Positions 1 to 64,000 of a stretch of DNA of 64,000 bases are shown here, one piece after another. Made by a program: the position numbers and the translations under genes. How positions within the stretch are numbered: position 1 is the stretch's first letter; each line of letters begins with the position of its first letter. The notes under the pieces were generated by a model that saw nothing but the letters and a program-made list of their open reading frames with translations, ran no database searches and was not told where the DNA came from. The stretch comes from Colwellia sp. 39_35_sub15_T18 (GTDB lineage Bacteria > Pseudomonadota > Gammaproteobacteria > Enterobacterales > Alteromonadaceae): assembly GCA_002162675.1 (NCBI GenBank), contig MAAE01000007.1, forward strand, positions 186,001-250,000, written 5' to 3'.

Positions 1-245
1 CCACTCGTTACCTGTGCAAATTTTATCCTTGCTTAACAGATGAACCTCGCACAAGCAGTGAAAAATTGGCTTGGCCATGCGCATTTTTTATGCTGCAAAA
101 AAGCTTAAAAAACTTGCTATGTATTCCTAAAAGCTATTAAAGTGCGCAATTTACTCTAGCAACTACGCTGCATATTTACTTATATCTATTGAATGACTAC
201 CCAGTTTTCATCATACTGCCAAGGGAAACCATCACAGGAGGAATA

Positions 246-1409
246 ATGGACTTTAATAGAGCTGTAATCAAAGTGGGAAGCGCCTTAGTTGCGCCAACAA
301 AAGCTGGTTGTAGCGGACAGTATACTTTAGCAATTGCACAATTTATTACTAAATGCCAACAGCAAGGTAAGGAGATCATTCTTGTTTCTTCTGGGGGCGT
401 CGCCGCAGGTCGCAGTGTCATTCACCATGGTAGTCCTAGATTATCTGTGGCCATAAAAAAGGCCATGGCTTCAGTCGGGCAAATGCAAATGATGGCTAAT
501 TGGCAACGCTTTTTCGATACTCCTTGTAGCCAGATATTAATCACCCAAGATGACCTTGAAGACCGTGAACGCTTTATTTCCATTAAAGAAACCATTCAAA
601 TTCAACTTGAAAATGGCATTTTGCCGATAGTTAATGAAAATGATACCGTCACCACCGAAGATTTAAAAGTAGGTGATAACGATAATCTAGCCGCCCTAGT
701 TGCCCAAGTATGCGAAGCCGATAGCTTGTTTATTTTAAGCGATATAGATGGTGTTTTCACCAAAGATCCAAACGTCCATGATGATGCGGTACTGCTCCCC
801 AAAATAGATGAAATTACCGATGAAATTTACGCCATGGCAGGCACCAGCCGCAATCACCTTGCCACGGGCGGTATGAAAACGAAAATAGAAGCGGCAGAAA
901 AAGCCACCGAGCATGGCATTAATACCTATATTGTCAATGGCAGTAAAAGTGAAGTCTTTGCTTCATTGATAAGGAAAGTAAACCCGGGTACGAAATTTTC
1001 TGCGGATAAAAACATCATAAGTGCTAAAAAACATTGGCTTAAACATACGGTAAAAAGTCAGGGCAGAGTGACTTTAGACAAAGGTGCGGTGAATGCATTA
1101 TTAAATCAAGGCGCATCTTTATTGCCCATAGGCATAAAGTCTGTCGCCAGAAAGTTCGATGTAGGAGATTGTGTTGATTTAATTGATCAACAAACCAAAA
1201 CCATTATCGCCAAAGGCATTACCCAATATAGTCATAATGAATTAAGGCGCATTAAAGGTAAACACAGCAATGAAATTGAATCCACTTTAGGGCACGAAGA
1301 AGGTGCCGTGGTTATTCATCGTGATGATATGGTTATCTTAGAGCAAAGCATTGCCCCCAAAGCGGCCACAAAAGCGCCTAACAAGAAAATAATTAAAGAA
1401 GAGGATTAA
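246..1409 (+). CDS. proB: Glutamate 5-kinase
   Basis: Phosphorylates L-glutamate to gamma-glutamyl phosphate, the first step of proline synthesis in the cytoplasm. The protein is 387 residues: an N-terminal amino-acid kinase domain (KVGSALV near the start, VNENDTV, GDNDNLAALVA, SDIDGVF, GTGGM-type ATGGMKTKIEAA) and a C-terminal PUA domain from about residue 280. The frame is open further up to 189, but the ATG at 246 follows a strong AGGAGG, while the upstream ATG has no good ribosome site and its extra 19 residues are not family-like. proA follows after 4 bp, so the two form a proBA operon. In this family proline feeds back on the kinase; I see no leader or operator. Confidence 0.95.
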   Translation: MDFNRAVIKVGSALVAPTKAGCSGQYTLAIAQFITKCQQQGKEIILVSSGGVAAGRSVIHHGSPRLSVAIKKAMASVGQMQMMANWQRFFDTPCSQILITQDDLEDRERFISIKETIQIQLENGILPIVNENDTVTTEDLKVGDNDNLAALVAQVCEADSLFILSDIDGVFTKDPNVHDDAVLLPKIDEITDEIYAMAGTSRNHLATGGMKTKIEAAEKATEHGINTYIVNGSKSEVFASLIRKVNPGTKFSADKNIISAKKHWLKHTVKSQGRVTLDKGAVNALLNQGASLLPIGIKSVARKFDVGDCVDLIDQQTKTIIAKGITQYSHNELRRIKGKHSNEIESTLGHEEGAVVIHRDDMVILEQSIAPKAATKAPNKKIIKEED

Positions 1410-1413
1410 TCCA

Positions 1414-2676
1414 ATGAGTCAAACGTCCTTCAGCATGGTGAATATGGCGGCTAATGCCAAAGTAGCCAGCCGAGTAGCAGCACAACTCAGCACCCCAGAA
1501 AAAAACATTATTTTAAATGCTATCGCTGATGTCATTGAGGCTAATAGCGCTAACATCATTAGTGAAAATGCTAAAGACATTGAGGATGGCCGCAGCAAAG
1601 GGTTAACTCAAGCCATGCTGGATAGGTTGGTGTTAACCGAGCAGGGCGTGAAAGATATTAGCTCAGCCATCCGTGAAATTGTCGCCTTAGCCGATCCTGT
1701 TGGTAATATTAGTAACCTAGCACTGCGCCCTAACGGCTTACAAGTGGGAAAAATGCGCATTCCTTTAGGGGTTATTGCCATGATTTATGAGGCGCGCCCT
1801 AATGTTACCGCAGAGTCCGCTGCTTTATGCATAAAATCAGGCAACGCGGTTATTTTGCGAGGGGGCTCAGAAGCTATTCACTCAAATCTAGCCATTGCTA
1901 AATGCTTACATGGGGTCTTAACAGAGCACGGCTGTGATAAAAATATAGTCAGTGTTATTCCTGATACCAGCCGCAGCGTCATTGAAACATTGCTCAAACA
2001 AAAAGACACTATCGATTTAGTTATTCCTCGCGGCGGTGAAGGACTGATCCGCTATGTCAGTGAAAATAGCCAAATCCCAGTGATCCAGCACTTTAAAGGC
2101 GTGTGTCATTTATATGTTGATAAATATGCCGACCTAGACAAAGCCGTCAATATTTTAGTCAACGGTAAAACACAAAAGCCTAGCGCTTGTAATGCCTTTG
2201 AAACGTTTTTAGTACATCAAGATATTAGCGATAAATTTTTACCTTTAGCCGCTAAGGCTCTGGCTGAATCCGCACAAGTCAAAGTGCATGCCTGTGAAAA
2301 AAGTTTACCTTATTTTGCTGGTGGCCAATTAGCCACCGCAGAGGATTATCACGCTGAATACTTAGCACAAGAAATTGCCGTGAAAGTAGTCAACAGCTTT
2401 GATAGTGCCATTATTCATATTAATGAATATACCTCAGATCATACTGAAGTTATCATCAGCCAAGATATTTCTCGCAGCCAAACTTTTATTCGCCAAATTA
2501 ATTCATCCGTAGTAATGATCAATGCTTCATCACGTTTTTCAGATGGCAATCAATTAGGCTTAGGCTCTGAAATTGGCATTTCAACCAGCAAGTTACATGC
2601 CTACGGGCCAATGGGCTTAGAAGCCTTAACCACTGAAAAGTTTGTTGTTTATGGAGATGGTCAAATAAGAGAGTAG
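1414..2676 (+). CDS. proA: Gamma-glutamyl phosphate reductase
   Basis: Reduces gamma-glutamyl phosphate to glutamate semialdehyde with NADPH, the second step of proline synthesis. It is 420 residues, normal for ProA, with an aldehyde-dehydrogenase fold. The catalytic cysteine is Cys259 in the motif KPSACNAFET. It is the second gene of the proBA operon. The C-terminus GDGQIRE is unusual because the coding tail is repeated twice just downstream: one near-identical copy and one diverged copy that would encode GDGQVRG and a stop (see the repeat at 2620-2844). This suggests the 3' end was replaced or duplicated recently. Confidence 0.95.
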   Translation: MSQTSFSMVNMAANAKVASRVAAQLSTPEKNIILNAIADVIEANSANIISENAKDIEDGRSKGLTQAMLDRLVLTEQGVKDISSAIREIVALADPVGNISNLALRPNGLQVGKMRIPLGVIAMIYEARPNVTAESAALCIKSGNAVILRGGSEAIHSNLAIAKCLHGVLTEHGCDKNIVSVIPDTSRSVIETLLKQKDTIDLVIPRGGEGLIRYVSENSQIPVIQHFKGVCHLYVDKYADLDKAVNILVNGKTQKPSACNAFETFLVHQDISDKFLPLAAKALAESAQVKVHACEKSLPYFAGGQLATAEDYHAEYLAQEIAVKVVNSFDSAIIHINEYTSDHTEVIISQDISRSQTFIRQINSSVVMINASSRFSDGNQLGLGSEIGISTSKLHAYGPMGLEALTTEKFVVYGDGQIRE

Positions 2677-2844
2677 AGCCTATGGTGCTCACATTCGAAA
2701 TTGGAAGCCTTAACCACTGAAAAGTTTGTTGTTTATGGAGATGGTCAAATAAGAGAGTAGAGCCTATGGTGCTCACATTCGAAATTGGAAGCCTTAACCA
2801 CTAAAAAGTTTGTCGTTTATGGTGATGGCCAAGTGAGGGGATAA
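2620..2844 (+). repeat. 84-bp tandem copies of the proA 3' end
   Basis: The sequence starting GAAGCCTTAACCACT occurs at 2620, 2704 and 2788, a period of exactly 84 bp. Copies 1 and 2 are identical over the coding tail, the TAG stop and the 27-bp linker. Copy 3 differs by several synonymous-type changes and ends EALTTKKFVVYGDGQVRG followed by TAA. Each copy of the tail is closed by its own stop, so only copy 1 is translated as ProA. Copy 3 looks like an older resident tail, copies 1-2 like an incoming or duplicated one. Confidence 0.85.
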
Positions 2845-2856
2845 TTATCCTAACAT

Positions 2857-2886
2857 CACTAATGAGCCTATTTAGGCTCATTAGTG
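2857..2886 (+). terminator. Stem-loop after proBA
   Basis: A perfect inverted repeat, CACTAATGAGCC / GGCTCATTAGTG with a 6-nt loop, lies just after the last proA tail copy. The following tract is only weakly T-rich, so it is a plausible but not textbook intrinsic terminator for proBA. Confidence 0.6.
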
Positions 2887-3059
2887 AAATGTATTTATTC
2901 AAGCTGACTTAGACGTCAGAAATTTTTACACTTTCCCTTTGCTACTAAAATTGCCTATTTTTAGCATATTGTTTTAGTTACATAAAAAATAAAGGGTCTG
3001 CTTTATGCATTAACCTGCTGTTAGCATTGTCAAGTTAAGCAACATACTAAGGAATTAAA

Positions 3060-3722
3060 ATGAAGATTATTAAAATACTGATTTTAAGTACATCATTACT
3101 CATAACATCACTAGCGCAAGCGGCTTTTATCACCACCAATGAACCTGCCTTAGATTCAATATTTTCTCAAGCAAACTTTGGCAATACGCCCATTGATATT
3201 CGTATTGGCGCGGCCACTGAACTAGTTTTTCCTAGTTTGTTAGATATCACCACCGATGCTGAAATTACCTCACTGTTTGGCATGCATGTCGGGGCAGCTA
3301 CCGTAGTTAACTTTTATTTTGTTGATACCGTTGATGCTTGCGGTGGCTTTAATGTTAATATCGTGGGTTGTGGAGAACTACCAGGTAATGACTTTGTTGT
3401 AGAGTCTGCTTTCGCTGCTGGCGGATTTGGTGGCGAATTACTCGCCCATGAATTAGGACACAATTTAGGGCTGGGACATTTAAATGGTAATTTCTTAATG
3501 AATCCATTTCTTAATGGTTTTATTGATTTAACCGTCGGTGAAGTTGCCACCATTCATAATAGCCCGTTAGTACAAACCGATGGCCAACGTTTTTGGATTG
3601 ATATTAATCCGGTATTAATTGTTGCCCAAGCGTCTAAACCAATTCCAGAGCCTAGTATCTTATTGTTATTTTTACTTTCTTTTGGTTTGTTCTGGCAAAA
3701 CAGTTTACCTAAGAAAAAATAA
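3060..3722 (+). CDS. Secreted PEP-CTERM zinc metallopeptidase
   Basis: 220 residues. An N-terminal signal peptide (about 1-21, ending in AQA) exports it. The middle carries a full metzincin-type zinc site HELGHNLGLGH at residues 130-140, followed by a methionine (FLMNP) that could serve as the Met-turn. The C-terminus has a PEP-CTERM sorting tail: PIPEPS, a hydrophobic stretch LLLFLLSFGLFW, then basic KKK. Known biology of PEP-CTERM predicts processing by an exosortase/archaeosortase-like enzyme and delivery to the surface or extracellular matrix. The substrate is unknown. AAGGA lies before the ATG. It stands alone between proBA and another small exported protein. Confidence 0.8.
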   Translation: MKIIKILILSTSLLITSLAQAAFITTNEPALDSIFSQANFGNTPIDIRIGAATELVFPSLLDITTDAEITSLFGMHVGAATVVNFYFVDTVDACGGFNVNIVGCGELPGNDFVVESAFAAGGFGGELLAHELGHNLGLGHLNGNFLMNPFLNGFIDLTVGEVATIHNSPLVQTDGQRFWIDINPVLIVAQASKPIPEPSILLLFLLSFGLFWQNSLPKKK

Positions 3723-3793
3723 AAACGCTTTAAATAGGGCGGCACTTACCTCATGAGTGTGTGATTAAGTGTCGTTAACTTTGGAAATTATCT

Positions 3794-4243
3794 ATGCAGC
3801 TTAAAAAGTTATCATTATTGGCTTGCGCTTTAGTTTTACTCCTTATGAGTACTTCACCTAATGCCGCTGAACAAGATCAGCATAAATGGATTGAGTCTTG
3901 CCCTAACAGCCATTTGTGCTTCGAGCACCCGGAAAATTTAATGCCTGTTAATGTCCAAATCATTGATTCAAATGCTGGGCAATACCACAACGATAGCTTG
4001 ACCCTTACTTACGACTTGGGTTGGTATGCTTCGCAGTTTAGTGAGATGACCAACGCCATTATAGAACCCGTAAAAATTGACGGTCATCGCGCACGTATTT
4101 TAATACAAGCTAATCGCATGGCATTGAGTGTGCCAAAAATTTCAGATAAGGTTCGCTTCTCAATGCTGCTTGAGTTTAAAGGTGCGCTTCAGCTTGAACA
4201 GGGCCGAAGAATATTCAATTCCATTAGATTTACTTATAAGTAA
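3794..4243 (+). CDS. Small exported protein of unknown function
   Basis: 149 residues. I do not recognise a family. A clear signal peptide (MQLKKL, then a hydrophobic run to about residue 25, ending SPNAA) predicts a periplasmic or secreted product. The mature part has two cysteines close together (SCPNSHLC) that could form a disulfide, and a beta-rich pattern. It is read the same way as the upstream PEP-CTERM gene, 71 bp away, but no functional link is evident. Confidence 0.65.
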   Translation: MQLKKLSLLACALVLLLMSTSPNAAEQDQHKWIESCPNSHLCFEHPENLMPVNVQIIDSNAGQYHNDSLTLTYDLGWYASQFSEMTNAIIEPVKIDGHRARILIQANRMALSVPKISDKVRFSMLLEFKGALQLEQGRRIFNSIRFTYK

Positions 4244-4422
4244 TCCATTTATTGAATATAATACCAACCTTACTAACTATATAATCATTTCTTTTTATTG
4301 TTGATGGTAACGAACAAATTCGAAGCTAAGTTTAATTTATACTATTTAACTTCACCCTTGCACATAACAATATAACTCAGTATCCTACGCGACCTTTTCA
4401 GCACTCAAATGGCAAAATATAA

Positions 4423-5793
4423 ATGATCGGTTTTGATTACGGCACTTCTAACTGTAGTGTTGCTATAATGGCTGACGGCCAACCTCAAATTATTCCTTTA
4501 GTTAACGTTAACAATCAGCAAAGCAATACCATCGCCTCAAATCTATATGCCCCTGATCGCGATATTATTACTCACTGGCTTTACCAAAAATTAAGCGCGG
4601 AGCAACAAAGTTCTTTTAAAGCAACTCGCACAGTGCAATTACAAAAAGCACAAAGAGCCTTGCGCGAATTAAACTTTGATGGCATTGCTAGTGACTTGTT
4701 ATTTGGCAAAGCCGCGCTAGATAAATACCTAGAAGATCCTGAAGAAGGCTACTATATAAAGTCGCCCAAATCATTTTTAGGGGCTAGTGGCTTAGCGCCC
4801 ATGCAAATTCAGCTCTTTGAAGATATTGTTGCTGCGATGATGAGCAATGTTAAAACACTGGCTGAAGCTCATTTGCAACGAGAAATAACCCAAACGGTTA
4901 TTGGTCGGCCAATAAACTTTCAAGGCCTACATGGTGAAGAGAGCAACCGACAAGCAATTACGGTACTAACGAATGCCGCCAAGCGCGTTGGCTTTAAAGA
5001 TATTGAGTTTCAATATGAGCCCGTAGCAGCAGGCTTTGAATTTGAAGCAAGTTTACAGCAAGAAACTAAAGTATTAGTAGTAGATATTGGTGGTGGCACG
5101 AGTGACTGCTCAATGTTATTGATGGGGCCAGAACTAAGTAATAATGATGATAGAACTCAGCACTTGCTAGCTCATAGCGGTGTGCGTATTGCTGGCAATG
5201 ATTTTGATATTCAATTAGCTCTACAAGGCATTATGCCTAGTTTAGGCATGAATAGTTTACTCAAAACAGGTAAACCCATGCCGACCGCCAGCTTTTATCA
5301 AGCGCTGGCGATTAACAATATTAATGAGCAAACCGAGTTTTACAGCGCCAAGAATCGACGCGAGTTAATGCAATTGTCACGAGACGCTAAAGAAACCGCC
5401 ATTATCGAACGTTTAATTACCGTGCATGATCATAAGCTTAGTTATCAACTCGTCAATGCCGCCGAGCAAGCTAAAATAGCGCTTTCTGAGCTTGATAGTC
5501 AGGAAGTCCGCTTAGATTATATTGATGATGGTTTACAGGCTACCCTAGATAAAAATATTCTTGCGCAAGCTAATCAAAGAACACTGGCAAGTATAGGTGA
5601 ATTAATGCAAGCAACCGTTGAGCAAGCGCAGTGTCAACCCGATGTTATTTTTGTTACTGGCGGTACGGCAAAATCCCCCGTACTCAGTAATTTTATCCAA
5701 CAGCAAATGCCGCATACTCCGATAATAATTGGCGATCACTTTGGTAGTGTCACCTCTGGGTTAGCACGTTGGGCTGAGAAAACATTCAAATAA
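4423..5793 (+). CDS. yegD: Hsp70-family chaperone-like protein (YegD type)
   Basis: 456 residues, matching E. coli YegD (about 450). The actin-like ATPase motifs are visible: phosphate-1 GFDYGTSNCSVA at the N-terminus, phosphate-2 VVDIGGGTSD near residue 220 and a C-terminal adenosine motif FVTGGTAKSP. The substrate-binding half of DnaK is missing, as in YegD. The substrate and partner are not known. It is monocistronic and converges on ccoG, with only 37 bp between the stops. Confidence 0.85.
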   Translation: MIGFDYGTSNCSVAIMADGQPQIIPLVNVNNQQSNTIASNLYAPDRDIITHWLYQKLSAEQQSSFKATRTVQLQKAQRALRELNFDGIASDLLFGKAALDKYLEDPEEGYYIKSPKSFLGASGLAPMQIQLFEDIVAAMMSNVKTLAEAHLQREITQTVIGRPINFQGLHGEESNRQAITVLTNAAKRVGFKDIEFQYEPVAAGFEFEASLQQETKVLVVDIGGGTSDCSMLLMGPELSNNDDRTQHLLAHSGVRIAGNDFDIQLALQGIMPSLGMNSLLKTGKPMPTASFYQALAINNINEQTEFYSAKNRRELMQLSRDAKETAIIERLITVHDHKLSYQLVNAAEQAKIALSELDSQEVRLDYIDDGLQATLDKNILAQANQRTLASIGELMQATVEQAQCQPDVIFVTGGTAKSPVLSNFIQQQMPHTPIIIGDHFGSVTSGLARWAEKTFK

Positions 5794-5830
5794 AACCACT
5801 AAAATATTTGCCGTACTCATGATCACCTAT

Positions 5831-7276
5831 TTATTCCTTATATTTTCTTATATCAGTTTTCATGTTGACGTATTTATTATCACTATCCATCGTTATATCA
5901 CTATAAAACTTCGTCATCTTCTGCAAGGTGATATCTGGCTGTTCAATGGCTTGAATAGTAAAGTTAATGTCGGTTACTCGTTGGGTTAAATTATAATCAT
6001 TTACCGATAGCGTGGCTGGAATTTCTCTCATCACCCCCGCCGCTATCTTTAAGTCTTTTGGCAGCGTTAAACTAGCACCTTCAAGGCCAGTCACTGAAAT
6101 TTGATAATGTAATGCTTGTTGGGTTTTATTGAGTATTTTTAAGGTGTAAGTATTTTCTACCAGCCCTAAATAGTTAGTACGATACAGCGCATTTCTATCC
6201 CTTAAGATGGATGTTTCCAATGGCACTCTACTGCTGATCCAATAACTGGTCGCGATAGAAATGGCCACAGTAAAGATGCCATAAGCAATCACTTTAACGT
6301 TTGCTTGTTGTGGTTTTCCGCCCAACAGCTGTTGTTCGCTGGTGTATGAAATCAAGCCCTTTTGATAATTAAAGCGCGCCATGGTGTCATCACAAGCATC
6401 TACGCATAAGCCACAATTAATGCACTCGTACTGCATGCCGTTACGTATGTCTATGCCCGTAGGACAAACCTCCACACAAAGATTACAGTCAACACAATCA
6501 CCTAAACCAAGCTGCTTAGCATCATCTTTAATTTTTCTTGCTCCTCTGCCTTCACCACGCGTTTTATCATAAGCGACTAATAAGGTGTTTTTATCAAACA
6601 TTGCTGCTTGAAATCTTGCATAAGGGCACATATCAATACAAACTTTTTCTCTTAACCAACCCGCATTGCCATAAGTACAGACAGTAAAAAAGCACAGCCA
6701 AAAACTGACAATACCACTGCAATTAAATGCGACGATATCGCTATATAACACTGTGGTGGGAATAAAATAAGAAATGAATGTGGTGGCGCTAACCGCTGAC
6801 ATTAGCAACCATAAGAAATGCTTGGTCAGCTTTTTTTGTAGCTTATTAAACGAGTTGGCCTGTTTATCAAGTGCTATTCTCTGATTTCTTGTTCCTTCAA
6901 TTCGATGCTCTACCCAAATATAAGCTAGCGTCCAAACGGTTTGTGGACAAACATAACCGCACCAAACTCGGCCTAACCAAGAGGTAACAAAAAAGAGCGC
7001 AAAAGCAGCCACCATCAAAAGGCTGGCCAGTAGAATAAAGTCTTGTGGCCAGAAAGTGATAGCAAAAAATCGAAACTGTTGATTGACAACATTAAGCAAT
7101 ACCGCTTGTTGTCCATGGTATTGTAAAAAAGGAATGGCAATAAAAGCAATAATCAACAGCCAACTAAGTACCCGTCTAATTTCTTGATAACGGCCATTTT
7201 GCTCTCTGACATAAATACTTTCATGAGATTTATAAGGCTTAATGATCAGGTGTTCTTCTTTAATATCAAATTTCAT
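5831..7276 (-). CDS. ccoG: Cytochrome c oxidase accessory protein CcoG (RdxA/FixG)
   Basis: 481-residue membrane iron-sulfur protein that acts in copper delivery and assembly of cbb3-type cytochrome oxidase. The N-terminal half holds several membrane helices and WCGYVCPQTVW (105-115). Two 4Fe-4S motifs follow: Cys261/264/267/271 and Cys285/288/291/295. After one more helix the C-terminal part is the Ig-like FixG domain. No ccoNOPQ or ccoIS lies beside it here. Upstream are a -24/-12-like promoter (7315-7329) and palindromic sites matching one in front of the neighbouring sigma-54 activator, so that activator probably controls it. Confidence 0.93.
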   Translation of the reverse strand: MKFDIKEEHLIIKPYKSHESIYVREQNGRYQEIRRVLSWLLIIAFIAIPFLQYHGQQAVLLNVVNQQFRFFAITFWPQDFILLASLLMVAAFALFFVTSWLGRVWCGYVCPQTVWTLAYIWVEHRIEGTRNQRIALDKQANSFNKLQKKLTKHFLWLLMSAVSATTFISYFIPTTVLYSDIVAFNCSGIVSFWLCFFTVCTYGNAGWLREKVCIDMCPYARFQAAMFDKNTLLVAYDKTRGEGRGARKIKDDAKQLGLGDCVDCNLCVEVCPTGIDIRNGMQYECINCGLCVDACDDTMARFNYQKGLISYTSEQQLLGGKPQQANVKVIAYGIFTVAISIATSYWISSRVPLETSILRDRNALYRTNYLGLVENTYTLKILNKTQQALHYQISVTGLEGASLTLPKDLKIAAGVMREIPATLSVNDYNLTQRVTDINFTIQAIEQPDITLQKMTKFYSDITMDSDNKYVNMKTDIRKYKE

Positions 7277-7314
7277 TGATAACTACAGTGTAATAATAAA
7301 TTTATTACTCTATA

Positions 7315-7329
7315 ACAAGAATTAGGCCA
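7315..7329 (-). promoter_or_regulatory. Candidate sigma-54 promoter of ccoG
   Basis: On the minus strand the sequence reads TGGCCTAATTCTTGT. The -24 GG and -12 element are in exact register (TGGC-N7-TTG), but the usual GC at -12 is GT. It lies about 40 bp before the ccoG start codon and about 65-95 bp downstream of the paired palindromes at 7393-7424. That geometry fits an enhancer-dependent promoter. The assignment is an inference. Confidence 0.45.
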
Positions 7330-7392
7330 AACTTTTTATAAATTAACTGATTGAATTAAAAGGGTTTATATTCTGATGAACCAAACAAAAAC

Positions 7393-7424
7393 CACGGTAT
7401 ATCGTGTGCTAGCGACATATCGTG
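7393..7424. promoter_or_regulatory. Paired upstream activator sites
   Basis: CACGGTATATCGTG (7393-7406) differs by one base from the perfect palindrome CACGATATATCGTG found at 9022-9035 in front of the sigma-54 activator gene. A second, more degenerate copy ending ACATATCGTG lies at 7411-7424, with centres 18 bp apart. They are likely binding sites for that activator, serving the ccoG promoter. Confidence 0.5.
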
Positions 7425-7425
7425 G

Positions 7426-7572
7426 TTTATATTTATTCAGCCTAGAAATATTTACCACAGAGAGCTCCGAGAGGCTACGCACTACACCGAGACTACATAA
7501 AGATAACAAAGTCTCTGTGTCGGCTCGAAGAGCCCTCGATGAAGCATCGCGGCTCGGTGGTGAAAGTTACGT
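7426..7572 (-). repeat. Dispersed palindromic repeat, copy A
   Basis: A minus-strand copy of the window's intergenic repeat. It contains the hallmark blocks CTACACCGAGACTACA, CTCTGTGTCGGCTCGAAGAG and GGCTCGGTGGTGAA, with TTTACCACAGAGAG at the other end. It fills most of the space between the ccoG upstream sites and the end of the activator gene. Other copies are at about 10.8, 33.7-34.1, 39.6, 44.9 and 49.8 kb. Confidence 0.75.
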
Positions 7573-7581
7573 CTTTTATAA

Positions 7582-9003
7582 TTAACGGCTGATAGAAAGC
7601 TTTTTCATTCTCGATCTTAACGTACTGTCTGGCATGCCTAATATTTTTGCTGCGCCGCTAGCACCACCAATTTTCCACTGACAATCATTCAACACTTCGC
7701 TGATATAGCTCTTTTCAATACTTGCTAAGGTCTGCTTACTGGCACGAGTGGCCGTATTACTGTTATTAAAGCTTTGTTTGATATTTAACACAGTTGAGCC
7801 TGATAAAATAACCTCTCGCTCCAGAACATTTTGTAGCTCTCTGATATTACCCGGCCAATTATAATGCGATAATTTGGCTAAACTCTGCCTGTTGATGCCG
7901 GTTATTTGTTTTTTAAGTCTAAGATTTAATTGGCTTAAAATACTTTTGCACAGCGTAGGAATATCTTCAATTCGCTCTCTTAAAGCCGGTACGGTTATTG
8001 GAAATACATTTAATCGATAATATAAATCCATACGAAATAGCCCTTGTTCCACCATAGCTAATAAGTTTCTATTGGTAGCGGCAATCACTCTAATATCAAC
8101 TTTTATGGTTTTACTGCCACCGACGCGTTCAAACTCACGCTCTTGTAAAACTCGTAATAACTTTGTTTGCGCCTCAGCAGAGAGCTCTCCTATTTCATCG
8201 AGAAACAAGGTGCCTTTATCCGCTAATTCAAACCGTCCTTTGCGCTTTTCATTAGCCCCCGTAAAAGCGCCCTTTTCATGACCAAATAATTCTGATTCTA
8301 ATAAATTAACGGTAAAAGCTGCACAGTTCACTTTAACTAAAGGGGAATTACAGCGGTTGCTTAATTGATGTAAATTTCGCGCAACAACTTCTTTACCCGT
8401 GCCATTTTCACCTAAAATTAATACCGTGCTGTCAGTTTGACTAACCACTTTTATTTGCTCTAATAGCTGTAAGAATAATTTGCTAGAGCCCTCTAAGCCT
8501 GAGCCAGTCCAGTTATCGTTGATTTCATTTTGTAAATAAATATTTTCATCTTGAAGTTTTTCACTAAGGGAGTGGACTTTTTTTAATGCTTCACGCAAAT
8601 TATGATCGGTTAGTTTCTGTTGACTGACATCTCTAAAAACAGCGACCGCGCCAATAAGCTCCCCCTGTTTATAAACAGGCGTAGAAGTATATTCAACAGG
8701 AAAAAAACTGCCATCTTTGCGCCAGAATACTTCATCGGTTACTCGCCGCTGAATGCCATCACGCATAGTGTTGTAAATTTCACATTCATCGACAGGGTAT
8801 TTATCACCGTTTTCATGACTATGGTGATGATATTCATGAATGTTTTTGCCGAGTAACTCTTCCGCAAGCCAGCCGGTCATTTGCTCTGCCGCGGGATTTA
8901 CAAAAACGGCATGGCCATTGGCATCAAAGCCATAAACCCCTTCGCCAACCGCATTTAACAGTAGATCTGAGTCAGATAAAAATTGCTTGATCGTATCAGT
9001 CAT
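7582..9003 (-). CDS. PAS-domain sigma-54 dependent transcriptional activator
   Basis: 473 residues. An N-terminal PAS domain (about 10-130) is followed by a short coiled coil and an AAA+ enhancer-binding domain with Walker A GENGTGKE (198-205), the sigma-54 contact loop GAFTGA (245-250) and Walker B GTLFLDE (264-270). A Fis-type helix-turn-helix closes the protein (GAAKILGMPDSTLRSRMKKL). PAS senses a small ligand or redox state in this class; which one is unknown. A perfect palindrome 19 bp before the start codon suggests autoregulation. Its likely target is ccoG downstream, given matching sites there. It is not NorR by architecture (no GAF domain). Confidence 0.9.
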   Translation of the reverse strand: MTDTIKQFLSDSDLLLNAVGEGVYGFDANGHAVFVNPAAEQMTGWLAEELLGKNIHEYHHHSHENGDKYPVDECEIYNTMRDGIQRRVTDEVFWRKDGSFFPVEYTSTPVYKQGELIGAVAVFRDVSQQKLTDHNLREALKKVHSLSEKLQDENIYLQNEINDNWTGSGLEGSSKLFLQLLEQIKVVSQTDSTVLILGENGTGKEVVARNLHQLSNRCNSPLVKVNCAAFTVNLLESELFGHEKGAFTGANEKRKGRFELADKGTLFLDEIGELSAEAQTKLLRVLQEREFERVGGSKTIKVDIRVIAATNRNLLAMVEQGLFRMDLYYRLNVFPITVPALRERIEDIPTLCKSILSQLNLRLKKQITGINRQSLAKLSHYNWPGNIRELQNVLEREVILSGSTVLNIKQSFNNSNTATRASKQTLASIEKSYISEVLNDCQWKIGGASGAAKILGMPDSTLRSRMKKLSISR

Positions 9004-9021
9004 AAAAGCCCACCCTCAATG

Positions 9022-9035
9022 CACGATATATCGTG
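9022..9035. promoter_or_regulatory. Palindromic operator before the sigma-54 activator gene
   Basis: CACGATATATCGTG is a perfect 14-bp palindrome ending 19 bp before the start codon of the activator. The same motif with one mismatch recurs upstream of ccoG. A site this close to the start codon is more likely to repress or autoregulate than to activate. Confidence 0.55.
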
Positions 9036-9104
9036 GCTTAATAAGAGTGGATTATGAATGATTTATCGTTAAATGAAAACAAAGTATTGCGGAAAGTAAG
9101 TTTG

Positions 9105-9563
9105 TTATACCAATTTAACCAACATGGTATTACCTGATATCGCCACAATAACACACAGGCTAGTGTTGCAAATTTTATCGACACCGCAATCTTCGGCTAA
9201 GCGCGCACTCCAGTTGATACCCGAGTAGCGTATGCTACCACTGGTTGTGGTAATATCAGCACTGGCAGGCACTTTTAAGCCAATCATATCGCTAGAAGTA
9301 TCGGTCGTCGTCCTTGGATTTTGCAGCTGCTTTAATGGTTTCCACAAAATAATTGCCGTTATCGCGGTTAGTATGCCGACAGCAAGCACTTGCATTTGCC
9401 AACTATCAAGCAGGTCAATATTCACTAAGATGCCGGTCATTAAACTGGCAATAGCAAAAAATAATAATGGCCCACTAAGCCCCATAATGCTTAGTTCAAT
9501 AACAAAACTTAAGCCAGCGATTAAAAACCATAAATGCGCAGGATTTTCTAAAAAATATTGCAT
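9105..9563 (-). CDS. NfeD-like membrane protein
   Basis: 152 residues with two or three hydrophobic helices in the first half and a C-terminal OB-fold-like beta domain (DMIGLKVPASADITTTSGSIRYSGINWSAR), the short NfeD/YbbK form. Proteins of this type partner SPFH/stomatin proteins in the inner membrane. Here it lies 52 bp downstream of the qmcA-like gene on the same strand, which fits the usual pairing. The precise role is not established. Confidence 0.88.
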   Translation of the reverse strand: MQYFLENPAHLWFLIAGLSFVIELSIMGLSGPLLFFAIASLMTGILVNIDLLDSWQMQVLAVGILTAITAIILWKPLKQLQNPRTTTDTSSDMIGLKVPASADITTTSGSIRYSGINWSARLAEDCGVDKICNTSLCVIVAISGNTMLVKLV

Positions 9564-9615
9564 AAAACCTCTTGAAAAATAAAGCAGTGGTTACCTAGCT
9601 TTCTAATACCCTTTT

Positions 9616-10605
9616 CTAGTTAGGCAGCTGCAAGTTGCTGGCATTCAAGCTGCTCGATACGGCAATGGCTTGTGCTACGGTATTCGCTATATTATCACCA
9701 GTTTTACCATCTGTGAGTACCACAGTACTATCACTAGCAATCGCTTGATGAGCTGAAATTGCATTCTGCGCTAAAGTTAATGTCACCGCTGCTTGACCTT
9801 GCTCGGTGTTTGCTACCTGGCCAACAACATCTAAAGCATTCGCGTCAGCTTCTGCCACTAAACGGATGGCTTCAGCTTTACCTATTGCTTCTAATATTTG
9901 CGCCTCTTTAGATGCTTCTGCGGTTAATACTTGCTCAGCTTTTGCCGCCTCGGCATCGAGTACACGCGCTTGTTTTTGTCCTTCAGCTTCGGTAATAGCC
10001 GCCGTTTTTACCCCTTCAGCGGTCAATATTACTGAACGTTTCTCACGTTCGGCAGTCATTTGCTTTTCCATATCTTCACGGATCGTTTGTGGTGGCGTGA
10101 TATCTTTAATTTCATAACGAGTTACCATAACCCCCCAAGGCGCCGTAGCTTCAGTCATGGCTGTTAAAATTTGGGCATTGATGGTATCACGATTTTGGAA
10201 ACAATCATCAAGCTCCATTGAGCCAATGGCATTACGCATAGTGGTCATAGCAAGTTGGGTTACCGATAATTTATAATCGGAAATATTATTGGTTGCCGCC
10301 GCGGCATCAGTCACTTTCATAAATAAAATACCATCAATGTCTAAGGTGATATTGTCTTTGGTAATAGCAGGCTGAGAGATAATTTCTAATGATTGCTCTT
10401 TTAAATTGCGATCGGCAGCAACTGATTGTACATAAGGAATAATAAAGTTTAATCCCGCGGAGAGGGTTTTACTGTACTTACCTAAAGTGTAAATAACATA
10501 ACCACGGTTTTGCGGAACAAAATAGATACCCTTTTTTAAGGTATATAAAATAACAACGGTAAGCCAAAGTACAGGATTGGTGAGTAATTCTTCTAATAAA
10601 AGCAT
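9616..10605 (-). CDS. qmcA: SPFH/Band-7 (stomatin-like) membrane protein
   Basis: 329 residues. An N-terminal membrane anchor (about 10-25) is followed by the SPFH domain (PQNRGYVIYTLGKYSKTLSAGLN and on) and a long alanine/glutamate-rich coiled coil (about 185-250: repeated EAxxxA). It matches E. coli QmcA in length and layout. Such proteins form oligomers that organise membrane microdomains and modulate FtsH-type proteolysis. It is the first gene of a two-gene unit with the NfeD-like protein. Confidence 0.88.
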   Translation of the reverse strand: MLLLEELLTNPVLWLTVVILYTLKKGIYFVPQNRGYVIYTLGKYSKTLSAGLNFIIPYVQSVAADRNLKEQSLEIISQPAITKDNITLDIDGILFMKVTDAAAATNNISDYKLSVTQLAMTTMRNAIGSMELDDCFQNRDTINAQILTAMTEATAPWGVMVTRYEIKDITPPQTIREDMEKQMTAEREKRSVILTAEGVKTAAITEAEGQKQARVLDAEAAKAEQVLTAEASKEAQILEAIGKAEAIRLVAEADANALDVVGQVANTEQGQAAVTLTLAQNAISAHQAIASDSTVVLTDGKTGDNIANTVAQAIAVSSSLNASNLQLPN

Positions 10606-10936
10606 TGATATAGTCCTTTTAATTTATTTACTTTACTTTACTTGTAATGAGAGTAGATACAACAGAGTTTCTAAGAGCAACGAAAAGTTAAATGAGAATG
10701 GCTGTTAAAGCAAGGGGAATATTGTAAGAAAAGAATATTTGAACTGTGCATCATCACCGATGCCGCGCAGATACTTTGTTATGCTCGGTGTAGTGCGTAG
10801 CAAGACCTACATGGATGTAGGTCACTTAGGTTATGCATGGAGCATATAACCTGCCTCGGTGCTCTCTGTGGTAAATATTTTTAAGATGAATTGAGTTAAG
10901 TTTGAATTCAGTTCAAAAATCATTACGAGTTAACTT
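10606..10936. repeat. Intergenic region with dispersed repeat, copy B
   Basis: This 331-bp gap holds a plus-strand copy of the dispersed repeat (about 10750-10895), recognisable by GATACTTTGTTATGCTCGG, TGTAGTGCG and CTCTCTGTGGTAAATATT. The copy is interrupted at 10805-10852 by about 48 bp made of two small hairpins, ACCTACATGGATGTAGGT and GGTTATGCATGGAGCATATAACC. The rest (10606-10750) holds the qmcA upstream region and nothing else I recognise. Confidence 0.65.
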
Positions 10937-11698
10937 TTATTGGAAGAAAGCAGCGGCGCTGGCGAAAATAGTCATCACCAAAACCATCACTTTTAAGGTT
11001 TTCGCTTTAACTTCTACGGCAAACTTTACCGCAATTTGGGCACCCATAATGCTACCGATCCCTAATAAAACACCCGGTAACCAAGCAATTTGATCTCTAA
11101 AAATAAACACCAATAAAGCAATACTGGTAAAAATAACCGTGGCAACAACTTTCATGGCATTGGCGCGCAGTAAGTCGTAATTCAAGGCGCCAACAAAGGT
11201 AGCAATGAGTACAAAACCAACACCAGCCTGGATGAAGCCACCATAAAAGCCCGCAGCAAAAGTCGCTAAAAGAGTAAACTTACTATCGTAACAACTTTTT
11301 CGTTCACTATGCTCAACAGCCTTAGTGTCACTTTTAAAAACCACCCATAACGACACTACAATCATAGTGCCTAACAATACCGGTTTCAGTAATTCAACAT
11401 TTAAGTAAGATGCGCTGATAGCGCCAACTAAGCCGCCAAATAAGAGCGGCAGAAAACTGTCTTTAACGGCAGCAGAGTCAATTTTATCGCGCTGGTAAAA
11501 ACCACGAGCCGCGGTCATTGACTGCATTAACACACTCACTCTATTGGTGGCATTGGCAATATCTGCGGGCAAGCCATACATCATCAAAGCGGGTAGTGAT
11601 AAGTTTGAACCACCACCTGCTAGGGTATTAATTACGCCAGCCATTAACCCTATAACAATAAGAATAATGGCTTGGTAAAAATCGAAGGCGTTAAGCAT
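10937..11698 (-). CDS. TauE/SafE family membrane permease
   Basis: 253 residues, strongly hydrophobic with about eight predicted membrane helices. The N-terminal motif GLMAGVINTLAGGGSNLSLPALMMYGLPADIANATNRV is split-repeat TauE/SafE signature material (GGGS and N-A-T). Members export sulfite, sulfoacetate and other organic anions. The substrate cannot be told from sequence, and no sulfur genes lie beside it. It is followed in the operator direction by repeat copy B and is read away from ppnP with a 56-bp gap. Confidence 0.85.
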   Translation of the reverse strand: MLNAFDFYQAIILIVIGLMAGVINTLAGGGSNLSLPALMMYGLPADIANATNRVSVLMQSMTAARGFYQRDKIDSAAVKDSFLPLLFGGLVGAISASYLNVELLKPVLLGTMIVVSLWVVFKSDTKAVEHSERKSCYDSKFTLLATFAAGFYGGFIQAGVGFVLIATFVGALNYDLLRANAMKVVATVIFTSIALLVFIFRDQIAWLPGVLLGIGSIMGAQIAVKFAVEVKAKTLKVMVLVMTIFASAAAFFQ

Positions 11699-11754
11699 GG
11701 GTCAGTCTATTCTCGGATGCAATTATTCGCTGATGTAATTATTTACTAGGGTAA

Positions 11755-12072
11755 CTATTCACTAATGTAGTTACAGCAATAATCAACCAGTGTTTTGGCT
11801 TTTATTTCAAACTCACTGTTAGCAGGCACATAAAAAGACTCGCCGCCTTTTATGGTTTGCCACTGTGTAGTTTCAGGTAAAAGAATTTCACAATCACCGG
11901 CGGTGATTTCCATTAACTCTTTCTCTGCCGTACCAAATTTATACTCACCCGGCATCATAATACCTAAGGTTTTAAAACTGCCATCAGCGAAGGTCACTTT
12001 ACGGCTAGTCACTTTACCGTCAAAGTAAATATTGGCGGCTTTTTCTATGGTTACATTAGTAAATTCAGTCAT
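11755..12072 (-). CDS. ppnP: Pyrimidine/purine nucleoside phosphorylase
   Basis: 105 residues, a single cupin fold typical of PpnP (formerly YaiE/DUF1255). It splits several nucleosides with phosphate to base and ribose 1-phosphate. Family signatures visible: NVTIEKAANIYFDGKVTSR, GIMMPGEYKFGTAEKELMEI and FYVPANSEFEIK. Length and colinearity match E. coli PpnP (94 aa) closely. It stands between a permease and ilvC, with no obvious operon partner. Confidence 0.92.
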   Translation of the reverse strand: MTEFTNVTIEKAANIYFDGKVTSRKVTFADGSFKTLGIMMPGEYKFGTAEKELMEITAGDCEILLPETTQWQTIKGGESFYVPANSEFEIKAKTLVDYCCNYISE

Positions 12073-12096
12073 AATTATTTTCTCATAAAAGGAATA

Positions 12097-12138
12097 ATAC
12101 CAATTGAACTAATGAGTTATCATCATTTCAATTGGTAT
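12097..12138. repeat. ATACCAATTGAA inverted repeat
   Basis: ATACCAATTGAA (12097-12108) and TTCAATTGGTAT (12127-12138) are perfect 12-bp arms around 18 bp. Short AT-rich palindromes of this form are a typical small dispersed element. It sits between ppnP and the end of ilvC and could fold in RNA from either strand. Confidence 0.5.
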
Positions 12139-12153
12139 AAAGGCTTGCTATCC

Positions 12154-12175
12154 CACTCTCTCGTTCGAGAGAGTG
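12154..12175 (-). terminator. Hairpin downstream of ilvC
   Basis: CACTCTCTCG TT CGAGAGAGTG is a perfect 10-bp stem about 80 bp past the ilvC stop. The T-tract on the minus strand is weak, so it may be an RNA 3'-end stabiliser rather than a classical terminator. Confidence 0.4.
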
Positions 12176-12253
12176 AACACATCCATGTATAAAAAAAGGT
12201 ACCGAGCTATACTATTCAGCAAGGACCTCTGTTTGCCAGGGAGCAAAACAAAA

Positions 12254-13732
12254 CTATTGGCTTGAAATACGTTTCATATCAGTCATGTAGCCGCGAAGCT
12301 CTTTACCAATAACTTCAACGCCGTGGCTGCGAATGGCTTCATTCACTTCAATTAAACGGGCATTATCAACATTGTTTGAAGACTCTTTAAAACCTTCACC
12401 TAATTGCTCTAATGTTAAGTTAGCTGTGTATTCTTCAAGTAATGGTACCGCAGCATGAGTGAATAAGTAATTACCGTATTCAGCAGTGTCTGAAATGACT
12501 ACGTTCATTTCATATAATTTGTTACGAGCAATACAGTTAGCAATTAATGGCGTTTCATGAAGTGACTCATAGTAAGCCGACTCTTCAACGATACCCGCAG
12601 CAACCATAGCTTCAAACGCAAGTTCAACACCGGCTTTGATCATAGCAACAACAAAAATGCCTTTATCATAGTATTCTTGTTCGGTGATTTCAGTGTCGCA
12701 ATCAGGGGCTAATTCAAATGTTGATTCAGCTGTTTCTGCGCGCCATGTTAATAAGTTAATATCATCATTTGCCCAGTCAGCCATCATAGTTGTCGAGAAA
12801 CGACCTTCAATGATGTCATCCATGTGCTTTTCAAATAATGGGCGTAAAATTACTTTTAATTCTTCAGACATATCAAACGCTTTGATTTTCGCAGGGTTTG
12901 ATAATCTGTCCATCATGTTAGTGATGCCGCCGTGCTTTAAGCCTTCGGTCGTGGTTTCTAAACCATATTGTAGTAATTTACGAGCGTAAGCTGCATCCAT
13001 ACCCTGAGCAATTAATTGCTTGTGGCCTAATACTGCTGCTGTTTGTAGCATGCCACAAAGAATAGTTTGCTCACCCATTAAGTCTGACTTAACTTCAGCA
13101 ATGAAAGATGATTCAAGCACACCCGCTCTGTCACCACCGGTAGCGCTTGCGTAAGCTTTAGCAATAGCTAAACCATTACCTTGTGGATCATTTTCTGGGT
13201 GCACGGCAATTAGCGTTGGTACACCAAAACCACGTTTGTATTCTTCACGTACTTCAGTACCTGGACATTTAGGGGCAACCATAACTACGGTGATATCTTT
13301 ACGAACTTGCATGCCTTCTTCAACAATATTGAAGCCATGAGAGTAAGCTAACGTTGAACCTTGCTTCATGTGTGGCATAACAGCCGTTACCGCTGAAGTA
13401 TGTTGCTTATCAGGTGTAAGGTTTAATACTAAATCAGCTTGTGGGATTAATTCTTCATAAGTGCCAACAGTAAAACCATTTTCAGTAGCCCACTGCCAAG
13501 ATTGACGTTTTGTGCTAATTGCGGCTTCACGTAAAGCATAAGAAATATTTAAACCAGAATCACGCATGTTTAAACCTTGGTTTAAACCTTGGGCACCACA
13601 ACCAACAATAACAATGTTCCAATCTTTGATGAAGTTACAGCCATCGCTAAACTCTTCACGTTGCATAAAACGACATTTGCCTAATTGGCCAAGCTTTTCA
13701 CGTAAGCTTAAAGTATTAAAATAATTGCTCAT
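12254..13732 (-). CDS. ilvC: Ketol-acid reductoisomerase (class II)
   Basis: NADPH-dependent isomerisation and reduction of acetolactate or acetohydroxybutyrate in valine and isoleucine synthesis. The product is 492 residues, the long class II form as in E. coli (491). The Rossmann motif [14 protein letters not shown] lies near residues 44-57. The acid residues of the knotted C-terminal domain are in the [14 protein letters not shown] segment. The frame continues upstream to 13906, but [20 protein letters not shown] is the family start, so 13732 is chosen. The extra upstream frame crosses the ilvY operator. It is transcribed away from ilvY, which in this arrangement activates it in response to substrate. 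Confidence 0.95.
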
Positions 13733-13852
13733 GATTTTTCCTATTGGTATTGCTAAAATTAGCGCTTCTAAAGTTAACTTTGCTAAGAGAATGCTCAAAG
13801 ATCGTTCGCGTTCTCTGACAGCGTTTTTTACTATGGCAACAGCATAGCTCAA

Positions 13853-13914
13853 AAACAGTATTGCGGAAAATGATATATTTGCATCGATATGTTGCATTAT
13901 GTGCAATACTGTTT
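13853..13914. promoter_or_regulatory. IlvY operator region between ilvC and ilvY
   Basis: AAACAGTATTGC (13853-13864) is mirrored by GCAATACTGTTT (13903-13914), centres 50 bp apart. Within it lies TTGCATTATGTGCAA (13892-13906), a LysR-type T-N11-A palindrome. Location between the divergent genes and the known IlvY/ilvC circuit make it the likely dual operator that activates ilvC and represses ilvY. Confidence 0.6.
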
Positions 13915-13942
13915 AAAAGTGTTAATTCTTAAGAAGCTGATT

Positions 13943-14821
13943 ATGGATCAAAAATCATTCAATATGTTTGTGCATCTTAGCCAAACACTGCACTTTGGCA
14001 AAACCGCACAAGTTTTTCATATAAGTCCGTCTACCTTGAGTCGAGCCATACAACGTATTGAGCAAAATGTTGGTACTGAGTTATTGATACGAGACAATCG
14101 CAGTGTGGTATTGACCGAAGCAGGCAAAAAATTTCAGCAATATGCCCAACAACACATTGAGCAGTGGCAAGTATTCAAACAATCCTTAGATGAAAACCAG
14201 CAAGCACTCACCGGCAAGCTTAGTGTTTACTGCTCGGTTACTGCCGCCTATAGTCACTTGCCTCCTTTGCTGGAGCGCTTTCGCCAGCAACATCCCTTGG
14301 TAGAAATAATGCTCACCACGGGTGATGCCAGCGACGCTTTAGAGCAAGTGCAAAATAAATCGGTTGATTTTGCTATTGCCGCAAACCCTGAATATCTACC
14401 ACGCAGTGTTTATTTTCAACATCTGGCCACCATCCCATTAGTCGTCATTGCCCCTACCATGGCTTGTAAAGTTCAACAACAGCTGCAAGCGGAGATACTT
14501 AGTTGGTCTGACATTCCCATTATTTTGCCTGAACACGGCCCGGCTCGAAAAGGTTTTGAGCTTTGGTATCGTAAAAAACAACAAGGAAAAGCGAATATTT
14601 ATGCAACCGTTTCAGGTCATGAGGCTTTAGTGAGCATGGTCGCTTTAGGTTGTGGTGTTGGCATCGTTCCGCAAGTAGTGGTAGAAAATAGCCCCGTTCG
14701 AGACAAGGTACAATATTTGAATGATATTGGCGAGATAGCGCCTTTCGAGCTTGGTGTTTGTTGTTTAAACCAAACTAAAGCACAACCACTGATCAAAGCT
14801 TTTTTCAATGCCATCGCGTAA
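13943..14821 (+). CDS. ilvY: LysR-type regulator IlvY
   Basis: 292 residues. The N-terminal winged helix-turn-helix (MDQKSFNMFVHLSQTLHFGKTAQVFHISPSTLSRAIQRIE in order, split here by family reading) and the C-terminal substrate-binding fold match IlvY, which senses acetolactate and acetohydroxybutyrate. The frame is open to 13889, but the ATG at 13943 gives the family start and leaves the operator free. It is divergent from ilvC with 210 bp between starts. It converges on yifB. Confidence 0.92.
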   Translation: MDQKSFNMFVHLSQTLHFGKTAQVFHISPSTLSRAIQRIEQNVGTELLIRDNRSVVLTEAGKKFQQYAQQHIEQWQVFKQSLDENQQALTGKLSVYCSVTAAYSHLPPLLERFRQQHPLVEIMLTTGDASDALEQVQNKSVDFAIAANPEYLPRSVYFQHLATIPLVVIAPTMACKVQQQLQAEILSWSDIPIILPEHGPARKGFELWYRKKQQGKANIYATVSGHEALVSMVALGCGVGIVPQVVVENSPVRDKVQYLNDIGEIAPFELGVCCLNQTKAQPLIKAFFNAIA

Positions 14822-14870
14822 GCAAAAATTTATGCGTATTGGTTAGTCAATTAACGGTAAAAGTAAACGC

Positions 14871-16394
14871 CTACACGGCTACTGATTGGGTCAAATGCCT
14901 GAGCAGCCTGTCCATAGCGCGATAAGACAAGGCTTCGATTAAATGCTTATGCGCAATGTTTTCTGTCGCTTCCATATCAGCCAAGGTGCGCGCTATTTTT
15001 AAAATTTTATGATGAGCACGGGTAGAAAGTCCCAATTTTTCGACGGCAAGCTCCAGAAATTCATTATCTTCAACAGACAGATGACAATAACTCTTTAGCT
15101 CTCTAGTACCCAAGTGGGCATTGGCTTTGTCTTGACGAGCTAATTGTCTCATGCGACACGCTTGTACCCGTTGCTGTACCGCTGCACTGGTTTCATTATT
15201 TTCTGTATCTGCTGCCCAAGTGCCGCGAGGCAAGCGCGCCACCTCAATTTGAATATCAATGCGATCCAGAAAAGGCCCTGACAAGCGATTTAAGTAGCGC
15301 AACACTTGCTCGGGTGTGCTGCGATTGTCGTTAAAAAACCCTGTAGGACTGGGATTCATCGCCGCAATCAATTGAAAACGCGCAGGAAAACTTTGTTTGT
15401 GCATAGCGCGTGAAATGGTGACTTCTCCTGACTCCATGGGTTCACGCAGTACATCTAGCACCTTGCGTTCAAACTCTGGTAGCTCGTCAAGAAACAACAC
15501 ACCATTGTGCGCTAAAGAAATTTCACCGGGTTTGGGCTGACTACCACCCCCCACCAAGGCAGCGGAAGAAGCGGTATGATGCGGCGCTCGAAAGGGTCGT
15601 GTTAACCATGATTTGGTGTTAATATTTTGATTACTGATTGACTGAATGGCCGCCACTTCTAACGCTTCGGCTTCTGTCATTCTAGGTAAAATGCTTGCTA
15701 AGCGACTCGCTAGCATGGTTTTCCCCGTGCCCGGAGGGCCAATAAAAAGTAAATTATGATTGCCGCTAGCCGCAATTTCTAAGGCGCGTTTAGCGAGCGG
15801 TTGACCAATAACCTCACTAATGTCTAAATCATTAATTTCATCAAATTGTTCCAGCGTTTTTTCTGCCACCAAGGGCAAGGACGTTTGCCGTGCGAAATGA
15901 GGATAAAGCTGGCTTAGATGTTCAATAGCATGAATTTTGGCTTGTTTAACCCAGCTGGCTTGCTCGGCATTTTGCTTAGGTATGATCAAGGCTCTTTTGC
16001 TGTTACTGCAAGACATTGCCATCGGTATTTCACCAATAATGGCTCTTAACTCGCCTGACAGTGCCAACTCGCCGGCAAACTCATACTGAGCTAGATCAAC
16101 TTGTGGTAATTGCTCTGATGCGGCTAAAATACCAACGGCAATAGGTAAGTCAAAGCGCCCTCCCTCTTTGGGTAAGTCTGCTGGCGCTAGATTAATAGTA
16201 ATGCGCTTGGCTGGAAATTCATAACCACAATTGATAATGGCACTGCGCACACGGTCTTTTGATTCTTTCACTGAAGCTTCGGGCAAGCCAACAATGTGAA
16301 AAGCGGGTAAGCCATTGGCTAAATGTACTTCAACAGTAACCAGCGGAGATTCCAAGCCAACACGGGCGCGACTATAAACACAGGCAAGCGACAT
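14871..16394 (-). CDS. comM: YifB/ComM family Mg-chelatase-like AAA+ ATPase
   Basis: 507 residues, normal for the family. The N-terminal domain is a Lon-like fold (GLPAFHIVGLPEASVKESKDRVRSA), followed by an AAA+ Mg-chelatase module with Walker A GPPGTGKT (219-226) and Walker B VLFLDELPEF. The C-terminal MG-chelatase extension includes RAHHKILKIARTLADM. In naturally transformable gammaproteobacteria ComM is the hexameric helicase that extends branch migration during integration of donor DNA. Its position beside ilv genes matches E. coli yifB. Confidence 0.92.
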   Translation of the reverse strand: MSLACVYSRARVGLESPLVTVEVHLANGLPAFHIVGLPEASVKESKDRVRSAIINCGYEFPAKRITINLAPADLPKEGGRFDLPIAVGILAASEQLPQVDLAQYEFAGELALSGELRAIIGEIPMAMSCSNSKRALIIPKQNAEQASWVKQAKIHAIEHLSQLYPHFARQTSLPLVAEKTLEQFDEINDLDISEVIGQPLAKRALEIAASGNHNLLFIGPPGTGKTMLASRLASILPRMTEAEALEVAAIQSISNQNINTKSWLTRPFRAPHHTASSAALVGGGSQPKPGEISLAHNGVLFLDELPEFERKVLDVLREPMESGEVTISRAMHKQSFPARFQLIAAMNPSPTGFFNDNRSTPEQVLRYLNRLSGPFLDRIDIQIEVARLPRGTWAADTENNETSAAVQQRVQACRMRQLARQDKANAHLGTRELKSYCHLSVEDNEFLELAVEKLGLSTRAHHKILKIARTLADMEATENIAHKHLIEALSYRAMDRLLRHLTQSVAV

Positions 16395-16688
16395 AATAAT
16401 TCCTTTTATTGAGTTCCATTGGCTTAGTGTAGGAAAATATTAAGCTTTTTTCGAATTTTAACAAAAATATATTATAGTAAATCTATTGGTTATAACTTTT
16501 ACGTCTTTAGTGGCAAGAAAAAACTATAATGAAAAAGCTTGCTCAACACATTAGAGCTATGATATTAATTTAAAAAGGGATAGGAACTGAGCATAAAAAT
16601 TCATTATAAAACGATAAGTTTTCAGTTTTAGTCCATTAACATTTTTAGTAAATATTTTTGTAAACATAGAAAAAGAAACCAAACAACT
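16395..16688. other. Promoter region of the ilv operon
   Basis: An AT-rich stretch between the comM start and the ilv leader peptide. It must hold the ilv operon promoter; candidate -10 hexamers (TATTAT near 16471) exist but none is decisive. A 14-codon frame at 16529-16573 (MKKLAQHIRAMILI) has no ribosome site and is not called. Confidence 0.35.
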
Positions 16689-16781
16689 ATGCAAAACGTT
16701 AACTCAATCATTAATTTGATTATTAGAAACCTCGTCGTCGTCGTGATTATTAAATCATCTCGAGGGTTTTCGTTGAGCTAA
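16689..16781 (+). CDS. ilvL: ilv operon leader peptide
   Basis: A 30-residue frame too short for normal gene calling. It carries runs of regulatory codons: Ile-Ile, Leu-Ile-Ile, then LVVVVII in a row. Starvation for charged valine, isoleucine or leucine tRNA would stall ribosomes here. It is followed directly by the attenuator hairpins and then ilvG. This is the classical IlvL arrangement; the peptide sequence itself is not conserved between genera. Confidence 0.85.
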   Translation: MQNVNSIINLIIRNLVVVVIIKSSRGFSLS

Positions 16782-16840
16782 AGAAAAGCAAAACAGAAAT
16801 ACAAACCCTCGCTTCGAAAGAACCGAGGGTTTTGTTTTTT
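16728..16840 (+). terminator. Transcription attenuator of ilvGMEDA
   Basis: Four complementary segments are visible: 1, AACCTCG (16728-16734, at the Val codons); 2, CGAGGGTTT (16761-16769); 3, AAACCCTCG (16803-16811); 4, CGAGGGTTT (16824-16832) followed by TGTTTTTT. Segments 3:4 form the terminator, 2:3 the antiterminator and 1:2 the pause hairpin. A stalled ribosome on the valine run would mask segment 1 and free 2 to pair with 3. Confidence 0.88.
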
Positions 16841-16891
16841 CTGAGATAAATTTTATACAAGTCAAACAACACAACAATTTTTGGAATTACC

Positions 16892-18556
16892 ATGACTGAC
16901 AGCAAGCCGTTAACCGGCGGTGGATTATTATTTAAAGTACTTGAGCAACATGGCGTAAACCATGTTTTTGGTTATCCTGGTGGCGCTATCATGCCCATTT
17001 ACGATGCGCTGTATGACAGCAATGTCCAGCATTTTCTTTGCCGACATGAGCAAGGAGCGGCCTTTTCAGCGGTTGGTTATGCACGAGCTTCAGGTAAAAT
17101 TGGGGTTTGTATGGCAACCTCGGGACCGGGTGCTACTAACCTAATTACCGGTCTTGCCGATGCCCTTGCTGACTCTATTCCTCTTGTCGCTATTACGGGG
17201 CAGGTGCCTACCGCAGCAATGGGTAGTGATGCTTTTCAAGAAACTGATATTTTTGGTTTATCACTCGCTTGCACTAAACATTCTTTCCAAGTTAGCCATG
17301 TAGATGAATTAGAAAAAGTACTGCATCAAGCCTTTGAAATTGCACTAGAAGGTCGTCAAGGTCCGGTACTTGTCGATATTCCAAAAGACGTACAAATCGC
17401 GATTGTAGAGCAAACATTTAAAACGGCTCCGCCACTTAAAAACAAAGTTGAATTACCGCTTGCTGACATCAGTAAAGCACTCGACTTATTGTCTCACGCT
17501 AAACAGCCCATTTTATATGTTGGTGGCGGTGTTGGCATGGCAAATGCCATTGAAGAAGTGAGAACTTTTGCTCGCGAAACCGGCATACCCTCAGTTTCTA
17601 CTTTAAAAGGTTTAGGGGCATTAGATACTGACGATGCAAACTATTTAGGCATGCTAGGTATGCATGGCACCAAAGTGGCAAACTTGGCCGTGCACGACTG
17701 TGATTTATTGATTGCTGTTGGCGCACGTTTTGATGACCGAGTAACGGGTAAATTGGACCAATTTGCCCCTGACGCCAAAGTTATCCATTTTGATATTGAT
17801 ACCGCTGAAATCAATAAACGTAGAAAAGCTGACGCACCAATTTTAGGCGACTTAAAAGAGAATTTACCGCTACTCACTATGCCACTTGAGCTCAAAAGTT
17901 GGCAAGCAAAAGTGCAACAAATGAAAAGTGACTGTGCATGGCGATATGACCATCCAGGAGAGAGTATTTTTGCACCTGCGGTATTAAAAGAAGTAAGCGA
18001 ATTAATGCCTAAAAACGCCTGTGTGACCACTGATGTTGGCCAACATCAAATGTGGGCTGCACAGCACATGAGTTTTGATGATCCAAGTAACTTTTTAACC
18101 AGTGGCAGCATGGGCACCATGGGATTTGGTTTACCTGCCGCGATTGGCGCGCAAATTAGCCGACCTCACGATACCGTAATCGTTGTCTCTGGCGATGGCT
18201 CGATCATGATGAATGTACAAGAATTAGCAACCATTAAACGCTATCAAATTCCGGTAAAAATTGTCTTAATAGATAATGAGAAACTAGGCATGGTACGTCA
18301 GTGGCAAGATTTATTCTTTGAAGGTCGCTTAAGTGAAACCGACTTAGCCGATAATCCAGATTTCATTATGTTAGCCACGGCTTTTGATATAAAAGCTAAG
18401 CAAATTACCCAAAAGAGTGAAGTCACCGCAGCCATCAACGATATGCTAGATCACGATGGTCCTTATTTACTACAAGTTAAAATTGACGCCCAAGACAATG
18501 TTTGGCCATTAGTGCCACCAAACAGTGCCAACAATGAAATGATGGAGAGCGCTTAG
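16892..18556 (+). CDS. ilvG: Acetolactate synthase II, large subunit
   Basis: TPP- and FAD-dependent condensation of pyruvate with pyruvate or 2-oxobutyrate, the first common step of branched-chain synthesis. It is 554 residues with the three AHAS domains: PYR domain with catalytic Glu in CRHEQGAAF, central FAD domain ([13 protein letters not shown] region), and TPP domain with [15 protein letters not shown]. The start matches family length. The small subunit ilvM starts 2 bp after the stop, so the two are translationally coupled. The gene is intact, unlike the frameshifted ilvG of E. coli K-12. Confidence 0.95.
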
Positions 18557-18557
18557 C

Positions 18558-18815
18558 ATGAACACACCTAATTTAGATAACTACACCTTAATTATTATGG
18601 TTGATGATAAGCAAGTAGTCCTTGAGCGAATTTTACAAGTAACTCGTTATCGCGGTTTTTTGATCAACGGCATAACAGCTAAAGTCAATACCGGTAATCA
18701 TGTTGCCACTATTGAATTATTTGTCAGTAGCGATCGCCCTATTTCACTTTTAGTTGATCAAATTAATAAACTGGTCGACATCAAGAGTGTCAGGGTAGAC
18801 AATAACGCGTCGTAG
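18558..18815 (+). CDS. ilvM: Acetolactate synthase II, small subunit
   Basis: 85 residues, a single ACT domain (LIIMVDDKQVVLERILQVTRYRGFLINGI). It stabilises and regulates the IlvG catalytic subunit. Its start lies 2 bp after the ilvG stop. The short type II form is consistent with the valine-resistant isozyme in the family; resistance here is not shown by sequence. Confidence 0.9.
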   Translation: MNTPNLDNYTLIIMVDDKQVVLERILQVTRYRGFLINGITAKVNTGNHVATIELFVSSDRPISLLVDQINKLVDIKSVRVDNNAS

Positions 18816-18949
18816 CCTTCTAAGGCTCAAGAATGTAGTGCCTAATTTACAAAATAAGACGCTACATTATAAATAAATTCAATTATTACCCGCTCTGACT
18901 ATTTATATCAATGATAACCAGAGCGCAGCAACAGATTTAGGAAAAGAAA

Positions 18950-19873
18950 ATGGCAAAAGTAAATGCAGATTTAATTTGGTTCAACGGTAAGCTCATGCCG
19001 TGGAAAGATGCCACTGTTCATGTAATGAGCCATGCCTTACATTATGGTTCGTCAGTATTTGAAGGTATTCGCGCTTATAATACCCACAAAGGTACTTGCA
19101 TTTTCCGCTTAGAAGAACACATCAAGCGTTTGTTTGATTCTGCAAAAATTTACCGTATGAATATCCCTTATACACAAGCAGAAGTAATACAAGCGTGTAA
19201 AGATGCCGTTAAAGAAAACAATTTAAAATCAGCTTATTTACGCCCCTTGGCCTTTTTAGGCGATATTGGTATGGGCTTGCGTCCACCGATTGATGCAAAA
19301 GCTGATTTGATGGTAGCGGCCTTTAGTTGGGAAGCTTACTTAGGCGCTGACGCCATTGAAAACGGTGTTGAAGTGGGCGTTTCAAGTTGGAACCGATTAG
19401 CACCCAACACTATGCCTACAGCAGCAAAAGCGGGTGGTAACTACCTTTCTTCACAACTTATTTCTACCGAAGCTGCACGTCATGGTTATGCTGAAGGCAT
19501 TGCTTTAGATATCAATAATATGGTGAGCGAAGGTGCCGGCCAAAATTTATTTTTAATTCGCCAAGGTATTCTTTATACACCGCCGGGCACAGCCTCTATT
19601 TTACAGGGTTTAACACGCGACACGGTATTTTTCTTAGCCAAACAATTAGGTTATGAAGTGCGTGAAGAGTCTATTTCTCGTGAGTCATTATATCTTGTCG
19701 ATGAATTTTTCATGTGCGGCACGGCCACCGAAATAGTGCCAGTAAAATCAGTTGATGGTTTACCCGTAGGCGATGGCTCAAGAGGCCCTATAACCAAAGC
19801 ACTGCAAGATGCCTTTTTTGGTATTTTTGATGGTACAACCGAAATTCCAGAAAACTGGCTAGATCAGGTCTAA
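18950..19873 (+). CDS. ilvE: Branched-chain amino acid aminotransferase
   Basis: PLP-dependent last step in valine, isoleucine and leucine synthesis, using glutamate as amino donor. It is 307 residues, a fold-type IV enzyme. Signatures seen: LHYGSSVFEGIRAY, the lysine region AGGNYLSSQL, and EGAGQNLFLI followed by LQGLTRDTV. AGGAAAAG precedes the ATG. It is third in the ilvGMEDA operon, after a 134-bp gap with nothing else recognised. Confidence 0.95.
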   Translation: MAKVNADLIWFNGKLMPWKDATVHVMSHALHYGSSVFEGIRAYNTHKGTCIFRLEEHIKRLFDSAKIYRMNIPYTQAEVIQACKDAVKENNLKSAYLRPLAFLGDIGMGLRPPIDAKADLMVAAFSWEAYLGADAIENGVEVGVSSWNRLAPNTMPTAAKAGGNYLSSQLISTEAARHGYAEGIALDINNMVSEGAGQNLFLIRQGILYTPPGTASILQGLTRDTVFFLAKQLGYEVREESISRESLYLVDEFFMCGTATEIVPVKSVDGLPVGDGSRGPITKALQDAFFGIFDGTTEIPENWLDQV

Positions 19874-19895
19874 TAAATTGCTTTTTAACATTATA

Positions 19896-19950
19896 GCAGC
19901 GTTGGAAGTACTCACTGACTAAAGTCAGCTCCGTGCTTCCGCCTTGCTCT
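19896..19950 (+). repeat. Palindromic intergenic hairpin between ilvE and ilvD
   Basis: AGCAGCG, then GGAAG, ACT and TGACT on the left mirror AGTCA, CTTCC and CGCCTTGCT on the right, giving a long imperfect stem with an AA loop. REP-like hairpins inside an operon often protect the upstream mRNA or lower expression of the downstream gene. There is no T-tract, so it is not an intrinsic terminator. Confidence 0.5.
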
Positions 19951-20080
19951 AGTGTCAAAATTCAAATTTATAGAGATTTAAAATATCCTAAACAGAATCT
20001 TATTTTAAAAGCGCCTTCAATTAAGGTACTTTCAAAATACGAATTTACCCCTTATTTCGAACAAAACGGAAACATTCATC

Positions 20081-21943
20081 ATGCCTAAATTAAGATCAGC
20101 AACTTCCACTCAAGGCCGTAACATGGCTGGCGCTCGTGCCCTTTGGCGCGCAACAGGCATGACAGATGGCGATTTTGGTAAGCCAATTATTGCCGTCGTG
20201 AACTCATTCACCCAGTTTGTGCCCGGTCATGTGCATTTAAAAGACATGGGACAACTTGTTGCTGGCGCTATTGAAAAAGCCGGTGGTGTTGCCAAAGAAT
20301 TCAATACTATCGCGGTTGATGATGGTATTGCCATGGGTCATAGCGGCATGCTTTATAGCTTGCCGTCACGTGATTTAATCGCTGACTCGGTTGAATACAT
20401 GGTTAATGCCCATTGTGCTGATGCCATGGTTTGTATCTCAAACTGTGACAAAATTACTCCTGGCATGATGATGGCGGCAATGCGCTTAAATATCCCGGTA
20501 ATTTTTGTTTCTGGTGGCCCGATGGAAGCAGGTAAAACTAAGCTTTCTGATCAAATCATCAAACTCGATTTAGTTGATGCCATGATTAAAGGCGCGGATC
20601 CAACAGTAAGTGATGAAGACAGTGATAAAATTGAACGTTCTGCATGTCCAACCTGTGGTTCATGTTCAGGTATGTTCACTGCCAACTCCATGAACTGTTT
20701 AGCTGAAGCATTAGGTTTAGCGTTACCGGGTAACGGCTCAATGTTGGCCACTCATGCTGATAGAGAAAAGTTATTTTTAGATGCCGGTAAACAAATTGTT
20801 AAATTAACTAAACGTTATTATCAAGATAACGATGAATCAGCGCTACCCCGTAATATTGCTTGTAAAGACGCTTTACACAATGCCATGTGTTTAGATATTG
20901 CTATGGGGGGTTCAACCAACACTATCTTGCACTTATTGGCAACAGCACAAGAAGCCGAAATTGATTACACCATGGAAGACATGGATAAATTATCACGCAT
21001 TGTGCCACAGTTATGTAAAGTTGCGCCATCAACACCTGAGTATCACATGGAAGATGTGCATCGCGCCGGTGGTGTGATTTCAATTCTTGGTGAATTATCG
21101 CGTGCTGGTTTATTAAAAACTGACGTACCTAATGTTTTAGGTACTACGTTGGCCGATGTTATCGCCAAATACGACATTACCCTTACGAGTGATGAAGACA
21201 TTAAAAAGTTCTATCGTGCTGGCCCTGCAGGTATTCGTACCACTAAAGCCTTTAGCCAAGATTGTCGTTGGGATACCTTGGACGATGACAGAGAAAATGG
21301 CTGCATTCGTAATCTTGCAAATGCCTTTTCGTTAGAAGGTGGCTTAGCAGTACTTTCAGGTAATATTGCTGTCGACGGCTGTGTAGTTAAAACAGCTGGT
21401 GTTTCTGACGACAACCTAGTATTTACCGGTCCTGCACACATTTTTGAAAGCCAAGATGATGCAGTTACAGCCATCCTTGACAAAAAAGTACTTGCTGGTG
21501 AAGTAGTTGTTATTCGTTATGAAGGCCCTAAAGGCGGACCAGGCATGCAAGAAATGCTTTATCCGACCACTTACTTAAAGTCTATGGGTTTAGGTAAAGC
21601 CTGTGCCTTATTAACTGATGGTCGTTTCTCTGGTGGTACTTCAGGGTTATCCATTGGACATGTTTCTCCAGAAGCGGCTGACGGCGGTACAATCGCCTTA
21701 GTTGAACAAGGCGATATCATTCATATTGATATTCCTACTCGTGAGATTACCTTACAAGTATCTGAAGCTGAGCTTGCTGCGCGTCGTGCTGCGATGAAAG
21801 CTAAAGGTAAAGATGCTTGGAAACCTAAAGACAGAGTTCGTCCAATTAGCTACGCACTTAAAAACTACGCCATGTTAGCAACTAGCGCCGATAAAGGTGC
21901 TGTTCGAAACAGAGCGTTACTTGATGGTTTAGTTGATAAGTAA
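20081..21943 (+). CDS. ilvD: Dihydroxy-acid dehydratase
   Basis: 620-residue iron-sulfur enzyme that converts dihydroxy-acids to 2-keto acids in valine and isoleucine synthesis. Cluster cysteines are visible in [13 protein letters not shown] and the [17 protein letters not shown] motif; the C-terminal [19 protein letters not shown] is also typical. The [4Fe-4S] type is oxygen-sensitive in gammaproteobacteria. It is fourth in the operon; ilvA starts 12 bp downstream. Confidence 0.96.
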
Positions 21944-21955
21944 TCGAGCAACACT

Positions 21956-23542
21956 ATGACCGACGCACAAAGCCAAGCATCGCTAAACGAAGAACTAACA
22001 CAACAAGCTGAGCAACTCAGCTACCTTAGGCGCATTTTGCTTGCGCCTGTTTATGATATTGCCGTTGAAACTGAGCTTACCCATTTAACTAAATTATCGG
22101 CGCGCTTAAATAAGCAAATTTATTTAAAGCGTGAAGATCAACAACCGGTACATTCGTTTAAGTTACGTGGCGCTTACAACAAGTTATCAACCTTGAGCGA
22201 AGCCGAATGTATTCATGGTGTTATTGCTGCTTCGGCGGGAAATCACGCCCAAGGTTTAGCCTTAGCGGCCAACAAACTTGGCATTAAAGCTACCATTGTT
22301 ATGCCTAAAACCACCCCTGACATTAAAGTGGATAATGTTAGGCGCTTTGGCGGCGAAGTGCGCTTAGTGGGTAATAGCTTTAACGAAGCACAAGCCGCTT
22401 CTGTTGAATATGCACAAACCGAAAGCAAGACCTTAATTCATCCTTTTGATGATGAAGATGTCATTGTTGGTCAAGGCACAGTCGCAAAAGAATTATTACA
22501 ACAACAACCAAACGCTGATGTAGTTTTTATTCCTGTCGGCGGTGGTGGTTTGCTGGCGGGTATGGCTGTTTATTTAAAACAACTTAGCCCTAATACCAAA
22601 ATAATTGGTGTTGAAGCCGAAGATTCGGCTTGTTTAAAAGCGGCTCTAGCTGCTGGTAAACCGGTAGATTTAGAGCAAGTCGGTTTGTTTGCTGACGGCG
22701 TGGCAGTCAAGCGCATCGGTGAGCATACCTTTGGCTTAATTCAACGCTATTGTGATGATGTTATTACCGTCAGCACCGATGAAATTTGTGCCTCAATAAA
22801 AGATATTTTCGAACAAACTCGCGTAATTGCCGAGCCAGCAGGCGCATTATCGCTAGCCGGATTACAAAAGTATTGTGCCACTAGCCAGCACAATGAAGAG
22901 TCACTGGTAGCGATATTATCAGGCGCTAACATGAACTTTCACAGTTTACGTTATGTGTCAGAACGCTGCGAGTTAGGTGAGAAAAAAGAAGCGGTCTTAG
23001 CCGTTACTATTCCTGAAGAAAAAGGCAGCTTTAAGCGTTTTTGCCAAACCATTGGCAACAGAGCAATCACCGAATTTAACTACCGTTATGTTGGCGAGCC
23101 AAACGCTAATGTTTTTGTTGGTGTCCGTTTGGGTGGCAGCATTGAAGAGCGTGAGCAATTACTTAGCGAGTTAGCAAGTGCCAACTATCAAGTAAACGAT
23201 TTCACCGACAACGAGCTAGCAAAATTGCATGTTCGTTATATGATTGGTGGAAAGGGCATGATTGGCGGCAAAAATAACGCAAATACAGTGAATGAGCGAA
23301 TATTCAGTTTTGAATTCCCAGAGCACCCCGGTGCCTTAGAAAAATTTCTTGATGCCATGGGCGAGCTATTCAATATCACCCTGTTTCACTACCGCAACCA
23401 CGGTGCCGCTTTTGGGCAAGTTCTAGCAGGGTTTGAGGTTAGTACCGACAAAGAAACTGATTTTTTTGCGCATTTAGAAGCGTTAGGTTATCAATTTCAG
23501 GAAACAACTGACAACCTCGCCTACCAAGCTTTTCTTAATTAA
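21956..23542 (+). CDS. ilvA: Threonine deaminase (biosynthetic)
   Basis: PLP enzyme that turns threonine into 2-oxobutyrate, the committed step to isoleucine. It is 528 residues: a catalytic fold-type II domain with the PLP lysine in KREDQQPVHSFKLRGAYNKL and the glycine loop PVGGGGLLAGM, then two ACT-like regulatory domains (about 340-528) that respond to isoleucine and valine in the family. It is the last gene of the operon and is followed by a terminator. Confidence 0.95.
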   Translation: MTDAQSQASLNEELTQQAEQLSYLRRILLAPVYDIAVETELTHLTKLSARLNKQIYLKREDQQPVHSFKLRGAYNKLSTLSEAECIHGVIAASAGNHAQGLALAANKLGIKATIVMPKTTPDIKVDNVRRFGGEVRLVGNSFNEAQAASVEYAQTESKTLIHPFDDEDVIVGQGTVAKELLQQQPNADVVFIPVGGGGLLAGMAVYLKQLSPNTKIIGVEAEDSACLKAALAAGKPVDLEQVGLFADGVAVKRIGEHTFGLIQRYCDDVITVSTDEICASIKDIFEQTRVIAEPAGALSLAGLQKYCATSQHNEESLVAILSGANMNFHSLRYVSERCELGEKKEAVLAVTIPEEKGSFKRFCQTIGNRAITEFNYRYVGEPNANVFVGVRLGGSIEEREQLLSELASANYQVNDFTDNELAKLHVRYMIGGKGMIGGKNNANTVNERIFSFEFPEHPGALEKFLDAMGELFNITLFHYRNHGAAFGQVLAGFEVSTDKETDFFAHLEALGYQFQETTDNLAYQAFLN

Positions 23543-23571
23543 TAATTCATAACACTCTTTTAAACAACCAG

Positions 23572-23615
23572 AACCCGTCACATCTTATGCCACTTATACC
23601 ACGGGTTTTTATTTA
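23572..23615 (+). terminator. Terminator after ilvA
   Basis: AACCCGT (23572-23578) pairs with ACGGGTT (23601-23607), followed directly by TTTATTTATAT. The loop is long (22 nt). Position 30 bp after the ilvA stop fits the end of the ilvGMEDA transcript. Confidence 0.55.
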
Positions 23616-23833
23616 TATAAATTTCAGCACCGTAATCACTCAAGCTCCCTTTTGCTACACAACGACGCATAAAATAATATTCATACCCAGAAAAACCAAT
23701 TCGCCCATTTTATAATCAACAACTTTATCTCAAATCAGTCCATTTAGGACTTTTTTTGTCCTAAATAGCGCTATTCCCTTTATACCCAATCCCCTAAAAT
23801 TTCTAAAAGTTTTCACCAACTGAGAAATTTATT

Positions 23834-24208
23834 ATGTATTTACCAATCTTATTAGCCTGCTTAATTACCATGATGATGTGGCTACCTTATCTACAATTGA
23901 CAGTAATTTTATCTGGCGATCCAAAATCTGACAATCGCACAACCCCAGCATGGGCTAGGCGATTGCAACAGGCTCATTACAATGCTGTGGAAAATTTACC
24001 TCTGTTCATTGGGGTTTGCCTTGTTGCTGAATTCACACAAAGCAGTACCCCCTTAATGATTTCAGCCGCGATGATGTATTGCATTGTTCGCGTTGCACAT
24101 TATGTTTTCTACGCACTAGGTATACCATTTCTACGAACTATTGCTTTTATGATCGGCTGGTTGTCTACGCTTTACATCGGTGCGATGACATTAATTAACA
24201 TAACTTAA
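23834..24208 (+). CDS. MAPEG family membrane protein
   Basis: 124 residues with four predicted membrane helices. It has the MAPEG layout: short loop after helix 1, then QQAHYNAVENLPLFIG, where the ENLP-like segment carries the conserved glutathione-site Asn/Glu, and YCIVRVAHYVFYALG. Eukaryotic members are glutathione transferases or peroxidases; the bacterial substrate is unknown. It starts the accessory stretch after the ilv operon and has no close partner. Confidence 0.8.
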   Translation: MYLPILLACLITMMMWLPYLQLTVILSGDPKSDNRTTPAWARRLQQAHYNAVENLPLFIGVCLVAEFTQSSTPLMISAAMMYCIVRVAHYVFYALGIPFLRTIAFMIGWLSTLYIGAMTLINIT

Positions 24209-24403
24209 ACAGAAAAAACGACCATGACTCATAAAACATTTAATAACGGCTAATACCGAAAAAACAGATTACCACCTTGCATTGAAGCTATTAGTCGTTG
24301 GTCATAATACTTGGGTGAAATGAACAGTTTAATCATTTTCAGACAGCACTACAGAGTCTGTATTTATGAAGGGAAAACCTTCCAACTTTTAAGGAGAAAA
24401 ACA

Positions 24404-24934
24404 ATGTCTAATACTGCAACTTTGATAAAACGTAATGATGGTTTTGCAAGTAACTTTTCAGCGGCCGAATTACCCATTTTACCAAAATTACGTACCGTTA
24501 TACTCACATGTGCAGACGCACGGGTCGACCCTGCATTTACCCTTGGTATTGAATTAGGGGAAGCAGTGGTAATACGTAACAATGGCGGGCGAGTTACTCA
24601 GGAAGTTTTGCATGAAATTGCAGCTCTGGTCTTTCTTGCTGCCAAATTAGATGGTGCGGAACTAGGCCCATTCGAGTTAATAATCATACAGCACACACAA
24701 TGTGGAGCTGAGCGGTTTGCAGACCCCACTTTGCAAGCTGCGCTCAAAGACAAAATTGGTGTTGATGTTTCATCTATAGCAATAACAAACCATGAAGAAA
24801 GTCTAAAAGACGATGTTGAGTACTTACGTAATGCGCCAGAAATCCCTGGGTATGTTGTCGTTTCTGGTCTTATATACGATGTGAAAAATGGAACGATTCA
24901 GAAGGTTGTAGCGCCAGCTGCTCTCGAATTATAG
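24404..24934 (+). CDS. Beta-class carbonic anhydrase family protein
   Basis: 176 residues. Zinc ligands of beta-carbonic anhydrases are present: CADAR (Cys-x-Asp-x-Arg) in VILTCADARVDP and the second pair HTQC in IIQHTQCGAE. The family hydrates CO2 to bicarbonate. The frame is open to 24311, but ATG at 24404 follows AAGGAG at ideal spacing and is chosen. The protein is short for the class and lacks an N-terminal extension. The RND operon follows 145 bp downstream; no functional link is proven. Confidence 0.8.
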   Translation: MSNTATLIKRNDGFASNFSAAELPILPKLRTVILTCADARVDPAFTLGIELGEAVVIRNNGGRVTQEVLHEIAALVFLAAKLDGAELGPFELIIIQHTQCGAERFADPTLQAALKDKIGVDVSSIAITNHEESLKDDVEYLRNAPEIPGYVVVSGLIYDVKNGTIQKVVAPAALEL

Positions 24935-25079
24935 GTCAAGATGAGTGCCATGAAATTATTATCTAAAGATAACAGCACTCAACACTAATTATAAACATTC
25001 TACGGCTTTGATATGGGGCAAGTCCCCATCATCGAGATAAATTAATGGTCATGAATGATTTCATTCAAAAGGTATAGAA

Positions 25080-27395
25080 ATGCAAAAAGATAATGATGAC
25101 AACACCACTCTGAAAAACGATGGAACATGGGGAGACCTAATGATCCAATTCAGATGGCTTGTGCTTATATTTAGTGTCTTATTTGTCGCTGTCGCTGGCT
25201 CTGGTGCTCAAAACCTAAAAGTATTAACAGACTATCGGGCATTCTTTTCACCGGAAAACCCTGAGTTAGTTGAATTTGAAAAGTTTCAAGAAACATATGT
25301 TAAAACTGATAACCTATTCTTTTATATCAAACCAAAAGATGGCAATGTTTTTACCAAAGAAACGCTTTCGGCAATAGAAGAGCTAACTAAAGAGAGCTGG
25401 AAAATTCCATTTACAACGCGTGTCGACTCTCTGACAAACTTTCAATATACCTATGCCTTAGGAGACGAACTGGTAGTAGAAAATTTAATCGAAGATGTCA
25501 GAAGTCGAACGGATAGCTATATTGCTAAACGAAAAATGGTTGCCTTAAAAGAGCCTTTGATACTAGAACAATTATTGACAAAAGATGTTTCTGCGACAGC
25601 CGTTAACATCCTTATTCAACTGCCCGGCATTAATATTACCGAATTACCTGATGCTTATAATGGTGCAAAATCGGTACGAGATCAGATTCTTAAAGATCAT
25701 CCAAACATTGATATTCGTATATCAGGAATGACAGCACTAAACAACGCTTTTGCCGCAGATGGACAAGAAGCTATGATGAGTTTGATGCCCATAATGTTCT
25801 TAGTCATTCTCGTGCTCTCTATTATCTTTATTCGCTCGGTAACCGCTGTCCTTACCATGTTGTTAGTTATTATTTTATCTGTTGCTGCCGCTATGGGGTT
25901 AGCAGGGTATTTAGGGATAGGAATTTCTCCAGTGTCTGCAGCTGCGCCCATTGTTATTCTAACTTTAGCTGTCGCTGATTCGATGCATATTTTAATTGCC
26001 TATAGAAGCTACTTGGCAGAAGGAATGCAAAAACATTCAGCCTTAAATAAGGCGGTACAAAGCAATATTCTAGCGATCAGTGTCACTTCACTAACAACTA
26101 TTATAGGATTCTTGGCACTAAATTTTTCTGACGCTCCCCCATTTGGAGCACTCGGTAATATTTCTGCCTTGGGTATTGCTGCAGCATGGATTTTATCACT
26201 GACACTTTTCCCAGCAGTACTAAGTATGCTGCCGATGAAACCTAGTACAAAACAACCATTTCAGTCTTTTATGAAAGGTTTAGCAAACATCATCATTGAA
26301 AATTATCGAAAATGTTTTTTTATTGCCCTTATATTGAGTATCGGCCTTATTAGTTTAATTCCGCAACTAGAAGTAAATGATATGTTTACGGAATATTTTG
26401 ACCAACGTGTAGATTTTCGTAAGGACATAGACGTTATAAAGCAAGACTTTGGGCCTCTCACTATTGATTATTCAATCCCCTCAAATGAAGTAGGTGGGGT
26501 ATCAGAACCTGCATATTTGCAATTACTGGAGGATTTTTCAGCGTTTTTGCGTACACAAGCTAAAGTTACTCATGTTTTTTCATACACAGACATCATCAAA
26601 CGCTTAAATAAAAACATGAATGCAGATAATGATGATTATTATAAAATTCCCAATGATAGAAATTTAGCAGCACAGTATTTACTACTTTATGAGCTGTCAT
26701 TACCCTTTGGACTTGATCTTAATGACCGTATCAATATTGATAAATCAGCAAGCCGTATATCCATATCAGTACGACCAATCACAACCGCTGAAACAAAAAC
26801 GTTATTAAAAAATGTCGAACAATGGTTTGCTGAAAATGCGCCACATATAAAACCTCAAGCTGCAAGCCCACAAATTATGTTCACCTATATTGCAGACAGA
26901 AACCTAGATAGCATGGTAGTAGGCACTTTAATCGCAATTTTAGCTATTAGTATCATTATGATGCTAGCGCTTCGTAGTGTGAGATTAGGCATGCTTAGTA
27001 TTATTCCAAATGCATTACCAATATTAAGCGCCTTTGGGGTTTGGGTCATATTAGTTGGAGAAGTCGGCTTCTCTGTAGCAATTGTAGGCTCAATATCCCT
27101 TGGGATTGTGGTGGATGATACGGTGCACTTCCTGATGAAATACGTACGTGCACTTCACGAGCGTAATTTAGATACCAATGAAGCCATTAAGTATGCCTTT
27201 GAAAGTGTTGGCGCTGCAATCATTATTAATACCATCATTCTAACGGCTGGATTTCTGATCCTCACACAAGCAACATTTAAAGCGACTGTTGATATGGGGC
27301 TCTTAACGGCTACCTCTTTAATTTTAGCGCTCATCATTGATTTCCTAATGTTACCGGCCTTGCTTGTGTGGGTTGGTCATAAGAAGTCGTCTTAA
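25080..27395 (+). CDS. RND/MMPL superfamily exporter
   Basis: 771-residue inner-membrane protein with two similar halves. Each has one helix, a large periplasmic domain (about 45-225 and 430-610) and a block of five helices (about 230-390 and 615-765). Sequence such as VADSMHILIAYRSYL and VVDDTVHFLMKYVRAL carries the charged in-membrane residues used for proton coupling. Proteins of this type move lipids or hydrophobic compounds. The next two genes encode a LolA-like periplasmic protein and an outer-membrane barrel candidate, so the three probably form one envelope-spanning lipid-transport route. The substrate is unknown. Confidence 0.85.
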   Translation: MQKDNDDNTTLKNDGTWGDLMIQFRWLVLIFSVLFVAVAGSGAQNLKVLTDYRAFFSPENPELVEFEKFQETYVKTDNLFFYIKPKDGNVFTKETLSAIEELTKESWKIPFTTRVDSLTNFQYTYALGDELVVENLIEDVRSRTDSYIAKRKMVALKEPLILEQLLTKDVSATAVNILIQLPGINITELPDAYNGAKSVRDQILKDHPNIDIRISGMTALNNAFAADGQEAMMSLMPIMFLVILVLSIIFIRSVTAVLTMLLVIILSVAAAMGLAGYLGIGISPVSAAAPIVILTLAVADSMHILIAYRSYLAEGMQKHSALNKAVQSNILAISVTSLTTIIGFLALNFSDAPPFGALGNISALGIAAAWILSLTLFPAVLSMLPMKPSTKQPFQSFMKGLANIIIENYRKCFFIALILSIGLISLIPQLEVNDMFTEYFDQRVDFRKDIDVIKQDFGPLTIDYSIPSNEVGGVSEPAYLQLLEDFSAFLRTQAKVTHVFSYTDIIKRLNKNMNADNDDYYKIPNDRNLAAQYLLLYELSLPFGLDLNDRINIDKSASRISISVRPITTAETKTLLKNVEQWFAENAPHIKPQAASPQIMFTYIADRNLDSMVVGTLIAILAISIIMMLALRSVRLGMLSIIPNALPILSAFGVWVILVGEVGFSVAIVGSISLGIVVDDTVHFLMKYVRALHERNLDTNEAIKYAFESVGAAIIINTIILTAGFLILTQATFKATVDMGLLTATSLILALIIDFLMLPALLVWVGHKKSS

Positions 27396-27435
27396 ACAAA
27401 TCAAAAATAATTACGAATAAACAAAAGGAAATATT

Positions 27436-28332
27436 ATGTCTAAGTTTGCCTCCAAGAATAGATACAAAGGCTCAACACTTGCCTTAATTCTCGCGTATAG
27501 CCTAGTTCAAAGTCCTAGCGCTTTGGCACAAAATAAAGAAAGTGCTGTTGAAATAGTAACAATACCAACAACAACATTCACCAAAGATGTGGATGCGAGA
27601 GGAACATCAAAACAAGCACAAAAAGGCTATGATATTGCTGCAATTTCAGATCGAAGCGATAACGGATTTCAAGACTCTATTGTTGATGCTGTTATGGTAT
27701 TAAAAAACTCGGCAGGCTTAGAAACATCGCGAAAATTAACCTTTAAAACGCAAGAAAAAGAAAATGAAACGGTTGGAGATAAAAGTTTGGTTATTTTTCA
27801 AAGTCCAAGAGATGTTGAAGGCACGGCTCTACTATCGCATGCAAAAATATTAGCCCCTGATAATCAATGGTTATTTTTACCGGCGTTAAAACGAATAAAA
27901 CGTATATCATCAGCCAATAAGTCTGGTCCTTTTGTCGGTTCAGAGTTTGCCTTTGAAGATTTTACCCTCACAGAACTCAATAAATTCACATATAAATATA
28001 TTAAAGAAGGTGTATTTGAAGGGGTGGATGTGGATGTAATTGACCGCTTTCCTCGTTATGCAAAGTCTGGCTATAAGCGCCAACGCATACAAATAGATAA
28101 AGATATATTACAACCTCGTAAGCTAGAGTTTTTTGATCGTAAAGAGTCTTTACTTAAAACGCTAATCTTGTCGGAATATCGCCAATATGGTGGGATATGG
28201 CGTGCGCACAATTTACAGATGACAAACCACCAATCAGGAAAATCAACCAGCCTTATCTATGCAGATTACACCTTTAATACACACTTAAAGGCTAATGATT
28301 TTTCAAAAAATGCCCTAAAGCGCTTGCGTTAG
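27436..28332 (+). CDS. LolA-like outer membrane lipoprotein-sorting protein
   Basis: 298 residues. A signal peptide (about 1-31, ending ALAQ) leads to a LolA/LolB-like half-barrel domain with GDKSLVIFQSPRDVEGTALLS and the phrase QWLFLPALKRIKRISSANKSGPFVGSEFAFED, signatures of the family often found next to MMPL exporters. It should carry lipid or another hydrophobic cargo across the periplasm between the exporter and the outer membrane. The gene is 40 bp after the exporter and 9-18 bp before the barrel gene. Confidence 0.85.
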   Translation: MSKFASKNRYKGSTLALILAYSLVQSPSALAQNKESAVEIVTIPTTTFTKDVDARGTSKQAQKGYDIAAISDRSDNGFQDSIVDAVMVLKNSAGLETSRKLTFKTQEKENETVGDKSLVIFQSPRDVEGTALLSHAKILAPDNQWLFLPALKRIKRISSANKSGPFVGSEFAFEDFTLTELNKFTYKYIKEGVFEGVDVDVIDRFPRYAKSGYKRQRIQIDKDILQPRKLEFFDRKESLLKTLILSEYRQYGGIWRAHNLQMTNHQSGKSTSLIYADYTFNTHLKANDFSKNALKRLR

Positions 28333-28350
28333 AACAACCTAGTGACTTGG

Positions 28351-29613
28351 ATGAAATTTATCTATAAAAAATTATATTCACTTTTCAGGTGTTGGATATA
28401 CACGATAGTCAGCGTAAGTACCCCAGCTATTGCACAAGAAAATAACTGGGACTTATCATCTGACACTGGTGTAGAACTACGCATTTTTCCTAAATCACCA
28501 AAATATGAACCTCAGCTTAATACCTGGCAGCCCTCTTTGATGTTAACTGGGGCAGCAAAGTGGCAAAGTATCGATGGAGTACACCAAACGCTTATTGAGA
28601 CTTTTGTCCGTATTGATTGGCAGGACAATGAAAGAACTCATATTGATTTACGTGAAGCCTATTACCGCTATTCATCTGACAGCGAGTGGTCAGTATTAAT
28701 TGGGGCAACCAAGGTCTTTTGGGGAGTAGCAGAGTCACTCCATTTGGTTAATATTATTAATCAAACTGATATGCTAGAGGATATCGATGGTGAGGATAAG
28801 CTTGGCCAACCCATGATACAATTTAGTTTAGAAAAAGATTGGGGGACGTTAGATTTTTTTGTTTTACCCTTTTTTCGTGAACGCTATTACCCGGGGGAAA
28901 ATGGACGTTTACGCCTCCCTTTTACCATTGATAAGCATGCCTCGTTATTTGATGGTAGTAAGGACAAAAGCACGCTAGATTTTTCTTTGCGATATAGCCA
29001 TTATATGGGTGCTTGGGATATAAGTTTTTCTATTTTTAATGGCTTATCAAGAGAGCCAAGATTGGCCACAATGCCATCAGAAGGCCATTTATTTTCTTTA
29101 TATGACAAAATTACCCAGTATGGTTTTGATGTTCAATATACTACTGATGCTTGGTTATGGAAATTCGAAACTATATACAGAAATACTGATTTAGATAACT
29201 TTTCTGCTTTTGTCGGTGGTTTTGAGTATACCTTTTATCAAATATTAGGAGAGAGTTGGGATCTTGGTATTATTATTGAATATCAATATGATAACCGTAA
29301 AGAAGGTTCGTTCCAGTCTCAAAGCGCCGACACCATTGAAAACATCACACCAAATACGATAGCAAACAATGACCTTTTTTATGGTGTTCGGCTTGCATTG
29401 AATGATATACAAGATACCGCACTGTTATTTGGTATAACAACGGATGTTAATGATGGCTCTAGTTTAATCACTTTAGAGGCTAACCGTCGAATAAACAACC
29501 ATTGGACGATAGATATTGAAGGGCGTTTTTTTGAGTTCTTAGCACCTGAAAATTCCCTATATCTATTTAAAAATGATGATTTCTTAAATATTAATATTAC
29601 CCGACGTTTTTAG
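28351..29613 (+). CDS. Predicted outer-membrane beta-barrel partner of the RND exporter
   Basis: 420 residues from the ATG at 28351; a GTG at 28342 would add three residues. A signal peptide precedes AIAQENNW. The mature protein is rich in alternating aromatic strands (WSVLIGATKVFWGV, DISFSIFNGLSR, WDLGIIIEYQYDN) and ends with INITRRF, an aromatic C-terminus typical of barrel proteins handled by BAM. It is third in the exporter/LolA-like operon. No named family is recognised with certainty. Confidence 0.7.
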   Translation: MKFIYKKLYSLFRCWIYTIVSVSTPAIAQENNWDLSSDTGVELRIFPKSPKYEPQLNTWQPSLMLTGAAKWQSIDGVHQTLIETFVRIDWQDNERTHIDLREAYYRYSSDSEWSVLIGATKVFWGVAESLHLVNIINQTDMLEDIDGEDKLGQPMIQFSLEKDWGTLDFFVLPFFRERYYPGENGRLRLPFTIDKHASLFDGSKDKSTLDFSLRYSHYMGAWDISFSIFNGLSREPRLATMPSEGHLFSLYDKITQYGFDVQYTTDAWLWKFETIYRNTDLDNFSAFVGGFEYTFYQILGESWDLGIIIEYQYDNRKEGSFQSQSADTIENITPNTIANNDLFYGVRLALNDIQDTALLFGITTDVNDGSSLITLEANRRINNHWTIDIEGRFFEFLAPENSLYLFKNDDFLNINITRRF

Positions 29614-29677
29614 CTGTAGTTATTATTAGCAATTAGGTTTGATAATAAATGCAGCCGTGTTGAGCTTCCATTAACAG

Positions 29678-30670
29678 TTATATGAATTGGCAAAATATTT
29701 TTCTATATTCCATCGGTGTTTTACTGGTGACTTGTTTGAAGAGTCGTCGAAAAAAACTCGAATTTTCATAGCCAACAGATAGAGATATTTCATCAAAAGG
29801 TTTCGTCGTTCTTTCTAGTAGTCTTTTGGCCGCTTCAACTCGGATCAACTGGATATATTTGGTAGCAGTTTCTTGGGTAGCAACCTTGAATCGTCTATTG
29901 AATTGTCTAGAGCTAACTCCTGCTTTTTCAGCAAGAAAGTCCACTGAAATTGATTGGGCATAATTATCTTCAATCCAAGTTTGTGCTCTTTTAATTTCAA
30001 TATCACCATGGGAGCTATCAGGTATAAAAATTGAAAAAGGAAGTTGAGACAATCTGTTTAAATCGACTAATGAGCACCGAGAACTTTGCAGTGCTACCTC
30101 TCTCCCGCAATATTTATTAATTAAATAAAGAGTTAAGCTTAAATCGGCAGTTATTCCTCCTCCACAAAAAAGCCTACCTTCACCTTCTTCTGTCACCATC
30201 AGGTCTGTTCTTAGATTAACATCAGGAAAGGCTTTTCTAAATGCGTGAGCAACGCCCCAGTGTGTCGTGGCCATTTTTCCGTTTAGCAGGCCTGTTGCGG
30301 CTAAAGAAAAAGCTCCTGTGCAAATACTCGCAAGAGAAGTACCCTGATTAAAACGTTGTTTTATCCAGTCAACTCGTTGGTAAAATGCCTCATCACGAAT
30401 AGCATAGTGTGCCCCTTGAGAAGGAAGGATAATTAAATCGGTATCATTGATATCTTCAATTGAACAATGAGGTACCACAAGCATTTCGTTGTTAGCTTTT
30501 ACGGGGTTACCATCTAATGTGGCAATTCTGACATTGAAGTAAGGTGTTGGTGCTTGCTCTTGAAACCAATGCCACATAACCCCCGCTTGTAAAAACATAT
30601 CCATAGGACCAACAACACCAGAAAAAATGCAGTGTTCAGATGCAAGTATAGTGATATCTGTTTTAGTCAT
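29678..30670 (-). CDS. GlxA-type AraC family regulator
   Basis: 330 residues. The N-terminal half is a DJ-1/PfpI-like (class I glutamine amidotransferase fold) domain with the nucleophile-elbow motif ASICTGAFSLAA (Cys117). The C-terminal half is the two-helix-turn-helix AraC domain (VDFLAEKAGVSSRQFNRRFK and the second motif ISLSVGYENSSFFRRLFK). Members sense small amines or acids. It converges on the RND/LolA-like/barrel operon with a 64-bp gap, so it may control it, but I see no shared operator. Confidence 0.88.
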   Translation of the reverse strand: MTKTDITILASEHCIFSGVVGPMDMFLQAGVMWHWFQEQAPTPYFNVRIATLDGNPVKANNEMLVVPHCSIEDINDTDLIILPSQGAHYAIRDEAFYQRVDWIKQRFNQGTSLASICTGAFSLAATGLLNGKMATTHWGVAHAFRKAFPDVNLRTDLMVTEEGEGRLFCGGGITADLSLTLYLINKYCGREVALQSSRCSLVDLNRLSQLPFSIFIPDSSHGDIEIKRAQTWIEDNYAQSISVDFLAEKAGVSSRQFNRRFKVATQETATKYIQLIRVEAAKRLLERTTKPFDEISLSVGYENSSFFRRLFKQVTSKTPMEYRKIFCQFI

Positions 30671-30906
30671 TTTAGTGATCTTTTAAGTAAAAAACAGTTA
30701 CCACACTAGTCTAAATTTTTAAGGGTTTCAATCACAAAAAACCTATATATAGCAATTAACTAAAAGACTTTAAAAAGTTTGTAATAGTGTCTAGATAAGA
30801 CCTTAATTGTCACTTTTAGCTCTATAAAAATTGATAGGGTATTTGTAAGCTAACTTCCCGACATTAAAAATTTAATTAGTAAGTTAATCAAAATCAGAGG
30901 TCAATA

Positions 30907-31089
30907 ATGGTTAATCAAAAAAAAATTACATTTTGGCAAAAATTAACATGTTTAGTTGACGCATTGGTGTACTCATCAACTGAGCATCACTCGAAACTAC
31001 TTTTTGAAAAATCTAGAGAAATAAGAGAGTTAGAATTCAGGGTGAAAAAATTAGAAAATAAAATTGAGGTATTATCGACGATGATATGA
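30907..31089 (+). CDS. Small coiled-coil protein of unknown function
   Basis: 60 residues. AGAGG stands 6 bp before the ATG. The second half is a charged heptad-like stretch (SREIRELEFRVKKLENKIEVLSTMI), predicted to form a coiled coil; the first half is mildly hydrophobic. No family is recognised. It lies upstream of the nrdG control region, on the same strand, but NrdR boxes between them suggest separate transcription. Confidence 0.45.
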   Translation: MVNQKKITFWQKLTCLVDALVYSSTEHHSKLLFEKSREIRELEFRVKKLENKIEVLSTMI

Positions 31090-31193
31090 GTTATTATCAT
31101 CGCAAATTTTAACTGAGACTAGAACTGCGCTGCCATTAACTACAGCGATAGAAACATCAACACTCAATTAGTGGATAGCGTTCTAAAACTAAA

Positions 31194-31333
31194 ACACTAT
31201 ATATTGTGCTTTTGTAAAAACTTAGCACTGCATATAGTCATCCACTAACAAACAGTTGATCTTGAACAACTATTAAAACCCTGCAAATACTATATATTCT
31301 GCTTAACAAAAACAAAAACACTATATATAGACT
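31194..31333 (+). promoter_or_regulatory. NrdR boxes and FNR-like site before nrdG-nrdD
   Basis: Three 16-bp NrdR-type boxes: ACACTATATATTGTGC (31194-31209), ATACTATATATTCTGC (31287-31302) and ACACTATATATAGACT (31318-31333). The last two are centred 31 bp apart, the usual three-turn spacing. Between them lies TTGATCTTGAACAA (31256-31269), one mismatch from the FNR consensus TTGAT-N4-ATCAA. This predicts repression by NrdR and activation without oxygen. Confidence 0.78.
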
Positions 31334-31337
31334 TTCA

Positions 31338-31910
31338 ATGAAATTTAATTACTTGCCACCGACCATTGTATTTCAAGAAGTACCCGACGAAATAAGCCTA
31401 TGTTTCAGCATTACTGGTTGTAAAGTAGGCTGCAAAGGTTGTCATAGCACTGAACTGTGGAATGAAAACTACGGCAGCCCACTAACCAATAAAGCATTTA
31501 TACAATGGTTGAAAAAATATCAGCGCTTAATCAGTTGTGTGGTGTTTTTTGGTGGCGAATGGCAACCGCACGCATTAATTGAAAAACTGCTTATTGCCAA
31601 AAATTTTGGTTTAAAAACCTGTCTTTACTCAGGTGAAGAAGCGGGTGAAAAACACATCAACATCAATATTTCCCAGCATCTGAATTTTTAAAAAACTGGC
31701 GCTTGACAAGCTGAGCTTGGCGGCTTGGAAAGTGTTACCAGCAATCAAGTTTTTCGCAATTTAACGACTGGTGAAAAGCTTAATCATTTATTCATAAAAA
31801 ATCATATTAGTAATTTAAACCAAAATTCATCCCTAAATTCGCCTCTAAATTCATCCCTAAACTCATTCCTCAATTTAAGCAGAAAAGGAGCCAACAATGT
31901 TGCGGCTTAA
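31338..31910 (+). pseudogene. nrdG: Anaerobic ribonucleotide reductase activating protein, interrupted by two stops
   Basis: Radical-SAM activase of NrdD. The N-terminal part (31338-31691, 117 residues) is clearly this family: ITGCKVGCKGCHSTELW holds CxxxCxxC and FFGGEWQP follows. It stops at TAA 31689-31691. The same frame then continues in-family: KTGA, TGA (31704-31706), QAELGGLESVTSNQVF, GEKLNHLF. In relatives this reads FLKTG-[W]-xELGGL, so TTA (Leu) to TAA and TGG (Trp) to TGA are the simplest changes. The remaining frame ends in a repetitive tail. An active 117-residue product is possible but would lack the C-terminal part. A second nrdG elsewhere would be needed otherwise. Confidence 0.7.
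31823..31870 (+). repeat. 12-bp tandem repeat in the nrdG tail
   Basis: Four 12-bp units, consensus AAATTCATCCCT, run end to end and would encode repeated LNSS/LNSP/LNSF in the nrdG frame. It sits just before the nrdD ribosome site. Such repeats readily change copy number. Confidence 0.7.
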
Positions 31911-33693
31911 TGAACAACAAATCACCAATAAAAAAGACTTTATCCAAAATTATTTTTTAGCTAAAAATGCTGCCGATGGCTCAAAAATGGATGCCAATGC
32001 CAATGTCAGCCATAAAAATATTGCCACGCTAGAAGCTGAATTGCTTAAAGACTGTTTTATGCAAATTAACCGCGCCTTAGTGCAAGACAAAATTCGCGAC
32101 ATTTTTGACGATGAGCTGGCACAAGAGTATTTACGCCAAATTGAAGCTCATGAAATTTATGTGCATGATGAAACCAGCTTAAAGCCTTATTGCACTTCTA
32201 TTAGTATGTATCCTTTCTTGCTTGATGGTTTAACAAAACTAGGCGGTGAGTCTAAAGCGCCTAAGCATTTAGACTCTTTTTGCGGCTCTTTTGTTAATCT
32301 TATTTTTGCTATTTCAGCACAGTTTGCTGGTGCTGTAGCAACGGTTGAGTTTTTAACTTACTTTGATTATTTTGCCCGTCTTGAATACGGTAATGATTAT
32401 TTAACTACGCATAAAAAGGCCATTGAAAATCATCTGCAACATGTTGTTTATGCTATTAATCAACCAGCAGCGGCACGTGGTTATCAAAGTGTTTTTTGGA
32501 ATATTTCCTTATTTGATCAACATTACTTTGCGGTCATGTTTGGTGAGTTTGTCTTTCCTGATTTTTCTAAACCTAATTGGCAAACGGTTGATGATCTCCA
32601 GCACTTTTTCCTTGCTTGGTTAAACAAAGAGCGTGAGAAAGCCGTATTAACTTTTCCTGTGGTAACAGCTGCCATGTTGACTGAAAATGGCCAATGTAAG
32701 GATCAAGATTTTGCCCTAAAATTAGCCGAACAAAAGGCACAAGGAAACTCATTTTTCATTTACTTGTCTGATAGCGCCGACTCCCTTGCCTCTTGCTGTC
32801 GTTTACGTAATGAAATATCTGACAATACCTTCTCTTATACCTTAGGTGCGGGTGGTGTTGCTACTGGCTCAATCAATGTCATCACCTTAAATATGAATAG
32901 GCTCGTGCAAGATGGTCGTGATTTAAAGACAGAAATTGAAAAAATTCAACAGTACCAAGTCGCCTATCGACAATTAATGGCCGATTATAAAGCGCAAGGT
33001 GCCTTATCGGTTTACGATGCTGGCTTTATCTCCCTCGATAAACAGTTTCTAACCATTGGCATTAATGGCATGGCAGAAGCCGCTGAGTTCGCTAATATTG
33101 CTGTTGGTAATAACCAAGACTATAAAGACTTTGTTAGCAGCAAACTTAAGGTAATTTATCAGGCCAATCAAAGCGCGAAAAAAGAATATGGTTATATGTT
33201 TAATACCGAGTTTGTGCCTGCTGAAAACTTAGGTATTAAAAATGCGAAATGGGATCGTAAAGACGGCTATCAGGTCAACCGCGATTGTTATAACTCTTAC
33301 TTTTATTTAGTTGAAGGTGACGAAAGTAATCATTTAGATAAATTTGTGTTACATGGTCAAGAAATCACTCAGTATCTAGATGGTGGCTCAGCGCTGCACT
33401 TAAATCTTGATGAAGCTTTATCGGCACAAGCTTATATGAAGCTTTTCAATGTGGCCGCTGCGACAGGCTGTAATTATTTTTGCATCAATATAAAAATCAC
33501 TATCTGCAACCACTGCGAAACCATTGATAAGCGCACCCTAGTGCAATGTCCAAATTGTGGCAGTAAAGATATAGATCACGGCACTCGTGTTATTGGTTAT
33601 TTAAAACGAGTAACAGCATTTAGCCAGGGCCGACAAAAAGAGCATGCTTTGCGTCATTACCATAAACAAGAGCATAGACACAACGCGGCTTAG
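31897..33693 (+). CDS. nrdD: Anaerobic ribonucleoside-triphosphate reductase
   Basis: Class III glycyl-radical enzyme that makes dNTPs without oxygen. It is 598 residues, short of the ~700 of E. coli NrdD because the N-terminal ATP-cone is missing, so dATP feedback through that domain is not expected. Candidate active-site cysteines are Cys300/Cys301 in ASCCRLRNEI. A C-terminal zinc site (CNHC and CPNC) leads to the radical motif RVIGY, with Gly567. AAAGGAG gives a strong start. It lies after nrdG and overlaps that frame by 14 bp. Confidence 0.93.
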   Translation: MLRLNEQQITNKKDFIQNYFLAKNAADGSKMDANANVSHKNIATLEAELLKDCFMQINRALVQDKIRDIFDDELAQEYLRQIEAHEIYVHDETSLKPYCTSISMYPFLLDGLTKLGGESKAPKHLDSFCGSFVNLIFAISAQFAGAVATVEFLTYFDYFARLEYGNDYLTTHKKAIENHLQHVVYAINQPAAARGYQSVFWNISLFDQHYFAVMFGEFVFPDFSKPNWQTVDDLQHFFLAWLNKEREKAVLTFPVVTAAMLTENGQCKDQDFALKLAEQKAQGNSFFIYLSDSADSLASCCRLRNEISDNTFSYTLGAGGVATGSINVITLNMNRLVQDGRDLKTEIEKIQQYQVAYRQLMADYKAQGALSVYDAGFISLDKQFLTIGINGMAEAAEFANIAVGNNQDYKDFVSSKLKVIYQANQSAKKEYGYMFNTEFVPAENLGIKNAKWDRKDGYQVNRDCYNSYFYLVEGDESNHLDKFVLHGQEITQYLDGGSALHLNLDEALSAQAYMKLFNVAAATGCNYFCINIKITICNHCETIDKRTLVQCPNCGSKDIDHGTRVIGYLKRVTAFSQGRQKEHALRHYHKQEHRHNAA

Positions 33694-34065
33694 AAATATT
33701 TACCACCGAGGTGCTTCGCACTACACCGAGACTACACAAAGATACTGAACTACATACCGTCTAAAGACGGTAGGTTATTTTGAGGACTGAAAGTCCTCCT
33801 TTTTACCAATCTGCCTTTAATCACAAACCAGCTTAATTAACCGTCATTCCCGAGTGTTCTTATCGGGAATCTCGGTGAAACAAACACTAGACCTCCGACT
33901 AAAACACCACGGAGGTGACGGTATTTCATCTATGTATTCCAAAAGCAACAACTCGCTAAAGCTACTCATCTAAAGATGAGGGTTTTAACCTTTTGCTCAG
34001 ACTAACAAAGTCTCTGTGTCGGCTCGAAGAGCCCTCTGTGAAGCATCGTGGCTCGGTGGTAAACA
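33693..34065 (-). repeat. Dispersed palindromic repeat, copy C, split by an insertion
   Basis: The two halves of the minus-strand dispersed repeat are separated: TTTACCACCGAG through AGACTACACAAAGATA (33693-33744) and AACAAAGTCTCTGTGTCGG through GGCTCGGTGGTAA (34004-34065). Compared with intact copy A, about 259 bp are inserted at AAAGATA|AACAAAG. This fills the 379-bp gap between nrdD and the FG-GAP gene. Confidence 0.75.
33745..34003. mobile_element. Small non-autonomous element, IS200/IS605-like ends
   Basis: The inserted segment has a hairpin near each end with the same TCTAAAGA core: ACCGTCTAAAGACGGT (about 33756-33771) and CTCATCTAAAGATGAG (33965-33980), the latter followed by GGTTTTAACC. 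Subterminal hairpins and no clear target duplication are features of IS200/IS605-derived miniature elements. Inside it lies another palindromic unit, ACCGTCATTCCCG to GGAGGTGACGGT (33840-33922). No transposase is encoded. Family assignment is an inference. Confidence 0.5.
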
Positions 34066-34072
34066 GTGACAA

Positions 34073-35632
34073 TTATTTCACCATCAGTATGGTTACTTTG
34101 TTAGCCATACTTTCATCATCTAAACGGCCGTAACGCATAATAAAGTCTTCTTTACCATCATGGTTAAGATCAGCATGCTCAAATAACGCGCCATTTTTGG
34201 GTAGCAATAGTTTGTGTTTACTGGCTTTGCGATTAAACAACTTTGAACTCTTTCGCCCTAGAAAGATCTTTAATCTCTCCTTGCCTGCCGATAAAATCAA
34301 ATCTTGCAAATCATCACCATTCACGTCTGTTAACAGCACAATAGGCTGGCCACTTTGCCCTGACGTTAAACTAAAACTTAGCTCGACTTCTTTGCTGATC
34401 ACCGCATCCTCTTCATAAGCATTATTATCATTTAAAGCAAATAACAACACGTTTTGATCGATACCACCAGAAAGTAAAGCGCCGATAATATTGCTGATAC
34501 TCAATTCAAATGAAGACAGCAATACTTCAAATTTATTATCATTGTTAACATCAATAATTTTTAAACCTGTTAATGTGCCGTCTGCTTGTATGACCGTATT
34601 AGGTGTTTTAGGGTATTCAAGTTGACCATTTTCATTGCTGTAACCTAAATAAAATTCATAGTTATTTGCTCGATCTAATACGCCAGAGCTTTGAGTGAAA
34701 CGCACAATAACATCAACTAAACCGTCACCATTAACATCTTTTATTTGCTCAACCACACGGTGGGTCAAATCACTTTGATCTGGGCTTTGACCATCAGCTT
34801 CTCTTAATTGCCACCAATCTAAGCCATAAATAGCCTCTGCTAAGGCTAATGTTTTTTGCGATGAAGAAAATTTTCCGATCACGGTTTGACTAAAATAATT
34901 AATACTACCCTTAGAAATCCAAGCAATATCTTGTAAACCATCAACATTGAGATCTGCTAAAAATAACTTAGTCGGGCTAAAGCTTACGCTACCTCTAATC
35001 AACTCTGCTTGGGTATTAATCGCAATAGCTTGATAATAATATTCAGGGGCGTTTGTTGAACCCAGCCATAAATTTGTTTGTTCGAAGTCAGGCAAAATAA
35101 TATCATCTATGCCATCGTTATTAACATCTTGGATAAAATCTGTTTTGGTAATAAAACTAGCTTTATTTAGCAGAAATATAGAGTTAACATCTTGTTTGTG
35201 TTGAAAATACAAACCTACTGACAAGTTATCGCTGTTTTTAGGGGCACGGTATTGAAGCGAAACTACTTTATTTTTCGCTAAAAAATACAGCCCCTGCTTA
35301 TTTTCACTAACATCAAAAGCAAAGAACTCATCGGCTAAAAGCAGTTTATCCAATAAAATAAATTGCTGGGCTTTTTCATCAAAAACATATACCGCCAGCC
35401 AAATTTTCTTGAGTTCGTCTACCCCGATCATTACTAGTTCATCCACAGGAGTGCCTTCATTTGGCACTATATCTACGGCAATAACGGGTAAGCTGACGTT
35501 AAAAGGTGCTGAAATGGTATAGTGTTCAAACGCCAATTTAGTGCCAACAAGTTTACTGCTACTTGCAAATACTGTTGAGGTGGTAATAAATCCTAAACAA
35601 AATACCAAGCCTACAAAAAATCGAGTGTACAT
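34073..35632 (-). CDS. Secreted FG-GAP/VCBS repeat protein
   Basis: 519 residues from the ATG at 35632, which has AAGGA at good spacing (an ATG at 35638 abuts the AAGG). A signal peptide (to about residue 24, TVFASS) is followed by at least six calcium-binding propeller loops: DVNNDGIDD, DLNVDGLQD, DVNGDGLVD, DVNNDNKFE, DVNGDDLQD and DLNHDGKED. This is an integrin-like beta-propeller, exported to the periplasm or cell surface. The ligand is unknown. It ends 8 bp after the split repeat copy C. Confidence 0.8.
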   Translation of the reverse strand: MYTRFFVGLVFCLGFITTSTVFASSSKLVGTKLAFEHYTISAPFNVSLPVIAVDIVPNEGTPVDELVMIGVDELKKIWLAVYVFDEKAQQFILLDKLLLADEFFAFDVSENKQGLYFLAKNKVVSLQYRAPKNSDNLSVGLYFQHKQDVNSIFLLNKASFITKTDFIQDVNNDGIDDIILPDFEQTNLWLGSTNAPEYYYQAIAINTQAELIRGSVSFSPTKLFLADLNVDGLQDIAWISKGSINYFSQTVIGKFSSSQKTLALAEAIYGLDWWQLREADGQSPDQSDLTHRVVEQIKDVNGDGLVDVIVRFTQSSGVLDRANNYEFYLGYSNENGQLEYPKTPNTVIQADGTLTGLKIIDVNNDNKFEVLLSSFELSISNIIGALLSGGIDQNVLLFALNDNNAYEEDAVISKEVELSFSLTSGQSGQPIVLLTDVNGDDLQDLILSAGKERLKIFLGRKSSKLFNRKASKHKLLLPKNGALFEHADLNHDGKEDFIMRYGRLDDESMANKVTILMVK

Positions 35633-35724
35633 AGTCATCCTTTTTAAAAGTTTCTATTCATTTAATCCGCTTAGTATCACTTAACTAAGAATCTAAAGAA
35701 GGATTATTTTGTAAGTATTAAAGT

Positions 35725-36348
35725 CTAAAGAGGTATTACCTTGTACGCACAACGCCTCGCGCCTTCAATAATATGTTCTTCTCTAGTCACCAGAGCAACA
35801 TCTTTAAGTAAGCTTTGAAATAACTGTAATTCACTTCGACAAAAACTAAGGCATTTAGTTGCTGCCGCACATATTGGGCAATGGTTTTCGAACAACCAAA
35901 AAACACTACCTTCTTGTGTTACCGTTGCCATATAGCCTTCATCACTACGTAACTTAGCTAGGGTAATTAACTTCTCCTCCACACCATATCTATCCGCTAG
36001 CGCTAAACGGTACAAACGCTTTGATGACTTTTCTCTATTGGCAATGAGTTTATCTAAACCATCGTCACCAAATACCGCAATAACAGAGTCAATGAGTTGC
36101 ACGCTTAGTTCATCATGACGATCTGCAAAATGACTATTAGTTTTTGCCGTTAACGACCAGTAACGCGTTGGTCTGCCCCTAGGTGCTTTTTCGTCTTTAA
36201 AGGTAAGTTCACCTGATTCTTCTAACGCCAGCATGTGTTGGCGTATACCCATGGTAGTCAAACTTAACTCACTTGCTAATACTTTCGCCGTTAATGGCCC
36301 TTGAGTTTTTAATAATTCGATAATTTTATCATGCGTTTTCATCGCCAA
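35725..36348 (-). CDS. SufR-like helix-turn-helix regulator with Cys cluster
   Basis: 207 residues. The N-terminal winged helix (HDKIIELLKTQGPLTAKVLASELSLTTMGIRQHM) is ArsR/DeoR-like. Four cysteines near the C-terminus (CPICAAATKCLSFC and later RRCAYKV) resemble the iron-sulfur ligands of SufR-type regulators. It probably senses iron-sulfur or redox state. It is divergent from an FMN reductase and a VOC protein across two matching operators, so it likely controls both sides. Confidence 0.8.
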   Translation of the reverse strand: MAMKTHDKIIELLKTQGPLTAKVLASELSLTTMGIRQHMLALEESGELTFKDEKAPRGRPTRYWSLTAKTNSHFADRHDELSVQLIDSVIAVFGDDGLDKLIANREKSSKRLYRLALADRYGVEEKLITLAKLRSDEGYMATVTQEGSVFWLFENHCPICAAATKCLSFCRSELQLFQSLLKDVALVTREEHIIEGARRCAYKVIPL

Positions 36349-36394
36349 TCCTGTGAAAGCAGGTTAATCCACTAGGGTTATTATCGCTTAAAAC

Positions 36395-36487
36395 AATATT
36401 ATGTAAACTTTTTAATTTATTTTATTTCCTGTCTGCCATTGACAATATTAAATAAACCATTTACTTTACTTAATATTAAGTAAACTT
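36395..36487. promoter_or_regulatory. Operators between the SufR-like regulator and FMN reductase
   Basis: TTTACTTAATATTAAGTAAA at 36465-36484 is a perfect 20-bp palindrome, 31 bp before the reductase ATG. The 16-mer AATATTAAGTAAACTT (36472-36487) recurs with one change as AATATTATGTAAACTT at 36395-36410, about 47 bp before the regulator start. This fits repression of both divergent transcripts. Confidence 0.65.
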
Positions 36488-36515
36488 AAATATTTATATA
36501 ACAAACGAGGGATAC

Positions 36516-37136
36516 ATGAATTTAGTTATCATCAGTGCCAGCCAAAGAAAACAATCTCAAACGGTCAAAGTGGTTCAATATATGGCTGAAGCTGCTATAG
36601 GTTATGAAAATATAGTTCATTTAGAGCTATGCCAATTGCAATTACCCTTATGGGATGGTGAACAGGTGAGTAAATTAGCAGCGTCGAGTGATTGGCTAAT
36701 GATCAACAAACACTTGCAGGAAGCTGATGCATTCATTGTTATCACTCCTGAATGGAGTGGTATGGCGTCACCTCTATTAAAAAATTTGCTAATGATGTGT
36801 GAAGCAGAAGATACCGGTCATAAACCAGCACTATTAGTATCGGTAGTAAACGGTATTAGCGGCGCTTATCCCATAGCAGAATTACGTATGAACGCCTTTA
36901 AAAATAATAAATTAGTCGCCATTCCCGATCACCTTATTATTAGAAATGTTGAAGAAATTTTAAATGCTGACAAAAAGAGTACCTCAGCATTTACCGAGCG
37001 TGATGCACATATACGCCATCGCATAGGCTATAGCCTTCACACGCTACAAAAATACAGCAGCGCACTTAAAACTTTACGAGCAGAGTTAATCAATCAGCCC
37101 TATGAAAACGAAGCACAATATTCTTATGGCATGTAA
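36516..37136 (+). CDS. NAD(P)H-dependent FMN reductase family protein
   Basis: 206 residues, flavodoxin-like fold. The N-terminal phosphate loop IISASQRKQSQTVKVVQYM and FIVITPEWSGMASPLLKNLL are typical of NADPH-dependent FMN/quinone reductases. It probably reduces flavin, quinones or an electrophile with NAD(P)H. It forms a two-gene unit with the VOC protein 42 bp downstream and is controlled by the palindrome at 36465-36484. Confidence 0.82.
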   Translation: MNLVIISASQRKQSQTVKVVQYMAEAAIGYENIVHLELCQLQLPLWDGEQVSKLAASSDWLMINKHLQEADAFIVITPEWSGMASPLLKNLLMMCEAEDTGHKPALLVSVVNGISGAYPIAELRMNAFKNNKLVAIPDHLIIRNVEEILNADKKSTSAFTERDAHIRHRIGYSLHTLQKYSSALKTLRAELINQPYENEAQYSYGM

Positions 37137-37178
37137 CCCCAAACAAACCAAATCAGTTAGTAATAACAGGAGAGCAAG

Positions 37179-37598
37179 ATGATTACTTTAGAACATGTAA
37201 ATATAGTAGTGAGTGATATTGAACAAACCTTAACTTTTTACCAAGCCGCTTTCCCCCATTGGGCAGTCCGTGGCGGTGGTGTCAGTGAATGGTATGGTAA
37301 ACCTCGTAATTGGGTACACTTTGGCGATGACTACCAATACCTTGCCTTTAATGATAATGGTATTGGTAAAAATCGCGACTTAACCGGTCATCAAATAGGC
37401 CTTGCCCATTTTGCTTTTGTCACTAGCGATATAAAAGGCGTTATAGATCGTTTAGCACAAGCTGGTTTTGCAATCGCTAAAGATGGTGTTGATGATGATT
37501 ATCTTAAAAATGTTTATTTTATTGATCCCAATGGTTATGAAGTTGAATTTGTGCAATATCACACTGATTTACCTACCCTGAGAAATAGATATGAATAG
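37179..37598 (+). CDS. VOC (glyoxalase/dioxygenase fold) family protein
   Basis: 139 residues, one full VOC domain: MITLEHVNIVVSDIEQTLTFY at the start, IGLAHFAFVTSDI in the middle and VYFIDPNGYEVEFVQY at the end. Likely metal ligands are His6, His84-region and the Glu of EVEFVQ. Members include glyoxalases, dioxygenases and resistance proteins; the substrate is unknown. It is second after the FMN reductase, under the SufR-like regulator. Confidence 0.85.
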   Translation: MITLEHVNIVVSDIEQTLTFYQAAFPHWAVRGGGVSEWYGKPRNWVHFGDDYQYLAFNDNGIGKNRDLTGHQIGLAHFAFVTSDIKGVIDRLAQAGFAIAKDGVDDDYLKNVYFIDPNGYEVEFVQYHTDLPTLRNRYE

Positions 37599-37812
37599 CA
37601 TACTTGCGGGTATTTAATTCAATCATTATGCATATCCATTTAGCTTTTCTGTTTGATTTTTATACTAAACTGTCACTTTTAAATAATCACTTTAAAGCTA
37701 AGCTTATTAAAATCAGCTGATAGTAACGATACAAAATGTTACATTATATTTGAGGGATATTTTTTAAGGGATATTCAGTGAGTGAAAAGATAGATATCTA
37801 AAGAGGATTTAT

Positions 37813-39375
37813 ATGCAATTAAACAGTCCAGCTAAAGAACAATTTTTTGACGAATCGGAAATTTTGCTTTCAATTACAGATTTAGACAGCCGCATAAAAT
37901 ATGCTAACCCAGAGTTTTGTAAAATTGCTGGTTACTCCAACGAAGAACTAAAAGATCAACCCCACAATATTGTCAGACACCCCGATATGCCAAAAGCCGC
38001 GTTTAAAGATTTATGGTCTTTTGTGCAACAAGGTAAATCATGGATGGGGCCGGTAAAAAACAGAAGTAAAAATGGTGATTATTACTGGGTAAACGCTTAT
38101 GTCACGCCAATTAAAGACAAATCAGGTAAAAATATAGAATATCAATCGGCACGAACCAAGTTAGCACCACAGGTTCAACAGCGTGCCGAAACTTTATATG
38201 CAAAATTAAATAAAGGTGAAACACCGACAAAATTAAAATATCAAACTGACCAAACTCTTTGGTTTCAAGCGGTTTTATTCTTATTTACTTTAGCAAGCCT
38301 AGCCTTAACGGTTACCACGGAATTAAGTTTATGGCTAACACTTCCTTTCCTCGCTATTGGCGTAACTGCTTCTATGTTGTCGCTAAGATGGCGAAAAAAA
38401 TATCTTCGCGTTTTAAAAGATGCTAAAGACGTTTTTACTAACCCCTTGATGAGCTATATTTATTCTGGTGATAATGATGCTATCGGTACCGTTGAATTAG
38501 CTTTAGCAATGCGTAAAGCAGAAATTAATGCCGTTGTTGGCCGAGTGACCGACGTATCTATTCATGTCAGTGAAAATGCCGCCACCGCCTCAGAACAAAG
38601 TAACCAAGTATCGCAAAAGTTAAATGCACAAAGAAATGAGTCTGAGCAAGTTGCCACCGCTATCAACCAAATGTCTGCTTCCGTGCAAGATTTAGCAAGA
38701 ACGGTAACCGATACCGCTCAATCGGCGGAGCAAGGGAAAAATATAACCGAAGCAGGTCAACAAACGATCACCAACTCTGTTAATGCCATCAATGATTTAT
38801 CTATTCAGTTAGCTGAAGTCGATAATGTGATCACTAAGTTATCAGACGGCAGTAAATCTATAAATACGGTTTTATCAGAAATTAGCAGCATTGCCGATCA
38901 AACCAATTTACTGGCGTTAAATGCCGCTATTGAAGCAGCAAGAGCAGGCGAGCAAGGACGAGGCTTTGCTGTTGTCGCTGAAGAAGTTAGAGCGCTTGCC
39001 ATGAGAACTCAACAATCTACCGAAGAAATCAGAAATTTACTTAACCAATTACAAACAGACTCAGATAATGCCGTAAACGCGATGAATAAAGGTAACAAGT
39101 TGTCAGCCAATTGTGTATCACTCTCAAACGAGGCCGGCGAAGCACTTAACAATATTCACAATGAAGTTTCTTCCATCTCAAATGCGACAGCCCAAATAGC
39201 AACCGCTATTGAGGAGCAATCTGTTGTTACAGAGCAAGTGAGTGAAAATATTGTTCGCATCAATGAAATTACTATTTCATGTGAAGAAAGTAGTAAGGAA
39301 GCGAGCTTACTATCAGCAGAATTACTCGATAAGCTATCCGATCAAGGAACATTAGTGGCACAATTTAGAAGTTAA
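37813..39375 (+). CDS. PAS-containing Aer-like methyl-accepting chemotaxis protein
   Basis: 520 residues, the length and layout of Aer. The N-terminal PAS domain (about 15-130: [33 protein letters not shown]) would bind FAD in Aer. A membrane hairpin (about 155-190) has no large periplasmic domain. The cytoplasmic coiled coil has the conserved signalling tip ([33 protein letters not shown]). It should report redox or energy state to CheA. Cofactor use is inferred from family. Confidence 0.9.
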
Positions 39376-39492
39376 GTTTATGTAATATCACCGTGGCTTG
39401 CATAGACCCACACATAGGAATGAGCATGTGTAGGATAAGCTGAACCAACCTAAATTAATTGATTTATCAGATGTTAATTATCGGAGAAAATT

Positions 39493-39546
39493 ATGGGTTG
39501 TGGCTGTGGCTATGATGAGAAAAAAGAGCAAGAACAAGCAGTTTAA
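39493..39546 (+). CDS. Predicted 17-residue Cys-Gly microprotein
   Basis: ATG at 39493 follows GGAG by 7 bp and opens an 18-codon frame: MGCGCGYDEKKEQEQAV. The N-terminus is MGCGCG and the rest is highly charged. A good ribosome site and an unusual metal-binding-like motif make it worth listing, but it is far too short to be sure. It lies between the chemoreceptor and repeat copy D. Confidence 0.35.
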   Translation: MGCGCGYDEKKEQEQAV

Positions 39547-39575
39547 CGCAAGTTATACTGCTTTTTTCGTCATTG

Positions 39576-39694
39576 TACACCACCGAGTCGCTATGCTTCA
39601 CCAAGGGCTTTTCGAGCCTACCCAGAGGTTTTGCTATATTTGTATAGGCTCGGTGGTCTCTGTGGTAATAATTTTTAAACTAAACAAATACAAA
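39576..39694 (+). repeat. Dispersed palindromic repeat, copy D
   Basis: Plus-strand copy with CACCACCGAGTCGCTATGC, GGGCTTTTCGAGCCTAC, AGAGGTTTTGC, GGCTCGGTGG and CTCTGTGGTAATAATTTT, ending ACTAAACAAATACAAA. It is flanked by an imperfect 24-bp direct repeat (39545-39568 and 39698-39721, 20/24 identical); the right copy is the 3' end of hutD. Confidence 0.8.
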
Positions 39695-39705
39695 AGAAGC
39701 GTAAG

Positions 39706-40311
39706 TTACATTGCTTTTTTCAACGCTAACTGCACAATGATCATATTTTTACCCGTGATAGTAACACTCATTTTTTGCTCTTTAAGCTCATCAACTGTTG
39801 CTGAAAACTTAGCTAAACAGCCAACGGGCACCAAGCTATTTTCTGTTTGACAAGTTTCAAGCAGCATTTCATCCGACAAACTATAAGCAAAACATAAATG
39901 GTTTTTTGACAACTTAACCACCGCTTGCTGAGGCTCAATATAACAATGTATCTGAGCAGAAATTTTGTCCTTGTTAGTGATGATATTAAAATCTTTTATT
40001 GCGCCATCAGTTAACTTACCTAGGGTTTTACAGCCACCATCAAAACTGGCAATATCTAATATGTTTTCCAACACATCCGTACGTTTACCGTCATATTGCA
40101 AGCTTAAGCCATTGCCTGAGATCAGTACTAAATTACGGTGATAACCGCTAAAACCTGAAAAAGCACCATCATTGACCACGCTGGCAATACTTAAACGCCA
40201 AGTAAAATCATCTAAACTGCCCTGTTCATTAATGGCTAATTCGGTGGTTTCACCCAAGCCATTTTTCCATGGAATGGTTTTAAATTGTTTTGGCGTGGTT
40301 ACTTCAATCAT
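39706..40311 (-). CDS. HutD/Ves family protein
   Basis: 201 residues from the ATG at 40311; the frame is open to 40368 but MIEVTTPKQFKTIPWKNGLG is the family start. The bicupin HutD/Ves motifs WKNGLGETTELAI, FTWRLSIASV and DGAFSGFSGYHRNL are clear. HutD is often near histidine-degradation genes and has a poorly understood role; here no hut genes are nearby. Its 3' end abuts repeat copy D. Confidence 0.85.
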   Translation of the reverse strand: MIEVTTPKQFKTIPWKNGLGETTELAINEQGSLDDFTWRLSIASVVNDGAFSGFSGYHRNLVLISGNGLSLQYDGKRTDVLENILDIASFDGGCKTLGKLTDGAIKDFNIITNKDKISAQIHCYIEPQQAVVKLSKNHLCFAYSLSDEMLLETCQTENSLVPVGCLAKFSATVDELKEQKMSVTITGKNMIIVQLALKKAM

Positions 40312-40470
40312 AAGGCACTCTTTAAATAGACTTGCCGCTATTATCCATCCAAGAAAGCAAGGTGACAATCCTTACTTACTAACTTTTTACTTGTTAATTT
40401 TTACTTGCTAACCATATGATGCTCGCGTTAGAATCAGCTTGGTTTTGTTAACACAGTTAGCAATACAAAA

Positions 40471-40551
40471 CTTGTCGGAGTGCCAAAGGCTGAGATCGCG
40501 TAAGCGGGATCCGTATAACCTGATCAGATTAATATCTGCGTAGGAAACAAG
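40471..40551 (+). promoter_or_regulatory. TPP (THI-box) riboswitch
   Basis: Canonical THI-element parts occur in order: P1 strand CTTGT, the GGAGTGCC, the CTGAGATCGCG core, CGGGATCC, AACCTGATCAGATTAATATC, TGCGTAGGAAACAAG closing P1 (CTTGT/ACAAG). It lies 88 bp before thiC. Binding of thiamin pyrophosphate should shut off the thi operon, by terminator or by hiding the thiC ribosome site. Confidence 0.95.
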
Positions 40552-40623
40552 AAAGAGTACTAGTGCTTACCGCCTAGAAAAAGCTCTTTTTGCCATAAGC
40601 TCCGCCTGTTTTTTTAATTTTAA

Positions 40624-42612
<1,989 letters not shown>

Positions 42613-42624
42613 GTACTTCGTTGC

Positions 42625-43830
42625 ATGAGTATTGCCCGCATGAATATTGCTATTGTTGGTGCCGGCTTAATGGGACGTTTAGTCGCATTAAGCCTGCATA
42701 GGCAAAATTATCAAGTCACTCTGTTTGATAAAGATAATAAATTAGCCCATAACAGCGCTGCTTACGCGGCGGCTGGACTACTGACTCCCCTCGGCGAGTC
42801 GTTGCACTGTCAGCCAAATATTGTTGCCATGGGGTTTGAGTCGCTTAAATTATGGCCAGATATATTAGCAAATTTACATGAACACACCTTTTTTCAGCAA
42901 ACGGGGGCAATTATGGTTAGCCATGAGCAAGACAAAGGTGATTACCAACGTTTCGCCCGTCATCTGCAAACTCATTATGCTGAGCATGCCTGTCAACCGT
43001 TAGATAGAGCAAAATTAACTGAGCTTGAACCAGAATTAGGCCGTAGTTTTAATCAAGGGCTGTATTTGCCACAAGAAGGTCAGCTGGGCAATCGTCGTTT
43101 ATTGGTGGCGCTACGTAAACAACTTGAGCAAGAAAGCTATCAAGGGCAAATAGTGCACTGGCAAAGTGAATGCTTAGTGACCGAAATAGCACAAAGCGAA
43201 GCAAGTAGTCTAGTCACGTATCAACAAAACGGTGCACAGCAAAAACAAAGCTTTGATTTAGTGATTGATTGTCGCGGTACGGGCGCATCTGCTCAACAAA
43301 GTCATAAAGCTTGCGCGCCCTTACCTGATTTACGCTCGGTGCGCGGTGAGCTATTTCAGCTATTCGCCCCCGATGTACATTTAAGCCGCCCTATTCGGTT
43401 AATGCACCCAAGGTATCAGCTTTATATTGCCCCCAAACAAAAAGGTTTTTATGTGGTTGGTGCTACTGAAATAGAAAGTGATGACGAGTCACCGATGACG
43501 GTGCGCTCAGCCATGGAATTACTTAGCGCGGCTTACAGTGTTCACCCCGGATTTGCCGAGGCTAACATTCGCCAACATGTTAGTCAGCTTCGTCCCGCTT
43601 TTAGTGATAATCAACCCAAAATAACGCTGCAAGACACCCTTATTCAAGTTAACGGCTTATTCCGTCATGGTTTTTTAATTGCCCCTGTAGTGTTGGCACA
43701 AGTACAACAGCTCGTTGCCAACATCAAAAATAGCACCATTAATAACAGCAACAGCCAAAATTTACCTTATAACAGCTTGTTACCCGTAAGCTATTTACCG
43801 AAAAAGGGACTACATGAATATTCACATTAA
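42625..43830 (+). CDS. thiO: Glycine oxidase
   Basis: 401-residue FAD enzyme of the DAAO family. The Rossmann motif is IAIVGAGLMGRLVALSL near the N-terminus, with C-terminal sequence QVNGLFRHGFLIAPVV that binds the flavin and substrate. It makes dehydroglycine for the thiazole, replacing oxygen-sensitive ThiH. ATGs at 42625 and 42640 are both possible; the second begins nearer the Rossmann motif. Its end overlaps thiS by 17 bp. Confidence 0.9.
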   Translation: MSIARMNIAIVGAGLMGRLVALSLHRQNYQVTLFDKDNKLAHNSAAYAAAGLLTPLGESLHCQPNIVAMGFESLKLWPDILANLHEHTFFQQTGAIMVSHEQDKGDYQRFARHLQTHYAEHACQPLDRAKLTELEPELGRSFNQGLYLPQEGQLGNRRLLVALRKQLEQESYQGQIVHWQSECLVTEIAQSEASSLVTYQQNGAQQKQSFDLVIDCRGTGASAQQSHKACAPLPDLRSVRGELFQLFAPDVHLSRPIRLMHPRYQLYIAPKQKGFYVVGATEIESDDESPMTVRSAMELLSAAYSVHPGFAEANIRQHVSQLRPAFSDNQPKITLQDTLIQVNGLFRHGFLIAPVVLAQVQQLVANIKNSTINNSNSQNLPYNSLLPVSYLPKKGLHEYSH

Positions 43831-44026
43831 TGGTCAAGCCTATAAACTTACCCACGAAAACCCTGTTAGCGTGACTGCAGCATTGGCTTTATATTTTACC
43901 GAGCCACAACAAAGCACTTTTGCCGTCGCATTAAATAGCGATTTTATTGGCAAAGACGATTATGATCAGACCATGCTAAAACATGGCGATAGTTTAGATG
44001 TACTGCAACCCATTCAAGGAGGTTAA
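43814..44026 (+). CDS. thiS: Sulfur carrier protein
   Basis: 70 residues, ubiquitin-like fold ending in the required QGG tail (DVLQPIQGG), which is made into a thiocarboxylate. It gives sulfur to ThiG for thiazole formation. It overlaps thiO and lies 5 bp before thiG. No thiF (adenylating enzyme) is in the cluster, so ThiF must come from elsewhere. Confidence 0.92.
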
Positions 44027-44031
44027 TCATT

Positions 44032-44829
44032 ATGTCACTGAGTATTTATGGACAACGCCTTGATAGCCGCTTATTAATTGGTAGCGCCCTTTATCCTTCA
44101 CCGGCAATAATGAAGCAAGCTATTTTAGCCAGTGGCTCTCAGGTAGTAACTCTCTCATTAAAAAGACAGAACCCAAACGAGCAATCGGGTCAACAAATTT
44201 GGCGTTACCTACAAGAAATCATTACCGAAGTTGATGGTCAGTTATTACCTAATACTGCCGGTTGCAAAACCGCAAAAGAGGCGGTAACGCTAGCCAAAAT
44301 GAGTCGAGAGATCTTTCAAACTGACTGGCTAAAATTAGAGGTCATTGGCGACGATTACAATTTACAGCCGGATCCTATTGAATTATTAATTGCCGCAGAG
44401 CAGCTAATTAAAGACGGCTTTAAAGTATTGCCTTACTGCACAGACGACTTAGTACTGTGTCAGCGCTTATATGATTTAGGCTGCGAAGTGATCATGCCAT
44501 GGGCATCGCCAATTGGCACAGGAAAAGGACTTATGAATCCTTACAATTTAGCAACCATACGGTTACGCTTGCCCCATGCCACGCTTATTTTAGATGCTGG
44601 CATCGGCAAGCCTTCAGATGCCTGTTTAGCGCTGGAAATGGGTTACGACGGCGTATTGTTAAACTCGGCGATTGCCTTAGCAGACAACCCGGTATTAATG
44701 GCAAAAGCCTTTGGGCAAGCACTGCAAGCAGGTGAGCAAGGTTATGTTGCTGGCATTATGGCGCAAAGACAAACGGCTCACCCCAGTACGCCAACCTTAG
44801 ACACGCCCTTCTGGCACCAAAACAACTGA
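44032..44829 (+). CDS. thiG: Thiazole synthase
   Basis: 265 residues, TIM barrel. It condenses deoxyxylulose phosphate, dehydroglycine and ThiS sulfur to the thiazole phosphate. The Schiff-base lysine region [16 protein letters not shown] and the phosphate loops [12 protein letters not shown] and [18 protein letters not shown] are as in the family. It is last in the tight thiC-O-S-G block; thiDE follows after repeat copy E. Confidence 0.93.
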
Positions 44830-44853
44830 TCAAGGCTTAAAATAAAATAACTT

Positions 44854-44970
44854 TTCACCACCGAGTCGCGATGCTTCACAGAGGGCTCTTCGAGCCTACA
44901 CAGAAGTTTTATTATCTTTGGGTAGTCTCGGTGTTCTCTGTGATGATACTTTTAAAGCTAAATAAATACT
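44854..44970 (+). repeat. Dispersed palindromic repeat, copy E
   Basis: Plus-strand copy in the thiG-thiDE gap: TTCACCACCGAGTCGCGATG, GAGGGCTCTTCGAGCC, AGTCTCGGTG, CTCTGTGATGATACTTTT, ending AGCTAAATAAATACTAAA. Being inside an otherwise continuous thi operon, it could reduce or uncouple thiDE transcription. Confidence 0.8.
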
Positions 44971-45014
44971 AAATGATTAGCAATCAACTTAAGAAAAATA
45001 AGAAGAATAGTTAA

Positions 45015-46646
45015 ATGAGTAAAACGATGACCAACCCAAAGCCGATAATTTGGACTATTTCTGGCAGCGATTGCTCTGGCGGTGCTGGTATTGCCGCTGA
45101 TATAAAAACAGGCCATGGCTTAGGCGTAGAAGTTTGCCACTTAATCACCGCCAATACCGTACAAAATTCACATCAGTTAATGGCAGTTAACCCTGTCGGT
45201 GTTGATATTTTACAACAGCAAGTTGCAGTGCTTACTGTAGATAAGCCGCCTGCCGTCATTAAAATTGGCTTACTAGCAACGTTAGCGCAAGTTACGTGGT
45301 TAACATCCAAATTAGCGCAGCTAAAACAACAACTACCTAAGTTAATTGTTGTTTATGATCCTGTTGGTCAGGCCAGTGTTGGCGGCAGCTTTAATGGCTT
45401 TTCGTTAAACGATTTAACGCCGTTATTGCAACAGATTGATGTCATCACCCCCAATTTAATGGAAGCGAACACCCTAGTTGATGCTGCTTTGCAAACGCAA
45501 GATAAGCAACTTAAGCCAATTAGCGCGGAGTTACTGGCTAAAAATATTTATCAAAACTTTGCCATTAATAGCATTATTATTAAAGGCGGTCACAGTAACG
45601 ATAGCGAGCAATGCGTTGATTTTTGTTACCACCAACTCAATCAACTTAAGCAAGATAATCAAGAGAAAACGCACCACCTTGCTTGTTATCAACTACGCTC
45701 ACCACGTATAAAAACCCATTATAGTCACGGTGGTGGCTGTTGTTTTGCCAGTGCAATATCCGCATTTTTAGCCCAAGGCTATTTAGTGCGCGATGCTTTC
45801 ACCCTAGCCAAGGCTTTCATCAATCAAGGCTTAGCCGCAACATCGTCACTTAGCTCAGCGCAACAACATAATTATTACGGGGCATTTGAGCCGTTAACTT
45901 GGCCAAGTGAAGCGCAATATTTTCCCACCATAGTGAGTAATAATGACGAAGACAGCCAACAACTGGCCGCGTTTCCTTCTTTAGAACTTAAAAAGGAAAA
46001 ACTAGGACTTTACCCTGTAGTTAGCTCACTGTATTGGTTACAGCGTTTATTGCCATTGGGTTTGAATATTATTCAACTGCGGGTGAAAAATTTACCGCTA
46101 GCTGAGTTAGAGCACACCATTAAAGAGACAATTGAACTCGCTAAAAACTATAGTTGCCGCTTATTTATTAATGATTATTGGCAACTCGCCATTAAACATG
46201 GTGCTTATGGTGTTCATATTGGTCAAGAAGACTTAGCCGAGGCCGATTTAGCCAAAATTCAACAAGCAGGTTTACGCTTAGGCATTAGCACTCATGGTTG
46301 TTATGAATTTTTACTGGCTCAACAATTACAGCCCTCTTATTTGGCCGTAGGAGCCATTTTCCCCACTAAAACCAAAGATATGACCGGGCAGATTCAAGGC
46401 ATTGAAAACTTACGACAACTGCTCGCGTTACGGTCAAAAAGTCGCACGCCACAATTAAGTACTCATGATGATGACGCTTATATTCCCGTGGTAGCTATTG
46501 GCGGCATTAGCCTAGCACGGGCATCACAAGTGTTGGCAACAGCCGTTGATAGTATTGCTGTGGTAACCGCCATTACTGAAGCTACGCAGCCTGAGCTGGC
46601 GGTTGAAAAGTTCAAGCAACTGATTAGCTTGTCTTATAGCAAATGA
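45015..46646 (+). CDS. thiDE: Bifunctional HMP/HMP-P kinase and thiamin-phosphate synthase
   Basis: 543 residues, a fusion. The N-terminal ThiD domain (about 10-290) starts with WTISGSDCSGGAGIAADIKT and has the ribokinase-fold anion hole near HGGGCCFASAISAF. The C-terminal ThiE TIM barrel (about 330-540) has NIIQLRVKNLP, FINDYWQLAIKHGAYGVHIGQEDL, and PVVAIGGI. It makes HMP-PP and joins it to the thiazole. It is the downstream end of the thi gene series. Confidence 0.92.
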   Translation: MSKTMTNPKPIIWTISGSDCSGGAGIAADIKTGHGLGVEVCHLITANTVQNSHQLMAVNPVGVDILQQQVAVLTVDKPPAVIKIGLLATLAQVTWLTSKLAQLKQQLPKLIVVYDPVGQASVGGSFNGFSLNDLTPLLQQIDVITPNLMEANTLVDAALQTQDKQLKPISAELLAKNIYQNFAINSIIIKGGHSNDSEQCVDFCYHQLNQLKQDNQEKTHHLACYQLRSPRIKTHYSHGGGCCFASAISAFLAQGYLVRDAFTLAKAFINQGLAATSSLSSAQQHNYYGAFEPLTWPSEAQYFPTIVSNNDEDSQQLAAFPSLELKKEKLGLYPVVSSLYWLQRLLPLGLNIIQLRVKNLPLAELEHTIKETIELAKNYSCRLFINDYWQLAIKHGAYGVHIGQEDLAEADLAKIQQAGLRLGISTHGCYEFLLAQQLQPSYLAVGAIFPTKTKDMTGQIQGIENLRQLLALRSKSRTPQLSTHDDDAYIPVVAIGGISLARASQVLATAVDSIAVVTAITEATQPELAVEKFKQLISLSYSK

Positions 46647-46664
46647 ATTAAGATACGATGCCGC

Positions 46665-49600
46665 TTACTGGCCGATAGCAATTTTAGCTTGCCATTCAAG
46701 CCAGTCACTATCAACATCTTGATGCAACACAAAGCTCGTCACCCTTTCTTGCTTGTCAGACTCTGTAAGCTCAGGCGTGGCAAAGGCAATACCGCCAGCA
46801 ATCAGGGTTTCGATTGACTCAGAGTCAATATTCACCCCGGAGAAAATACTGGCTTCAATATTAATACCACTGGTATTCCAAAACTTACTACCGCTATTGA
46901 CAAGTGGAGCGTAGCGTTTGGCAATATTAATAAAAATATCAACCTTATCGGCATTAGCCGAGAGATCAATGCCAATCACTTCACCCACTTTGACCTGCCG
47001 ATACAGCACAGGATTCCCCGCACGCACCGAGCCTAGACGCAGAGCAGTTAATTTAACATTTAAACCAAAGGGGCGTTGCTTAACTGTGGGTGGTAGTTCA
47101 AGCGCCTCAAATACGGTTTGTTGTTCCCCTTCTCTGGTACTAGGCAATGTACTCGGCAATAAGCCAATGAAGGCGCCTTCAAGTAGCGAAGCAACATTTT
47201 TTGAACCTACCAAGCCAAACTCGGGCTCTATTATCCAAAATTTAACCCCTTGCTTGGCGTATTTTGCCCCTAGATCATTTAACAACACTAAGGCGGTAAC
47301 GCCTATTTCATTATCATTAAAAATTAATCTGGTCACCGTGCCCAACTCTTGCTCTTGATAGACAACTTTAGTGTTTACTTTCAAACCCGCATAACCATTA
47401 AAGTGAATACTAATCGCTAAGCCGGCATTTTCTGCATGCTCAAAATGCTCAAACAAGATAAAACTGTCTAGCTCTTTAACTTTTGCTGGTGAGTGCTTAA
47501 CAGTACTCGGGTTATAAAAACTAATGCCACCCCGTAAAATGGCATCTAAAGATTCAGTTTTAACAACAAAATCACCTAAACCGCCACTCAGCATGACACC
47601 ACTGGCATTATAAAAACGCGTATCTGCTTTGATTAACGATTTATGTTGATCATCAATAGTGATATTAATACGGACTTTATCGGCCGCTTTATCTAAGGCA
47701 ACATTATCCACTTGCCCTACAACAACGCCTCGATAACTGACGCTGCTACCGGCACTAGCCACATTGGCACTATCGGTAAGCAAGCTTAATTGCAAACCCG
47801 CAGCACTGGCGTGCTTAGCAGGTGGCGTGGTTAATAAAACAAAATCAGTTTTGACGACTTTATTTTCTTTATTAAGATTAAAGGTAATGTAAGAGCCTCC
47901 TAATAAGGCATCGGTGTCAGTCGCTCCAGATAAACTTAAGTTAGGTTTGGCTAGCCAAAATTGAGTACCCGCTCGTAATATTGATTTATACTCAGGTAAC
48001 AAACCAAGGTAGAGCTTACTTTTGTCCCCTTGCACTTCAATGTTATGAATAGCACCAATTTCTTCTCCGCGGTGTAACACGCGAGTGTTAGTATTAATTT
48101 GCTCACTTGCTGCAATAACTAGGGTGAAATTAGTCCGTTGCCTGGCTAACTTTTGGTTAGCATATAAATTGAACCTATCGCCATTAGTGACCACATTACT
48201 TATATCATTAGTTGCATCGTTAGCTGATGCCTCAGTATCAAGATTAACAAACGAAATCCCCCCCGTTAATATACTTTGTAGCGATTGCGCTTCAATATTA
48301 ACCCCCTGAAGATTAGCCTTTATTTTCAGCCCTGAATTATTATAAAAATGACTTGTGGCGGCCACATAATGTTGAAATTCATCTTGAATATGAATATGAA
48401 TTAAATGTTGCTCGGCGCCAACCGTTTCAACCGCTTGTACATTACCAACCACTTGCTGCTTAAAATAAATATGACTGCCCACTCGCAATGAATGTCGATC
48501 ATTGCTTTCTATAATGAGATGTAAACCCGGCTCAGTGTAGCGGTATGGCGGCTTAGTATTAAAAACAGCAAATTTGTTAGTTGGCGTACCTTGCAACGAA
48601 GGGCGCATGCTGATGTAAGTACCCGTTAACAATGTTTTGGCATTCGAGACGCCAGTAAGGTCTATGTGTGGCGAAACCACATAAAACTGCGATTGCTCTG
48701 TTAAGTAAGGCACCACGCGCGGATTAACTCTTGCCTTAGCGGTAATTTGTCGCGTTTTAGGATCTATTTTACTAAAAGAGCTGATGGTACCTATGGTTAA
48801 GCCTTGATACAAAATGGCTGCATTGTGATCAATGCCTGAATGCCAGTCTAAGGTGAGCTCTACTTCATGACCCATTTCTGCTGCTTGAAAGTCAGCATGC
48901 AAAGCATAGCTGGCACCATTTTTAGCGGCGGCTAATTTTTCTTGGTAGCTTAGCGTATCAACAGCAATACCACCGCCAATAATAGAAGCTAAAGAGTCAG
49001 TATTAATTTTTACTCCGCCAGAGATAGAGGCGGTAACTTGCACGCCACTAGTATTCCAAAAAAGAGAGTTTTCTTTTATTAAATGTGCATATTCTTGCTC
49101 GATAAAAATATTAATATTGATGGCTTGGTTTGCTTCAACATAATGATAGCCCGTGACATGACCGATGGGGATCTGTTTAAAAGTAATGGGAGAGTTTTCA
49201 CTGACCGAGCCGAGCACCTTAGTTTGTAAAATAAGGTGCAAGCCGGGTGTACTCATATCAAGTTGTGGTGCTTCATTTAAGGCGACAAAATGATCTTGGC
49301 TATCAGCGTCATCATTCGTATCTGGAATGATATTAATATAACTGCCTGACAATAACGTATCTAAGCCGGAAACGCCTTGTAAAGAAATGTCAGCACTCAC
49401 TAACCAAAATTGGGTGTTATCAGTCAAATAATCAGCGAAAGATTGAGACATTTCAACTTCTGCAATCACTGACTGTAAATCGTCAGAGGGTACAACCCTA
49501 CTCACCATGCCCGTGACCAGACCTTTATAGCGTACTTCAGTTTTTTTCGGGACTATGCCAGCACCATTATCAAACTCAATGGTAATAAATGTGCCTTGTT

Positions 49601-49748
49601 CGGATAATGCCTTAATGCCTAACCAAGCACCAAAAATCAAAGCAATAAAAGGCACAAACCAAACAATTGAAATACCTTGGCGGGGTACAACCTCAGCCTT
49701 TGCATTGCCTTTCAATTGCTTGTTATTCGATGAGTTATCAATAGTCAT
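46665..49748 (-). CDS. letB: MCE-domain intermembrane lipid transport protein, LetB/YebT-like
   Basis: 1027 residues, longer than E. coli LetB (877, seven MCE). One N-terminal helix (26-46) is followed by eight MCE-type domains beginning near residues 53, 168, 295, 407, 540, 650, 775 and 895. Each has the pattern hydrophobic-strand, pore-lining R/QG or QQxxG loop, and the GG/SGS repeat end. In LetB each domain forms one ring of a periplasmic tunnel to the outer membrane. An eighth ring would make it longer. Genes for LetA-like partners lie just upstream on the same strand. Confidence 0.9.
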   Translation of the reverse strand: MTIDNSSNNKQLKGNAKAEVVPRQGISIVWFVPFIALIFGAWLGIKALSEQGTFITIEFDNGAGIVPKKTEVRYKGLVTGMVSRVVPSDDLQSVIAEVEMSQSFADYLTDNTQFWLVSADISLQGVSGLDTLLSGSYINIIPDTNDDADSQDHFVALNEAPQLDMSTPGLHLILQTKVLGSVSENSPITFKQIPIGHVTGYHYVEANQAININIFIEQEYAHLIKENSLFWNTSGVQVTASISGGVKINTDSLASIIGGGIAVDTLSYQEKLAAAKNGASYALHADFQAAEMGHEVELTLDWHSGIDHNAAILYQGLTIGTISSFSKIDPKTRQITAKARVNPRVVPYLTEQSQFYVVSPHIDLTGVSNAKTLLTGTYISMRPSLQGTPTNKFAVFNTKPPYRYTEPGLHLIIESNDRHSLRVGSHIYFKQQVVGNVQAVETVGAEQHLIHIHIQDEFQHYVAATSHFYNNSGLKIKANLQGVNIEAQSLQSILTGGISFVNLDTEASANDATNDISNVVTNGDRFNLYANQKLARQRTNFTLVIAASEQINTNTRVLHRGEEIGAIHNIEVQGDKSKLYLGLLPEYKSILRAGTQFWLAKPNLSLSGATDTDALLGGSYITFNLNKENKVVKTDFVLLTTPPAKHASAAGLQLSLLTDSANVASAGSSVSYRGVVVGQVDNVALDKAADKVRINITIDDQHKSLIKADTRFYNASGVMLSGGLGDFVVKTESLDAILRGGISFYNPSTVKHSPAKVKELDSFILFEHFEHAENAGLAISIHFNGYAGLKVNTKVVYQEQELGTVTRLIFNDNEIGVTALVLLNDLGAKYAKQGVKFWIIEPEFGLVGSKNVASLLEGAFIGLLPSTLPSTREGEQQTVFEALELPPTVKQRPFGLNVKLTALRLGSVRAGNPVLYRQVKVGEVIGIDLSANADKVDIFINIAKRYAPLVNSGSKFWNTSGINIEASIFSGVNIDSESIETLIAGGIAFATPELTESDKQERVTSFVLHQDVDSDWLEWQAKIAIGQ

Positions 49749-49775
49749 TCTTTTCCTTAGCCTATAAACTTTTAA

Positions 49776-49904
49776 CTATTCACCACCGAGTCGCTATGCT
49801 TCTCAGAGGGCTCTTCGAGCCTACACAGAGGTTTTGTTATCTTTGTGTAGCCTCGGTGTGGTGACCTCGCATCTGTGGTAATACTTTTTGAGCTGAATAA
49901 ATAC
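49776..49904 (+). repeat. Dispersed palindromic repeat, copy F
   Basis: Plus-strand copy in the letA-letB gap: TTCACCACCGAGTCGCTATG, GAGGGCTCTTCGAGCC, AGAGGTTTTGTTATCTTTG, CCTCGGTGTGG, CTGTGGTAATACTTTT, and end GCTGAATAAATACAAA. It is the copy closest to consensus. It sits inside a functional operon. Confidence 0.8.
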
Positions 49905-49908
49905 AAAT

Positions 49909-50541
49909 TTATTCGTTATTGTGCTTTTTATCCCATAAAAGTCTAGGGTCAAAACTGTTTGCCGCTATCATGGTAAAAATTACCGTTAAGGTAAAATAAT
50001 TTATCGCTGGCCCGGCGGCAACTGACGTGACAAAACCTAACTCAACCACCGCCACCAATAAGGTCACCACAAAAACATCAAGCATTGACCAAGGCCCTAA
50101 GAACTCTAACAGATGGTAAAACTTACTATGTTTGTCGGGTCGTAAACGTACGCCAGTATGAACCCGATACACCAGTAGAAACAAACCGATAATTTTAAGC
50201 AAGGGTACGATAATACTCGCCGTGAAAATAATGACCGCAATAGGGTATAAGCCGAGATCAACAAACTGACCAATTCCTGAAAGTATGGTTGATGGTTCAC
50301 CAATCCCCAATGGATATATAATCATAATAGGGTAAAGGTTTGCGGGAATAAAAGCTATCAGTGCCGCGATATTCCACGCTAAAGTATATTGTAAACTATG
50401 AGGTTTACGTTGATAAAAGAATCCGTGACAACGCAGACACTGTATTTTAGCGCGCTTAGCAGGTTCACCTGGCAAGCTATTCAATTTATGACATTGAGGA
50501 CAAAGTGCTAAGTTACTTTCTTTCGCGGTATTAATCGACAA
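49909..50541 (-). CDS. PqiA/LetA-like membrane protein, second half
   Basis: 210 residues. It starts with a zinc-ribbon (CPQCHKLNSL, CLRCHGF) and then four membrane helices with LGPWSMLDVFVVTLLVAV, the PqiA domain core. E. coli LetA (427 aa) carries two such halves in one chain; here they are separate genes. It overlaps the first-half gene by 11 bp and is followed by letB. It should form the inner-membrane part of the LetA/LetB lipid transporter. Confidence 0.88.
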   Translation of the reverse strand: MSINTAKESNLALCPQCHKLNSLPGEPAKRAKIQCLRCHGFFYQRKPHSLQYTLAWNIAALIAFIPANLYPIMIIYPLGIGEPSTILSGIGQFVDLGLYPIAVIIFTASIIVPLLKIIGLFLLVYRVHTGVRLRPDKHSKFYHLLEFLGPWSMLDVFVVTLLVAVVELGFVTSVAAGPAINYFTLTVIFTMIAANSFDPRLLWDKKHNNE

Positions 50542-51148
50542 ACTCGTCCTCCAGCTTTTGCCAGATATAATCTTGGTCTAAAGCACTCGCAGCCATCGTT
50601 GAGCTAATAAGCCAAAGAATCAAAGCGAGCAAGCCCATATTCAACGACAGTTCAGTATCATCAAGCAATTTATACATAGAAACAACGATAGCCAACATAA
50701 AAACGTTCAGCATTGCCCAGTGCTCTAAATGATGAAAAGCTCGAAAAAAGTGCAATAGCGAGGGCTTCAACTTATTAAATTTAAAACTGTAAGTGATATA
50801 AAAAGCCCCTAATAAACGCACAATAGGCACGGCAATAGCAAACAGAAATACCAGTGTGGCGATCATAAAAAAGCCGCGATCAATAAGTGCTAGAATGCAA
50901 TCAAGCAATGAGGCATGGTGATATTGTCCTGCTAAAGTAACCCCCATAATAGGTAATAAAATAGCAGGTACTAGCAGCAAGATGCCCGCCAACGACCAGT
51001 TAAAGCTGCGTTCAATGGAGTCGACTTTATGTTCAACCATAGTGCTGCCACAACGCCTGCACTTTGCGCTTTGTCCTTGCCTTAATTCAGGCTTGTCATA
51101 AAGAGCATCGCACTGTTGGCAAGCGATTAATTGTTTATCCTGAGTCAC
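50531..51148 (-). CDS. PqiA/LetA-like membrane protein, first half
   Basis: 205 residues, same layout as the downstream neighbour: zinc-ribbon (CQQCDALYDKPEL, CRRCGS), then four helices with LEHWAMLNVFMLAIVVSMYKL. First gene of the letA-letA-letB operon. The split of LetA into two overlapping genes suggests a heterodimer. Confidence 0.88.
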   Translation of the reverse strand: MTQDKQLIACQQCDALYDKPELRQGQSAKCRRCGSTMVEHKVDSIERSFNWSLAGILLLVPAILLPIMGVTLAGQYHHASLLDCILALIDRGFFMIATLVFLFAIAVPIVRLLGAFYITYSFKFNKLKPSLLHFFRAFHHLEHWAMLNVFMLAIVVSMYKLLDDTELSLNMGLLALILWLISSTMAASALDQDYIWQKLEDEFVD

Positions 51149-51200
51149 GGAGCTATCACTTAAGCATTAGGGAAAAACTTATTCTTATTTATAGCATTCT

Positions 51201-51232
51201 AAAAACAAAAAAGCAGCGATAAACGCTGCTTT
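51201..51232 (-). terminator. Intrinsic terminator of the cytochrome c gene
   Basis: On the minus strand AAGCAGCG-TTTAT-CGCTGCTT is a perfect 8-bp stem followed by TTTTGTTTTT. It is 33 bp past the cytochrome stop and also lies just upstream of the letA operon start. Confidence 0.85.
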
Positions 51233-51264
51233 TCATCAAGTTAGTATATACCCGTAATAGCCGA

Positions 51265-52215
51265 CTATTTAAGTGACGACATATACTTCACTAACTCATC
51301 AATATCGTTATCTGATAATTTAATGGCGATATTGCGCATCATGTCATTTCGGTCATTGCCGCGACTACCATCACGAAAACTGGCAATTTGTTTGTTCAAG
51401 TAAGCTGCATTTTGGCCAGCAAGAGCAGGGAAACCAGCTTGTGCCATACCTTTGCCGTTAACACCATGACAAGCTACACAAGCAGTAATACCTTTTTCAG
51501 CATCACCACCAAAATATAATTTCTGACCAACATTACTTGCTGTCCCAACACCTGCTGTTGGTGTTTGCACGGCAAAAAAAGCGCCTAAGTCCTGCATATC
51601 TTTTTCAGATAATGCCGCCACCATACCAACCATAACAGGGTCTTTACGTGCACCCGATTTAAAATCAGCCAATTGCTTAGTAAGGTAACTAGCACTTTGA
51701 CCTGCTAATTTAGGATAAATAGCGACTAGGCTATTACCGTCGGCACCATGACAAGCAACACACATCGCTGATTTTTCTTGACCCGCTTTGACATCGCCAG
51801 CATAAATTGCTTTAGCAGGCGTTGAAGTAACAATTTCTGCGCTGCCAGTGGTTGCAGCAGCGGTTGTAGGAGCAGAGTTATCATCTGCCGCTTCGGTACG
51901 TTCACTAGCACGTTTTTGGCTAGCAAAATAGGCGGCTAAATCAGCCATATCTTGCTCAGATAAATTGGCAGCCATAGGCGCCATCATCATATCGCTTCGA
52001 GCGCCAGATTTAAAATCGGCCAATTGCTTAGTAATATAAGCGGCGTGTTGACCAGCCAGATCAGGATAAGTGGGGTTAGGATTGATACCGGTAGCACCAT
52101 GACAAGCACCACATACGCTGGATTTATCTTTACCCGCTTGGGCATCGCCTTCTACTGCATTAGCAGTATTTATAGCGCCCAGCACTAACAATAGTGAAAA
52201 TATTATTTTTTTCAT
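51265..52215 (-). CDS. Tri-haem cytochrome c (cytochrome c4-like)
   Basis: 316 residues with a signal peptide (1-20). Three covalent haem sites CxxCH: Cys35/Cys38/His39, Cys152/Cys155/His156 and Cys246/Cys249/His250, each in a cytochrome c domain with an axial Met (MAPM, MVGM, MMRN). Ordinary cytochrome c4 has two domains and about 200 residues, so one domain has been added; domains 1 and 2 are most alike. It would shuttle electrons in the periplasm to a terminal oxidase. Gene order next to engB is conserved in gammaproteobacteria. Confidence 0.9.
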   Translation of the reverse strand: MKKIIFSLLLVLGAINTANAVEGDAQAGKDKSSVCGACHGATGINPNPTYPDLAGQHAAYITKQLADFKSGARSDMMMAPMAANLSEQDMADLAAYFASQKRASERTEAADDNSAPTTAAATTGSAEIVTSTPAKAIYAGDVKAGQEKSAMCVACHGADGNSLVAIYPKLAGQSASYLTKQLADFKSGARKDPVMVGMVAALSEKDMQDLGAFFAVQTPTAGVGTASNVGQKLYFGGDAEKGITACVACHGVNGKGMAQAGFPALAGQNAAYLNKQIASFRDGSRGNDRNDMMRNIAIKLSDNDIDELVKYMSSLK

Positions 52216-52431
52216 TAAGTTGCTCTCTGATTCTAGTTAATGATTTAAATTTTTTGATGTATAAGCGACGGCATTTTACACTAATATAGACTAGGTGTAA
52301 CAACATCAACCAAAAATTTCCTTGAAAAACACGCTATTTCGTCCATTTATTCATTTTTTTAAATAAAAAACTAACAGAAAACGTTATAATGCTCCTTTAT
52401 TTATTATTTTTACATTAATCGAGTTAAGCCC

Positions 52432-53070
52432 TTGTCTTCAACAAAAGTTCATTTAAGTAAAGCCACTTTTACCATCAGTGCACCAGATATTCGCAAATTA
52501 CCAGAAGACAGTGGCATTGAAGTGGCTTTTGCTGGTCGCTCAAATGCTGGAAAATCAAGTGCTTTAAATACCTTAACCAATCAAAGAGGTTTAGCGCGTA
52601 TCAGTAAAACCCCTGGCCGTACGCAACTGATTAACGTCTTTGAAATTGATGACAATAAGCGCTTAATTGACTTACCCGGTTATGGTTTTGCCAAAGTCCC
52701 CCTAGAAATGAAGAAAAAATGGCAAAAAGCCTTAGGTGAATACTTAGAAAAACGTCAAAGTCTTAAAGGTTTAGTGGTGTTAATGGATATTCGTCACCCA
52801 TTAAAAGATCTCGACATGGATTTAATTCAGTGGGCTGCCGATAGCGAACTACCGGTTTTAGCGTTATTAACCAAATGCGACAAATTATCGCAAGGTAAAC
52901 GTAGCGCTGAAGTACTGAAAGTAAAAAAGGCCTTAGCACCGCTCAATGCCGACATTAGAGTACAAGCATTCTCTTCGCTGAAACGTACCGGCGCAGAGCA
53001 AGCTGATACGATAATTTGTGATTGGTTTAGGCAAGATGATATTGAAGAGATAGCCTCTGTAGAAGAATAA
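52432..53070 (+). CDS. engB: Ribosome biogenesis GTPase EngB (YihA)
   Basis: 212 residues. G1 is GRSNAGKSS (35-43), G3 is [12 protein letters not shown]4 is TKCDK (NKXD variant), and SSLKRTG is G5. It acts late in 50S assembly. The start is a TTG at 52432; no ATG is in frame upstream, and the family N-terminus fits ([20 protein letters not shown]). It diverges from the cytochrome gene. Confidence 0.95.
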
Positions 53071-53087
53071 CGTTACTCTCAACCCAA

Positions 53088-53115
53088 CAAGCAAAGCCAA
53101 TTTTAGCTTTGCTTG
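53088..53115 (+). terminator. Hairpin after engB
   Basis: CAAGCAAAGC / GCTTTGCTTG, a perfect 10-bp stem with an 8-nt loop, starts 18 bp after the stop. It lacks a T-tract and is followed by a second small hairpin (GCGGTGTTAACCGC), so it may be part of a palindromic repeat cluster. Confidence 0.5.
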
Positions 53116-53163
53116 TAGAAGCGGTGTTAACCGCGATTTAAAAAAGCTCAGGAATACTTTTGT

Positions 53164-53192
53164 TAAAAAACAAACCCTCCTACAGGGTGTTT
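53164..53192 (-). terminator. Terminator of the TonB receptor gene
   Basis: On the minus strand ACACCCT-GTAGG-AGGGTTTG is followed by TTTTTTAAC. It lies 32-60 bp past the stop of the TonB-dependent receptor. Confidence 0.6.
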
Positions 53193-53223
53193 ACCTTTCT
53201 TACTGAGCGAAATACATAGCCAG

Positions 53224-55377
53224 CTAAAACTGGTAAGTTGCCCCCATATTTACCGTAGTACCTAAGCCTTTCACGTTGTAGCCGCTATAAGTATAGGCTT
53301 GTGATTTGGCGGGGTAATAATCTTGGTTAAACAGGTTCTCAACACCGACAAAGGCTGACCAACCTTGATTAAACTCGTAGTTACCACTGACATTGAAAAT
53401 ATGGTAACTATCAATAGGGCCTTTATCGCCAACATGCTCACCGTCAACAGTATCAAACTTATCGCGATCTCCTACATATAAATAAGTTAATGATAAATTA
53501 GCATTATCAAGAGGTTGCCAGTTCACATTCACCGTACCTTTAGGGGCACTAATTTGCTTCGCACCTAAGTAAATATCCTCTTCGGTATCTTTACCTTCTA
53601 CCCAAGCATAAGTCGCGGTGATATCAAGACTGTCACTGACGTTATACAGCGCAAATGCTTCAAATCCGTATATTTCTTGCGGCGCTCTAACCGGCACATA
53701 AATACCCGTCACTGGATCGTAAGTATTGGTTGTTCCTAATTCCGAGGTACTGCGATAGGCAGAGAATTCTACTCGTAGTTTGTCAATTTCGCTGGTAAAA
53801 CCCACTTCATAATTATCTATAATTGAAGCTTCGGTTTGTATTAGGGCAATATCAGTGACTGTGGCGGTACGTAGTAAGCGACCAATATCTGAGATATCTG
53901 AGCCTTGAGAATAGCTGGCAAAAGGTTGGAAATAATCGGCGAAATTATATCGAATACCAACGTTATAAGTCGTCGCACGGTAATTTAACACATCACCAGT
54001 AACATTAACGGGCACCGAGCAAGTCTCAGGTGTTTTACATAACTTTAAGGTACGGTAATCTTGCACATCTAAGTCAATATCTTCACGCCTAACACCGACC
54101 TTAATAATTAAATTATCATTGATCACCCATTTACTTTGCACAAATCCCGCTAAACTTTCCATATCCATTTCTGGCACCCATACTCTGCCATCAACAAGCG
54201 GTTGAGCGGTAACATCATTCAGAGCATCTATGCCATAAATAAAGGTTGCCTCAACATTATCCCATTCAAACTGGCTATTTAAGGTAATACGTAGGCCCTT
54301 TTTATCTGACTTGATCAATGATTGTCCACCAGTATAACCTTCATCTAAATTAGCTAAAGACGGTGAAAAGAAGAAGATGTTTTCTACTTCTTGTGCATAC
54401 GCATCAACCACTAATTGAGTATTTTCAAATAATGCCTCATCGGTATATTTGAGCATCATATTATGGTTATTTGGTCCCTGTGGCTCACCAAATGCCGAAG
54501 TGCCGTCAGGTGCTGGTATTGCGTAAGTTTTAACGCCCGTATTAACACTACCCACCACATCAATTAGATCACTGTCTTGCTTCGATTCATAGTAGTTGTA
54601 AACAAACTGTAAGGAAATATCGTCATTAAATTGGTAGCCTAACTTAGTGAAATAATTTTGCATGGTCGCTTCTGACAAACCATATTTCAGGCCAATAATG
54701 TCGCCCTCGGCATCTCTTTGCACACCGTTATCTTCATAACTGGCACTGGCTACATAACTAAAGTTATCTATTTTACCGTTGATCATGCCTTCAACACGTT
54801 GACCCGCACTATCTTCTAACTTTACCGCACTAAACCGGCTTGATAAGCTCACTTGCCCACTTAACTTACTGTCACTATCGGCTTTTTTAGTGATGTAGTT
54901 AATGATGCCGCCTGCTGCGCCATTACCATAAATAGACGTAGCCCCTTTGATAACTTCAATGCGTTCTATCGAGTTTGCATCTATCGTTCTAATGCCTAAA
55001 GCGCCATTACGCAAAGGCGTAGACTGTGGCACGCCATCAATCATCACTAAAGGAGATCTGCCGCGTAATGTTTGGCTTGAGTTACTTGATGTGCCTGTGC
55101 TTGGCGCTAAACCTGGCACTAAGGTGGCCAATAATGTTTGTAATTCCGAGGAAACTTTCAGTTGTGCTTCAATTTGTTGGCGACTGATAATGGTAATAGA
55201 AGCGGGAACTTCATCAATACTCTCAACAATTCGGCTGCCCGTAACAACAATACGTTCAACATCGTTGTTATTAGCTGAAATTTTATTAATTGTATCAGTT
55301 TGTGTAAGTGCTTGTGCATTAACACTTTGTGCTATAAGTACCGCCAATAGACTTAATTTAGTTTTATGCTTTTTCAT
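53224..55377 (-). CDS. TonB-dependent outer membrane receptor
   Basis: 717 residues from the ATG at 55377; the frame goes to 55425, but the signal peptide MKKHKTKLSLLAVLIAQSVNAQA begins at 55377. A plug domain (TGSRI, LQTLLATLVPGLAPS, IERIEVIKGATSIYGNGAAGGIINYI) is followed by a 22-strand barrel and a C-terminal aromatic (NMGATYQF). The sequence resembles ferric-siderophore receptors, and a Fur-like site lies upstream, so iron uptake is likely. The ligand is not certain. Confidence 0.9.
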   Translation of the reverse strand: MKKHKTKLSLLAVLIAQSVNAQALTQTDTINKISANNNDVERIVVTGSRIVESIDEVPASITIISRQQIEAQLKVSSELQTLLATLVPGLAPSTGTSSNSSQTLRGRSPLVMIDGVPQSTPLRNGALGIRTIDANSIERIEVIKGATSIYGNGAAGGIINYITKKADSDSKLSGQVSLSSRFSAVKLEDSAGQRVEGMINGKIDNFSYVASASYEDNGVQRDAEGDIIGLKYGLSEATMQNYFTKLGYQFNDDISLQFVYNYYESKQDSDLIDVVGSVNTGVKTYAIPAPDGTSAFGEPQGPNNHNMMLKYTDEALFENTQLVVDAYAQEVENIFFFSPSLANLDEGYTGGQSLIKSDKKGLRITLNSQFEWDNVEATFIYGIDALNDVTAQPLVDGRVWVPEMDMESLAGFVQSKWVINDNLIIKVGVRREDIDLDVQDYRTLKLCKTPETCSVPVNVTGDVLNYRATTYNVGIRYNFADYFQPFASYSQGSDISDIGRLLRTATVTDIALIQTEASIIDNYEVGFTSEIDKLRVEFSAYRSTSELGTTNTYDPVTGIYVPVRAPQEIYGFEAFALYNVSDSLDITATYAWVEGKDTEEDIYLGAKQISAPKGTVNVNWQPLDNANLSLTYLYVGDRDKFDTVDGEHVGDKGPIDSYHIFNVSGNYEFNQGWSAFVGVENLFNQDYYPAKSQAYTYSGYNVKGLGTTVNMGATYQF

Positions 55378-55417
55378 TCCATATTGTCCCACTAAGTAAA
55401 ATTGCGCGAATCTTAAT

Positions 55418-55436
55418 GTAAACAATTATTATTTGC
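55418..55436 (-). promoter_or_regulatory. Candidate Fur box of the TonB receptor
   Basis: The 19-mer GTAAACAATTATTATTTGC (plus strand) matches 12 of 19 positions of the Fur consensus when read on the minus strand. It sits 41 bp before the start codon. A match of this grade is suggestive only. Confidence 0.4.
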
Positions 55437-55498
55437 AATAGGCATTTAATGAAACTCATAAAGATGAGGGACATAATGAATATTTCCTAAAGAATACT

Positions 55499-55767
55499 AT
55501 TGATGGTTTCTCATGCGCTGATATTGTGGGATGTTGTTATGGGATATTGTTATGAGATGTTGTTTAAGATATTAAAGTGACTAAATAATGGTATTGATGA
55601 TTTCTCATGCGCTGATATTGTGGGATGTTGTTATGAGATATTATTATGAGATGTTGTTTAAGATATTAAAGTGACTAAATAATGGTATTGATGATTTCTC
55701 ATGCGCTGATATTGTGGGATGTTGTTATGAGATGTTGTTTAAGATATTAAAGTGACTAAATAATGAT
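55499..55767. repeat. 94-bp tandem repeats
   Basis: Three consecutive copies start at 55499, 55593 and 55687 with a period of 94 bp; copy 3 is 81 bp, lacking one internal 13-bp unit (GTTATGAGATATT type). The unit contains TCTCATGCGCTGATATTG and ends TAAAGTGACTAAATAATG. Copies are nearly identical. They fill most of the 430-bp gap between the TonB receptor and the thioesterase starts. Confidence 0.88.
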
Positions 55768-55807
55768 TATGGTTGGCTGTTGCTCAATCATATTACCGGA
55801 GTAGTTT

Positions 55808-56206
55808 ATGGAAATTGGCAGTAAATTAGAGTTATGTTACCAAGTGCAAGCAAGCGATCTGGCGAAAGAGTTGTCTTTTGATCCACAAGATGATTTTCCA
55901 GAAGTTTACGCCACCTCAAGAATGATAGCATTAATGGAGCTTGCCGCCGCGCGCCTAATGAAGCCGTTATTATCTAAGGGTGAGTTATCTGTGGGGGTAA
56001 AGGTGGATGTCACTCATCTTGCTGCTACCCCAAACAATGTCGAGGTTAAGGCCGTTGCTACCTATAAAGGCATTAAAGAAAAGCTACATGCCTTTGACGT
56101 TGAATTACATGACCAAGGCGGCCTAGCCGGCAGCGGTACTCACACTCGCGCTATAGTAAAAACTGAACGCTTAATGCAAGGTGCAGTTAGTCGAGTTAAC
56201 GCATAA
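55808..56206 (+). CDS. Hot-dog fold thioesterase (FlK-like)
   Basis: 132 residues. The FlK-type fold is recognised by YATSRMIALMELAAARLMKPLL, SVGVKVDVTHLAATP and a C-terminal SGTHTRAIV. The family hydrolyses acyl-CoA thioesters; candidate catalytic residues are the Thr, Glu and His in these motifs. AGTAGTTTATGG leads the start, with a good CCGGAG. The GNAT gene follows 24 bp later. Confidence 0.85.
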   Translation: MEIGSKLELCYQVQASDLAKELSFDPQDDFPEVYATSRMIALMELAAARLMKPLLSKGELSVGVKVDVTHLAATPNNVEVKAVATYKGIKEKLHAFDVELHDQGGLAGSGTHTRAIVKTERLMQGAVSRVNA

Positions 56207-56230
56207 ACAGAATTTCAACAAGGTTATAAC

Positions 56231-56716
56231 ATGTCTATTAGTCAAATCACGGAAAATTCGTGGCAGGGTATTCTGCAAGTACAAGAAGAGGCTTATACCG
56301 AGCTTCCGCCTGAAGACGTCAATGTGCTTAAGAGTAAGTGGCTTTCATCACCTAACACTTGTGCGGTATATGTAAATCATGAAAATGTGGTAATAGCCTA
56401 CTTATTAGCACATCCGTGGGCGAGTGAAATACCACCAAAATTACATGAAAAGTCAGCTATAACGGCGAGTTTAAACCTATATCTACATGATTTAGCTTTA
56501 GCGCACGAGGCCAGAGGTAAAGGGATAGCGAAGCAATTAGTCGCCAACCTAATCACCAATGCCAAAGCTCAGGGCTTCGCTAAAATACTATTAGTCGCGG
56601 TGCAAAATTCAAGCGAGTTTTGGGCTAAGTTTGGCTTTTTAGCGATACCCAATGCGGAAATTTGTCCTAGTTATGGTGATAATGCAACGCTCATGACGCT
56701 AGAGCTAAAAGCCTAA
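56231..56716 (+). CDS. GNAT family N-acetyltransferase
   Basis: 161 residues. The acetyl-CoA binding motif is EARGKGIAKQLVANLITNAK (R/Q-x-x-G-x-G/A), with FWAKFGF near the C-terminus. Substrate unknown. It pairs with the thioesterase and ends at a bidirectional hairpin. Confidence 0.88.
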   Translation: MSISQITENSWQGILQVQEEAYTELPPEDVNVLKSKWLSSPNTCAVYVNHENVVIAYLLAHPWASEIPPKLHEKSAITASLNLYLHDLALAHEARGKGIAKQLVANLITNAKAQGFAKILLVAVQNSSEFWAKFGFLAIPNAEICPSYGDNATLMTLELKA

Positions 56717-56737
56717 CAAGCACCATGAAATTAATAG

Positions 56738-56764
56738 GAGAAGGAGCCTATTAAGCTCCTTCTC
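56738..56764. terminator. Bidirectional hairpin between convergent genes
   Basis: GAGAAGGAGC-CTATTAA-GCTCCTTCTC is a perfect 10-bp stem. It lies between the GNAT and the metallophosphoesterase stops. T-tracts on both sides are modest. Confidence 0.7.
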
Positions 56765-56797
56765 TATAGCATTATGTGTAATACCAATGGCAATGAC

Positions 56798-58786
56798 TTA
56801 ACGTTTTATTAATGCCAGTTGCGTATCTTGATTGAGTACAGTCCACCAGCGATTGCCAAAGTCAGTATCTAACCCCACTAAAGGTTGGCCGGCACAGCTA
56901 TCTGGACGAGCAGGAACATTGTCGAACATAGTGTCAGACCACGGTAAATTAATGATACATTCCACAGTAGTGATTGCTTGCCAGTTGCCGTCTATTTTAT
57001 GCGCTAAATTGACGGTATTTTCATCAAGGCTGTCCGCACCAGTAAATTGCGCGGTGTAGGTGTCTGATAGAGCCGCACTGATATCCCATGATTTATTCGC
57101 CGCTACTGGTAAAGTTACCGCGGCCTTAGCCGAACCATCAGTTTGTGAAAACGCCAAGCCCGAGTCAACTGTAATATCTTTTTCACCACCATAAGCATTT
57201 TGATACATACCCGTTTGGTTTTGCGTACCGCTGATGATTAAAATATCAGATTCAGTGTCGTTGGCTGCTAACCAACTCAAGGTAACATGCTCTTTTAAAT
57301 CTATCGTTGTTTCGGGAATAATCAGCTCATTGGCATCGGCATCAGGAACAGCGCGATAAGGACTATTAAGATTGGGTGTCCAGTTTTGATGAAAGACAAA
57401 TAACCATTGGTACGCCAAACGAGTAAGATCCGTTAGAGTTTCTGCGCGGGTAAAGCCTGGAATAAAGCTAAAGTCTCTAGTTCTAGTATCTGTACGATTA
57501 AAGGTATCATTACTACCGCCAACTAGCCTCGCGAATGAACCGTCATCCGCATAACAATCGTTAGTTAAATATTGTGTTTGAAAGACCAACACAGGTCGAG
57601 TACCTGCTGCAATTGAGTTAGGGTAAACCATGGTTTCACAGCGATTTGTGGTTCGTGAGAATTTATCCATCAATGCCCAGTCAGCCGTAAAGTCTTCACT
57701 GGCATCATTACTTTTAGCTTGGTGCTCGGCGTAATAAGCCTGGTAATCAATTTGCTCCCCTTCAAAAGATAATATAGCCGAATTCACATCATAATGATCT
57801 GAGCCATTTTCTTCACTGTAGGTGGCATTTTTTTGTGACACCACCATTTGCACCAGTTCACGCTCGCCATAACGATATTCATAACCTTTATATGAAGCAT
57901 TGCCCGACATAATTTGTGTATAAGCACCCATACGGTAGTTGCCACCGGTTGGTGTCGAGCTAGAAGGGAGTGTTTCTAGTGTTGGTTTCGCCGTTATGAG
58001 TGAACGTTGATACTGATGTTCGTGCCCTTGCACATAGATAACATCGTTATCAGAGAAAAACTGACGAATTTCTGGTTGTACGTCGTAAAGCCAATCATCG
58101 TCTTTGGTGCCATCAACAATCTGCTCTCGGGTTAAACCGTACTTGGCACCAATCAAACCATCATGGCTGGCAACAATAATATGCTGAATATTGTCTTCTT
58201 TGGCTAACACTGTGTCTTTTATCCATTGAAAAGCCACCGGTAAGTTGTAATAAGCTAAACCAAAAATCAGCACATGCTCACGCACGACATAATAGTTTAT
58301 CCATTCATATCCAGGCATGTGTACCGCATCTTCAGGGATATAATTTTTCATATTATCTATCCATTCCACGGTATAGGCGTGACTAGTTTCGTGATTACCC
58401 ATTACCGGTAAAAACTCAATGCCTTTTGCTTGGTATTGCTTGGCAACAGAGGTCCATTCTGCAAATTCTTCTGCACTACCACCGTCGGTTAAATCACCGA
58501 GAGCTAGCACCATATTTACCCCTGCCGCTGCTTGGTGAGCCAGTACATTTTTCATCGGATGCAAGGCAACATGCGTTTGACCTGTTGAATCACTTCCGCC
58601 TTGTGTATCGGGTAATAAGCCAATCTTGAATTTAGCTATCGGTGCGGGCTCGACCTCTTTGGGTTGTGGTTGAGACTCACTAACCGCGGTATCGCCATAA
58701 TCTGAGCCACAAGCAAAAAGTGTTAATGCCATGACTATTGAAGTTGATATTGGCAAGAGTGCCGTTGTTTTTATTTTGGTTTTCAT
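56798..58786 (-). CDS. Lipoprotein calcineurin-like metallophosphoesterase
   Basis: 662 residues from the ATG at 58786; the frame extends to 58858 but this start begins the signal. A lipobox ends at Cys26 (LFAC), so the protein is a lipoprotein. Metallophosphoesterase motifs follow in order: GLLPDTQ, ALGDLTDGG, VMGNHET, SHDG and GHEHQYQ. A long C-terminal part (about 320-662) has beta-sandwich-like sequence of unknown role. It should cleave phosphate esters outside the cytoplasm. Two-metal residues are intact. Confidence 0.85.
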   Translation of the reverse strand: MKTKIKTTALLPISTSIVMALTLFACGSDYGDTAVSESQPQPKEVEPAPIAKFKIGLLPDTQGGSDSTGQTHVALHPMKNVLAHQAAAGVNMVLALGDLTDGGSAEEFAEWTSVAKQYQAKGIEFLPVMGNHETSHAYTVEWIDNMKNYIPEDAVHMPGYEWINYYVVREHVLIFGLAYYNLPVAFQWIKDTVLAKEDNIQHIIVASHDGLIGAKYGLTREQIVDGTKDDDWLYDVQPEIRQFFSDNDVIYVQGHEHQYQRSLITAKPTLETLPSSSTPTGGNYRMGAYTQIMSGNASYKGYEYRYGERELVQMVVSQKNATYSEENGSDHYDVNSAILSFEGEQIDYQAYYAEHQAKSNDASEDFTADWALMDKFSRTTNRCETMVYPNSIAAGTRPVLVFQTQYLTNDCYADDGSFARLVGGSNDTFNRTDTRTRDFSFIPGFTRAETLTDLTRLAYQWLFVFHQNWTPNLNSPYRAVPDADANELIIPETTIDLKEHVTLSWLAANDTESDILIISGTQNQTGMYQNAYGGEKDITVDSGLAFSQTDGSAKAAVTLPVAANKSWDISAALSDTYTAQFTGADSLDENTVNLAHKIDGNWQAITTVECIINLPWSDTMFDNVPARPDSCAGQPLVGLDTDFGNRWWTVLNQDTQLALIKR

Positions 58787-59008
58787 GGTGTTCTCTATTA
58801 AAGTTAAGAAAGAACAAAATTTAAACAACAATTTATTAACGGTATGCTTTTTTTTCATTAACGTTTTATTAATTTAACCGCCAGCGGCTTTAGTGAATAT
58901 TACGTTCAAATTTTTATACTGTGCGATTCATTTTAAGCCTTAATATCTTTTAAATAATTGTTATGATGCAAACAGTTATATTAATACAAAAACTTAAGAG
59001 TAATCCGT

Positions 59009-59434
59009 ATGTCAGAGTTAATTGCAAACGAAGCAAGTTGCCTATGTGGCAGTGTTAAAATAAACGCGCCCCATGTAAATCCTAAATTCACTGTCTGTCA
59101 TTGTGATACCTGCAAAAGCTGGGGCGGTGGCCCTTTTTTTGCTGTGCAGTGCGGAACAGAAGTAGAAATAAAAGGCGTTGAAAATATCAAAGAATATAAT
59201 TCATCACCTTGGGCATCTAGAGGTTTTTGTGCGACTTGTGGCACACATTTATTCTACAAGTTAAATAAAAATGCTAGTTATAATATGCCCGTTGGTCTAT
59301 TTTCAAACGTTGATGATTTGGTCATGGATATGCAGTATTTTAGTGATCAACGTCCTGACTATTATTGTTTTTCCAATCAAACTAAGGAAATGACCGCAGC
59401 TGAAATTCAAGCTTATTTTTCAACTTCACCCTAG
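59009..59434 (+). CDS. GFA (glutathione-dependent formaldehyde-activating/CENP-V) family protein
   Basis: 141 residues with the Mss4-like zinc fold: CLCGSVKI, VCHCDTCKSWGG and FCATCGTHLFYK. Members of this class bind zinc through Cys pairs; most have no proven reaction and the formaldehyde role is doubtful. Monocistronic; it precedes the DHCW cupin by 62 bp on the same strand. Confidence 0.85.
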   Translation: MSELIANEASCLCGSVKINAPHVNPKFTVCHCDTCKSWGGGPFFAVQCGTEVEIKGVENIKEYNSSPWASRGFCATCGTHLFYKLNKNASYNMPVGLFSNVDDLVMDMQYFSDQRPDYYCFSNQTKEMTAAEIQAYFSTSP

Positions 59435-59496
59435 CACATAGATGCAAGTGAAGAGTCCATATCATTTATTAAGCAATTATTTAAACGAGAGTAATA

Positions 59497-59850
59497 ATGA
59501 AAAACCCAAGCATTCCTTTTCAAACCATAGACTGGAAAAATGTGCCGCGCACTGAACATAAGGGAGAAACAGGTACTGCCTATTGGCAAACCATGCAATT
59601 TGCAGGTTTACGAGTTAGATACGTAGAGTATTCAAAAAATTATAAAGCCGATCACTGGTGTGAAAAAGGACACATAGTGTATTGCCTACAAGGTGAAGTG
59701 ATTAACGAACTTAAAGATGGCACAACATCAACGTTAAATCCGGGTATGTCGTATATTGTTTCTGACGATTTAAGCTCTCATCGCTCAATTACTGAACATG
59801 GTGTGCACTTGTTGATCATTGATGGCGACTTTTTAAAGTTGAATGCCTAA
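59497..59850 (+). CDS. DHCW-motif cupin protein
   Basis: 117 residues, a single cupin. The name-giving motif is in YKADHWCEKGHIVYCLQGE, where DHWC and KGH provide the metal ligands, and LNPGMSYIVSDD closes the barrel. Reaction unknown. It ends 61 bp before the terminator of the minus-strand sRNA candidate. Confidence 0.82.
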   Translation: MKNPSIPFQTIDWKNVPRTEHKGETGTAYWQTMQFAGLRVRYVEYSKNYKADHWCEKGHIVYCLQGEVINELKDGTTSTLNPGMSYIVSDDLSSHRSITEHGVHLLIIDGDFLKLNA

Positions 59851-59910
59851 CAAATATAAGCGGGTTGGATTGAAGTAAAATGAAATTGAAGTAAAGTGAA
59901 ATACTACCCA

Positions 59911-60009
59911 TAAAAAAACCGATGATATTTCTAATAAGAAAAGTCATCGGCATATTAGCTATGGGGAAAGCTAGAATAAAAATTATTACAATAAGCGTTC
60001 GTTAGGAAC
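59911..60009 (-). ncRNA. Candidate FNR-activated small RNA
   Basis: No reading frame fills the 764-bp gap. On the minus strand a TATAAT (60016-60021) with TTTACT 18 bp upstream (60040-60045) predicts a start near 60009. The RNA would run about 99 nt to a strong terminator (CCGATGA/TCATCGG stem, then TTTTTTTA at 59911-59950). It carries a second hairpin with loop UUCCCCAU (stem TAGCT/AGCTA, 59956-59973), a C-rich loop typical of seed regions that pair with ribosome sites, and AU-rich single-stranded spacers fit for Hfq. A perfect FNR box lies upstream. Confidence 0.6.
59912..59950 (-). terminator. Minus-strand intrinsic terminator
   Basis: On the minus strand CCGATGA, an AT-rich loop with a further CTTTT/AGAAA-type pairing, TCATCGG and then TTTTTTTA. 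It is directed away from the DHCW cupin and towards lower coordinates; it cannot serve that gene. It is 665 bp past lipA, too far to be its natural end. Confidence 0.75.
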
Positions 60010-60072
60010 AAAGTAATTATAGAGTAAGCACTCTATAAAAGTAAAGGGAAATAGTATAAAAACTCTATTTTT

Positions 60073-60086
60073 TTGATCTAGATCAA
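60073..60086. promoter_or_regulatory. FNR box
   Basis: TTGATCTAGATCAA is a perfect match to the FNR consensus TTGAT-N4-ATCAA. It is centred about 70.5 bp upstream of the predicted start of the minus-strand RNA, near the usual class I spacing of 71.5. No plus-strand gene lies within 460 bp downstream that it could serve. Confidence 0.7.
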
Positions 60087-60555
60087 TTTTCACCCATTTT
60101 GACTTATGTGGCTCGTCACAAATAATGAGAAATGCGTCACACGATGAGAAAATTTAACATTTAAGTTACACCTGAGAAAATTTTTGTAACTCGTCAACGA
60201 TCCAATAAGGTCAGCAAAGAGACGAAAGAAGACCTTAGCCTTGGCTTATCTAGCGACATTTGAACCGATGAAAATCAGCCCTGCGTTAGATAATAGAATT
60301 GTTCTAAATTTCATCAGGAATCTATAAAGTCAAAAATTCTAATTTGATTAGAAAATACCAAAGCGGATATTAGATTAATATGATTTTAGGTATTAAATCT
60401 ATGGCGGTAAGGGGCACTTAGTGCCTTATAACAATGCAGAATATTCACATTCAAAACATAGGAAAAAATTGTAACTATACAATTATTAAAATAAAAATCA
60501 CTTAATACTTAATTCAATTTATCAAACAAGCTATGAGGATGGTTAAATGAAATTA
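60087..60555. other. Non-coding stretch with nothing further recognised
   Basis: AT-rich, with many stops in all frames. A 57-codon plus-strand frame at 60547-60720 has a fair AGGA site but lies antisense over the lipA end and shows no family features; it is not called. Confidence 0.5.
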
Positions 60556-60593
60556 GTACACAAGAAAGGACACAAATTATGTGTGTTGTGTAC
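60556..60593 (-). terminator. Inverted repeat after lipA
   Basis: GTACACAA (60556-60563) and TTGTGTAC (60586-60593) are perfect arms; inside, ACACA and TGTGT pair too, giving a nested hairpin 22 bp past the lipA stop. The T-tract on the minus strand is weak (TAATTTCATTT). Confidence 0.5.
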
Positions 60594-60614
60594 TCGTCAT
60601 TTCAATCTATTGAT

Positions 60615-61637
60615 TTACTTAACCTCTTCACCAGCTGCTTGTTTATCGGCATGGTATGATGAACGAACCAACGGCCCACAGGCTGCATGCTCAAAGCCCA
60701 TTTTTACTGCCTCTTCTTGAAACATATCAAAATCATCAGGGTGAACATAACGTTCTACGGGTAGATGGTCTTTACTTGGCTGTAAGTATTGTCCAATAGT
60801 AAGCATTGTTACACCATGACTACGCAAATCACGCATTACTTGCAATATTTCGTCGTTGGTTTCACCTAAGCCAACCATGATGCCTGACTTAGTGGTAACT
60901 GTTGGATTTGCCTCACCGAATTTTTTTAATAAATCTAAAGACCATTGATAGTTAGCGCCAGGACGTGCCTTGGTGTATAAACGCGGCGCAGTTTCTAAGT
61001 TATGGTTAAATACATGCGGAGGATGCTGATTTAATATTTCTAGCGCTCTGTCCATGCGACCGCGAAAATCGGGTACTAAAATTTCTACTTTAGTGTTGGG
61101 TGCTTGCTCACTAATTTCTCTAACACAATCAGCAAATTGTTGTGCACCACCATCACGTAAATCATCACGGTCAACTGAGGTGATGACTACATAGCTTAAT
61201 GGCATACCTTTTAAACTTAATGCAAGTTTTCTTGGTTCATCTTTGTCTACAGCTAATGGACGGCCATGACCAACGTCACAAAATGGACAACGGCGAGTAC
61301 AAATGTCACCTAAAATCATAAAGGTAGCTGTGCCATGATTAAAACATTCAGATAAATTAGGGCAAGAGGCTTCTTCACAAACAGAATGTAAATTATGCTT
61401 ACGTAAGTTAGCTTTGATTTTATCAATTCGTTCACTACTACGAGGTAATTTTATTCGTAACCAACTAGGCTTACGCAACATGCTCTCACGAGTTGAAGTC
61501 ACTACTTTAATTGGAATGTGTGCCATTTTATCGGCGTCACGTAATTTGGTGCCAGGGGCAACTTTAGTTGACCTTTTTGTGGTATTAGCCGCAGTATTAG
61601 TTGCGGCATTTTTAATGGTAACGTCATTATTTGGCAT
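60615..61637 (-). CDS. lipA: Lipoyl synthase
   Basis: 340 residues. Radical-SAM enzyme that inserts two sulfurs into octanoyl groups on E2 and H proteins. The radical-SAM motif is CTRRCPFC; the auxiliary cluster is [12 protein letters not shown], both complete, and the C-terminal SSYHADKQA includes the conserved Ser. The N-terminal 30 residues are low-complexity and may be spacer. It overlaps the lipB remnant by 11 bp. Confidence 0.95.
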
Positions 61638-61992
61638 TATCTTGCCCTTGCTTAAGTGCTGTTATATCGCGTTGAGGTAATCCTGTTTGATATTCAACGT
61701 TTGTGGAATCAAACAAGTCAATTAAATGTTTTACTAAGGCATTGCCTGCGCTTTCAATATCCTGAGGTCCTTGCAAATCGCACGTTTGTACCATCTCAAG
61801 GCCTGAATAACCACATGGGTTAATCCGTAGAAAAGGCGATAAGTCCATATTGACATTAAGGGCTAAACCATGAAAGGAGCAGCCTTTTCTCACTCTTAAA
61901 CCCAGTGACGCTACTTTTTTGTCATCAACATAAACACCCGGAGCATCGGGTTTTGGGTACGTGTTAATAAGATAGTCCTTGAGTGCGGTCAC
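61627..61992 (-). pseudogene. lipB: Octanoyltransferase LipB, missing its N-terminal half
   Basis: 121 codons from a GTG at 61992. The sequence matches the C-terminal half of LipB (about 213-220 residues): [20 protein letters not shown] (catalytic Lys) and [19 protein letters not shown] (catalytic Cys). The first ~95 residues, with the conserved RGGxVTYHGPGQ that helps form the lipoate pocket, are absent. In frame just upstream is a TGA, and the next 98 bp do not encode LipB. The usual upstream neighbours (ybeD, dacA) are replaced by an EthD-like gene and a chemoreceptor. Probably non-functional; a second lipoate ligase or LipB elsewhere would be needed. Confidence 0.75.
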
Positions 61993-62090
61993 AATTTCTC
62001 ATAGCGTGCAGTAAAAAATGTATTGGTGATATTCTGTGTTTTAAACATATTGTTTACCTTTCATAACATTAATATAACTTTGGTTAATCT

Positions 62091-62402
62091 CTAAAGCTTG
62101 ATTTCACTAATTTGAATTTGTGGCTGAGTATTTGTGTAATTAGGAATATCTGCCATTATTTTTTCTGCATGAGCACCAAAGGCATCCTGAAAACTATTCA
62201 CTGAATCGAATATCAAATGCCCCATTGCTATAAAAGATGCCATTTCGTCAGGAGTTCCTCCAGCTAAACCAATATCAACATTACTGCCTTTAACCGCGCC
62301 ACAAAGAAGTTCCGCAACCATTGGCATATGAATATTGCAATAATATTCAATATCAAAACTTGCATCTGACGAGTTTGGGTACATTACACTTACTTTAATC
62401 AT
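62091..62402 (-). CDS. EthD family protein
   Basis: 103 residues from the ATG at 62402 (the frame opens to 62456, but AAAGG sits before 62402). It is a small ferredoxin-like dimer fold with YYCNIHMPMVAELL, the EthD core, and GHLIFDSVNSFQDAFGAH. EthD is an accessory protein in ether degradation in Rhodococcus; in other bacteria its role is unknown. It lies just before the lipB remnant and follows the chemoreceptor. Confidence 0.8.
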   Translation of the reverse strand: MIKVSVMYPNSSDASFDIEYYCNIHMPMVAELLCGAVKGSNVDIGLAGGTPDEMASFIAMGHLIFDSVNSFQDAFGAHAEKIMADIPNYTNTQPQIQISEIKL

Positions 62403-62439
62403 TGTTTTTACCTTTAAGTTGAAATTATATAAATATATT

Positions 62440-64000
62440 TTAAGCTTTAAAACCAATTCTAAAACTACCCCAATGTTTACCTAGAATAAAAATTGGTGCT
62501 GAAATATCGTGCATTATTTCGCCGGTATCACGTTTGTAGGTTTGTAATAAAAACTTGTTTGTATGCTGGGCACAACGAATACCAGTGGTATCATTAAACA
62601 TGCGTTTAGTACGGTTATTCACTACATCCAAGGTAGGATTACCCGTTAGAGGTTTAGAATAACACTTATTATGCGTGGGGAAATACCCATTAATATCAAC
62701 AGCACCAGCATAGATCATTTGGTTGAATTCTTGTAATAAGGGCTCTTGAATTTTTGGTAAACATCTATCAGTAAAAGAGTCAAAACTAGTTGAAAATTTT
62801 GCTGGTACTGTATTACCTATTGGTTGATAATTAAAGTCAAATAGCTGCTGCATTGTGATGGTTTTATCAGTAATACTTTGTTCAAATAATTTACCTACTT
62901 TATCAGCGGCAAGTTGTGCTTGGTTACACATTGATGCTATTAAGGTTTTACTGTCAAACACGGATAGTTGTAAAAATATTGATTCGGTACTGCTTGATAA
63001 ATTTGAAGCTTGAATTGATACTTGCTGTGTTTCTTTGCTTTTGTCTATCAAAAAGTCATGCAAGTTGACTACCGAAATTGATATTTCAGCAGCGGCTAGA
63101 TCTTGCTCCTGCAACGCATGACTTATTTGATCGCTGGCGCCTGATGAGTCTGACATCAGTTGGTCTATTTGTTCAAATGACTGTGACAAGTCTGTCATTG
63201 AGGTGACAACACTGCTCGTTTGCTTGACAATTTCTGACATAACAGCTGTGGTTTCACTGGTTTCATCGCCAATTTGTTTTAACATGTCGCCAATTTGACT
63301 GGTAGCATTTGCCGTTTTTGCTGCTAATGTTCTTACTTCATCAGCAACAACAGCAAATCCTCGTCCTTGCTCTCCAGCACGGGCAGCTTCAATGGCAGCA
63401 TTGAGTGCCAGCAAATTTGTTTGTGAAGAAATAGCATCAATAACATCAGTAATACTCTGAATTTTTAGTGCTTTTTGTTCAAGAGATTGAATTTTATCTG
63501 AGGCATTATTTACTGCAAGATTTAGTTGATTAACTATTTCAATATTAGTCGTTAATTGCTTAGAGCTTGATGAACTGGCAAGCATCGCTTGGCTTGATTG
63601 CTCAGAAGCGATAGCTGCATTGTCATTAATTTGTTTGCTATTGACAGACATTTGCTCTGCAGACGTAGCAAGTCGATCGACATCTTGGCTGGATTTTTCA
63701 ATAGCGCTGCTGAGTTGCTCTAAAAAATAGCTAACTTCAGCGGAGTTAATAGCAAGTTCACTGACTTTGCTGCTTATTCTCTCACCAATATTTGCAACGT
63801 TGCAATGTTTTTCGTAGGTATCTTTATGGTAGAGGTTAAGTAAAGTTGTTGAAGTGACCAGTTTATTAGTAATAAAAGCCACACTTATAAAAACACCGGC
63901 ACCAGAGGCGGCAGTGGCAATTATCATAGAATTGAATATTTGGAAGCTAATAAAGCTTATTAGTGAAATTATACTGACTATAATTGAGGCAATCGAGATA
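62440..64000 (-). CDS. Methyl-accepting chemotaxis protein, start beyond the window
   Basis: The frame is open to the last base of the window, so the true start lies past 64000 and the product is longer than the 495 residues from the ATG at 63927. A hydrophobic helix at the visible end ([13 protein letters not shown] and [13 protein letters not shown]) is membrane-spanning. The cytoplasmic signalling tip is complete ([32 protein letters not shown]). After the coiled coil a C-terminal domain (about 350-495) ends [13 protein letters not shown], a globular sensory or regulatory domain seen in some chemoreceptors. Ligand unknown. Confidence 0.88.

Follow-up and report, generated by a model that had tools for sequence, protein, structure and literature searches.

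A conserved small RNA gene of cold-sea Colwelliaceae, very probably one of two siblings with different promoter switches

Background

FnrS of E. coli and its relatives (Rfam RF01796) is an sRNA that has a gene of its own, preceded by an FNR site and closed by a terminator. The polA-engB interval (polA-spf-engB) is the locus of Spot 42 (spf), and duplicated sRNAs with a common pairing region are exemplified by OmrA/OmrB and PrrF1/PrrF2. In Aliivibrio, the sRNA VSsrna24 is placed 262 nt downstream of spf, is ca. 60 nt long and is called limited to Vibrionaceae in the available part of its description (PMC3295665). Extracts further attribute to it a cAMP-independent glucose repression and a rise under AKI conditions (PMC3295665, PMC13250501). 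As described in the accessible text of two articles, ErsA of Pseudomonas aeruginosa is a polA-engB sRNA that is raised when oxygen falls, acts with Hfq and is transcribed by sigma-22 (AlgU/T) (PMC8575079, PMC8395346). In the open-access literature, as far as the searched texts extend, neither a description of the RNA analysed here in Colwelliaceae nor a characterised sRNA named for cold marine bacteria of the Colwelliaceae type was found.

The window analysed here is a stretch of 64,000 nucleotides from Colwellia sp. 39_35_sub15_T18 (contig MAAE01000007.1, positions 186,001 to 250,000), for which an initial annotation had proposed an FNR-activated sRNA with FnrS as its parallel. Comparison across genomes indicates that it very probably encodes a conserved, uncatalogued regulatory sRNA of cold-sea bacteria, one of two siblings with different switches. 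The reading as an FNR-regulated trans-acting sRNA is well supported and such an RNA is of a known kind; what is new is the sRNA family, the sibling pair with different sensors and their common, unexplained operator.

Results and discussion

A free-standing sRNA gene between converging genes

The sRNA signals sit on the minus strand of a 764-bp gap (59851-60614) that is flanked by a DHCW-motif cupin gene on the plus strand (NF038084) and by lipA on the minus strand (TIGR00510). This gap had been called empty and proves to hold short open frames only; since it separates converging genes, a leader or a 3' UTR is excluded as the origin of the sRNA. The FNR box, the TTTACT-18-TATAAT promoter, the CCCC-loop hairpin and the terminator are all present on this strand where the initial annotation had put them (Table 1).

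Table 1. Predicted features of the sRNA gene and its promoter in the window (a dot marks a site given without strand).
Feature	Positions	Strand	Remarks
FNR box TTGATCTAGATCAA	60073..60086	.	Centre ca. -70.5; exact pattern match
op1, upstream palindrome copy TAGAGTTTTTATACTA	60052..60067	.	Centre ca. -50.5; 2 mismatches to TAGAGTNNNNACTCTA
-35 element TTTACT	60040..60045	-	18-bp spacer to -10
op2, promoter palindrome TAGAGTGCTTACTCTA	60020..60035	.	Between -35 and -10, overlaps -10
-10 element TATAAT	60016..60021	-	Promoter scan
Class A sRNA gene, predicted transcript ca. 98 nt	59911..60009	-	Homologues by BLAST and cmsearch, same genus and other Colwelliaceae
5' hairpin GUUC-CUAAC-GAAC	59997..60009	-	Fold
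Central hairpin UAGCU/AGCUA, C-rich loop UUCCCCAU	59956..59973	-	Fold; likely pairing site
Intrinsic terminator, stem GCCGAUGA...UCAUCGGU plus U tract	59911..59951	-	Fold

The 5' end of the transcript (ca. 60009) was set from the -10 box. Read from there, the predicted RNA comprises a GUUC/GAAC hairpin, a conserved single strand (UUGUAAUAAUU), a central AGCU/AGCU hairpin and the terminator, the stem of which runs from 59951 to 59918 and is followed by a U run reaching 59911. The folding energy of -23.8 kcal/mol is clearly non-random (z = -5.7). The terminator, which has a long and interrupted hairpin apex, was not reported by the terminator scan. No Rfam family reaches its threshold for this RNA, and the sole gathering-score match of Rfam in the window is a TPP riboswitch (RF00059, 73 bits) at 40466-40563 on the plus strand.

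Statistics on the single sequence say little. The 2-kb region holds 7 promoter-like sites vs 7.9 in shuffles, which is not above chance; the exact FNR pattern occurs once in the 64 kb vs 0.16 expected, with at least one copy in 14 of 100 shuffles, and its frequency is at chance level when one mismatch is permitted. Such signals are near chance, and it is the comparison across genomes that decides. Weak statistics of this sort are what speaks for promoter-like, box and terminator signals having arisen by chance in AT-rich DNA; the comparison has already refuted this view, through conservation across 18 genera and compensatory changes in the RNA (see below), and leaves it a negligible probability.

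Two classes of homologues in Colwelliaceae

BLAST with the 191-nt stretch gave a match in all 39 genomes of the same genus, mostly at two places in each. Matches covering much of the stretch were called class A, to which the window locus belongs, and those spanning chiefly the -10 region, the loop and what lies between them class B. Class A was found in 35/39 genomes, the other four having no class A match; where copies of both classes occur on one contig, they are separated by ca. 0.6 to tens of kb. Reading of the same-genus loci covered 34 genes of class A, all with a terminator, and 36 of class B; omitted were L043 (class A, terminator not found and no T run within the 170 nt examined), L066 (apparently a chance hit within coding sequence) and the second match of G029. 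The loop is CCCC in each of the 34 class A RNAs, while class B has CCUC in 30/36 and CCCC in 4/36. Alignments were made of 30 of the 34 class A sequences (A1, without the near copies L024, L025, L028 and L068) and of 29 of the 36 class B sequences (A2).

A class A covariance model (R1) matches 66 of 196 genomes, representing 18 of the 52 genera of the GTDB family, and 54 of these 66 carry two or more copies. A pattern scan of named genomes gave 88 stretches; among the matches listed, 78 of 80 are from Colwellia, Cognaticolwellia, Litorilituus, Thalassotalea, Thalassomonas or assembled genomes of Colwelliaceae/Alteromonadaceae, and the listed records from Arcicella and Nanoclepta were taken for misbinning or chance. 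Across homologues, the class A RNA measures roughly 84-111 nt and has three hairpins, the terminator standing at the end. Tandem class A copies within 0.3-0.6 kb were seen in L127 (three) and L128 (two); the promoter palindromes are decayed in two of the three L127 copies.

Compensatory changes are confined to the terminator, with 32 two-sided cells vs 10.1 in shuffles and two-sided changes in 5 of 8 pairs among 30 sequences, the number of such pairs being not above shuffles (277/500 reach it); 93.1% of all cells are paired vs 18-50% when the partners are slid. The 5' hairpin has one-sided variation in three of its four pairs and two-sided variation in none. In the central hairpin, 4 of 5 stem pairs and most of the loop are invariant among 30 sequences, so that covariation speaks neither for nor against its pairing; that it hardly varies points to selection on its sequence. 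Conservation is the decisive evidence that this sRNA gene is real.

For other genera of the family, 41 rows were compared (the fetched L092, L094, L099, L101, L102, L104 and L109 were excluded); they were divided into 26 class A and 15 class B rows by whether the RNA contains CCCCA. This criterion puts at least L130, a locus near polA with a HexR-like box, in the wrong class and says little about L119, which has an odd loop.

FNR-like and HexR-like boxes distinguish the two promoters

The class A promoter is retained throughout the genus: TTTACA or TTTACT at an 18-bp spacer is found at 34/34 loci, with TATAAT (24), TATAGT (7), TATACT (2) or TACAAT (1) as -10. An FNR-like box (no more than 2 mismatches of 10), centred at -69 to -74, precedes 28 of these 34 genes, against an expected background of 0.011 per locus, estimated over the other positions of the 200-nt upstream region. 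It was found at that position in 0/36 same-genus class B loci and, in other genera, in 0/26 class A-type and 0/15 class B-type rows. The genome of the window encodes Fnr (L332; NF008365, 410 bits vs a cut-off of 228), with CX2CX5C near the N-terminus (CQNCSISELC). A second Crp-type helix-turn-helix match in this genome (L333, C42:184540-184764) has two in-frame stops; a gene near it looks like that of a cbb3-type oxidase.

These results support the earlier proposal: the sRNA has a gene of its own, and within the genus an FNR-like box is conserved at a fixed, class I-like distance. The absence of box, promoter and terminator from close relatives, named beforehand as the sign of an error, was not encountered within the genus. 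The proposal of an FNR-activated RNA stands as far as the conserved box and the presence of Fnr are concerned; it had missed the sibling pair. The box is missing from that place at 6/34 class A loci, and four genomes of 39 have no class A match, so that the RNA does not depend on an FNR input. Control by FNR is unlikely to be ancestral or to be the sole input: in other genera the box is found in 0/26 class A rows and an unrelated palindrome, TAGAGT-N4-ACTCTA, in 24/26. It would be an addition at the level of the genus rather than the defining feature of the family.

Class B in the same genus mostly has its own TTG-type -35 with a 17-bp spacer. At ca. -50 it carries a HexR-like box (no more than 2 mismatches of 12) in 30/36 loci of the genus and in 14/15 rows of other genera, vs 0/34 and 5/26, respectively, for class A. 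The HexR motif is TGTAATTAAATTACA, and an upstream HexR site goes with activation according to the part of the source available (PMC11906056). The class B promoter probably answers a different signal, that of HexR and central carbon metabolism.

A palindrome common to both classes

The promoter palindrome op2 is the sole exact copy of TAGAGTNNNNACTCTA in the entire genome of the window. Allowing 2 mismatches of 12, it occurs in 34/34 class A and 35/36 class B loci of the genus, a count that is partly built in since the pattern used to anchor the -10 box includes the right half of op2, and in 24/26 class A and 12/15 class B rows of other genera (36/41); this bias affects neither the left half nor the rows from other genera. 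Three control windows gave 0, 0 and 1 matches over all sets. The upstream copy op1 (no more than 3 mismatches) lies at -49 to -53 in 33/34 same-genus class A loci and in 1/26 class A rows of other genera, 22/26 of which have it at -38 to -42; in class B it was found in neither the genus (0/36) nor the other genera (0/15). The distance between op1 and op2 is ca. 33 bp in the genus and ca. 22 bp elsewhere, that is three and two helix turns, as would be expected for one protein binding on one face. The position of op2 is that where a repressor would sit. No description of the TAGAGT-N4-ACTCTA motif was found in the literature under the several spellings searched.

It might be supposed that the palindrome over the -10 box belongs to the RNA as an additional 5' hairpin, with TATACT at 60058-60053, for example, directing a start farther upstream. 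RNA with a perfect inverted repeat can indeed fold in this way, but the TATAAT-type -10 with TTTACA/T at 18 bp is kept at all 34 class A loci, class B of the genus mostly has a TTG-type -35 of its own at 17 bp, and other families have this palindrome in front of another promoter, all of which makes this very improbable. A binding site in DNA is the reading followed here.

Exact copies of the palindrome occur between coxB and lexA in at least 11 loci of the genus (L284, L310, L312, L313, L314, L316, L317, L318, L319, L321 and L322). In all 11 coxB was confirmed, L310 matching TIGR02866 (coxB) and TIGR00498 (lexA), and at 8/11 an FNR-like box with one mismatch lies within ca. 60 bp of the palindrome; the exceptions are L316 and L318, where the FNR-like box has three mismatches, and L284, where there is none. 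Among the matches listed, an exact palindrome also stands ca. 30 nt upstream of hemerythrin-domain genes (PF01814) in L294 and L295, and a TAGAGTAATAACTTTA-like site (in the ACTTTA form) ca. 450 bp upstream of hisG in L283, L285, L298, L299, L303 and L328, L283 having two tandem copies. The oxidase and the hemerythrin fit a respiratory theme, hisG not obviously so. Copies just behind groEL or between unrelated genes (L297, L315, L320, L323 and L324) look like terminators or chance and were set aside. In the f6 genus, exact TAGAGTNNNNACTTTA occurs in 19 rows from 11/14 genomes, and 4 of the 10 inspected are at the sRNA promoter.

This distribution raises another reading of a real sRNA, in which the regulator of TAGAGT-N4-ACTCTA exerts the main control and the effect of the FNR box in this genus is a modifying one, minor or even repressing. 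The palindrome is near-universal in same-genus promoters of both classes and stands before probable homologues in other families (see below), and of the sets compared only class A of this genus has the FNR box. Against it, the position of the FNR box varies by no more than a few bases and lies upstream of the two palindromes, close to class I, where an activating site would be expected; we hold a palindrome-led promoter to be unlikely and retain activation by Fnr with the palindrome as a further input.

Relation to the Spot 42 locus and to described sRNAs

Neither FnrS nor Spot 42 membership survived the model searches. FnrS had no match at gathering score in the window, nor any up to E 10 in 59850-60620. 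Spot 42 (RF00021) is above its cut-off in 0/39 same-genus genomes, with nothing up to E 10 in 59850-60620. Weak Spot 42-like matches in the genus (the best three at E 6e-6 to 1e-3) were set aside; the top one begins at a stop codon, that of a gene resembling fkpA, and looks like a terminator.

Gene neighbourhoods suggest a link of the family to the Spot 42 locus. In other Colwelliaceae, engB is near 13/26 class A rows and polA near 12/15 class B rows; in the same genus, engB is near 14/34 class A genes and ubiE near 34/36 class B genes (flanks mostly of 0.5-1.5 kb in both comparisons). The g52 genomes L126, L128 and L132 have class A between polA and engB, and the window locus has neither gene nearby.

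For comparison, 51 Spot 42-type loci were read from other families of the order and from one other genus of the window's family; engB is present in 49. Behind the Spot 42 match and upstream of the sRNA start, a palindrome TAGAG[TC]-N4-[AG]CT[TC][TC]A occurs in 24/51 loci, distributed as 13/14 in f6, 4/4 in f25, 3/3 in f15, 2/2 in f10, 1/3 in f20 and 1/1 in the other genus of the window's family. It is absent from the remaining 27/51 (f21 12/12, f18 9/9, f9 2/2, f12 1/1, f20 2/3 and f6 1/14). A C-rich AGCUU...CCC loop and a terminator follow the palindrome in 21 of the 24, and the phrase CUUGUUGAAUUUUAGCUUCUCCCC is nearly constant in f6 RNAs. Palindrome-bearing loci of f10 and f25 are L254, L255, L258-L260 and L278; the f25 RNA has a UUCCC loop.

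Two covariance models were compared, R2 for Colwelliaceae and R3 for 18 RNAs of the spf-engB interval (f6, f15, f20 and f1), the latter without Colwelliaceae. R3 matches the sRNA in 39/39 Colwelliaceae loci given to it, L014 only at E 0.4 and L023 at 0.16; 43 of its 45 matches are on the sRNA, the others being a clear chance match and one at L130:264-365. Conversely, R2 matches 18/18 other-family RNAs at E 5e-5 to 0.075, with six further matches at E 0.48 or worse. Much of both scores derives from the terminator, and a terminator-free profile is weak, its best E being 0.35 in one direction and 0.068 in the other, where 20/24 matches are on the sRNA, 19 of those 20 in one family (L344 repeats L267). 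Homology beyond Colwelliaceae rests for this reason on loop, palindrome and synteny together, which make common descent of the Colwelliaceae sRNA and the spf-engB-interval RNAs of other families quite likely. The f25 RNAs were not recovered by R3.

L227, from another family, carries Spot 42 and a probable homologue side by side; of the three weak R2 matches outside the family it alone was borne out, L225 and L226 looking like terminators. Among 369 genomes searched when R3 was extended to the class, 8 from other orders scored 30-36 bits, most sharing the terminator alone, so that whole-genome R3 scores below ca. 36 bits are not evidence by themselves. In L371, from another order of the class, a hairpin with a UAGCUCCCC loop and a terminator adjoins engB and may be a distant relative.

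The resemblance to FnrS lies in a stand-alone, terminator-ended gene with an FNR site upstream; class A differs by the additional palindrome and the sibling gene. The parallel drawn in the initial annotation holds in that FnrS was said to be unrelated in sequence, which the model searches agree with; the closest relatives seem instead to be sRNAs of the Spot 42 locus. Class A and B of other Colwelliaceae often lie near engB or polA, the genes of the Spot 42 locus, and differ from Spot 42 in sequence; a link to carbon control is likely for class B. Like OmrA/OmrB and PrrF1/PrrF2, class A and B are duplicated; unlike them, the copies carry different sites, FNR vs HexR-like. In function and place ErsA, going by its description, is a parallel, and its transcription by sigma-22 sets it apart (PMC8575079, PMC8395346). 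VSsrna24 of Aliivibrio salmonicida and Vibrio is likewise a second sRNA of the spf-engB interval and, at ca. 60 nt, is shorter, according to the part of its description at hand (PMC3295665).

Identity with VSsrna24 deserves separate mention, class A then being the Colwelliaceae form of that glucose-repressed Aliivibrio sRNA. Probable homologues occupy the same interval in other families, and the glucose repression and AKI rise given in the extracts would fit control by carbon and oxygen (PMC3295665, PMC13250501). On the other side stand the ca. 60 nt of VSsrna24 and, in the part of its description available, its restriction to Vibrionaceae (PMC3295665). The palindrome, moreover, is lacking from 12/12 f21 loci, and R3 finds nothing at C-rich stretches picked by eye in five of them. 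The f21 loci we guess to be Vibrionaceae. At C-rich, sRNA-like stretches of f21, which are candidates and not the published VSsrna24 sequence, R3 had no match in 11 loci among 27 sources and R2 none in 5. Taken together, such an identity appears improbable, and a Colwelliaceae family probably belonging to the polA-spf-engB group is preferred.

Candidate targets and proposed mechanism

The pattern GGGGAAAG-N1-10-ATG gives 12 rows in the genome of the window vs 3 for the reversed pattern. Two of the 12 look like real translation starts, that of a GMC oxidoreductase gene (L355) and that of L358, presumably a murG-like gene. Duplex energies at the two starts are better than 286/300 and 300/300 shuffles, both having been chosen for complementarity; as candidate targets they are only a lead.

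Comparison establishes that the promoter is conserved, that the RNA has three hairpins and a terminator at its end, and that the conserved promoter sites are of three kinds. The steps proposed beyond this have decreasing support in the order of FNR activation, the palindrome regulator and loop pairing with mRNAs. Low oxygen would activate Fnr, which would bind at ca. -71, recruit polymerase and activate transcription in class I geometry; a dimeric regulator would bind TAGAGT-N4-ACTCTA at op1 and op2, adding a second condition and tuning the same promoter. The RNA, probably with Hfq, would then use its UUCCCC loop and the conserved single strand beside it to pair with G-rich ribosome-binding sites of mRNAs, the translation of which it would lower. 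Class B, with mostly a CCUC loop, would act on an overlapping set of targets under a carbon signal, probably through HexR. Taken whole, with FNR, palindrome and pairing included, the explanation of 60009-59911 (minus strand) as class A of a trans-acting sibling pair of Colwelliaceae, probably of the polA-spf-engB group, is likely.

Conclusions

As a tentative joint reading, somewhat doubtful as it stands, the polA-engB interval may be an old home of sRNAs controlled by respiration and carbon, in which a duplicated sRNA would have replaced Spot 42 in Colwelliaceae. The copies would have gained FNR and HexR inputs, respectively, and kept one pairing loop, and both would stand, with coxB and the hemerythrin genes, under an undiscovered TAGAGT-N4-ACTCTA regulator spanning several families.

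For cold marine bacteria, the analysis provides an sRNA family absent from the catalogues, together with a calibrated structure model, and what may be a clear instance of a duplicated sRNA with each copy re-wired to a sensor of its own, by which oxygen and carbon signals would be tied to one RNA tool. It also exposes a strongly conserved 16-bp operator whose protein is yet to be named; should other families use the same protein, it would regulate an sRNA next to Spot 42 across several bacterial families.
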